From: Acidimicrobiales bacterium
Lineage (GTDB): Bacteria; Actinomycetota; Acidimicrobiia; Acidimicrobiales; Acidimicrobilacustridaceae
Direction of reading: 5' to 3'
Assembly (NCBI GenBank): GCA_026419545.1
Contig: JANZZE010000009.1
Location: 1 to 35,116, forward strand
Length of the DNA: 35,116 nucleotides
Shown here: positions 1 to 35,116 of the stretch, one piece after another
How positions within the stretch are numbered: position 1 is the stretch's first letter
Layout of the letters: each line of letters starts with the position of its first letter
Position numbers and translations under genes: made by a program
The notes under the pieces: generated by a model
The model's input: only the letters and a program-made list of their open reading frames with translations
Told to the model about the DNA's origin: nothing
Database searches by the model: none

Positions 1-1718
1 AAGAGACAGCCCCAGCCCCACTGGAACACCGCAACAACCACTCCATACGCCGCGCCGATCGACAACAGGTTCATCAGCACCGCCTTGACCGGCACGAGCA
101 CGGAGCGGAACACCACGAGCAACAGCAAGAAGCTGAGAGCGAGCACCACTCCGATGAACACCGGCAGGCGCCGTTGCAGTTGCACGGCGAGGTCTTCGAA
201 CAGTGCGGTCACCCCACCGACGTGGACGGTGATACCGGTCCCCTCGGTCGCGGCTGGGAGAATCTCAGACCGCAGGCGCTCGATGAGTTCGATCGTTGCT
301 TCGTCTTGCGAAGACGTGGTCGGGATCACCTGGATGATGGCTGCATCACCGCTCGGGCTCGGCATCGGCGGCGCGACTTGGGCCACACCCGGGTCGGCCT
401 GAACAGCTTGGAGCACCGGCAACAACGCCTGCGGCGTGACGCCGTCTGGAAGTTCGGCAACAAGCAGCAACGGACCACTCGCGCCAGCACCGAAACCCTC
501 CGCTTTGAGGTCGTACGCTCGGCGAACGGTCATGGTCTCGGGCAAGTTGCTCTCGTCAGACGAACCGAGCCGCATTGAAAACACCGGCGTTGCCAGGCCG
601 AGGAGCAACACCAGCCCGCCGACAGCAGCTACCCATGAGTGGTGCTGTAACAGCCGGCTCCAGCGGAACCAGAAGCCTTGTCGGCTCCCATGGGCGTGCT
701 TTCCCAGACCCGGGATCGCGAACCGGTCGATGTTGCGACCTACGAATCCCAAGACGGCGGGCAGCAGCGTCACCGACGCGACCATCGTCACCGCCACGAC
801 GGAAGCCGCGGCCAGACCAAGGCCCTGGACGAACTTGATACCGATCAAGAGCATCCCAGCCAACGAGATCACGACTGTGCAGCCTGCGAAGAGCACCGCA
901 CGCCCCGCGGTGTCGATCGCAGTCACGACCGCGGTCTCAGGTTCGAGACCATCGGCGAGCGCCTGCCGGTAACGCGTCACGATGAACAGCGCATAGTCGA
1001 TACCGACGCCGATGCCGATCATCGCCGCGAGCTGCGTCGAGAACTCCGGCACTGAGGTCAGGTGAGCGAGCAGATTGACAACGCCAAACCCGACACCGAT
1101 GCCGAACAGCGCTGTCGTGATCGGCAATCCCATGGCCAACACCGAGCCGAACGCGACCAGCAGAATGACGACTGCCGCGAGCAAGCCGATTGCTTCACTG
1201 CCAGGGGGCTCGCGTTCCTGGAACAAGAACCCCCCCAACTCCACCTGAAGGTCGTCGGCTCGGGCATTTGCCACCAGAGATTCGATTGCCGCAATGGTCG
1301 AGCGCGAAATTTCGTTGCTCGATTCACCCCCGAACTGGATGATGGCGTAACCGATGTTGCCCGACGGGGCGATCTGGGCTGCCGCCATGGGCCCCGAATA
1401 CGGAGTTCGGACATCGACAACACCCTCGACCCGTTTGATCTCAGTGAACAACGCCTCCAGCCGCGCCTGCACACCGGGGTCGGTGATCCCGGCATCTGCC
1501 TTGAAAACGATGTCGCCGGTCAGGCCGGACCTCCCGGGGAAGCGCTCTGCGAGTACGTCGAACGCCTTCTGCGAGTCGCTGTTTGCGAGTTTGAAGTCCT
1601 GTGAGAAGGCCTTGCCAGCTGCGTTGGAGAGCAGGCTGATGCCCACCAACAGGACGAGCCAAGCCAACACGATCCAGCGCCGTCGGCGGTAGCAGAACGT
1701 GGCAAGTCGACTGAGCAC
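1..1718 (-). CDS. MMPL/RND-family membrane transporter, C-terminus cut by window edge
   Basis: The minus-strand frame is open from a GTG at 1718 to the window edge, giving 572 codons. GGAGG lies 5 nt upstream of the GTG and sets the start. The protein opens with an Arg-rich stretch and a TM helix (about residues 13-33). A soluble domain (about 35-165) follows, then a block of close helices (about 168-330) containing GIGVGIDYALF and ITRYR-like residues (read IVTRYRQAL), typical of the MMPL family. A further helix, a second soluble domain and the start of the second helix block come next. This is the RND-like twofold layout, of which only the start of the second half is inside the window. MMPL proteins export lipids, siderophores or drugs across the inner membrane using the proton gradient. 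The substrate cannot be told. A divergent marR gene and a shared operator suggest induction by a small ligand. Confidence 0.92.
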   Translation of the reverse strand, partial: MLSRLATFCYRRRRWIVLAWLVLLVGISLLSNAAGKAFSQDFKLANSDSQKAFDVLAERFPGRSGLTGDIVFKADAGITDPGVQARLEALFTEIKRVEGVVDVRTPYSGPMAAAQIAPSGNIGYAIIQFGGESSNEISRSTIAAIESLVANARADDLQVELGGFLFQEREPPGSEAIGLLAAVVILLVAFGSVLAMGLPITTALFGIGVGFGVVNLLAHLTSVPEFSTQLAAMIGIGVGIDYALFIVTRYRQALADGLEPETAVVTAIDTAGRAVLFAGCTVVISLAGMLLIGIKFVQGLGLAAASVVAVTMVASVTLLPAVLGFVGRNIDRFAIPGLGKHAHGSRQGFWFRWSRLLQHHSWVAAVGGLVLLLGLATPVFSMRLGSSDESNLPETMTVRRAYDLKAEGFGAGASGPLLLVAELPDGVTPQALLPVLQAVQADPGVAQVAPPMPSPSGDAAIIQVIPTTSSQDEATIELIERLRSEILPAATEGTGITVHVGGVTALFEDLAVQLQRRLPVFIGVVLALSFLLLLVVFRSVLVPVKAVLMNLLSIGAAYGVVVAVFQWGWGCL

Positions 1719-1776
1719 GAGATCCTCCGGTCAGCGACGCCAGACACAGCTGGCTCAGGTCAACCGGGTCAGTCTA

Positions 1777-1805
1777 CCGAATAGTTGGATATGCCAACTA
1801 TTCGG
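1777..1805. promoter_or_regulatory. Perfect 12-bp inverted repeat, probable MarR operator
   Basis: CCGAATAGTTGG (1777-1788) and CCAACTATTCGG (1794-1805) are exact reverse complements around a 5-nt centre ATATG. The site lies between the divergent transporter start (1718) and the marR start (1825). It would cover the upstream part of the marR promoter, whose likely -10 TATCTT is at 1812-1817. Size and position fit a MarR dimer site controlling both genes; binding itself is inferred. Confidence 0.75.
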
Positions 1806-1824
1806 ACCGGCTATCTTTTGAGCG

Positions 1825-2316
1825 ATGGCTGTGATCGATTCGACCGGGTCAAGAAGGTCGGCCCCAGAGCGCATGGGCGGGCGTCATCGCGAGCCGTCGA
1901 ATCGGGATGCAGGCCTGGATGCTGAGCTCGGTGGCCTTCTGATCGATCTCATGGAAGCGATGAAGGCCGAGTTCCTGGCGACGATCACCGATGAGGGCCT
2001 CACCCTGCCCCTTGGGCTCGCGCTCTGGCACCTAGACCAACCACGGTCCATGCGCGAGTTGGCCGAGGAGCTGGCCTATGACGCCTCACACATCACCGCC
2101 ATCGTGGACCGTCTCGAAGAACGGGGCCTCGTTGAACGCCGGATGGACAGCCAAGACCGGCGGGTCAAACGCATTGCGCTCACTCGTTCCGGCCGGGCAG
2201 TCCACAACCGGCTCGCCCGGAAATTGATCCGGGACCTCCCCATCCTCGGTCGCCTCTCGGTACCACAACGGCGCCAACTGCGGGATCTCCTCGCCATTGC
2301 CACGCAGAAACGCTGA
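1825..2316 (+). CDS. MarR-family transcriptional regulator
   Basis: This is a 163-residue winged-helix regulator. The pattern SMRELAEELAYDASHITAIV, then DRLEERGLVER and DRRVKRIALT, is the MarR helix-turn-helix and wing. The first 30 residues are polar and variable, and an internal ATG at 1873 would give a more typical MarR length. The ATG at 1825 has no ribosome-binding site, but TATCTT ends 7 nt before it, which fits a leaderless transcript. MarR proteins are usually repressors released by a small aromatic or lipophilic ligand. Here the likely targets are its own gene and the divergent MMPL exporter, through the dyad at 1777-1805. Confidence 0.9.
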   Translation: MAVIDSTGSRRSAPERMGGRHREPSNRDAGLDAELGGLLIDLMEAMKAEFLATITDEGLTLPLGLALWHLDQPRSMRELAEELAYDASHITAIVDRLEERGLVERRMDSQDRRVKRIALTRSGRAVHNRLARKLIRDLPILGRLSVPQRRQLRDLLAIATQKR

Positions 2317-2521
2317 ACCGAACCCGCCGGACCGCCGCAGGGCGCGGACCGCGTCCCGGCGCGTTCGGCCCACTGGCAGGTCGTGACATGAATGGCGACT
2401 GCTCCTCCGACACAAACAACTCGGACCGCGTCCCGAACGGCTGTCAGTCCTCATCGACAGGACTAGACGAGCTCAAGATGCTCGAGTACTTCCTGAACTC
2501 GCCTCGAACAGCCCGCCTCAT

Positions 2522-2561
2522 CGACAAGACCTGAAGGCGCTGCGACAAAACCTGAAGGCGC
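2522..2561. repeat. Two 19-nt tandem direct repeats
   Basis: Positions 2522-2540 and 2543-2561 carry the same 19-nt word with one mismatch (G at 2528, A at 2549), separated by 2 nt. They lie just before the muramidase gene in the 284-nt gap after marR. The function is unknown; it could be a local slippage duplication or paired regulator sites. Confidence 0.6.
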
Positions 2562-2600
2562 GGCTCCCTAGTTTCCCGCCCTCAAGAGCGTCTCGGCCAG

Positions 2601-4373
2601 GTGCCGATCTGTGGAGACGTGCAGTTCATAGCGCCCCGGCGGTCGCTGGAGGTGTTGGCCGTGTTCGCCAGCACCGTGCTGGCCACGTTGGCAGCTCTCG
2701 ACGCCCGACCGCGTCCTGCCGACGCTGCCGGAGGGCCGCTCTACGGCGTCGACATTGCGAATTACCAGCATCCCAATGGCGCGCCCATCAACTGGCGCCT
2801 CGTGAAGGCCTCCGGCAACGCGTTCGCCTTCATCAAAGCGACCGAGGGACCCATCAGCTGCGGCGGGAGCTACTTCACCAACAACTGGTTCGCGCGGGAC
2901 TGGGATGATGCCGGCGCAGTCGGTCTGTATCGAGGCGCATATCACTTCGCTCGACCGATGCGACCGGTCACGACCACTGCCATCGACCAAGCCCGCTACT
3001 TCGTGAGGATGACCGGCCCGATGCAGGGACCTCGGGATCTCCCCGCGGTACTCGACCTCGAGGTGACCTGCGGTCTTTCGCCGCCTGAACTCGCGACCTG
3101 GGTCCGAACCTGGCTCGAGGAGGTGACCCGGCTCACTGGCCGCCGTCCAATCATCTATACGGGCCCGAACTTCTGGGCCACAGCGATGGCCGGTAACTCC
3201 ACCTTTGGTGCCTACCCGTTATGGCTTGCCCGGTGGGGAACCTCTTCGCCGAACCCGCTCCCGAAGAGCTGGAACACCTGGACGTTCTGGCAAACAGGAG
3301 TGGACTCGGTCGCCGGCATCGTCGGCACCGTCGACGTCAACCAGTTCAACGGGGATCTCAAACGCTTGGCGGCGCTGAGCGACTTCGTGCGTCCCTTCCC
3401 GACCAGCCCAACCGGGCACGTCGAGTACGCCAAGGCCTCGGGCCGTGACGAGGCGGTCGTCAAGGGCTGGGCCGCCGATTACGACACCGGCGATCCAGTG
3501 AAGTTGCAAGTCAGCATTGACGGGGTCCTACAGCCCGATGCCACTGCCGACGAGTGGCGACCCGATCTCACCGACCAACTCTGGCTGTGGGGGCCGTTCC
3601 ACGGCTTCACCCTGACCTTCGACGGGCTAGCACCCGGCAGGCACCACGTGTGTGTTGTCGCCCGCAACATCGGTCCCGGCGCCGACACCCACTTCGGGTG
3701 TCACTTCTTCGATATGCCAACCGGGCCACCCATCGGCAACCTCGAGTATCTGGCCTTCGAGCCTGGCGGCTTCCACCTGCGCGGGTGGACGCTGGATCCC
3801 GACACGGCCGCGTCACTGTTGACGGTGGTGACAGTCGACGGTATCGGTGCCGTGGCCACACAAGCCGATGTCCATCGCCCTGATGTCGGCGCGTTCTTCC
3901 CCGACTGGGGGCCGAGCCACGGCTTCGACATCCTAGTCCCGACCCCACCTCCTGGTCCTCACACGCTTTGCGTCTACATAGGCAACGTCGGTCCGGGTGC
4001 CGACATCGTGCTCGGGTGTTGGCCAGTGATCGCCCCGCAGCCCAACCCGATCGGCGGGGTCATCGAGGCCTCAGTAGGTAGCGCTTCGGTATCGCTCGCT
4101 GGCTGGGCACTCGACCCTGATTCGAGTGCCTCGCTGGACATCGCCATTACCGTCGACGGGAAGTTGGTCGGCATTTTCCCGACAGACGTGGACATCCCCG
4201 TGATCGGTGTGTTCTTCCGAGGCTGGGGTTCGGTGCACGGTTTTCGGGTGACGATCAACAACCTCACACCGGGCAACCACCGCATCTGCGCTATCGCAAA
4301 GAACCTCGGCGCCGGCACCGACACCACCCTCGCCTGTGCCCCCCTCTCCTCGGGTGCTTTTCGCCCCGCATAG
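2601..4373 (+). CDS. Secreted GH25 muramidase with three C-terminal beta-type repeats
   Basis: The 590-residue product starts with RR plus a hydrophobic stretch and an Ala-rich cleavage region near residues 38-43 (ADAAGG), so it is probably exported. Residues about 48-250 form a GH25 lysozyme domain: YGVDIANYQ (D51), GAYHFARP, and the catalytic signature VLDLEV (D152, E154). GH25 enzymes cut the beta-1,4 MurNAc-GlcNAc bond of peptidoglycan. Three repeats of about 95 residues follow, starting near residues 272, 379 and 485. Each has a GW..D motif, DG, an R-x-D or related segment, (W)G..HGF, and two Cys around a NxGxGxDT stretch, suggesting one disulfide per repeat. They may bind cell-wall polymers. 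The start is uncertain: GTG at 2601 keeps the signal peptide n-region, while GTG at 2661 has a better-spaced GGAGG but loses it. Confidence 0.85.
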   Translation: MPICGDVQFIAPRRSLEVLAVFASTVLATLAALDARPRPADAAGGPLYGVDIANYQHPNGAPINWRLVKASGNAFAFIKATEGPISCGGSYFTNNWFARDWDDAGAVGLYRGAYHFARPMRPVTTTAIDQARYFVRMTGPMQGPRDLPAVLDLEVTCGLSPPELATWVRTWLEEVTRLTGRRPIIYTGPNFWATAMAGNSTFGAYPLWLARWGTSSPNPLPKSWNTWTFWQTGVDSVAGIVGTVDVNQFNGDLKRLAALSDFVRPFPTSPTGHVEYAKASGRDEAVVKGWAADYDTGDPVKLQVSIDGVLQPDATADEWRPDLTDQLWLWGPFHGFTLTFDGLAPGRHHVCVVARNIGPGADTHFGCHFFDMPTGPPIGNLEYLAFEPGGFHLRGWTLDPDTAASLLTVVTVDGIGAVATQADVHRPDVGAFFPDWGPSHGFDILVPTPPPGPHTLCVYIGNVGPGADIVLGCWPVIAPQPNPIGGVIEASVGSASVSLAGWALDPDSSASLDIAITVDGKLVGIFPTDVDIPVIGVFFRGWGSVHGFRVTINNLTPGNHRICAIAKNLGAGTDTTLACAPLSSGAFRPA

Positions 4374-4391
4374 CGGGGAGAAAAGCACCCG
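4351..4391 (+). terminator. Long hairpin at the end of the muramidase gene, stop codon in the loop
   Basis: A 19-bp arm (4351-4369) pairs with 4373-4391 with one mismatch, around the 3-nt loop ATA (4370-4372). The TAG stop of the muramidase (4371-4373) begins in the loop. No T-run follows directly, so it may act as a Rho-independent-like terminator or as a 3' stabilising hairpin. Confidence 0.65.
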
Positions 4392-4471
4392 TCAGCAGAA
4401 GGTGGCAGAGCCCCTGCGGAAGGTGAGCCCAAGGCGACGTCGAGGAAGCAACAGGTAGCCGCACCTCGTTT

Positions 4472-4499
4472 TTCACAGCGTCAGCAAGGTTGCTACAAC
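4472..4499 (+). promoter_or_regulatory. Probable sigma-70-type promoter for the fusion gene
   Basis: TTCACA (4472-4477), a 16-nt spacer and TACAAC (4494-4499) resemble -35 and -10 boxes. This would give a leader of about 35 nt ending in GGGAGG (4531-4536) before the GTG start at 4540. Confidence 0.45.
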
Positions 4500-4539
4500 T
4501 CAAACAAAAGATTTCCAACGCAGAAACGAAGGGAGGTCC

Positions 4540-6897
4540 GTGCCCACCAGGTCCGTGCTTCCTGGAGAGCCAAAGCGACTCGTCGTGCTGGCCAGCGGAA
4601 TGGGATCGAGGCTTCGGGCAAAGGCAACGGCAAAGCCACTTGTTCGCTTGACAGGGACCAGCCTGATCGAGCGGACCCTTGCAACCGCCCATGAGGCCGG
4701 CTTCGAGCAGGTAATCGTGGTCACCGGTTACCGATCCTCTGAGGTCGACCAGCACGTGTTTGCGATCGCGCGCCGTCGTGGTTTCTCGGTCAGGATCGTC
4801 CACAACGACCGGTACGAAGAAGGTAACGGTCTTGCCGTGCTAGCCGCCCGAGCCGTGGTGGGCGATGAACCTTTCGCCTTGATCATGGGTGACCACGTCT
4901 TTGCACCGTCGCTGCTCGCTCGTCTCCGCGACGTTCGCGTGAGACCGGCGGAAGTCCTGGTGTTCGTCGACCGCCTACTCGGTCGGGCAGTGGGTGTCGA
5001 CACCGAGGACGCCATGAAGGTCACGCTGGAGGAGAATCGAGTCTGTTCTGTGAGCAAGGACCTCCCGGTGTACGACGCCTTCGACGTCGGAGCGTTCGTA
5101 TGCACGCAGGCAATCTTCGAGGCCATCGAGATCGCGATGAGACGGGGCGACAGCAGCCTCGCGGGTGCCATACAAGTCCTTGCGTCCAGAGGGCAAGCAC
5201 AGGCGGTCGAGGTGAAGGAAAGCGAGTGGTGGTTCGACGTCGACACACCCCGAGATCTCCACAACGGCGCCCGCTTCCTGTTGCGCGGTGCCGGCAAAGC
5301 CCTTGACGGCGCCCTCGCGGCAAGGGTGAACCGCGTGCTCTCCCAACGGGTCGTGACGCCGGTGTTGCTACGTGCTGGGCACCTCACCCCCAATCAAGTC
5401 ACCCTCGTCGCCTTCGCCGCCGCCCTGGTAGCTGCGCTGATGTTCGCGGCTGGCGCACCGGTCGCAGCCGCGCTGCTCGTCTGGCTCGCCAGCGTACTCG
5501 ACGGCAGCGACGGCGAGGTCGCCCGGCTCACGTACCGATCGTCACCCTACGGCGGCTTCCTCGACGCCACTCTCGACCGAGCCGCCGACAGCCTGTTGCT
5601 CACTGGCGCCGGGATCTACCTCGCCCGGAGCGCATCGCTTGCAGAGCTCCTCGGTGCCTTGCAGGTCCCTGTCGCGCTCGGTATCACCGGCCTCGCCATC
5701 ACCGGCCACCTGCTCGTGAGCTACACGTCAGCGAAAGCGGCGGTCGACCTCGGGCATCGCTATGAAGGCCGGCTGGTGGGAAGTGGCCACGGCCGCGATC
5801 TCCGTCTCGGGATCCTCACCGCCGGCGCACTGGGCGCGTGGTTCCATCCGATCTGTTTGGCCACAGCCCTGGCGCTCGTCGGTCTCCTGGGCTGTTGGAT
5901 CACGATTGTGCGGCTGACCGAATCCTGGTGGGCACTGGGCCCTGGCCAGCCGTTCTTCGGTGTACGCGCCGTTGCCCTCGACTTCGACGGCACCGTGGCC
6001 GACTCGATGGGCTTCCTCACCGACCTCGCCGTCGACTTGCTCGTCGAGGAACTCGGTTTCGATCGGCCAACCGCGCTCGAACGATACCGGGCTACGGCGG
6101 GAGCCGACTTCAGCAGCCAGCTCGAGGAGCTCGCTCCTTGCGATCCACGTTGCACCGAGGTCGCCCGGCACTTCGAGGCAGCCAAGGCCGACTGGATGGA
6201 GAACTGCTCGCCATTCGATGACGTACCAGGTGCGCTCGCTCGCTTGGCGAAACTCGGAATACCGGTACTCGTGTGCAGCAGCACACGCGTCGGTCTCGTA
6301 CAAGACTTTTTCAAAGCGAACCAACTCGAGGGCCTGGTGACCACGATCTCCGGCTGGGCTCCGGGACGTGACAAGCGCACCCAGCTCGCTTCGTGGCTAC
6401 GCGAACAACACCTCATCCCCGACACTGTGGTATTCGTCGGCGACGCGAGGCGCGACGAGGAACTCGCAAAGTCGGTCGGAGTTCGGTTCGTCGGTGTGGT
6501 TAGACCTGGTCAGCCAGATCTGCTCGCGGGAAGCGCAGCACCAGTGGTGAGCTCGTTGCTCGACCTCGCAGCCGCGGTCGAGCGAGCGCACCGAACGCCG
6601 GTCCGGCTGACCAGCTACGCCCCAGGCCAGCGTGACGCCGCCAGCCACCTTGGCCGAGTGACCGAGCCTCAGCACCAGCGGGCGATCTCACTCGTCGAGG
6701 AAGACGGGAGCCAGGTGGCAGACGTCATTGGAACGTACGAGCTCCCGTCGGTCACCCACCAGAGCAACCGTGGTGATCGAGCAGTTCGACACCCGCACAT
6801 GGCGGTAGATCGCAGGTCCGGTCTCGAGCGCCCAGGCGACAGCACCCCTGACCACCGCGTCGTGCGTGAACACGACCGCAGTACCGCTCGGAGCTAA
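4540..6897 (+). CDS. Three-domain fusion: nucleotidyltransferase, CDP-alcohol phosphotransferase, HAD phosphatase (candidate di-myo-inositol-phosphate synthase)
   Basis: The 785-residue chain has three enzymes in order. Residues about 12-235 are a sugar-phosphate-type nucleotidyltransferase: LASGMGSRL, AKPLVRL, MGDHVF. Residues about 260-470 are a membrane CDP-alcohol phosphotransferase with the complete signature D321-x2-D324-G-x2-A328-R329-x8-G338-x3-D342-x3-D346 among several TM helices. Residues about 475-700 are a HAD hydrolase: ALDFDGTVADS (D481, D483), CSSTR, a Lys in GRDKRTQ, and VFVGDARRDEE. The first two domains match the bifunctional IPCT/DIPPS enzymes that make CDP-inositol from inositol-1-phosphate and CTP, then join it to a second inositol phosphate. 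The HAD domain could remove the remaining phosphate to give di-myo-inositol phosphate; that is inference. Other CDP-activated head groups are possible. The last ~69 residues lie antisense to the next gene and look non-native. Confidence 0.82.
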   Translation: MPTRSVLPGEPKRLVVLASGMGSRLRAKATAKPLVRLTGTSLIERTLATAHEAGFEQVIVVTGYRSSEVDQHVFAIARRRGFSVRIVHNDRYEEGNGLAVLAARAVVGDEPFALIMGDHVFAPSLLARLRDVRVRPAEVLVFVDRLLGRAVGVDTEDAMKVTLEENRVCSVSKDLPVYDAFDVGAFVCTQAIFEAIEIAMRRGDSSLAGAIQVLASRGQAQAVEVKESEWWFDVDTPRDLHNGARFLLRGAGKALDGALAARVNRVLSQRVVTPVLLRAGHLTPNQVTLVAFAAALVAALMFAAGAPVAAALLVWLASVLDGSDGEVARLTYRSSPYGGFLDATLDRAADSLLLTGAGIYLARSASLAELLGALQVPVALGITGLAITGHLLVSYTSAKAAVDLGHRYEGRLVGSGHGRDLRLGILTAGALGAWFHPICLATALALVGLLGCWITIVRLTESWWALGPGQPFFGVRAVALDFDGTVADSMGFLTDLAVDLLVEELGFDRPTALERYRATAGADFSSQLEELAPCDPRCTEVARHFEAAKADWMENCSPFDDVPGALARLAKLGIPVLVCSSTRVGLVQDFFKANQLEGLVTTISGWAPGRDKRTQLASWLREQHLIPDTVVFVGDARRDEELAKSVGVRFVGVVRPGQPDLLAGSAAPVVSSLLDLAAAVERAHRTPVRLTSYAPGQRDAASHLGRVTEPQHQRAISLVEEDGSQVADVIGTYELPSVTHQSNRGDRAVRHPHMAVDRRSGLERPGDSTPDHRVVREHDRSTARS

Positions 6898-7314
6898 AGA
6901 GCCGAACAAGTCGTCGAGTCCTTCTGCAACTCGGGCGTTGAGTTCTCCAACTGTCTCGCGGCCCACCAGCTCGAGCGCGTGCGGGGCATTACGCCAGATC
7001 TCCCATTCGTCGGGCCAACGCCGGGCGATCTCGTCTTCGCTGTACCCCTGCCAGGGTCCGACACGCAGCTCACCGAAGCGCTCGTCAATCGCCGGGGTAC
7101 GCCCAAGACGTGTCGCCAAAGGTTCGGCGGTTTGTAGCGCCCGGGCCAACGGACTGGACACGAGCAGATCAATCGATCGCGACTGCAACACGTCCGCGAC
7201 CGCTTCGGCGGCTGGACGCCAGGTCGGCAACAGTCCCTCATCACTCCACCCCATCGCCCTACCGGCGTCGTTGGAAGCAGTCCGTCCGTGACGAACGAGA
7301 TGTACGCGCTTCAT
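6688..7314 (-). CDS. Histidine phosphatase (phosphoglycerate mutase-like)
   Basis: This 208-residue protein has the branch-1 histidine phosphatase signature LVRHGRTASN near its N-terminus, the acid residue in ERFGELRVGPWQG, and the second catalytic His in VVFTHDAVVRG. Such enzymes form a phospho-His intermediate and hydrolyse small phosphate esters; the substrate is unknown. AAGGA lies 9 nt before the ATG at 7314. The gene converges on the three-domain fusion and its last 210 nt overlap that reading frame. Its own frame reads well to the end (SNDVCHLAPVFLDE), so the overlap probably belongs to this gene. A phosphatase beside a phosphate-handling fusion may be functionally linked, but that is only suggested by position. 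Confidence 0.88.
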   Translation of the reverse strand: MKRVHLVRHGRTASNDAGRAMGWSDEGLLPTWRPAAEAVADVLQSRSIDLLVSSPLARALQTAEPLATRLGRTPAIDERFGELRVGPWQGYSEDEIARRWPDEWEIWRNAPHALELVGRETVGELNARVAEGLDDLFGSLAPSGTAVVFTHDAVVRGAVAWALETGPAIYRHVRVSNCSITTVALVGDRRELVRSNDVCHLAPVFLDE

Positions 7315-7540
7315 CGCAGGAAATCCTTATCATCATGTCACCCACGGCTGGCCAACTCATAGGGGCTCACCGAGCGGAGGAAGATCACCGAGCCGGGCCC
7401 CCGCATCACGAAGTGGACCAACGAAACAGCGCCATTGCAGGAACCGGAACCGGCCGCGCACCGAAAGCACTGAGCCGACCGAGCAAGCATCGAGCCAACC
7501 CAGGTTCGACGAGGCGGCCACGTCGATGGTGCGACGGCTG

Positions 7541-8473
7541 TCAGCGATGGCCGTGACGCGTGGTCGGCTTCCGGTGTGGTGAGCCGACAAGACGTTCGGT
7601 CCGTAGACCTCGGGAACCTCCGTCACCTTTGCGCTTGCGAGCCGCCGCAGGTGGGGGCATGGCGCCGCCTCGCTCGACGAACTCGCGCAGCGCCCGCTCC
7701 ATCTCCTGAGCAAAGATGAGTTGCACGGCGCGCAACCCCTGCGGTCGTAATGCCTCGTACGCCCGCACGATCTCGTCCGGCGCGCCCCGCGCGCCGAATC
7801 CTGTGCTAGCCCGATCACTGAAGAACTCAACGAGCTCCTCGGCCAAGCGTCTGATGCGTTGGCGTATCAGCTCTTCGGCTTCGGCCACGGTGACCGGATC
7901 AATACCGGCCCGAATGAGTGCCAATCCGATCTCGAGCAGCCCGGGACTCGGAACGAGATAGGCCGCTGGGCGGCTGTGCTTCTCCCGCTTGATGAACCCG
8001 ATGCGCTCGAGTTCGGCCAATGTTCCCGGTCGCGGGTGGTCAAGCTTGTCGAGCAACTCCTGCTCGGTGAACACCGCGGGTCGATCGTCTGACCACGGCG
8101 CCTGGAGCTGGTCTCCCATACCGAGCCACTCGCCGAGCGAGTCGTCACCCGCTTCAATCCGGCTGAGTGCGTCACGGATGGCGTCAAGTCGCAGCCCGCG
8201 ATCCTGCAACTCAGCGATGAGTTCGAGCCGACGCAGGTGATCAGGTCCGTAGTAGGCGACCCGACCTCGACGTTCTGGCGCAGGCAGTGTCCCTTTGGAT
8301 TGGTAGAACCGGATCGTACGAGTCGGTACGCCGCTGCGAGCCGCGAGTTCATCGATCGTGATCCACTCAGGTTCGGGCGCCCGCCCAGGTTCCTGCGGCG
8401 GCTCCGGCGGACCCACACCATCGCCAGTTGAGTCGCTGGGGATGTTCGCACCGGTCGCCGCCATGACCATCAT
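7541..8473 (-). CDS. MerR-family transcriptional regulator
   Basis: The MerR DNA-binding domain is clear at about residues 35-110: WITIDELAARSGVPTRTIRFY, KGTLPAPERRGR, YYGPDHLRRLELI. A long C-terminal region without metal-binding Cys suggests an organic or lipid-type signal, or none. Three in-frame ATGs occur at 8473, 8470 and 8464; 8473 overlaps the upstream stop as ATGA, implying translational coupling to the diiron gene. The open frame extends further upstream but there it is only antisense-like sequence inside that gene. The last 40 residues are unusually Arg/Lys-rich. It probably regulates the shared promoter at 9396-9424. Confidence 0.85.
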   Translation of the reverse strand: MMVMAATGANIPSDSTGDGVGPPEPPQEPGRAPEPEWITIDELAARSGVPTRTIRFYQSKGTLPAPERRGRVAYYGPDHLRRLELIAELQDRGLRLDAIRDALSRIEAGDDSLGEWLGMGDQLQAPWSDDRPAVFTEQELLDKLDHPRPGTLAELERIGFIKREKHSRPAAYLVPSPGLLEIGLALIRAGIDPVTVAEAEELIRQRIRRLAEELVEFFSDRASTGFGARGAPDEIVRAYEALRPQGLRAVQLIFAQEMERALREFVERGGAMPPPAAARKRKGDGGSRGLRTERLVGSPHRKPTTRHGHR

Positions 8474-9387
8474 GATGGCCCAGGAGCTGGTACTGCGGCG
8501 ACCAAACCGAGCGCCCGCCACACCGGGCGGGTGAAACGATTGATGACCCCGATGCCTTCGAGCAGGCCGGTCAAGCGGCCCAAGTCGCGGATCACTCGCT
8601 CTCGGTGCACCGGGTTCTTGCGTGCTTGCCGATAGCCGTCCTCGATGCCAAGCGTTTCGTACACGGCCGGGTTCACGAGGGCATCTGCCACGCCTCGCAC
8701 GATAAACGGGGCACGGATCATCGCAACAAGCCGCTGGAACCGGCTCAGGGTCGGCCAAACCTCAGCAATGTAGGTACGGGCGAACGACATGTGCCGGGCC
8801 TCTTCGAGAACATGGATCTGGGCAATCCGGCGAGAAGTGGGGTGCACCCGATCATCCTTCATCGTCGCTCGGTTCGAGATGTCGAGCAGTTCTTCGGCTG
8901 CGAGGATCGCGATGTAGGACTCGGGCCCTCGGCTGGTTGCCTTCAAGAAGTTGCCGAGCCGGCGAAGCAGGGGGGAGACCTGGTACGCGGGGGTACCGGC
9001 TTGGCGGATCAGCTCGCCGAACATTGCCGAGTGCCGGCATTCGTCGGCGGTTTCGATCAACAGGTAACGGTGCGACCCGTCGTCGGCTGGCAAGTCGTAC
9101 AGATGGCGCAGGACGAGATGCATCAGGATGTTCTCGAACCAGATACCTGCGCTGCACAGCGCTGCGACCTCGTGACGGCTGTAGGCGATGCGCTCCTCCT
9201 CAGTCATCGCCGCCCAAGCCGCTGTGCCATACAACGGCAAGAACTCTGGTGGGAGGTAGTAGGCGGAGTCATCGAGCGGCACCGACCAGTCGACGTCAGT
9301 GAACGGATCGAAGCTCTGGCGCTCGCTGGCGGCCACCAGACGGCTGGCCTTCTCCGCGAGCGCTGGTGGGGAAAGCGTTACTGCCAT
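8470..9387 (-). CDS. AurF-like diiron oxygenase
   Basis: The 305-residue helical protein carries paired metal motifs of the AurF (p-aminobenzoate N-oxygenase) family: E112-x3-E116-C-R-H119 and E195-E196-A-R-H199, with further acids at E75-type and E165/E166 positions. AurF enzymes use two irons and O2 to oxidise aryl amines to nitro groups; many family members have unknown substrates. The gene lies first in a two-gene unit with a MerR regulator (ATGA overlap). There is no biosynthetic cluster beside it, so a stress or lipid-type oxidation is as likely as an antibiotic role. The ATG at 9387 lies 8 nt after a -10 box, suggesting a leaderless message. Confidence 0.8.
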   Translation of the reverse strand: MAVTLSPPALAEKASRLVAASERQSFDPFTDVDWSVPLDDSAYYLPPEFLPLYGTAAWAAMTEEERIAYSRHEVAALCSAGIWFENILMHLVLRHLYDLPADDGSHRYLLIETADECRHSAMFGELIRQAGTPAYQVSPLLRRLGNFLKATSRGPESYIAILAAEELLDISNRATMKDDRVHPTSRRIAQIHVLEEARHMSFARTYIAEVWPTLSRFQRLVAMIRAPFIVRGVADALVNPAVYETLGIEDGYRQARKNPVHRERVIRDLGRLTGLLEGIGVINRFTRPVWRALGLVAAVPAPGPS

Positions 9388-9395
9388 AGATGGCA
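9382..9395. repeat. Inverted repeat over the AurF-like start codon
   Basis: TGCCAT and ATGGCA form a perfect 6-bp inverted repeat around AG and include the start codon (complement at 9385-9387). It could fold in the message near the start or be a protein site; either is speculative. Confidence 0.4.
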
Positions 9396-9424
9396 GTGTT
9401 AACCGTTACAGTTTGAACTGTCAA
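9396..9424 (-). promoter_or_regulatory. Promoter of the AurF-like/MerR unit with a dyad
   Basis: Read on the minus strand, TTGACA (9424-9419), a 17-nt spacer and TAACAC (9401-9396) form a strong promoter. The 14-nt dyad 9408-9421 (ACAGTT, TG, AACTGT) overlaps the -35 and spacer, the place where MerR proteins usually bind. The 17-nt spacer is shorter than the 19-20 nt of classic MerR-activated promoters, so the site may act in repression. Confidence 0.6.
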
Positions 9425-9461
9425 TAAGTGTGACCGATGACCACGGGCTCCTATCGGTACG

Positions 9462-12400
9462 GTGACGACGATGACACGACGAAGCGTGGGCGCGCGCACC
9501 GACGAGCGGCTCGAAGCTGACGTGAGGGCTCTAGCCACCCAGATCGCCGCGCTCGGCGAGGGCGAACGACATCGCTTGTTCCACTTGTCGTTTTGGACCG
9601 AACGGCTCCTGGATTGGGCCATGGCCCACGACGACTTCAAGACACAACTGTTCCGCCTCGTGGACGTCTTTCCCGCCACCAGAGGCGACGATGACGTGCT
9701 GCGTCATATCGAGGAGTACTTCGACGGTGTCGACGTACCCAAGGCGCTCGATCTGGGAATGGGGGCGGCGGCGCATCTTCCATTCGGCCGGGCCGCGACG
9801 GTTGCGGTTGCCCGCCGCAACATCCTGCGTCTCGCAAAACAGTTGATCATCGGTTCCACGCCTGAGGAAGCGGTCAGCGGTCTCGAACAGTTGTGGCGTA
9901 ACGGCACCGCTTTCACCGTCGATCTGCTCGGCGAAAAGACGCTGCTTCGCGCCGAAGCCGACCTCTACGCGGGCAGGGTCGACGAGCTGTTGCGAGCATT
10001 GCTCGATGCCACCCCGGCCTGGCCCCAGGACGACCATCTCGAGCGCGATGACCGCGGGACCGTCCCAATCGTGAACGTGAGCGTCAAGCCAACTGCCCTA
10101 GCAACGCACTACGAACCCCTAACCGCTGCAGAAGGGCTCGCCCAAGCTAAGGCCCGCCTCCGGCCGATCCTGCGGCTCGCTCGAGACCGCGGAGCACATA
10201 TTCACCTCGACATGGAACATGCTGACGTCAAGGACCTCACCCTCACCCTGTTCTACGACCTGCTCGACGAAGACGAATTCGCCGACGTCGAAGCAGGCGT
10301 GGTGATCCAGGCCTACCTGCGCGATTCCTATCGGGACCTCGAGGAGTTAGTGCGTTGGTCAGGTGAGCGCCGGCGGCCGGTGACCGTGCGACTCGTCAAA
10401 GGCGCCTACTGGGACGCCGAGACCATCAAAGCAAGCGCCAACGCCTGGCATTCGCCAGTCTTCGAGCACAAGGCCGAAACCGATGCCAACTTCGAACGTT
10501 GTGTCCGCGTCCTCCACGAAAACCACGACGCGATCCGTGCTGCCTTCGGCTCGCACAACCTCCGGTCCCTCGCCTATGCGATCGCGTATGCCCGCTCGAT
10601 CGGGATTCCCGACAACGGTTACGAGCTCCAAATGCTTCACGGCATGGCCGAGCCGATCCATGCCGCCATCCGCAAGCTCGGATTCCGGCTGCGGGTCTAT
10701 GCGCCGGTCGGGGAACTCGTACCGGGCATGGCGTACCTGGTCCGCCGATTGCTTGAGAACACCTCTAACGAATCGTTCGTCCGCCATCGCTTTGCCGAGA
10801 ACTGGAACCTCGACGAGTTGCTGGCCCCGCCAGCCATCGGTGAAGAGGACTTGCCAGGGCCCGCCCCGCTGTCGCGCCCTGCGCCGACCCGGCCGAATCG
10901 ACCCGGCCCCTACCGCCCAGAACCCCTCACCGAGTGGCGTCGCAAACCGGCGCGGGCAACCTTCGCATCGGCTGTACATGCCGCCGCCCAAGCCGACACG
11001 GTCGCCATTCCCGCACTGATCGGCGGAACGACGGTGCACACCTCCGCCACCATCGACTCGATCGACCCCGCCGCTCCGACCCGGGTTGTCGCGCGTTCGG
11101 TGGCCTGCGGCGAGCCCGAAGCGAATGCCGCGGTCGCGGCCGCCGTCGAGGCGAGTCGCGCCTGGAGCCGAACGCCGGTCCATGAGCGGGCTGCCGTGTT
11201 GTTCAACGCGGCCGAATGGCTCCGGGCCCGTCGCAACGCGATCGCCGCGCTCGAAGTCTTCGAAGCGGGCAAGCCGTGGGACCAAGCCGACGCCGATGTC
11301 TGTGAAGCGATCGACTTCTGCGAGTACTACGGGCGCCAAATGCTCCGACTCGATGATGGCGTCGAGGTGCAGTCGCCACCAGGCGAACACAACCAGTTGC
11401 GCTACCAAGCCAGAGGGGTCGTCGCGGTGATCGCGCCCTGGAACTTCCCCCTTGCGATTCCCTGCGGCATGACGGTCGCGGCCCTTGTCACCGGAAATAC
11501 GGTCATACTCAAGCCTGCCGAACAGACACCGGCGGTCGCCTGGCAACTCGTCCAGGCACTCCACGCAGGCGGGCTACCACCCGGAGTCCTGCAATTCACC
11601 CCCGGTTACGGCGAGCAGGTCGGCGCAGCCCTCGTCGCTCATCCCGACGTCAGTGTCATCGCCTTCACCGGCTCGCGTGAGGTGGGACTCGCCATCAACG
11701 CCGAAGCCGCTTGCACGCAACCAGACCAACGCCACGTCAAACGCGTCATCGCCGAGATGGGCGGGAAAAACGCGATCGTCGTGGATGCCGACGCCGACCC
11801 CGATGTCGCTGTCCCCGAGATCGTGAAGTCTGCGTTCGGGTTCAGCGGACAGAAGTGCTCGGCCGCGTCCAGGGTTATCGTGCACGAGGCAATGTTCGGC
11901 ACGATCACTGAACGGCTCACCGGCATGGTCGAGGAGCTGACCATCGGTGCACCAAGGGACATGGCGACCCAGGTCGGACCGCTCATCGACGCCGCTGCGT
12001 TGGCGAAGGTACGTGAGTACTCAGCGATCGCGCGTGAAGAAGGCACCGTCCTGGTCGAAAGAACTGACCTTCCGGCCGAGGGGTTCTTTGCCGGACCGAT
12101 GGTGGTCGCCGACCTTCCTACAGGGTCCAAGGTCTTGCAGGATGAGATCTTCGGACCAGTTCTCGCCGTCATGCCCGCTCGTGACCTCGACGAAGCGATC
12201 ACGCTGGCCAACGACACGCCGTACGCGTTGTGCGCCGGCGTGTTCTCGCGCTCACCGTCCACCATTCGGCGAGCGACCGCGGAGCTGCGAGCGGGGAACA
12301 TCTACGTGAACCGGGGCATCACGGGCGCGGTCGTGGGCCGCCAGCCGTTCGGGGGCTACGGCTTGTCCGGTGTCGGCTCAAAGGCCGGAGGGCCTGACTA

Positions 12401-12479
12401 CCTGTTGCAGTTCCTCGACCCGGTGACCACCACCGAGAACACGATCAGACAAGGCTTCGCGCCGGCATCGTCTCACTGA
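9462..12479 (+). CDS. putA: Bifunctional proline dehydrogenase / L-glutamate-gamma-semialdehyde dehydrogenase
   Basis: The 1005-residue enzyme converts proline to glutamate in two steps. The FAD-dependent proline dehydrogenase barrel is at about residues 150-450: VSVKPTAL, LDMEHADVKD, VRLVKGAYWD, ELQMLHGMAEP and VYAPVGELVPGM. The NAD-dependent aldehyde dehydrogenase is at about 520-990: APWNFPLAIPCG, catalytic E765 in AEMGGKN and nucleophile C799 in GQKCSA. The length equals the minimal PutA class with no N-terminal ribbon-helix-helix domain and no long C-terminal tail, so it should not repress its own gene. The start may be GTG 9462 or ATG 9471; neither has a clear ribosome-binding site. It is divergent from the AurF-like gene. 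Confidence 0.95.
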   Translation: MTTMTRRSVGARTDERLEADVRALATQIAALGEGERHRLFHLSFWTERLLDWAMAHDDFKTQLFRLVDVFPATRGDDDVLRHIEEYFDGVDVPKALDLGMGAAAHLPFGRAATVAVARRNILRLAKQLIIGSTPEEAVSGLEQLWRNGTAFTVDLLGEKTLLRAEADLYAGRVDELLRALLDATPAWPQDDHLERDDRGTVPIVNVSVKPTALATHYEPLTAAEGLAQAKARLRPILRLARDRGAHIHLDMEHADVKDLTLTLFYDLLDEDEFADVEAGVVIQAYLRDSYRDLEELVRWSGERRRPVTVRLVKGAYWDAETIKASANAWHSPVFEHKAETDANFERCVRVLHENHDAIRAAFGSHNLRSLAYAIAYARSIGIPDNGYELQMLHGMAEPIHAAIRKLGFRLRVYAPVGELVPGMAYLVRRLLENTSNESFVRHRFAENWNLDELLAPPAIGEEDLPGPAPLSRPAPTRPNRPGPYRPEPLTEWRRKPARATFASAVHAAAQADTVAIPALIGGTTVHTSATIDSIDPAAPTRVVARSVACGEPEANAAVAAAVEASRAWSRTPVHERAAVLFNAAEWLRARRNAIAALEVFEAGKPWDQADADVCEAIDFCEYYGRQMLRLDDGVEVQSPPGEHNQLRYQARGVVAVIAPWNFPLAIPCGMTVAALVTGNTVILKPAEQTPAVAWQLVQALHAGGLPPGVLQFTPGYGEQVGAALVAHPDVSVIAFTGSREVGLAINAEAACTQPDQRHVKRVIAEMGGKNAIVVDADADPDVAVPEIVKSAFGFSGQKCSAASRVIVHEAMFGTITERLTGMVEELTIGAPRDMATQVGPLIDAAALAKVREYSAIAREEGTVLVERTDLPAEGFFAGPMVVADLPTGSKVLQDEIFGPVLAVMPARDLDEAITLANDTPYALCAGVFSRSPSTIRRATAELRAGNIYVNRGITGAVVGRQPFGGYGLSGVGSKAGGPDYLLQFLDPVTTTENTIRQGFAPASSH

Positions 12480-12536
12480 CGCGCACCACCGCTCACTCTG
12501 GCGCGGTGTCCCCCCAACGGGCACGCTCGCCCACGC

Positions 12537-12552
12537 CGGCGCTCAAGCGCCG
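12537..12552. terminator. Short GC hairpin between convergent putA and hemC
   Basis: CGGCGC (12537-12542), loop TCAA, GCGCCG (12547-12552). The hemC stop codon (complement of 12543-12545) lies in the loop. There is no T-run, so termination is plausible but not certain. Confidence 0.4.
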
Positions 12553-13469
12553 TTGGTGGCCGACGCCAAGTTGACCAAATGGTCGGCCACGGCACGACCG
12601 AGCTCGCTGGCTTCGGGGCCCTGGTCCCGGTGGCGCAACACAACGTGCCCGTCGAGGCTGGCGAGCATGGCGTCGAGCACAACGCCGGAACCGTCGGGGA
12701 GAACCGTCGCATGCGCACCAGCCGGAAGGTCGCAATCACCGCCAAGTGCAGCGAGAAATGCCCGCTCAGCATCGACCGTCCAACGCGAGTGCGCATGCTC
12801 GATAGCCCGCACTAGCTCGAGGATCTCGTCCTCACCGTCGCGTACCTCAACAGCAAGGGCACCCTGGCCGACTTGTGGCACCAAGACCTGCGGTTCGAAC
12901 ACCTCCCATACCAAACCCCGCAGCGTGATCTCGGGCCACAACCCGAGCCGGTCGATGGCGGCGGCCGCCATCACGATCGCCCCGCCGTCCGGGACTTTCT
13001 CGAGCCGAGTGCCTATGTTGCCGCGCAGCTCCACAAAGGTCAGGTCCGGACGAAGGTCGGCCAGCTGGACTCGTCGCCGAACCGACCCGGTCGCCACGGG
13101 AGCACCAGGCCCGAGCGCGGCGAGCTCGGATCCAACGAGCACGTCGCGGGGATCAGCTCGCTGTGGAACCGCTGCGAGCACAAGCCCGTCTGGTGTCTGT
13201 CCGGGGAGATCCTTGGCGGAATGCACAGCGAGATCGGCTCGGCCATCAAGCACGGCCTGCTGGATCTCCTTGACGAACACGCCTTTCCCGCCCATTGCCG
13301 AGATCGGGACCTCTAGGCGACGATCCGCCGTCGTATCGAGGGGGAGCAACTCGGTCCTGATCGCTGATCCAGCGTTGTGAGCTGCCTGCTGGAGTAATGC
13401 TGCGACGTGTTCGGCCTGCCACCGAGCCAAAGCACTGGCGCGCGTTGCGAGCCGCAGGACCGCGGTCAC
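12543..13469 (-). CDS. hemC: Hydroxymethylbilane synthase (porphobilinogen deaminase)
   Basis: The 308-residue enzyme joins four porphobilinogen units into hydroxymethylbilane. It shows LRLATRASALARWQA at the N-terminus, the active-site stretch LAVHSAKDLP, and VELRGNIGTRLEK. The cofactor-binding Cys is C246 in GGDCDLPAGA, where the dipyrromethane attaches. The start overlaps the hemA stop by 4 nt (ATGA), so translation is coupled. hemC is the last gene of the rex-sirC-hemA-hemC unit; hemD and hemB, which often follow in actinobacteria, are absent here and are replaced by the convergent putA. Confidence 0.96.
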   Translation of the reverse strand: MTAVLRLATRASALARWQAEHVAALLQQAAHNAGSAIRTELLPLDTTADRRLEVPISAMGGKGVFVKEIQQAVLDGRADLAVHSAKDLPGQTPDGLVLAAVPQRADPRDVLVGSELAALGPGAPVATGSVRRRVQLADLRPDLTFVELRGNIGTRLEKVPDGGAIVMAAAAIDRLGLWPEITLRGLVWEVFEPQVLVPQVGQGALAVEVRDGEDEILELVRAIEHAHSRWTVDAERAFLAALGGDCDLPAGAHATVLPDGSGVVLDAMLASLDGHVVLRHRDQGPEASELGRAVADHLVNLASATNGA

Positions 13470-14725
13470 AGCCCGAACAGGTCGCGTGTCGCCTCAGCGA
13501 GACGCTCGCCCTTTGCCGTGCCTGCAGCCTTCTTCAATCCGACCGTGGGATCGTGGAGCAGCTTCGCCACGATGCCTTTCGTCAAAGCCTCGATGACCTC
13601 GAGCTGTCTGTCGTCGAGTTCGCTCAGTCGTCCAGCGAACCGTTCGAGTTCTGCAGCGCGCACCTGCTCGGCCTTCTGGTGCAATGCCGAAACAAGCGGT
13701 GCGACCTCGCGGGCCGAAGCCACTGCCAGGTACCGCTGGACCTCCGCGTCAACGATGGCCCGGACCGCCGCGACCTCGCGACGGCGTTCGGTCATGCCTA
13801 TCTCGGCGAACGCTCGCAAGTCGTCCATGTCAAGCAACGTGACGCCCGCCAGCGCCGCGGCCGAAGGATCCACATCTCTCGGTACGGCGACATCGACGAT
13901 CAAGAGCGGCCGACCGGCTCGCCGAGCGACCGCGTCCTCCAGGTCGCTGTGCTCGATGATGATCGACGAGGCACCGGTGGAGGTGAGCAGTACGTCGACC
14001 TCAGCAAGTGCAGCATCGACGTCGCTGAGGCGGATCGCGCGGCCACCGATCCGATTCGCCAAGCCCACCGCTCGATCCCACGTACGGTTGGCCACCAATA
14101 CTTGTGCGACGCCGCGGTCCATGAGGGAGCGGAGCATCCCTTCCGCCATCTCGCCGGCGCCGAGCACGAGTACGGTCCGGTCTTCCAACCCCCCGAGCCG
14201 GTCAGCGGCCATCGCAACCGCGGCACTCGACACCGAAGCGATGTTGCGAGCGATGCCAGTCTCCGCCCGCGCCCGCTTGCCCACTTCGATCGCATGACGG
14301 AACAGCATGTTGAGCTGATTGCTGGCCACGCCCTCTGCCCGTGCCAGCTCCCAGGCTTCACGCACCTGCCCAAGGATCTCGTGCTCGCCAACCACTGCCG
14401 AGTCCAGACCGGAGGCCACCGAGAAGAGATGGTCGACGGCGAGTTCGTCGTAGTACACGTAGAGGTGATCAGCAAAGGCTTCTGGAGGGAGGAACGCCAG
14501 CTCGGCGAGGACGTCGCGGACGTCGCGATAGGCGCCATGGAATCGCTCCGCGACTACGTAGATCTCCATGCGGTTGCAGGTCGAGAGAATCACCGCCTCG
14601 CTGACGTTGTCCCGGCTCGACACATCGTGGAGAACCTTGACGAGACGGGCGCCGTCGACGGTGACCCGCTCGAGCAGATCGAGAGGGACCGTGCGGTGAT
14701 TCAGTCCGATGACGACGACAGACAC
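13466..14725 (-). CDS. hemA: Glutamyl-tRNA reductase
   Basis: This enzyme reduces glutamyl-tRNA with NADPH to glutamate-1-semialdehyde, the first step of C5 tetrapyrrole synthesis. I chose GTG 14725 because it puts the catalytic Cys of LSTCNRMEIY at residue 50, the usual place, and starts with VSVVVIGLNHRTVPL. The substrate domain is followed by the NADPH domain (VLGAGEMAEGM, LVANRTWDRA) and a C-terminal helical dimer domain. The length is 419 residues. The frame is open upstream to 14827 but that part overlaps the preceding gene. The true overlap with the precorrin-2 dehydrogenase gene is 25 nt. Confidence 0.95.
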   Translation of the reverse strand: MSVVVIGLNHRTVPLDLLERVTVDGARLVKVLHDVSSRDNVSEAVILSTCNRMEIYVVAERFHGAYRDVRDVLAELAFLPPEAFADHLYVYYDELAVDHLFSVASGLDSAVVGEHEILGQVREAWELARAEGVASNQLNMLFRHAIEVGKRARAETGIARNIASVSSAAVAMAADRLGGLEDRTVLVLGAGEMAEGMLRSLMDRGVAQVLVANRTWDRAVGLANRIGGRAIRLSDVDAALAEVDVLLTSTGASSIIIEHSDLEDAVARRAGRPLLIVDVAVPRDVDPSAAALAGVTLLDMDDLRAFAEIGMTERRREVAAVRAIVDAEVQRYLAVASAREVAPLVSALHQKAEQVRAAELERFAGRLSELDDRQLEVIEALTKGIVAKLLHDPTVGLKKAAGTAKGERLAEATRDLFGL

Positions 14726-15345
14726 GCCTGAAGGCGCTCCTTCGCTTCGGCGAGGCGACCCTCGCGGACCAGATCCAGTGTTCCCGAGTCCAAGGCCCGT
14801 TGCCAATCGAGCGTCTCGGTCGAACATCCATTCGCTTGTAATCGGGATCGTTCAGCCGCCACCAGCTCGATCAACGTCTCGTACTCTGGTCCGATCTCCT
14901 CTTCGAGCCGCCGCCGGAGCCAAGCGGCAACTGCCGGGCTCCGGCCACCGGTCGAAACTGTGATCAGCAACGGTCCCCGCCGCAGCCGGGCGGGGAGTGT
15001 GAAACTGCAATTCTCAGGGTCGTCGGCGCTGTTCAGCCACACCCGCCGACGGTCAGCTTCACGACGGACTGCTCGGTTCACTTCCCGGTCACCCGTGGCA
15101 ACCAATGCAAGCCACGCACCGTCGAGGTCTCCGTCCCGATAGGGCCGTTCCTCGAGCACGATCTCGCCAGCTCGGGCTCGAGCACGGACCTCAGGGTCGA
15201 CCTCGGGCGCAATCACCACGACCTCCGCGCCACACACGAGGAACTCAGCCACTTTCCGGGCGGCGACCCGTCCCGCACCGATCACAACAGTGCGGCGCCC
15301 GGCCAAGACAAGCTCGGCGGGATACAACGGCGAAGTGATCGGCAC
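14701..15345 (-). CDS. sirC: Precorrin-2 dehydrogenase (siroheme synthase N-domain type)
   Basis: The 214-residue protein starts with a Rossmann fold: LAGRRTVVIGAGRVAARK, then VVVIAPE. It continues with LVATGDREVNRAV, WLNSADDPENCSFTLPA and ITVSTGGRSPAVA. This is the Met8/CysG N-terminal family, which oxidises precorrin-2 to sirohydrochlorin with NAD and may also insert iron. It lies between rex and hemA with a 3-nt gap to rex, so it belongs to the tetrapyrrole unit and would branch toward siroheme or B12. The C-terminal 60 residues form the usual helical region. Confidence 0.9.
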   Translation of the reverse strand: MPITSPLYPAELVLAGRRTVVIGAGRVAARKVAEFLVCGAEVVVIAPEVDPEVRARARAGEIVLEERPYRDGDLDGAWLALVATGDREVNRAVRREADRRRVWLNSADDPENCSFTLPARLRRGPLLITVSTGGRSPAVAAWLRRRLEEEIGPEYETLIELVAAERSRLQANGCSTETLDWQRALDSGTLDLVREGRLAEAKERLQACLSSSSD

Positions 15346-15348
15346 TGG

Positions 15349-16134
15349 TCAACCTCCAGCCGGTACTGCGCCGGTATTGGCGCGGCGGGCTCGACCAGCC
15401 GCGCCGGTGCCATTCCCATTGGCGGTGTCAAGCAGTGCGGCTCTGCGACCCCCCCTCTTCCCGTTGCCGCGGCTGGCACCGCCGGCGCGGCCAAAAGTAG
15501 CGCTGTGCTGCTGGTAGAAGCTCAGGATCTGCAGCTCGACCGCTAAATCGACCTTTCGCAGTGAAGTGCCAGGCGGAACGGTGATCACCGCTGGCGCAAA
15601 GTTGAGGATCGACGTGATCCCGGCTTCCACCATCCGGTCCGCAACTGACTGCGCGACGGGAGCAGGGGTCGCGATGATCCCGATCACCGGACCGCTCTCG
15701 GCCACGACGTCTGGGAGTTCGTCGACATGCTGAATCACGCGACCGGCAACCACCTGTCCTACCTTACGGGGATCGGCGTCGAAGAGTGCGGCCACCGGGA
15801 ACCCACGATCTCCGAACCCGGCGTAGTTCGCCAACGCAGAACCAAGGTTGCCGACACCGACGATGACGACCGGCCAATCGTGGGTGAGTCCGAGTGCACG
15901 GCTCATCTGGAACATGAGGTACTCGACGTCGTAACCCACGCCGCGAGTGCCGTACGAGCCGAGATAGGAGAGATCCTTGCGGACCTTTGCCGCGTTGACG
16001 CCGGCAAGCTCGGCCAGTCGCTCTGACGAGATCGTGGCGGTCTTGTCTTCTGCAAGTTCAAGCAAGATCCGCAGGTACACCGGCAGCCGAGCCACGGTGG
16101 CTTCAGGGATTCGCCGGCGCTTTGGCTCCGCCAT
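15349..16134 (-). CDS. rex: Redox-sensing transcriptional repressor Rex
   Basis: The 261-residue repressor senses the NADH/NAD+ ratio. Its N-terminal winged helix shows VARLPVYLRILLEL, SSERLAELAGVNAAKVRKDL and SYLGSYGTRGVGYDVE; the NAD-binding fold shows VVIVGVGNLGSALANY and AALFDADPRK. A Gly/Arg-rich tail of about 50 residues extends beyond the usual fold. In Streptomyces, Rex represses its own rex-hem operon and respiratory genes when NADH is high. Here it leads sirC, hemA and hemC. TACCTT ends 6 nt before the ATG, so the message is probably leaderless. Confidence 0.95.
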   Translation of the reverse strand: MAEPKRRRIPEATVARLPVYLRILLELAEDKTATISSERLAELAGVNAAKVRKDLSYLGSYGTRGVGYDVEYLMFQMSRALGLTHDWPVVIVGVGNLGSALANYAGFGDRGFPVAALFDADPRKVGQVVAGRVIQHVDELPDVVAESGPVIGIIATPAPVAQSVADRMVEAGITSILNFAPAVITVPPGTSLRKVDLAVELQILSFYQQHSATFGRAGGASRGNGKRGGRRAALLDTANGNGTGAAGRARRANTGAVPAGG

Positions 16135-16153
16135 AGATCCAAGGTAGTGCCCA

Positions 16154-16169
16154 TGTTCACCAATTCACA
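16154..16169. promoter_or_regulatory. Candidate Rex operator (two mismatches)
   Basis: On the minus strand the 16-nt site reads TGTGAATTGGTGAACA. The known Streptomyces operator pattern is TGTGAA-N4-TTCACA; the first half matches fully and the second half differs at two positions. It overlaps the likely rex -35 TTGTGA (16170-16165) and lies between rex and the divergent 7-TM gene, so both could be controlled. Confidence 0.5.
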
Positions 16170-16191
16170 AAGTCACTAGGCTTGCGCGTTG

Positions 16192-16941
16192 ATGTCGGAT
16201 CACACGCCACCGGCGGCGACCGCCACCCTCATCGCCATCGCGTTTGCGTTCTCGACCCTCGAGCGATACCTGCGGGCACGGAAACGGCACGAGCTGATGT
16301 GGACGCTCTCGTTGTTCATGTTCGCCGCCGGCTCGCTCGGCCTGTGGATGGGTGCGGCATTTGGTTGGGGCGAATTCAACTTCAAGGTCTTCTACTTGTT
16401 CGGTGCCATCCTCAACGTGCCGTTCCTCGCCTTGGGCACCGTGCACCTGCTCACGAGAAACCAGCGACGGTCTGACGTAATCGCGGCCAGCGTCGCCTTG
16501 CTGAGCGCGTTCGCGACCGGCATCGTCGTGGCTTCCCCGGTCATCGGGACGATCGACCCACGGACCCTGCCGCGCGGTTCAGAGGTGTTCGGCCTAGGGC
16601 CTCGGATCCTCGCAGCGGTCGCATCCGGCTTGGCGTCGGTTGTGATCATCGGTGGGGCAGTCTGGAGCGCCTTGCGCTTGGTGCTCAGTCACCGCAAGCC
16701 CGGGCACGCAACTCTCCTGAGTCCAGGTCGTCTTGCGCTGGCAAATGTCTTGATCGCCATCGGCACACTCATCCTCGGCGCAGGTGGCTTGTCCAACTCG
16801 GTGCTGGATGCCATGGACACCTTCGCCGTTTCACTAGTCGTCGGCATCGCCGTAATCTTCGGCGGGTTCCTACTGACCAACACCGCACCGCCGGTGAAAC
16901 CCTGGTATCCCTCGATCGTCCGCGAGGATCGCGCCGCTTGA
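16192..16941 (+). CDS. Seven-TM integral membrane protein of unknown function
   Basis: The 249-residue product has about seven hydrophobic helices with short loops and a basic first loop (LERYLRARKRHE). No catalytic motif is seen, and I do not recognise a named family. TAGGCT lies 9 nt before the ATG at 16192; a TTG at 16189 adds one residue. It is divergent from rex with only 57 nt between them, and the Rex-like site lies in that gap. A role in respiration or redox sensing is possible but not shown. Confidence 0.75.
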   Translation: MSDHTPPAATATLIAIAFAFSTLERYLRARKRHELMWTLSLFMFAAGSLGLWMGAAFGWGEFNFKVFYLFGAILNVPFLALGTVHLLTRNQRRSDVIAASVALLSAFATGIVVASPVIGTIDPRTLPRGSEVFGLGPRILAAVASGLASVVIIGGAVWSALRLVLSHRKPGHATLLSPGRLALANVLIAIGTLILGAGGLSNSVLDAMDTFAVSLVVGIAVIFGGFLLTNTAPPVKPWYPSIVREDRAA

Positions 16942-16959
16942 GCCAGGTGGCGGTCTGAC

Positions 16960-18453
16960 TCACCGCAGCGCGCGGCGCAACACCTTGCCTGCAACCCCTT
17001 TGGGTAGTTCGTCGACGAACATCACCTTGTCCGGGCACTTGTACCGGGCGAGTCGTTCGGAACACCAAGCGATGATGTCGTCTTCTTCAGCCGAAATACC
17101 CTCGCGCAGGACCACGAAGGCCTTGACCGCTTCGCCCGTGTAGGGGTGCGGGACGCCGACGACGGCACAGGCCTCAACCGCAGGGTGCTCAATCAGGACG
17201 TTCTCGACCTCTGCCGGATACACGTTGAAACCAGACACGATGATGATGTCCTTGGCCCGGTCGACAAGGAACAAGAAGCCATCGTCGTCGACCACGGCAA
17301 CGTCGCCCGTCCGTAACCACCCATCACTGGTCAGCGCCTGCGCGGTGGCATCAGGATCATTCCAGTAGCCCTTGAAAACGTTGGGTCCGCGAACCCAGAT
17401 CTCGCCAGAGTCACCGACGAGCACATCCTCACCATCTGCGTCGACGAGCCGGACCTCGATCCCGGGCAGCACCGATCCAACCGACCCGCGAGGAGCGTTG
17501 GTCCCGGTTGCGGTGGCCACGACGGGGGAGGTCTCGGTCAGCCCATACCCCTCCTTCAGCACCAAACCGAATCGGTCTTCGACGAGCTGGGCGATCTCAA
17601 CAGGGAGCTTGGCCGCGCCAGATGCGGCCAAGCGGACTGACTCGAAGGCCCTCGGGTCCGCCCCGGGGAGATTGGCCCACGCCGCCCACATGGTTGGTGG
17701 ACCGCTGATGATCGTCACCTTGTGCTTCTGGACCGCCTCGAGCGCCGACTGAGGGTCGAACCGCTCGACGAGCAGCACCGTGGAGCCGGTGTAAAGGCTG
17801 AGACCGAGGACCACGTTCAGACCGAAGATGTGAAACAACGGCAACACGCACAGCGCGATGTCCCCTGGCTCCTGCCGCCGCCCGAGATGGGCCTGCATCT
17901 GTTCCAGGTTGGCCCGCAGATTGCCGTGGGTGAGCACCGCAGCTTTCGGTGAACCTGCTGTCCCGCTCGTGAACATCAACGCTGCGATGTCATCGTCGCC
18001 GCGCTCGACCAACGGCACCGGATCCGCGGCCAACAGGTCGTCGAGTGATCGCTCACCTTCGAACACCACGCCCGCAGTTGCCACGACGTGCTCGAGGTCA
18101 GGCAGTTCAGTGTGGTCCAATCCACCGACCGAGTGATTGGCAGCAGGACCGGCGACCAGCACCCTGGCTCCGGTCACCTGCAGGTACTTCATGAGCTCCG
18201 GTGCGGGGGCAGACGGATTGAGTGGGACCGCGACCAAGCCTGCGCCGAGGGTCGCCAGGTAGGACGCGACGAAGTACCAGTTGGTCCCGCATGCAATCGC
18301 GACCCGATCCCCGGGCTCAAGCCCGAGACCAACCAGTCCTCCCCGCAACGCGGCTACCTGATCACGCAGCTCGCCATAGGTGGTCACCTTGTTGCGGCTG
18401 ATCAGAGCCGAGTGGTCGGCGGGATGCGCGTCGATGATGCTGGCAAGGTTCAC
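16960..18453 (-). CDS. Acyl-CoA synthetase (AMP-forming, long-chain type)
   Basis: The 497-residue adenylate-forming enzyme shows the P-loop-like motif MFTSGTAGSPKAAVLTHGN, GYGLTETSP, the hinge segment GWLRTGDVAVVDDDGFL, VDRAKDIIIVSGFNVYPAEVE, and the catalytic Lys in PKGVAGKVLRRAL at the C-terminus. It should activate a carboxylic acid with ATP and load it on CoA; chain length cannot be read from sequence. It starts with GTG 18453 behind AAAGGG. It stands alone, convergent with the 7-TM gene (18-nt gap) and divergent from the ABC genes. Confidence 0.92.
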   Translation of the reverse strand: MNLASIIDAHPADHSALISRNKVTTYGELRDQVAALRGGLVGLGLEPGDRVAIACGTNWYFVASYLATLGAGLVAVPLNPSAPAPELMKYLQVTGARVLVAGPAANHSVGGLDHTELPDLEHVVATAGVVFEGERSLDDLLAADPVPLVERGDDDIAALMFTSGTAGSPKAAVLTHGNLRANLEQMQAHLGRRQEPGDIALCVLPLFHIFGLNVVLGLSLYTGSTVLLVERFDPQSALEAVQKHKVTIISGPPTMWAAWANLPGADPRAFESVRLAASGAAKLPVEIAQLVEDRFGLVLKEGYGLTETSPVVATATGTNAPRGSVGSVLPGIEVRLVDADGEDVLVGDSGEIWVRGPNVFKGYWNDPDATAQALTSDGWLRTGDVAVVDDDGFLFLVDRAKDIIIVSGFNVYPAEVENVLIEHPAVEACAVVGVPHPYTGEAVKAFVVLREGISAEEDDIIAWCSERLARYKCPDKVMFVDELPKGVAGKVLRRALR

Positions 18454-18485
18454 GTCAAGCCCTTTCCCGCGCCGAGACTGGGTGA

Positions 18486-18514
18486 TTGAGGCCCCTTCAC
18501 GTTACCGGTACCAC
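18486..18514 (+). promoter_or_regulatory. Probable promoter of the ABC transporter unit
   Basis: TTGAGG (18486-18491), a 17-nt spacer, and TACCAC (18509-18514) lie 5 nt before the GTG at 18520. This supports that GTG as a leaderless start rather than the later ATG at 18571. Confidence 0.4.
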
Positions 18515-18519
18515 GAGCG

Positions 18520-19638
18520 GTGAGCAGCCACGCGCGCAAATCGCGGGGTGAGCCGCCAAACTTGGGGATCATGACCGCCGCAATCACGACTGACGCTCTG
18601 ACGCGCTCGTTCCCGAGCGGCGTGGCTGTGGATCAGCTGAGCTTCGCACTCCCGACAGGAAGCGTGCTTGCACTGCTTGGCCCAAACGGGGCCGGCAAGA
18701 CGACAACAGTCCGCTTGCTCAACGGAGTCCTGCGTCCCGATAGCGGCCGCGCGTTCGTCCTGGGGTTCGACCCCTCGATCGACGGCACCGAGGTGCGCCG
18801 CCGAACTGGCGTGCTCACCGAGAATGCGGCACTGGACGATCGCTTGACCACACGGGAGAACCTGCTGTTCACCGCCCGCCTACGCGGGTTCGATCAGTCG
18901 AGCGCGGCACGCCGGGTGGACGAGATGATCGAACGGTTCGGCATGGCCGAGCGGGCTGACGACCTGACCCAGGGATTCTCAACGGGCCAGCGAAAACGGG
19001 TTGCTCTCGCCCGGGCACTGCTTCATGACCCCGAAGTCCTCTTCCTCGACGAACCGACCTCAGGCCTTGATCCCGCGGGTACCCGTGACGTGATCAACCT
19101 CATCCACACGTTGGCCAGCGAGGGTCGGACCATAGTGTTGGCTACTCATTTCCTCGGCGAAGCCGGTCGCCTCGCCGACTACATGGCAGTGATGCATCGC
19201 GGTCGGCTCCATGCGTTCGGGCGACCCGCTGAGCTCGCTTCGACACTCTGGTCCGGTATCGGCGCGATCGTCGACATCGGGACCGCGGCTGACGATGCAA
19301 CGCTCGCGCTGTTGCGGTCTACGCCCGGCGTACTCGATGCCCAGCGAGCGCCCGACGGCGCATTTCTCCGAGTGGCCGATCGCGAGGTCGTGCCGCGGGT
19401 GGTGGGCGCACTGGTCGCACGCGAGATACCGGTATTCGGAGCTCAGGCCCAGCCGCCGACCCTTGAAGACGTGTACTTCGAGATCGAACGACGCATCATC
19501 GCCGAGACCGGCGAACAGCTGACCGATGCTTTCCTGTCCGAGATGATGGGCACCGCGTCGGTCACGGCAAACCTCGCCCTACCTGCAACGAGTACCGGAC
19601 TTCAGGGGCTCGGCGGCAACGTGGCGGAGACGAACTGA
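18520..19638 (+). CDS. ABC transporter ATP-binding protein
   Basis: The ATPase has a Walker A motif GPNGAGKTTT, a signature FSTGQRKRVALARALL in place of LSGGQ, Walker B VLFLDEPTSGLDPAG and the switch His in LATHFLGEAG. A C-terminal extension of about 130 residues follows, ending in an Ala/Thr-rich tail. This is the type that pairs with ABC-2 permeases in export (NatA-like). The start is GTG 18520 by promoter spacing, or ATG 18571, where homology to the family begins. The stop overlaps the permease ATG by 1 nt (TGATG), so the two are coupled. Confidence 0.9.
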   Translation: MSSHARKSRGEPPNLGIMTAAITTDALTRSFPSGVAVDQLSFALPTGSVLALLGPNGAGKTTTVRLLNGVLRPDSGRAFVLGFDPSIDGTEVRRRTGVLTENAALDDRLTTRENLLFTARLRGFDQSSAARRVDEMIERFGMAERADDLTQGFSTGQRKRVALARALLHDPEVLFLDEPTSGLDPAGTRDVINLIHTLASEGRTIVLATHFLGEAGRLADYMAVMHRGRLHAFGRPAELASTLWSGIGAIVDIGTAADDATLALLRSTPGVLDAQRAPDGAFLRVADREVVPRVVGALVAREIPVFGAQAQPPTLEDVYFEIERRIIAETGEQLTDAFLSEMMGTASVTANLALPATSTGLQGLGGNVAETN

Positions 19639-20471
19639 TGACGGCGGGAAGCACCAAGGAACCAGCGGATTGGTCGGCGATCGGCGTCATCATGCTCAAG
19701 GACATGACGGCGGTCCGGCGGAGCAAGGCGATCATGCTGCCGATGATCATCGTCCCGACGTTCTTGCTCGTGGTACTCCCCATCGGCATCGGTCTGTTCG
19801 CCCGGTCCGCCCCGACCGATCAGGTGGAGACTGCGCTCAGCTCGCCGATCGTGCGCAACATCGTGGCCGACATCTTGGAACTGCCACAGCGCGAGCAGCT
19901 GGTCGTCTTGATCCTGGGCTATCTCCTGTCGCCGCTGCTCATGGTCATCCCCCTGATGGTGAGTGCGGTGCTCGCGGCAGACGCGTTCGCAGGCGAAAAG
20001 GAACGACGAACCCTCGAAGGACTCTTGCACCTGCCGGTTTCGGATCGCGACTTGTTCGTCGCCAAGGTACTCGGCGCGCTCGTCCCGTCGATCGCGATCA
20101 CCTGGGGCGGCTCGATCGTCTACGCGCTCATGTCGAACCTGGTGGCCTGGCCGGTCATGCATCGCGTCTTCATCCCCTTTGCCCAATGGGCAGTGATGAT
20201 GGTCTGGGTTGCGCCCGCAGTCGGGCTGCTTGCCTTGGGTCTGCTCGTGATCGTGTCTTCCCGGGCCAAGACCACCCAGGAGGCCAACCAGCTAGGCGGC
20301 GCGGTCATCCTCCCGTTGATTTTTCTCGCCGCAGCGCAATCCTCAGGATTGCTCCTTGCCCCGGTGTGGGGGGTGTTCCTCGTCGGTGTGGCCATCTGGT
20401 TCGCGGCCGGCGTGTTGCTGTGGATCAACAGTCGCCGCTTCACCCGTGATCGGCTGGCAACGAGTACCTGA
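19638..20471 (+). CDS. ABC-2 type transporter permease
   Basis: The 277-residue membrane protein has six hydrophobic helices and the family hallmark AGEKERRTLEGLLHLPVSDRD between helices 2 and 3. A large outer loop follows the first helix. With the upstream ATPase it would form an exporter dimer. Proteins of this type (NatB-like, bacitracin or multidrug exporters) have varied cargo and the sequence gives no clue here. A short hairpin-like stretch follows the stop (20506-20522) but has no T-run. Confidence 0.88.
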   Translation: MTAGSTKEPADWSAIGVIMLKDMTAVRRSKAIMLPMIIVPTFLLVVLPIGIGLFARSAPTDQVETALSSPIVRNIVADILELPQREQLVVLILGYLLSPLLMVIPLMVSAVLAADAFAGEKERRTLEGLLHLPVSDRDLFVAKVLGALVPSIAITWGGSIVYALMSNLVAWPVMHRVFIPFAQWAVMMVWVAPAVGLLALGLLVIVSSRAKTTQEANQLGGAVILPLIFLAAAQSSGLLLAPVWGVFLVGVAIWFAAGVLLWINSRRFTRDRLATST

Positions 20472-20648
20472 GACCGGCAGATCCCACCGCTTAACGTGCC
20501 CGCGAGAACGGTTCTGTAGAACAAGCCGAGACCAACCGCTCCCTCAACTCGTGCCAACGATCAAGATGCCAACACAGAGGATCCGCGTGAACGCCACCTA
20601 GAAGGTGAAGAGCTGAGACAGGACCCTGTCGGCCTACGCGGTCGACCC

Positions 20649-20738
20649 TCAACGTGCCAACACGAACAGTTGGAGGAAGGCAGCTCCGAGGATCAGCGCC
20701 ATGAGGATCGCCAACGTGATCGTCGTGCCTTTCCTCAT
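20649..20738 (-). CDS. 29-residue single-helix membrane peptide
   Basis: A 29-codon frame starts at ATG 20738, overlapping the stop of the SAM hydrolase-family gene as ATGA. AGGAGG lies 7 nt upstream. The peptide begins with MRKGTT, has one hydrophobic helix (about residues 6-27) and ends in LAR, so it should insert with the basic N-terminus inside. Coupled translation plus a strong ribosome-binding site make it likely to be a real gene. Such small proteins often adjust a larger membrane partner. No partner or function can be named. Confidence 0.65.
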   Translation of the reverse strand: MRKGTTITLAILMALILGAAFLQLFVLAR

Positions 20739-21652
20739 GAGTGCTCCTCCTGTCGCGTCTGGTCATCGGCGCGTCGAACGAGGCGAACCGGGGTCGTCAC
20801 AACGGTGGGTTGCTGCTGATGACCGGGGTTGTTTTCGCCAATTGGCGATAAGACGACCTCGGTACTGGTACTGATGCCCAACTCGGCGGCTGCAGACTGC
20901 CGATCGAGCGCGATGGTGAGCGAGCCGTAGGAGTCGACGAGGAGCCCGACTTCGCCGGGGCCTATCTCCGTGAAGCTGTTCACCCGCCTCGCAACCCGCT
21001 GTTGACCATTGAAGCTGAGCTCGATGACCTCGCCGAACTCTGCCACCTCGTTGGGGTCGACATTGAGCTGCGCGTTGCCGTATTGATCCACCCACAGCAC
21101 TTCGGCAACGAGCGAGCCGTTCTCGACCCGTGTGATCGGCAGGAAACCGGGCATAAGCCGTGCCGGGTCAAGCGGCGTTCCCAGTTCGTCCAATGGCACC
21201 CCAGCGCACAGATGGGCAGCGGCGGGAGCGAAGATGTCGCGGCCGGCGAAGGTCGGCCCTGGTGCCTCGAGTTGATAGTCGGGGTTGTCGAGCACCACCG
21301 CAGCGGTGGCGCCGCCGCACCAGGCCACAGCCAGAGCGAGCAGCCCGTTGTCGGGACCAACCAACACGGAGGTGCCGTTGTCAACTTCCACCGCGATCGC
21401 CCGCCGCTCGCTGCCTACGCCCGGGTCGACGACCGCGAGCACCACACCTGGGCACAGATACGGCGCTGACCGGGCAAGGGTCAGGGCCCCGGCCCGGATG
21501 TCGTACCGGGGCACCAGGTGCGTGAGATCGATGACCCGGACCCCAGGGGCGATCGACCGGATGACGCTGTGGACCACCCCGACGAACTCGTCGGCAAGCC
21601 CGTAATCGGACATGAACGTCACCGTGTCGTAGCGCAGTGCTCCGGCAGTCAT
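20735..21652 (-). CDS. SAM hydrolase / SAM-dependent halogenase family protein (DUF62)
   Basis: The 305-residue protein has the family start FMSDYGLADEFVG and the motif VVDPGVGSERR (D76, R83). It also has VGPDNGLL, PTFAGRDIFAPAAAHL and a C-terminal beta-barrel domain (VDQYGNAQLN). Members cleave S-adenosylmethionine with water to adenosine and methionine; related fluorinases and chlorinases use halide. The usual hydrolases have a catalytic Asp-Arg-His triad, with His in a T-F-H-G-R-D motif. Here the codon is GCC, giving Ala136. The enzyme may be inactive, use another residue, or favour a different nucleophile. The gene follows the small HTH gene and is coupled to the 29-residue peptide. Confidence 0.88.
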   Translation of the reverse strand: MTAGALRYDTVTFMSDYGLADEFVGVVHSVIRSIAPGVRVIDLTHLVPRYDIRAGALTLARSAPYLCPGVVLAVVDPGVGSERRAIAVEVDNGTSVLVGPDNGLLALAVAWCGGATAAVVLDNPDYQLEAPGPTFAGRDIFAPAAAHLCAGVPLDELGTPLDPARLMPGFLPITRVENGSLVAEVLWVDQYGNAQLNVDPNEVAEFGEVIELSFNGQQRVARRVNSFTEIGPGEVGLLVDSYGSLTIALDRQSAAAELGISTSTEVVLSPIGENNPGHQQQPTVVTTPVRLVRRADDQTRQEEHS

Positions 21653-21681
21653 TGCCAGAGGACGCTAGCGGCTGACGGCCG

Positions 21682-21906
21682 CTAGCCCGCTTCGGTATAG
21701 CGGTTGCCGAGGTAGCGATCGACGGCTTCTTCGGGGATGCGATAGGAGCGACCAACCCGGAACGAGGCCAGCTCACCGGCTTTGATCAACCGATAGACGG
21801 TCATCGTGGAGACACGCATGATGGCCGCGACCTCGGCCACGGTCAGCAGACGCGACCGAGTCGTCGGCCTGTCCCCCTCGGGCCCCTCGCGCCCCTCTCC
21901 TGCCAC
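21682..21906 (-). CDS. Small excisionase-type helix-turn-helix protein
   Basis: From GTG 21906 the product is 74 residues: a polar N-terminus, then LLTVAEVAAIMRVSTMTVYR, LIKAGELASFRVGRSYRIPE and AVDRYLGNRY. It closely resembles the small DNA-binding protein that directly follows proC in mycobacteria (Rv0500A). TAATGT ends 7 nt upstream, so a leaderless GTG start is likely; the frame is open further up to 22050 but that part is unlike the family. Here proC is separated from it by the Xre/nucleotidyltransferase pair. Its target is unknown; it may be a nucleoid or developmental regulator like BldC. Confidence 0.85.
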   Translation of the reverse strand: MAGEGREGPEGDRPTTRSRLLTVAEVAAIMRVSTMTVYRLIKAGELASFRVGRSYRIPEEAVDRYLGNRYTEAG

Positions 21907-22049
21907 GGGGCGAACATTACAGGCCGATTGCGGTATGCCGAAAGTGCCGGTCCAACCGGGACCGTCAGGCGTCGATCTCGTGACGGCCTCCCATGGACCA
22001 CCGTCCTGCAGCGCCAGAGTCCGAGGCAACAGCCAAGGAGTCACCCCCA

Positions 22050-22625
22050 TTAGGAACCTCGGCGCTCGGTTGCTGCCCGTACCAGTGCCCGCATCCTCGC
22101 AAGCCGAGGGTGCATCCGAGGACCTCGGAGCAGCAATAGCCGACGCTCAACGTACTCCAGATCAAGACCGGGTCGTGCCTCGGCGATACTGCGGAGATCA
22201 ACCCAATCTTTGTCTCGGCCAAAGGACAATTTGAACACCACAAGGTCTTCTGCGGAGAGAATCGGGACCATACGCTTCTCAGGCCCAAAGGGAACGCGGA
22301 CAATGCGTTGCTCAACCTCTGCATACGAGTCGTCGAGTGAGACAAAGACGTCGACCACGACAGGATCGCCGGTACGGACGAAACGAATTCCCGCAGCGGG
22401 AACCGCTATCTGTTCAGGCGATTCCAAGGTCCATCCGCTCGGCGCCAACGCGTCGACGACTCTCAGGAACTGTTCGGGTGGGACGAACACGTTTACGTCA
22501 ATGTCGACGGTCCCACGGGGTTCAGCGACATAACCCAACGCAAGCGCTCCACCAAACGCGTGCCCGAGCTGTGCCCGGTCGAAGTCGGCATCAACCGCCA
22601 AGATCGCCTCGACAAGGCTCGTCAC
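22050..22625 (-). CDS. Nucleotidyltransferase-fold protein, probable toxin-like partner
   Basis: The 191-residue protein shows FGGALALGYVAEPR and TVDIDVNVFV, the GG and D-x-D of the polymerase-beta-type nucleotidyltransferase fold, and DLVVFKLSFGRDKDWVDL further on, as in AbiEii/DUF-type proteins. It starts within a 4-nt overlap (ATGA) of an Xre regulator. This HTH-then-nucleotidyltransferase order is typical of type IV (AbiE-like) or MenT-like toxin-antitoxin pairs, in which the enzyme modifies tRNA or proteins. Toxicity is inferred from family and context. Confidence 0.75.
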   Translation of the reverse strand: MTSLVEAILAVDADFDRAQLGHAFGGALALGYVAEPRGTVDIDVNVFVPPEQFLRVVDALAPSGWTLESPEQIAVPAAGIRFVRTGDPVVVDVFVSLDDSYAEVEQRIVRVPFGPEKRMVPILSAEDLVVFKLSFGRDKDWVDLRSIAEARPGLDLEYVERRLLLLRGPRMHPRLARMRALVRAATERRGS

Positions 22626-22978
22626 GGCAACGAGGCCTCGAGAACAGCGGTGATCGCCTTGACCCGGTCCTCCAACGACGAGTTGGGACCGATGACCGAG
22701 CGTTCGTCCGGCGGGTCATCCGGAAGCGGCAGCGGGAGCGTTTCGTCGGGGAACCAACCAGCACGCGGCAACGGAGCAACGATCATGCGACGCCCCGCGA
22801 CTGCTGCCAGCTCGTAACCGCAAGCCACCAGGAGTCGGTTCAGCGTGTCAATCGTCGGAGTCCGGCGATCGTTCTCGAATGCGGAGATGTTGGGTTGGCT
22901 TACTCCCGAGATCTCGCTCAGCTCCGCCTGGGTGAGACCACGTGACTCCCGAACCCTTCGTAGGAACTGACCGTACAT
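22622..22978 (-). CDS. Xre-family HTH protein, probable antitoxin or regulator
   Basis: The 118-residue protein has an Xre helix-turn-helix at about residues 5-60: VRESRGLTQAELSEISGVSQ and PNISAFENDRRTPTIDTLNR. A proline-rich linker (about 75-95) and a helical tail (LEDRVKAITAVLEASL) follow and may contact the partner. It is coupled to the nucleotidyltransferase gene. The promoter has TATATT 6 nt before the ATG and a small dyad over it (22984-22998), suggesting self-repression. The AT-rich upstream DNA stands out from its surroundings. Confidence 0.82.
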   Translation of the reverse strand: MYGQFLRRVRESRGLTQAELSEISGVSQPNISAFENDRRTPTIDTLNRLLVACGYELAAVAGRRMIVAPLPRAGWFPDETLPLPLPDDPPDERSVIGPNSSLEDRVKAITAVLEASLP

Positions 22979-22983
22979 AGCCA

Positions 22984-22998
22984 GAATATATCGTATTC
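22984..22998. promoter_or_regulatory. Dyad over the Xre -10 box
   Basis: GAATA (22984-22988) and TATTC (22994-22998) form a 5-bp inverted repeat around TATCG, covering TATATT read on the minus strand at 22990-22985. It is a likely autoregulatory site for the Xre protein; the arms are short so this is tentative. Confidence 0.45.
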
Positions 22999-23019
22999 AA
23001 TATAAGAACTGGGCTCTGG

Positions 23020-23814
23020 TCACTGACCGAGTTCACGCGAACGATCGGCCGCCGCCTTCACCGCGGCGAGGAGGGCAGCCCGCATTCCCGCCGCTTCGAG
23101 GGCATACAGGCCCGCCGCTGTCGTCCCGCCAGGGGAGGTGACATTGGCCCTGAGCGCCGTTGCTGACTCGCCAGTTTCGGCCAGCATCCGGGCAGAACCA
23201 AGCACGGTCTGCACCGCCAGGGCTTCGCTGACGTCGCGGGGCAGCCCTACGAATACGCCCGCCTCAACCAAGGCTTCGGCAACCAAGAACACATACGCCG
23301 GACCTGAACCGGACAGGCCGGTCACCGCATCGAGGAGAGGTTCGTCGACCCGCACGACAACGCCGACCGCGCCGAGCACGGACTCGGCCCACTCGAGATC
23401 TTGTTCACCCGCTGCGGTCCCAGCTGCTATAGCGGCGGCTCCCGCACCAATCAGCGCGGGGGTGTTGGGCATCGCTCTGATCACCGGAACACCGTCGCCG
23501 AGATGCGTCTCCAAGGTCGCGATCGTGACCCCCGCCGCGATCGACAGCACGCGGCTACCCGCCACGCCGAGCTCTACGAGCCCCCGGCACACCGAAGCGA
23601 CATCACCAGGTTTGACCGCAATGACATGCCCTTCGGCAACCGTCGGCTCGGCGGTTACCACGAGGCCGCGAATAGCGGTCGCGAGTTGGTCGCGGCGGCT
23701 CCCGAGCTTTTCGACAACACACAGTTCGGATGCGGACGCCCAGCCCGAGTCGACAAGACCGGCCACGAGCGCCTCGCCCATCCGACCTCCGCCGATCACC
23801 TGCAGCTTCACCAT
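23020..23814 (-). CDS. proC: Pyrroline-5-carboxylate reductase
   Basis: The 264-residue enzyme reduces P5C to proline with NAD(P)H, the last step of proline synthesis. It has the Rossmann start LQVIGGGRMGEALVAGL, AVKPGDV, IRAMPNTPALIGAG and the C-terminal signature AVTGLSGSGPAYVF followed by LRANVTSPGGTTAAGL. TACCGT ends 8 nt before the ATG, so it may be leaderless. It lies 41 nt upstream of the Xre/nucleotidyltransferase pair on the same strand. Together with putA at 9462-12479 the window holds both directions of the proline-P5C step. Confidence 0.96.
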   Translation of the reverse strand: MVKLQVIGGGRMGEALVAGLVDSGWASASELCVVEKLGSRRDQLATAIRGLVVTAEPTVAEGHVIAVKPGDVASVCRGLVELGVAGSRVLSIAAGVTIATLETHLGDGVPVIRAMPNTPALIGAGAAAIAAGTAAGEQDLEWAESVLGAVGVVVRVDEPLLDAVTGLSGSGPAYVFLVAEALVEAGVFVGLPRDVSEALAVQTVLGSARMLAETGESATALRANVTSPGGTTAAGLYALEAAGMRAALLAAVKAAADRSRELGQ

Positions 23815-23889
23815 GACCCGAGACGGTAGTGGCTTCGTCTTCGCTATCCGTTGCCTGAATTGTTCCTTGCGTGCAGCTCGCCGGATCGC

Positions 23890-25122
23890 TCAGTGCCCCA
23901 AGACGTCATACCAGCGGGGCGGCGACGTGAGCTGGACCACAAACAGCACGGTCGCGACGACGGCACCGATCAGGAACACCGCGCTCGGCGTCAAACCTCC
24001 GAGCGCGGATGCAGCCAGAAGCGGCCCAGTAGTTTGCCCGGCCCTCGCCGCACCGACCCAGAGTGCCACCACTGCTCCACGCTGGGGCGGTGGCGATCCT
24101 CCCGCGACGAGATCTTGGATCGTCGGGATCGTCGACCCTTCACCAAGGCCGTACACGAAGGCACCGACGCAGACCAGCAGCAAAGAACCGGCGGCCCCGA
24201 TCAGCCAGAAGCCGCAGGCGAGAAGAACGAAGCCCGCTATCAACAGGTAGCGAGCACCGAGACGAGCCCGGGTGCGCCCGAGCATCAGCGCAGCAAACGT
24301 TGAGCCGAGGGCTGGGACGGCAAAGACGATGCCCCGGGCACCAGGGGCTAATCGATAAGTCTCCTCCAGCAGGATCGGCATAACGGTGAGGAACAAGCCG
24401 AAGATCAGGGCGAAGAGCACGAAACCACCCACAATGGCAGTGGCGACCAATGGTTGTCGCAACACCGCCAATGATGAGCGGATCTGCTGAAGCAGGTGTG
24501 GTGATTCCGGGGGCTCGAAGTCCGGCACCAGGATCGCCGCCGCCGCCGCCGTGACAAGCGCAAACGCGAACGGCGCGAACGCCCATCGCCACCCACCCCA
24601 CTGGTCCAGCCAACCTCCCACCGCCGGCAGGATGGCAACCGAAACCGTGAGTACCGCGGCGTTGAACCCAAGAAGCCGTGCGCGTTGGACGCCGTCCCAG
24701 TAGTCGCCGATCAACACAACTGCGAGATTGATGAGCCCGGCCGAGCCGAAGCCCTGACCGAACCGGCAGGCGAGCAGCACGGGGAAACTCGGGGAGAATG
24801 CGGCGGCAACCCCGAAGATGCCGAAGATGATTAGGCACGGAACGAGAACCCGGCGCCGCCCGAACCGGTCGGCGAGGACCCCAATGACCGGCGCCATGAG
24901 GATGCCGGGCAGGGTTGCTGCAGCAGTCACCCACCCGGCCATGGTGTCGGGCTGACCGAAGTGACTCAGGATGTCCGGCAACGGCGCGGTGACGAGCGTG
25001 TTCGCGAGAATCCCAGTGACGGTGATCGAGAAGATGAACGCCAGCGGTGGAGAACCAGCCCCGACCGTTGATCGTCCACTCCGTCGTTCCCCATATGGAG
25101 ATATCGGCCCAGGTTCGCTCAT
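23890..25122 (-). CDS. Major facilitator superfamily transporter
   Basis: About 12 TM helices are visible in some 410 residues. The loop after helix 2 has the MFS motif A-like GVLADRFGRRRVLV, and the helix 4 region shows RFGQGFGSAGL. The Drug:H+ antiporter-1 type is the most likely group, with substrate unknown. The start is ATG 25122 (MSEPGPISPYG); an in-frame TTG at 25143 adds 7 residues. The upstream promoter (25183-25211) supports either. The gene lies 75 nt after proC's start with no regulator beside it. Confidence 0.88.
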   Translation of the reverse strand: MSEPGPISPYGERRSGRSTVGAGSPPLAFIFSITVTGILANTLVTAPLPDILSHFGQPDTMAGWVTAAATLPGILMAPVIGVLADRFGRRRVLVPCLIIFGIFGVAAAFSPSFPVLLACRFGQGFGSAGLINLAVVLIGDYWDGVQRARLLGFNAAVLTVSVAILPAVGGWLDQWGGWRWAFAPFAFALVTAAAAAILVPDFEPPESPHLLQQIRSSLAVLRQPLVATAIVGGFVLFALIFGLFLTVMPILLEETYRLAPGARGIVFAVPALGSTFAALMLGRTRARLGARYLLIAGFVLLACGFWLIGAAGSLLLVCVGAFVYGLGEGSTIPTIQDLVAGGSPPPQRGAVVALWVGAARAGQTTGPLLAASALGGLTPSAVFLIGAVVATVLFVVQLTSPPRWYDVLGH

Positions 25123-25182
25123 GGCGGGGACCCGCTTCCCCAAACGGACCGCCCAGTCTCTGGCGAACCCGGACCGTTCAAC

Positions 25183-25211
25183 AGATTACAAAGACAATGA
25201 ATGAAATACAA
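25183..25211 (-). promoter_or_regulatory. Promoter of the MFS gene in an AT-rich patch with direct repeats
   Basis: On the minus strand TTGTAT (25211-25206), a 17-nt spacer and TAATCT (25188-25183) form a good promoter. The word ACAATGAA occurs twice (25194-25201 and 25208-25215), 14 nt apart, over the -35 and spacer, which could be a repeated regulator site. Confidence 0.5.
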
Positions 25212-25222
25212 TGAAAAGACCT

Positions 25223-25690
25223 TCAGTGGCGGAACCGGCTCGCGAATCCGATTCGCAACGCCGGGCGGAAGCACTGTTCAACCGTGGCATAGATGGTCCC
25301 GAGGACCCGGTCGAGCTCACGCTCGTCGACCGCTCGGGCTGCGAGCTGGCCGACGAGAAACACTGCGTCCTCGACCCCCATTGCGAAATGGACCCCGTAC
25401 AGCTTCAGGTTTCGGCGCAACAAGTGCTCGTAGAAGGCCCCATGGTTCTCTTCGGGCGCAGGCAGGAAGTAGGTCTCGTAGTGCAGGGTCCGCTGCCCGA
25501 GCGTGTACCAGATCGAGTAGACGTCCTTCTCCTCCCCCCGGACACGCACATACCACCGTCGTTGACCGGGCTCACCACGCTCGACTGCGTCGATGACTGG
25601 ATTGGACTCGAGCTGCGCGCGGAGCCACGAATCGACCACTTCCTCGATCAGCTCGAGTTCATCGTCGGGTAAGCAATCGTCGTCGATCAT
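25223..25690 (-). CDS. YbjN-domain protein
   Basis: The 155-residue protein resembles the YbjN family by its aromatic core: RWYVRVRGEEKDVYSIWYTL, LHYETYFLPAP and the alpha/beta pattern of type III chaperone-like folds. It begins 12 nt after the mshA stop, so they are co-transcribed. In mycobacteria the gene after mshA (Rv0487) is also a YbjN-type protein, which supports the call. Its biochemical role is unknown; a chaperone or adaptor function is often suggested. Confidence 0.82.
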   Translation of the reverse strand: MIDDDCLPDDELELIEEVVDSWLRAQLESNPVIDAVERGEPGQRRWYVRVRGEEKDVYSIWYTLGQRTLHYETYFLPAPEENHGAFYEHLLRRNLKLYGVHFAMGVEDAVFLVGQLAARAVDERELDRVLGTIYATVEQCFRPALRIGFASRFRH

Positions 25691-25702
25691 GGCGCAATCA
25701 AC

Positions 25703-26935
25703 TCACGCGCAGCTCACGAGACGACGGACGGTCAGATCCGAATAGATGCGCCTCAGGCGTCCGGCGGTAGTCGACCAGGTATACCGACGCGAGCGTCGCG
25801 TCGCTTCAGCGCCCAGCGCGTCGGCCAGCGAAGGCGATACGAGGATCTCCCTGACGTACCTGGCAAAGGCCTCGGGGTCGCGCTCCTCGACCAAGAACCC
25901 GGTCACGCCGTGATCGACGAGCGTGGTCAAACCGCCCACGTTGGCTGCAACCACTGGTGTACCGCAGGCCGCTGCCTCCAGCGCCACCAAGCCGAACGAT
26001 TCGCTTCGGCTCGGCACCAGGCACACGTCGGCGGCCCGGTAGTAGGTAGACAACAGATGGTGCGGCTGAGGCTCGACGAACCGCACGCGATCGACAAGGC
26101 CGAGTCCGCGAACCAGACGGTAGGCCAGCTCGAGCTCACCGTGACCAGCCGGCCCGCTCGGTCCACCCACGACCAACAGATGTGCATCGGACCAGTCCTC
26201 GAGCAGCGCCAAGGTCTTGATCGCGACCGGCAGACCCTTCAAGGGTTGTATCCGCCCGACGAACAACAGCACGGGGTGATCGCCGAGCCCCAGTGCTCGA
26301 CGGGCGCCCCGACGATCGCCAGGCGAGAAGAATGCATGGTCCACGCCCGGCGGCACGATCTCGATGCGCTCTGGTCGCGCGCCGTAGTGCTCGACGAGTT
26401 GCGCCGCCTCGGTTTCGCACGATGCCAGGATGACATCCGAGCACCCGATGACCTCCGCTTCGGCTTCGTCGCGTCGCCGCGGCTCGCGTTCACCGCTGAT
26501 GGCTTTCACCCGGGCGAGCGTGTGGAAGGTGGAGACGAGCGGGAGACCGAACTCGTGCTTGAGCCGGTGGCCAACGACACCGGACAACCAATAGTTGGCG
26601 TGAAGAGCATCCACGTCTTCACCACTCGCGAACCGATGGGCAATCCCTTCGGCAAATTCGTCCGCGATGTCATAGAGCTCGTGCTTTGCCAACTCGGGCC
26701 GACCGGCATCGACGTGCACGACCCGAAACCCCGGCTCGACCTCGACCTCGGTCGGAAGGTCAGTGCGCCAACGCCTCACGTAAACCGTCGACTCCACACC
26801 GGCCTGCGCAAGCCCGGACACCAGCTCCCGCACGTACACATTCATCCCGCCACTGTCACCAGAGCCGGGCAGGACGAGCGGAGAGGTATGCATGGAGATG
26901 ACGGCGAGACTGCGCACGGTCGACCGTAACGTCAC
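25703..26935 (-). CDS. mshA: D-inositol-3-phosphate glycosyltransferase, first step of mycothiol synthesis
   Basis: The GT4 enzyme joins GlcNAc from UDP-GlcNAc to 1D-myo-inositol 3-phosphate. MshA features are clear: MHTSPLVLPGSGDSGGMNVY, HANYWLSG, STFHTLA, VPPGVDHAFF, LFVGRIQPLKG and the donor-site SRSESFGLVALEAAACGTP. The length is about 410. The start is ambiguous: TTG 26941, GTG 26935 (chosen) or GTG 26917 with TACGGT just upstream. It lies right after an Xre gene and before ybjN. Mycothiol is the actinobacterial low-molecular-weight thiol, so this gene is a strong taxonomic marker. The other msh genes are not in the window. Confidence 0.93.
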   Translation of the reverse strand: MTLRSTVRSLAVISMHTSPLVLPGSGDSGGMNVYVRELVSGLAQAGVESTVYVRRWRTDLPTEVEVEPGFRVVHVDAGRPELAKHELYDIADEFAEGIAHRFASGEDVDALHANYWLSGVVGHRLKHEFGLPLVSTFHTLARVKAISGEREPRRRDEAEAEVIGCSDVILASCETEAAQLVEHYGARPERIEIVPPGVDHAFFSPGDRRGARRALGLGDHPVLLFVGRIQPLKGLPVAIKTLALLEDWSDAHLLVVGGPSGPAGHGELELAYRLVRGLGLVDRVRFVEPQPHHLLSTYYRAADVCLVPSRSESFGLVALEAAACGTPVVAANVGGLTTLVDHGVTGFLVEERDPEAFARYVREILVSPSLADALGAEATRRSRRYTWSTTAGRLRRIYSDLTVRRLVSCA

Positions 26936-26937
26936 AA

Positions 26938-27474
26938 TCAAGCGAGAGATTCCTCAGCCGACTCGACCTCGCCGCGACGATTCCCGTCTGCGCCCTCACC
27001 GCCGACTATTCCAGCGGCGCGGGGGTCGTCTCGACGATCATCATCAGTGGTTTGCGGGCGCTGATCCTCCGCGGGCTCGCGGGAGGGACGGCGACCGTTT
27101 CCTTCCCGAGGCTCGGCTTGGCCTCGCGCCCGCTGTTGGGCCCGGAAGGACTCGTAGATGTGGACAAGGGTCTTCTTCTGCTCTTCGTTGAGGTACGGGT
27201 CGCGTTTGATCTCAGCCACCAGATCAAACTCGGTATCGCGTTCTTCGAGGATGCCAGCGCGTACATACAGTGTCTCGGCCGAGATCTGCAACGATCGAGC
27301 AATCTGTTGGAGGATCTCAGCCGAGGGCTTGCGCAAGCCCCGTTCGATCTGGCTGAGATACGGATTCGAAATCCCCGCCATCTCCGACAGCTTGCGTAAC
27401 GAGAGGTGTCCGATGCGGCGCTGCTCACGTATGAACTCCCCGAGTTCTCGCCAGCGCTGCTCCAGCTCGCTCAT
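26938..27474 (-). CDS. Xre-family HTH regulator with a charged tail
   Basis: The 178-residue protein has an Xre domain at about residues 14-68: LSLRKLSEMAGISNPYLSQI, ERGLRKPSAEIL, ARSLQISAETLYVRAG. A short helical part (NEEQKKTLVHIYESF) is followed by a low-complexity tail rich in Arg, Glu, Asp and Gly. It resembles the mycobacterial Rv0474 type of regulator, which also lies in the mshA neighbourhood. TAACGT ends 7 nt before the ATG, so it is probably leaderless. It overlaps or abuts the mshA start and may control mycothiol synthesis; that is inference. Confidence 0.85.
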   Translation of the reverse strand: MSELEQRWRELGEFIREQRRIGHLSLRKLSEMAGISNPYLSQIERGLRKPSAEILQQIARSLQISAETLYVRAGILEERDTEFDLVAEIKRDPYLNEEQKKTLVHIYESFRAQQRARGQAEPREGNGRRPSREPAEDQRPQTTDDDRRDDPRAAGIVGGEGADGNRRGEVESAEESLA

Positions 27475-27524
27475 ACACCAAACGTTACGGAGTTCCGCGC
27501 CCGAGGCTTTAATCGGCGCGACGG

Positions 27525-28058
27525 TCAGCCTTCGAGCAGGCTCTCGACACTCGCCTCACCGATCTGATAGCGACGGGCAATCTCGCCTTGGAGTGCGTCG
27601 ATGATCTTGAAGAAGCGTCGTCGCCGCTCCGACACCTTTGACTCGAAGGCTTTCAATTCGTCGGCGAATGCTCGGAGCTCCTCATCGGTCATCTCGGGGA
27701 GCCGAGCCGTGCGCCCGGCCGAGACGAGCTGCCCGAGTTCTGCAGCCAGTTCGGGATCGACCTCAGTCGGCTCCAAGGTCCGAGGTAGGCGACCAGCAAC
27801 CGCTGGGCGCTGCTCCACACCGAGAGCATCGGGCAACTCCGCGACGAGCGTGGCCAGATCACCGGCGTGACTTCCAGCAGCGCGCCGCTCGAGTTCGTTG
27901 TGAATGATGTCGAGGGCGCCTTGCACCAGGCGGCGCAGGTACGAGAGTCCGGTTTCTGCCTCGACACACTCCGCGCGCATTGCCCGCAGCTCGGCCATCG
28001 AACGGGATTCGATCCCGTCGAGGTAGCCATCGCTCAGCAACCGGCCGTGGTCAGTCAT
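27525..28058 (-). CDS. rsiG: RsiG-like c-di-GMP-binding anti-sigma factor
   Basis: From ATG 28058, with GAGG 6 nt upstream, the product is 177 residues and mostly helical. RsiG holds the sigma factor WhiG when loaded with c-di-GMP and binds the nucleotide through E-x3-S-x2-R-x3-Q-x3-D motifs on a coiled coil. The first motif is complete: E35, S39, R42, Q46, D50. A second near the C-terminus has E139, S143, R146, D154 but F150 in place of Gln. The frame is open upstream to 28115, overlapping the next gene. Such proteins are often annotated as aerial mycelium formation (AmfC) proteins. WhiG is not in the window. Confidence 0.78.
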   Translation of the reverse strand: MTDHGRLLSDGYLDGIESRSMAELRAMRAECVEAETGLSYLRRLVQGALDIIHNELERRAAGSHAGDLATLVAELPDALGVEQRPAVAGRLPRTLEPTEVDPELAAELGQLVSAGRTARLPEMTDEELRAFADELKAFESKVSERRRRFFKIIDALQGEIARRYQIGEASVESLLEG

Positions 28059-28075
28059 GATCAGCCTCAGCCTAC

Positions 28076-29089
28076 TCAGCTCACACCCAGGTAGTTCCAG
28101 AGCAAAAACAACCACGCCGGACCGGCGAGCATCAGGGAATCAAGCCGGCGCAACGCTGGGGCTGGCGCGCTGGCGTGGGGCAAGACCATTGAGCCGACCA
28201 ATTCGCCCAACGGAGCGGTGAAGGCAACTACACCGCCGAAAACCCAGGCGTGACCAGCATCGGCAAACGGTTTCATCTCGAAGATCTCGACCGCAACCGA
28301 CACCGAAAAGGTGAGCACTCCCGCCACGACGATCCCAGCAATGGGCCCAGCCAGGGGACTGGAGGATCCCGCGCCCACAAGGTAGCGCCCCAGGTCGTAC
28401 CCGCTGATGAGGACGATCAGCAGGAGGGCGCCCACGTCGCTGACTCGGAACACGAGCACCGGCGCGGCTGCAGCCAGCCCTATCAGCGCTGAAGACCGCA
28501 CGGTGGCGCCAGCTGCAGCGAGCAGTGGGGTACGCCGCCGTCGACGAAGCAACGCCGCTGCCACCGCCGCGACCGGGAGCGCCAACAGTACGAGCCCGCA
28601 CAACGCGATCCCCCAGCCCGCAGCGAGCGGCATACCCCCCGCCCCCAAGGCAGCGACGAACCGGTTGGGCTGGCTGCCAACACGTCTCCATTCTCTACAG
28701 GTCTGCAGCGCGCCAACTGCGGCGACAAGGGCAAACACCGCTCCCAGCCACACCAGCCCGCCGTAAAAGCAGCCAAGCTCGATCAGGAACCAAGCGAATC
28801 CGACGATCACGCGGGCGAGCTTGAGTTCGTCCCGGCCAAAAACGCGCTCAACCCACTCGGCCGGCAGTCGCTCAGGCCGGCCCGCCTTGCCTCTGGTTGG
28901 AGGACGGGCGCTTCTGCCCGGATTTGCCTTTCGGGCTTCGCCGCGCCGCGAAACGGCGATGGCCCCGGTGTTCTTCATGGCCGCTCGGACGCCGTGACGA
29001 TCTCCGGCTTGGGTCCGGTTCGCTTCGTCATTCACCGTCCCGGTCAGCAACCCCGCAGGACGCGGCGTGTCGAGCGCGCCTTGCTCCAC
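28076..29089 (-). CDS. CdsA-like integral membrane protein, probably without CDP-diacylglycerol synthase activity
   Basis: The 337-residue protein has a polar, basic N-terminal 75 residues and then eight or so TM helices. The end, LGELVGSMVLP ... LRRLDSLMLAGPAWL, has the layout of the phosphatidate cytidylyltransferase signature, but the Lys-Asp and His-Gly-Gly parts are missing, so a catalytic role is doubtful. It starts at GTG 29089, 2 nt after the MoaD-like stop, and overlaps the rsiG-like frame. It could be a diverged scaffold, or a member of a family I do not recognise. Confidence 0.6.
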   Translation of the reverse strand: MEQGALDTPRPAGLLTGTVNDEANRTQAGDRHGVRAAMKNTGAIAVSRRGEARKANPGRSARPPTRGKAGRPERLPAEWVERVFGRDELKLARVIVGFAWFLIELGCFYGGLVWLGAVFALVAAVGALQTCREWRRVGSQPNRFVAALGAGGMPLAAGWGIALCGLVLLALPVAAVAAALLRRRRRTPLLAAAGATVRSSALIGLAAAAPVLVFRVSDVGALLLIVLISGYDLGRYLVGAGSSSPLAGPIAGIVVAGVLTFSVSVAVEIFEMKPFADAGHAWVFGGVVAFTAPLGELVGSMVLPHASAPAPALRRLDSLMLAGPAWLFLLWNYLGVS

Positions 29090-29091
29090 CG

Positions 29092-29334
29092 TTAGGCCAT
29101 CCCGCCTGAAACGGGAGGCAAGATCCCAATTTCATCATTCGGCCCCACGCTGGTGCTGAGATCGGCTGGTTCGCCGTTCACCCAAATCTTGCACGTGGCA
29201 AGCACATCGGAGAACGCTTCGCCATAGCGGGACCGTGCCGCATCGAGCACTTCACCGACGGTCCGGCCGGGCAGCGTGTCGCGGCCGGTACCGGCCGCCT
29301 CGCGCGCCGACGCGAAGAGCCGCAGGGTCGCCAT
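29092..29334 (-). CDS. MoaD/ThiS-like ubiquitin-fold sulfur carrier with a two-residue tail
   Basis: The 80-residue protein has the beta-grasp pattern MATLRLFASAREAAG, TVGEVLDAARSRYG, WVNGEPADLSTSVGPNDEIG and ILPPVSGGMA. Sulfur carriers of this family end in Gly-Gly, which is adenylated and thiocarboxylated. Here Gly77-Gly78 is followed by Met-Ala, so the tail would have to be removed before activation. TAGGTT ends 8 nt before the ATG, fitting a leaderless message. No E1-like ThiF/MoeB gene is in the window. It may serve molybdopterin, thiamine or another sulfur pathway. Confidence 0.85.
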   Translation of the reverse strand: MATLRLFASAREAAGTGRDTLPGRTVGEVLDAARSRYGEAFSDVLATCKIWVNGEPADLSTSVGPNDEIGILPPVSGGMA

Positions 29335-29521
29335 CGGTGAAAAACCTAGTGCGCAGCTCCTAAGGTGACGACGCCATGGTTAACCACTCGATCCGCCAGC
29401 CTCACACCCCGCCATACGCGTCCGTTTCGACGGACAACTCGTGCGCTCTGGTCGACCGTCGCAAACCGTGCGGGTGCACGCAGGCGAACCTGGCCGTCGC
29501 GACCGACGAGGCGGAACAGAC

Positions 29522-30151
29522 GTGTCGCATCTGACTCGGATGCTGCTCGCTCGTCACGGCGAAAGCGAATGGAACGCGCTCGGGCGTTGGCAGGGACAAG
29601 CAGATCCGCCGCTGTCACCGATGGGCCGACGGCAGGCGGCACTAGCGGCAGATCGACTCGGGGCGATCGATGTGATCGTGTCCTCCGACCTGTCCCGCGC
29701 TCTGCGCACCGCGCACGTCATCGCTGAGCTACTCGGCGTTGGCCCGGTAATAGTCGAACCCCGATTGCGCGAGCGAGACGTAGGGGCGTGGTCCGGTCTC
29801 ACCCGTGAGCAGATCGAAGCGACGTTTCCCGGCTACCTCGACGATGGACGACGGCCACCCGGATGGGAGCCAGACGAGCTGCTCTTGGAAAGGTCATCTG
29901 AAGCACTCGACGCGATTGAGCGAACCTATTGCGGCGCCGAGATCCTCGTGGTCACCCACGGCGGGGTCATCTACAACCTCGAACGACATCACGGACTTAC
30001 GCCCACCCGGCTGGCGAACCTCGAAGGTCGTTGGGTGGCTCATCACGGCAACCGGGTCGTGCTCGGAGAAAGAATCCGACTCGTTGACGACCATACCGGA
30101 ACCGAGGGGTGCACAACACCCCAAGACGGAGCGACGAACTCCTACAGCTGA
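29522..30151 (+). CDS. Histidine phosphatase (phosphoglycerate mutase family)
   Basis: The 209-residue protein starts at GTG 29522: VSHLTRMLLARHGESEWN, with catalytic His in ARHGE, LGRWQGQADPPLSPMGRRQA, the acid in RLRERDVGAW, and the second His in VVTHGGVIYN. It is a small phosphatase of unknown substrate; actinobacterial relatives include glucosyl-3-phosphoglycerate phosphatase and acid phosphatases. The frame is open upstream to GTG 29441 with RFDGQLVRSG-like text, so an extended start is possible. It converges on the UbiB-type gene with a 46-nt gap. Confidence 0.88.
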   Translation: MSHLTRMLLARHGESEWNALGRWQGQADPPLSPMGRRQAALAADRLGAIDVIVSSDLSRALRTAHVIAELLGVGPVIVEPRLRERDVGAWSGLTREQIEATFPGYLDDGRRPPGWEPDELLLERSSEALDAIERTYCGAEILVVTHGGVIYNLERHHGLTPTRLANLEGRWVAHHGNRVVLGERIRLVDDHTGTEGCTTPQDGATNSYS

Positions 30152-30197
30152 TGGGTGCGTCACACCGTTCAACTCGGGGACGAAAGCAGCCGTCAGG

Positions 30198-31658
30198 TCA
30201 GAGCAAGCCGCGGCGGGCCTTCCAGTCCTGTTCCAACTCGCCCAGTTCGGTCGCTGGGGGACCACCGTGGCGATACTCATCGAGGATGCCTCGCCACCGA
30301 TTGTGCGCCTCGAGGCGGCCAAGCAGCGCGCTCACACCCCACACGACTCGGTCGAGGATGACGAACGACGGGGGCATGTTGAGACAGCGGATGACGTCGG
30401 CGTAGGGGCCTTGCAGGTCCATGACGTTCTGCAAAGCCTCTGCGGTGTAACTACGGGTAAAGGTGAACTCTTCCACCATGTAGGCGCGATACGGCGCGCT
30501 GATCGCCTCGAAGACATGTTCGTCGTCGAGCCCGTGGTCCCTCATGAGGAAACCGACCTCTTCCATCGCCCGCACCGTCGGCCCGACCTTTCTGTCGATG
30601 ATCAGGTCGAGGATCGGTATGAGCTTGTCGAACTCGTCGGTAGACCACCGCTTGACCAATCCGAAATCGAGGAACGTGACCGAGCCATCGGGATGGAAGC
30701 GGTAGTTGCCCGGATGAGGGTCGCCGTTGAACACGCGGTGTTCGTGCACTGAACCTTGCGCGAACCGGAACACCACTTCAGCAGCCCGCTGACGCTGCTC
30801 GTAGGTCGCGTTTGCCTCGAAGTCCGTCCAGCTGGTCCCGTCGACCCATTCAGTGGTGAGAACCTTCTCGGTCGACATCTCGGGGACGACTTTCGGGATA
30901 CGGATGAATGGGTGATCCTTGTATCGCTCCCAGAATTCGGTCTGGCACCCGGCTTCGAGGGTGTAGTCCAACTCGTCGTACATACGGGCTCGCAATTCGT
31001 CCACGAGCGCATGCACGTCGAGTCCCTTCAATGCCACCGCCGAGAACATGGCGTAGAGCATCTCGGCGTTGTCGAGGTCGTGCTTGATGGCTTTGCCCAC
31101 CCCTGGGTATTGCACCTTCACCGCGACTTCTCGACCGTCGTGCAGCACCGCTTTGTGAACCTGACCGATCGACGCGGCCGCAACTGGGACCGAATCCCAG
31201 TCAAGGAACAACCGTTCAGGATCAGACCCCAACTGTTCTCGTATCACTTGTTCGGCCAAGCTCGGGGCCATCGGGGGCACATCCTGTTGCAGGGTGGCAA
31301 GCGCCAGACGTGCTTGGTCGGGGAGACCGTCAGCAATGAACGACACCATCTGCCCGAGTTTCATGATGGCGCCTTTCATGTTGCCGAGCTCTTTTGCGAC
31401 GTCTTCCGCCGTCTTGATCGCAAACTGTTCTTCGAGCTCGGCGCGGCGCTCGGCATCGAGCCGGGCGCCCCACACTTTGATCGAAACCCAATGGGCTGCC
31501 CGGCGGGCAGTGAGCCTCCACACCCGCCGCTGCCGCCGGAAGCGTTCACGGGTGTCCTCATCTGAGAGCTGTTTGGCAATCACCGCCGCTCCACCCATCG
31601 CAGCGGCGACCGCGATCCCGGCAACGGCCGGTCGCAGCGCACTTCGGGGGGACGGCAT
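30198..31658 (-). CDS. ABC1/AarF (UbiB) family atypical kinase
   Basis: The product is about 486 residues from ATG 31658; TACGGT ends 6 nt upstream (leaderless), and the longer frame to 31715 is less likely. Family marks are all present: KxGQ motif in MKLGQMVSF, the Ala-rich loop AAASIGQVHKA, the Lys of VAVKVQYPG, DELDYTLEA, GDPHPGN and LDFGLVKR. An N-terminal hydrophobic stretch may anchor it. UbiB/ADCK proteins are ATPases that support quinone and lipid handling at membranes. In an actinobacterium the lipid may be menaquinone. Confidence 0.92.
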   Translation of the reverse strand: MPSPRSALRPAVAGIAVAAAMGGAAVIAKQLSDEDTRERFRRQRRVWRLTARRAAHWVSIKVWGARLDAERRAELEEQFAIKTAEDVAKELGNMKGAIMKLGQMVSFIADGLPDQARLALATLQQDVPPMAPSLAEQVIREQLGSDPERLFLDWDSVPVAAASIGQVHKAVLHDGREVAVKVQYPGVGKAIKHDLDNAEMLYAMFSAVALKGLDVHALVDELRARMYDELDYTLEAGCQTEFWERYKDHPFIRIPKVVPEMSTEKVLTTEWVDGTSWTDFEANATYEQRQRAAEVVFRFAQGSVHEHRVFNGDPHPGNYRFHPDGSVTFLDFGLVKRWSTDEFDKLIPILDLIIDRKVGPTVRAMEEVGFLMRDHGLDDEHVFEAISAPYRAYMVEEFTFTRSYTAEALQNVMDLQGPYADVIRCLNMPPSFVILDRVVWGVSALLGRLEAHNRWRGILDEYRHGGPPATELGELEQDWKARRGLL

Positions 31659-31749
31659 AGACGAACCGTAGCGGCCAAACCGGCTTCCAAGCGACGCAGC
31701 GGTTTCCCGCAACACTTGTGTCTTCTCCGGAGCGGAGAACCCAACGAGG

Positions 31750-32535
31750 TCAGGCCGGCTTCGAAGCCAAGCAGAGGATCGACAGTCCGAACGGCGGTCT
31801 GATGCCGGTCCGACGGACCCAGCAACGCTCTGCTGACGCCAACAGGTACAACAGCCGGTCCATCCCGGGGTGTGCCGCGCTGGTTTCCTCGTCGGTGTCC
31901 TTCACCAGCCGACGCAGCGGCGTACGCCGAAGCAACACCGCCGGGGGCACGAGGAACGAGTAGTAGTAGCCAATCCGCTCGACCACGAATCCCGCAGCCT
32001 CCACCGAACGACGAAGCTGCTGTGACCGGTAACGGCGACGGTGTGCGGCCCGCACGTCGTGGGCGCTCCACAGGAATTGGTACGCGGGCACGGTGACGAA
32101 CAGGATGCCGCCTGGCCGTAACACCCGGCGGTATTCACGTAGCGCAACTACGTCGTCGTCGAGATGTTCGATCACGTCCATCGACGTGACTACGTCTGCA
32201 ACGCCATTCGCGAACGGAAGGTTCTCGGCCGCTGCCTCGAGCACCGGCGGCGCCGGGTCACGACGCCGAGCATGGCCGAGCGCTTGCAGAGAAACGTCGG
32301 TGCCTACGACTGCCGCCGCACCGAGCGATCGTAGGGTTTCGACTGACTCGGCTGTTCCGCACCCCACGTCGACGGCAACAGCGCCCGAGGTGAGGTACGG
32401 GCCGAGTTCCTGAGCGAGCCAATCTCTGCGCCCGCGATACCACCAGTGGGTTGCTGCCACCTCGGCCATCAGGTCGAAGTAGTCCTCCGCGGGCTGATTC
32501 GCGCGTTCAGCGGCGATGGCCAACGATGACGACAT
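31750..32535 (-). CDS. Class I SAM-dependent methyltransferase
   Basis: The 261-residue protein has motif I VDVGCGTAESVETL, acidic residue in VGTDVSLQAL, AENLPFANGVADVV, SMDVIEHLDDD and RVLRPGGILFVTVPA. The N-terminal HWWYRGRRDWL is usual in methyltransferases of cell-surface glycan clusters. Its first 29 nt overlap the end of the upstream methyltransferase, so they are co-expressed. The substrate is unknown. Confidence 0.88.
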   Translation of the reverse strand: MSSSLAIAAERANQPAEDYFDLMAEVAATHWWYRGRRDWLAQELGPYLTSGAVAVDVGCGTAESVETLRSLGAAAVVGTDVSLQALGHARRRDPAPPVLEAAAENLPFANGVADVVTSMDVIEHLDDDVVALREYRRVLRPGGILFVTVPAYQFLWSAHDVRAAHRRRYRSQQLRRSVEAAGFVVERIGYYYSFLVPPAVLLRRTPLRRLVKDTDEETSAAHPGMDRLLYLLASAERCWVRRTGIRPPFGLSILCLASKPA

Positions 32536-33181
32536 GCGGATGAACGTAGCCTCGATCAGCCCTGATCACAGTCGTGACGAGGCCGGCGTCTCGTAGTTGC
32601 CTGTCGAACTCGTCCGACGGGGCGAACTCGACTCTTTCTCCTTCGGTGATGCGCAACACCCGGGTCGACACCAGTTCCTGGGTGACAGTCACCGCTGCCT
32701 TCCAACGAGGGCGCCGATCAGCTTCCTTCACCACGAGAGTGCCACCCGGCTCCAAACGTCGGATCGCCTCGGCTAAGAGCTGTGTCCTGGCGTCCGAGGA
32801 CAGCAGATACAGCACGTCGATTATGACCACGGCATCAAATCGCCGATCCGGATCAAGCTCGGCGAGCGGAAGGCACCAGAACTCGGCCAGCGGTTGGCTC
32901 CCCCCAGCACGGTCCACGGCCGCATTTGCCATCGAGATCTTGTCGCAGTCGATGTCGACCCCGGTGACTCGCCGACCCGAACTGGCCAGGGCAGCGAAGC
33001 ACGAAAACACACCGTGGCCGCAACCGACCTCCAAGATCGTGCCCCGGCGCGGCAATTGACGCTCGACAGCCGGGAATGGACAAGTGAGCCAGCGGAACCA
33101 AACGTGAAATCGGTCGGCCCGCGGCGCGTCGGCATAAAGCCCCAGCGTACGTCGAGCGATGTCAGAGCGCGGGGGATGCAC
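32507..33181 (-). CDS. Class I SAM-dependent methyltransferase
   Basis: The 224-residue protein shows motif I ILEVGCGHGVFSCF, GVDIDCDKI, FDAVVIIDVLYLLSSD and RLEPGGTLVVKEAD. It starts at GTG 33181, 6 nt after the deacetylase stop. The N-terminal segment (RFHVWFRWLTCPFPAVE) is like methyltransferases that act on isoprenoid or lipid substrates, but a specific role cannot be given. It is part of a minus-strand unit with the deacetylase and GT2 genes. Confidence 0.86.
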   Translation of the reverse strand: MHPPRSDIARRTLGLYADAPRADRFHVWFRWLTCPFPAVERQLPRRGTILEVGCGHGVFSCFAALASSGRRVTGVDIDCDKISMANAAVDRAGGSQPLAEFWCLPLAELDPDRRFDAVVIIDVLYLLSSDARTQLLAEAIRRLEPGGTLVVKEADRRPRWKAAVTVTQELVSTRVLRITEGERVEFAPSDEFDRQLRDAGLVTTVIRADRGYVHPHVVIVGHRR

Positions 33182-33187
33182 GAAAGG

Positions 33188-34042
33188 TCAGACCTCAGCC
33201 AGGTCAGCGAACGTGGCCAACTCAAAACCAAGATCCTCGATGGCATGACGGACCGAAGCCCGGCACAACGCGTCGAGTTCGTAAGCCCACCGATACTCCC
33301 ACTCGTAGCGCACCAGGTCCGGATCACCATGTTCGCCCGGGTGCGTTGCCAGCTCAGCTGACCGGGCACCCGTCGCGGCGAGACGTCCGATCGCAGCGAG
33401 CATGGCCGCCAACTCGAGATTTCCAGCCTCGTCGAGTCCGGTGGATGCTTCGGGGTAAACCCAACCGCGCCGATTGGCATGCCGCTCGAGATCACGGGCC
33501 AACCGGGACACGACGAGACCCACTCCGGTACGAGCTGCCGACCGGGTGACGCGAACGGCTCGGATCCCGCGTTGCTCCCCCAGTTCGAATACAACGTCCC
33601 GGACCATCGGCCAGAGGTGAAGGTTCTGGTGAGTGTCGAGATGATCGATTCGGAGACCGGCGTCGTCGAGTTTCTGGAGCTGCGCCGCGAACTCTCGGCG
33701 CAAGTCGTCTGGATCGATACGCCCCGCGGCGGCACGTGGCAGGAACTGGCGCCACGAAAGCCACAGTTTGCCCTTCTTGTCAACAAGTGTCGGCACCTCT
33801 CGGGCCGACAGAAGCGGAGGATCCTCCCCCACAGCTGCGAGATGGGCGCCGACACCGAGTTCGGGTGCGTCATGCAACCAGTGCGCCGTCTTCTCGAATC
33901 CTGGCGCCAGGGTGAGCACGGATGTCGAGGTCACCACGCCCGCCCGATGTGCATGCAAGATGGCGCGGGAGACGCCAACGGTGAGCCCGTAATCGTCGGC
34001 ATTGACAATCAAGAGCTTGCGGGAGACGGCGTTATCCGTCAT
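33188..34042 (-). CDS. ChbG/HpnK-family (YdjC-like) carbohydrate deacetylase
   Basis: The 284-residue enzyme has the metal-binding pattern NADDYGLT at the N-terminus, LGVGAHL, DHLDTHQNLHLWP and ELATHPGEHGDPD. Family members remove acetyl groups from N-acetylated sugars; HpnK acts on hopanoid glycolipids and ChbG on chitobiose. GAGG lies 4 nt before the ATG. Standing with a GT2, two methyltransferases and a membrane glycosyltransferase, it probably trims a GlcNAc unit of a lipid-linked glycan. Hopanoid modification is one option. Confidence 0.88.
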   Translation of the reverse strand: MTDNAVSRKLLIVNADDYGLTVGVSRAILHAHRAGVVTSTSVLTLAPGFEKTAHWLHDAPELGVGAHLAAVGEDPPLLSAREVPTLVDKKGKLWLSWRQFLPRAAAGRIDPDDLRREFAAQLQKLDDAGLRIDHLDTHQNLHLWPMVRDVVFELGEQRGIRAVRVTRSAARTGVGLVVSRLARDLERHANRRGWVYPEASTGLDEAGNLELAAMLAAIGRLAATGARSAELATHPGEHGDPDLVRYEWEYRWAYELDALCRASVRHAIEDLGFELATFADLAEV

Positions 34043-34109
34043 ACGACCTCGATTACCTCACATCGGTCGACGACACGTATCGGGAACCGCTTGACGCCAA
34101 AGTTGCCCA

Positions 34110-34883
34110 TCACGAACTCCGCCGGCGGATCCGACTCAGCGCCTCATCACTGAGTGGCTCAACCGATAGCAGGTCACGCCGAAGGGAGAACGCTTCCCGC
34201 AGGATCGTAAGGATCACCGAATTGGACGAAAGGGTGGAAATGCCGCGGGTTCGCGGAAAGTAGTCGACGCCGAACTGCACGATGTGGAACCCCAACCTCT
34301 GCGCTTTGATCAGTAGCTCTGCATCAATGAACGAACCTTCACTCTGCAGCTGCACGTAGTCGAACACGTGACGGCGCACGAGCTTGAACGCAAAGTTCAC
34401 GTCGCGTACTCGCAGTTTGAACGTGGCTCTCACCAGGTTGTTGTACGCGAACGAATAGATGAGGCGACGCAGCCCCTCCCCGGTGCGGTCGAACCGATAG
34501 GCGCTGACCAGGTCGGCTTCGTAGATGCGCAAGAGTCGAACGGCCTTGGCTACTTCTGCCATGTCGAACGGCAGATCCGCATCGGTGTACAGGATCAGCT
34601 CACCAGTCGCTTCAGCGAAGCCCGTCTTGAGGCTGCCGCCGAGCTTGCGGTTCCGGTCATGGTGAACCACCCGGACCCGCTCGTCAGCCGCGGCGAGCTT
34701 GTCAGAAATGGCACCGGTGGCATCGGTCGACGCGTCGTCGATAATGAGGATCTCATACGTGCCGATCTCGCCTTCGAGTACGAGGTCATCACACGCCTCA
34801 CGTGCGGCCTGTACTGCACGCTCGATGGTGGCCTCTTCGTTCCATGCCGGGAAGAGGACCGTCATGCTCTCGAAGGTCGCCAC
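34110..34883 (-). CDS. GT2 glycosyltransferase (polyprenyl-phosphate sugar synthase type)
   Basis: The 257-residue protein has the GT-A pattern LFPAWNEEATIERAV, IIDDASTDATG, KLGGSLKTGFAEA and the D-x-D region YTDADLPFD. Motifs resemble dolichyl/polyprenyl-phosphate mannose synthases (DPM1-like): no membrane helices at the end. It would make a lipid-linked sugar from a nucleotide sugar. The start is GTG 34883 or ATG 34865. It lies 50 nt after the stop of a membrane glycosyltransferase that could use its product. Confidence 0.88.
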   Translation of the reverse strand: MATFESMTVLFPAWNEEATIERAVQAAREACDDLVLEGEIGTYEILIIDDASTDATGAISDKLAAADERVRVVHHDRNRKLGGSLKTGFAEATGELILYTDADLPFDMAEVAKAVRLLRIYEADLVSAYRFDRTGEGLRRLIYSFAYNNLVRATFKLRVRDVNFAFKLVRRHVFDYVQLQSEGSFIDAELLIKAQRLGFHIVQFGVDYFPRTRGISTLSSNSVILTILREAFSLRRDLLSVEPLSDEALSRIRRRSS

Positions 34884-34933
34884 GGCCTAGATCATCGCCG
34901 ATCCGGTGGCTCGCGGCCACCTTCTCAACCAAA

Positions 34934-35116
34934 TCAAGCCACGTAGTAGCCGCGGGCATAAGCGGAGGTCCAGAGAATCAAAAACAAAGCACTGACGACC
35001 CAGACCGCAGTTCGCAGGCGTGGTCGGCTCTCCAGCACGCGGCCGACGACAAAGAACACCGGGAACGCGGCGAGGAGATAGCGACCGGTGCCCTGGAAGT
35101 CCTTGCTACCCAACAG
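34934..35116 (-). CDS. C-terminus of an integral membrane glycosyltransferase (GT-C type), cut by window edge
   Basis: Only the last 60 residues are present, ending with TGA at 34936-34934. They hold GRYLLAAFPVFFVVG, a basic loop (ESRPRLRT), one TM helix, and the end SAYARGYYVA. This ending resembles PIG-V-like mannosyltransferases and related GT-C enzymes, which use polyprenyl-phosphate sugars. The rest of the gene lies beyond 35116. Confidence 0.6.
   Translation of the reverse strand: MLGSKDFQGTGRYLLAAFPVFFVVGRVLESRPRLRTAVWVVSALFLILWTSAYARGYYVA

Follow-up and report, generated by a model that had tools for sequence, protein, structure and literature searches.

A three-domain protein from an Acidimicrobiales genome is a candidate trifunctional di-myo-inositol-phosphate synthase with its own HAD phosphatase domain

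The window, which is the whole analysed stretch of 35,116 nucleotides from contig JANZZE010000009.1 of an Acidimicrobiales bacterium, contains a gene that encodes an IPCT-like nucleotidyltransferase, a DIPPS-like CDP-alcohol phosphotransferase (CDP-AP) and a HAD phosphatase in a single chain. The fusion probably serves as a trifunctional di-myo-inositol-phosphate (DIP) synthase in which the HAD domain would replace the IMPase-like phosphatase (probability roughly 0.64); the substrate of the HAD domain and the final product are those that we infer. The new part is the third, phosphatase domain on the known IPCT/DIPPS pair, and DIP genes in non-thermophiles have already been published. The initial annotation had considered that the same fusion might already be known with a different product. 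A full-text literature search, outside which most subscription journals lay, uncovered no earlier description of the three-domain fusion, with another product or otherwise. The features of the locus are as follows:

4540 to 6897, + strand: open reading frame of the three-domain fusion, 785 aa, GTG start and no internal stop (translation)
4576 to 5283, + strand: IPCT-like nucleotidyltransferase domain, aa 13-248 (Pfam/NCBIfam; 2xme, 4jd0 and 4mnd by sequence and fold)
5305 to 5937, + strand: DIPPS-like CDP-AP membrane domain, aa 256-466 (Pfam; fold alignment with 4mnd; model pLDDT 91.9)
5500 to 5577, + strand: complete CDP-AP catalytic signature DxxDGxxARx8GxxxDxxxD, aa 321-346 (translation; residues invariant in 41 sequences)
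5794 to 5805, + strand: R419-D-L-R422, RxxR acceptor-phosphate motif, equivalent of RsPIPS R153 (alignment to the PIP-synthase-like protein of the host; PMC4634129)
5911 to 5913, + strand: R458, second acceptor-phosphate arginine (TM6), equivalent of RsPIPS R191 (same alignment; PMC4634129)
5962 to 6594, + strand: HAD phosphatase domain, subfamily I with helical cap, aa 475-685 (Pfam HAD_2; invariant columns; stand-alone model)
6688 to 6897, + strand: C-terminal tail (aa 717-785), lying opposite the gene that follows downstream (codon-position test)
6688 to 7314, - strand: convergent gene of the histidine phosphatase family (PF00300), a neighbour outside the system

The presence of three enzyme domains in one chain, as stated in the initial annotation, is borne out by the Pfam matches to the 785-aa open reading frame, which all exceed the gathering cut-off (NTP_transf_3, 15-143; CDP-OH_P_transf, 283-388; HAD_2, 480-653). 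The fusion is neither due to chance nor to misassembly because a third-codon-position bias extends over all three domains and the same architecture is found in other genomes. In the alignment with the nearest homologue, a 72% identical protein from a compost metagenome (L030), the three domains have accumulated 113, 99 and 83 changes at the third codon position, as compared with 30-43 at positions 1 and 2, and the HAD domain is thus under purifying selection as well. For codons 716-785 of the same alignment, the excess at the third position is gone (20/11/12), and the last 210 bp of the fusion are shared with the histidine phosphatase gene on the opposite strand; L030 has the same overlap with this antisense gene. 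Therefore, the tail represents an overlap and no domain, and the functional protein probably comprises aa 1 to about 690. The contig belongs to a metagenome-assembled genome (MAG) and about 70 residues of the tail are unconstrained, which could be taken as signs of an assembly or annotation artefact or of a decaying gene. However, the third-position bias throughout the three domains contradicts this explanation, the recurrence of the fusion in independently assembled genomes, which come from many different samples and phyla, refutes it, and its probability is practically negligible.

The nucleotidyltransferase precedes the CDP-AP domain, which is the IPCT/DIPPS-type order recognised previously, and the A. 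fulgidus IPCT-DIPPS (4mnd) is the closest solved structure by sequence (E 9.6e-48, aa 13-408; about 30% identity) as well as by fold. For an AlphaFold model of aa 1-690 (pLDDT 91.9, pTM 0.75), 4mnd, 4jd0 and 2xme were the top Foldseek matches, and VIA-align ranked 4mnd first (Z 36.9, rmsd 2.3, 407 residues covering aa 10-465), the next match having a Z score of 29.0. The possibility that the first domain is most closely related to enzymes using another substrate, which had been raised as an objection, was not borne out: its nearest solved relatives are the inositol-1-phosphate cytidylyltransferases 2xme and 4jd0 rather than enzymes acting on phosphocholine or phosphonates. The best NCBIfam match of the fusion is the Thermococcales IPCT/DIPPS model NF041135 (210.7 bits, aa 14-399; 218-291 bits for the other fusions). 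Since this score is far below the cut-off of 580, the fusion is not filed as that equivalog. The PIP synthase model NF045883 also scores below its equivalog cut-off (64.4 versus 170 bits). Among the two-domain proteins, L017 and L021, both of the actinobacterial family f74, are possible pseudoenzymes, as their CDP-AP signature is degraded (LGGVDGE, LNGLLNRM and LAGVDGE, LGGLTNRM, respectively).

In PIP synthases, the phosphate of the inositol-phosphate acceptor is presumably bound by two arginines, R191 of RsPIPS and R153, which is part of an RxxR motif, and mutants at these positions lost most of their activity (PMC4634129). In the fusion, R419/R422 and R458 align with the acceptor arginines of the PIP-synthase-like protein of the host and are kept in DIPPS-type relatives; over 41 sequences R419, R422 and the residues of the CDP-AP signature are invariant, and R458 is nearly so. 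This pattern of conservation argues for an acceptor of the inositol-phosphate type. A phosphorylated acceptor would in turn give a phosphorylated product, and a phosphatase would be needed. As judged from homology, the IPCT domain would convert CTP and L-myo-inositol-1-phosphate, made by the Ino1 of the host, to CDP-inositol and pyrophosphate, and the six-helix CDP-AP domain would transfer phospho-inositol from CDP-inositol onto a second inositol-1-phosphate held by R419, R422 and R458, yielding phosphorylated DIP. The C-terminal HAD domain may finally remove the terminal phosphate to give DIP, as the fusion itself, the logic of the pathway and the fold class suggest. The main uncertainty of the DIP synthase reading lies in what the HAD domain dephosphorylates, for which we infer phosphorylated DIP (P-DIP).

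The HAD motifs of the fusion are all intact by the PF13419 criteria (D481xD483GT, CSST at 579-582, K612, GD at 634-635 and D639), and the DxDGT, CSST, K and GDxxxD motifs are invariant in nine aligned fusions ranging from Actinomycetota to Chloroflexota and Planctomycetota. The stand-alone model (pLDDT 91.7) adopts the HAD fold with a helical cap and matches a range of HAD hydrolase structures, among them MtlD and a HAD pyrophosphatase from Bacteroides thetaiotaomicron. As all listed matches are of equal rank (Z 19-22), the substrate cannot be read from the fold, and the fold search was uninformative as a guide to it. In an alternative reading, the fusion makes phosphorylated DIP, the HAD domain hydrolyses either the pyrophosphate of the first step, as the pyrophosphatase match could indicate, or inositol-1-phosphate, and an IMPase-family enzyme completes DIP synthesis. 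However, this match is no better than those to many other HAD proteins, and a chain that cleaved inositol-1-phosphate would be squandering both of its own substrates. The gene neighbourhoods bear on this alternative in both directions. In a Bacteroidota genome (L253:4082-8425), the order is MIPS, three-domain fusion, IMPase-family gene and a short open reading frame; the Inos-1-P_synth open reading frame lies directly upstream in the same orientation and runs into the start of the fusion, the stop of which is overlapped by the IMPase-family gene by 4 bp. A similar IMPase-family gene overlaps the stop of the fusion in L033, several IMPase-family matches occur in the host genome, and an IMPA gene is located near the IPCT/DIPPS gene of a hadal thaumarchaeon (PMC7265257). 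By contrast, no adjacent IMPase gene is present at the other fusion loci with a readable downstream side. Taken together, this division of labour appears rather unlikely, even though the IMPase-family genes of L033 and L253 mean that the HAD domain may not be the sole or actual phosphatase for the intermediate. The candidates for a P-DIP phosphatase are thus the fused HAD domain with its intact motifs and the IMPase-family enzymes also encoded in the host and two relatives. As to the other downstream neighbours, a GDPD-family gene lies just behind the fusion of L035, near the contig end, and the short open reading frame of L253 resembles that gene at its start and matches CoA_binding_2 in its remainder, perhaps reflecting a deletion or an assembly joint.

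In a scan of 35 genomes for stand-alone members of the fused HAD family in genomes with two-domain IPCT/DIPPS proteins, a strong match was obtained only in Thermotogae S016_39, and 103 Thermotogota genomes gave one further match on a short contig. Of the stand-alone HAD proteins whose gene neighbourhood could be read, the closest is from Thermotogae (L207:8543-9166, - strand); it is 34-38% identical to the non-actinobacterial fused HAD domains, and its genome also encodes a two-domain IPCT/DIPPS (L043). The neighbouring genes belong to the PFK, AP_endonuc_2 and Creatininase families and include two Zn-dehydrogenases, a set which we take to resemble the T. maritima inositol-catabolism operon TM0411-TM0416. 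The latter operon has been mentioned before (PMC5931981), and the link of the L207 locus to inositol catabolism is suggestive only.

CDP-inositol could also be formed for a different inositol phosphodiester, such as glycerophospho-inositol or an inositol lipid. In Bacteroides and Prevotella, an NTP-transferase, a CDP-AP and a HAD protein, and thus the same three activities, are encoded beside MIPS, the latter two being fused in P. veroralis, and the authors propose the synthesis of phosphatidylinositol without a phosphorylated intermediate (PMC9246714). In our search of Bacteroidota, four loci (L254, L255, L256 and L261), which were equated with the BVU_RS13095/13105/13115 clusters by gene content only, contain MIPS beside an IPCT-like nucleotidyltransferase and a CDP-AP open reading frame of 311-337 aa. 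However, these MIPS-linked CDP-AP proteins are of a different subtype lacking RxxR, and their surroundings yielded no HAD of the fused family. The alignment shows that the CDP-AP domain of the fusion does not belong to this subtype of about 310 aa; when aligned to PIPS/DIPPS, the fusions have all three arginines, and AfDIPPS, the closest fold, does not process lipids (PMC4634129). Likely, the four clusters represent a separate inositol pathway, and it is quite improbable that the fusion makes a product other than DIP from CDP-inositol.

At a threshold of 1e-20, none of 60 relatives encodes a match to the window protein (0/60). In the phylum, 24 of 396 genomes, the window's own included, have matches at 1e-25. 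The other matches are two-domain proteins or fragments, in or beside which a HAD of the fused family was not detected. The three-domain fusion is present in a minimum of five bacterial phyla: beyond the window, 12 further members were identified in Actinomycetota, Chloroflexota, Planctomycetota, Bacteroidota and a delta-proteobacterial MAG. The 13 sequences, including the window and with L036 and L208 counted apart, comprise the following, L030 to L035, L037 and L040 coming from a scan of GTDB contigs:

L030: compost MAG ZC4RG19, nearest homologue
L031: Acidimicrobiia
L032: MAG from deep-sea nodule-field sediment
L033: delta-proteobacterial MAG, whose sample name Meg22_1214 appears in PMC10553843
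L034, L037 and L040: Chloroflexi
L035: Ca. Scalindua sediminis
L036: fusion cut at the contig end; the full copy in the same genome is L208
L209: second fusion copy in genome G455
L253: Bacteroidota genome

In the tree, the 13 fusions are placed on one side of a branch with a support of 100/100, together with a two-domain protein from Methanosarcinales (L038:125-1456), which is nested beside L033 inside the fusion group. This position suggests that the fusion originated once and that the HAD domain was lost once; whether L253 belongs inside the group or at its base is uncertain. The spread over phyla points to horizontal transfer between them. Ino1 was found in nine of the ten fusion genomes searched, the tenth being a genome of 1.7 Mb. 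We slightly favour the view that the HAD domain is a dedicated P-DIP phosphatase, by which one polypeptide would lead from CTP and inositol-1-phosphate to DIP, and that this protein arose once and spread between phyla, from abyssal sediment to compost at 60-70 °C.

The suggestion that DIP synthesis would be notable in an apparent mesophile finds no support. The IVYWREL composition gives an estimated growth temperature of 50 °C for the host and 49 °C for ZC4RG19, as compared with 38 and 50 °C for genomes of the same family and 25 °C for one of the same order; the estimate is noisy and yields 83 °C for genome G100, presumably Rubrobacter xylanophilus. The GC content of the 16S rRNA fragment of the host is only slightly higher than in relatives (0.611 versus 0.598 and 0.591). 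The MAG with the closest fusion, ZC4RG19, originates from compost whose temperature was mostly 60-70 °C (PMC8434746), and the host is plausibly a moderate thermophile. Moreover, IPCT/DIPPS genes in non-thermophiles are no novelty, having been published for marine thaumarchaea, one of them with an IMPA gene nearby (PMC8397731, PMC7265257). The fusion L032 was recovered from deep-sea sediment in a field of ferromanganese nodules (PMC10367259), and thus the three-domain form is not restricted to hot habitats.

The host genome is a MAG of 3.07 Mb (344 contigs, 90.9% complete), which also encodes the PIP-synthase-like CDP-AP. The ino1 gene, a search for which had been recommended, is present in a single copy on another contig than the fusion (PF01658 match at G000:C313:1988-2314), and its product scores slightly below the cut-off of TIGR03450 (624.4 versus 638 bits). 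Inositol-1-phosphate should therefore be available in the host. As Ino1 occurs in 56 of 61 genomes of the order, its mere presence lends weak support to DIP synthesis. PF07994 proved unsuitable as an ino1 marker, giving no match in the host genome, in which PF01658 finds the full Ino1. The fusion gene begins about 170 bp after a GH25 gene (2601-4373, + strand) and is followed by the convergent gene; thus, it appears to form its own transcription unit outside an operon. Elsewhere in the window, a gene of the AurF-like diiron N-oxygenase family adjoins one for a MerR-family regulator (8470-9387 and 7541-8758, both on the - strand).

If the reading as a DIP synthase is correct, a single gene would suffice to make a protein-stabilising solute, and the phosphatase of the last step would differ from the IMPase type now assumed. 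So far, this step has been assigned to an IMPase-like phosphatase of a generic kind, and a HAD domain tied to the synthase is a specific candidate. Beyond hot marine vents, Acidimicrobiia, Chloroflexota and Planctomycetota would also join the groups with predicted DIP synthesis. For T. maritima, Rodionov and co-workers reportedly proposed in 2007 a DIP route in which an IMPase-like phosphatase acts on a phosphorylated intermediate. This pathway (MIPS, dipA, dipB and the phosphatase) has the same predicted reactions with phosphorylated DIP, and the linkage to MIPS recurs in L253, whereas the fusion has the three later activities in one chain and a HAD domain instead of the IMPase-type phosphatase. 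The bifunctional IPCT/DIPPS proteins, that is, 4mnd, the NF041135 family and the two-domain proteins L006 and L007 from genomes which we take to be Rubrobacter, have the domain order, fold, catalytic signatures and acceptor arginines in common with the fusion; however, the fusion has an additional C-terminal HAD domain and groups apart from L006 and L007. The PIP synthases RsPIPS (5d92) and MtPIPS (6h53) resemble it in the CDP-AP fold and the arginines for an inositol-phosphate acceptor but use CDP-diacylglycerol and have no nucleotidyltransferase or HAD domain fused. The inositol-lipid cluster of Bacteroides and Prevotella ties the same three enzyme classes to MIPS, but the published fusion has two domains, the proposed product is a lipid and the comparable CDP-AP proteins are devoid of the acceptor arginine motif. 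Finally, the mannitol-1-phosphate dehydrogenase/phosphatase MtlD (7ocs) is a precedent for a HAD domain fused to the synthase of a phosphorylated sugar alcohol, although the synthase domains are unrelated and the analogy is functional only.
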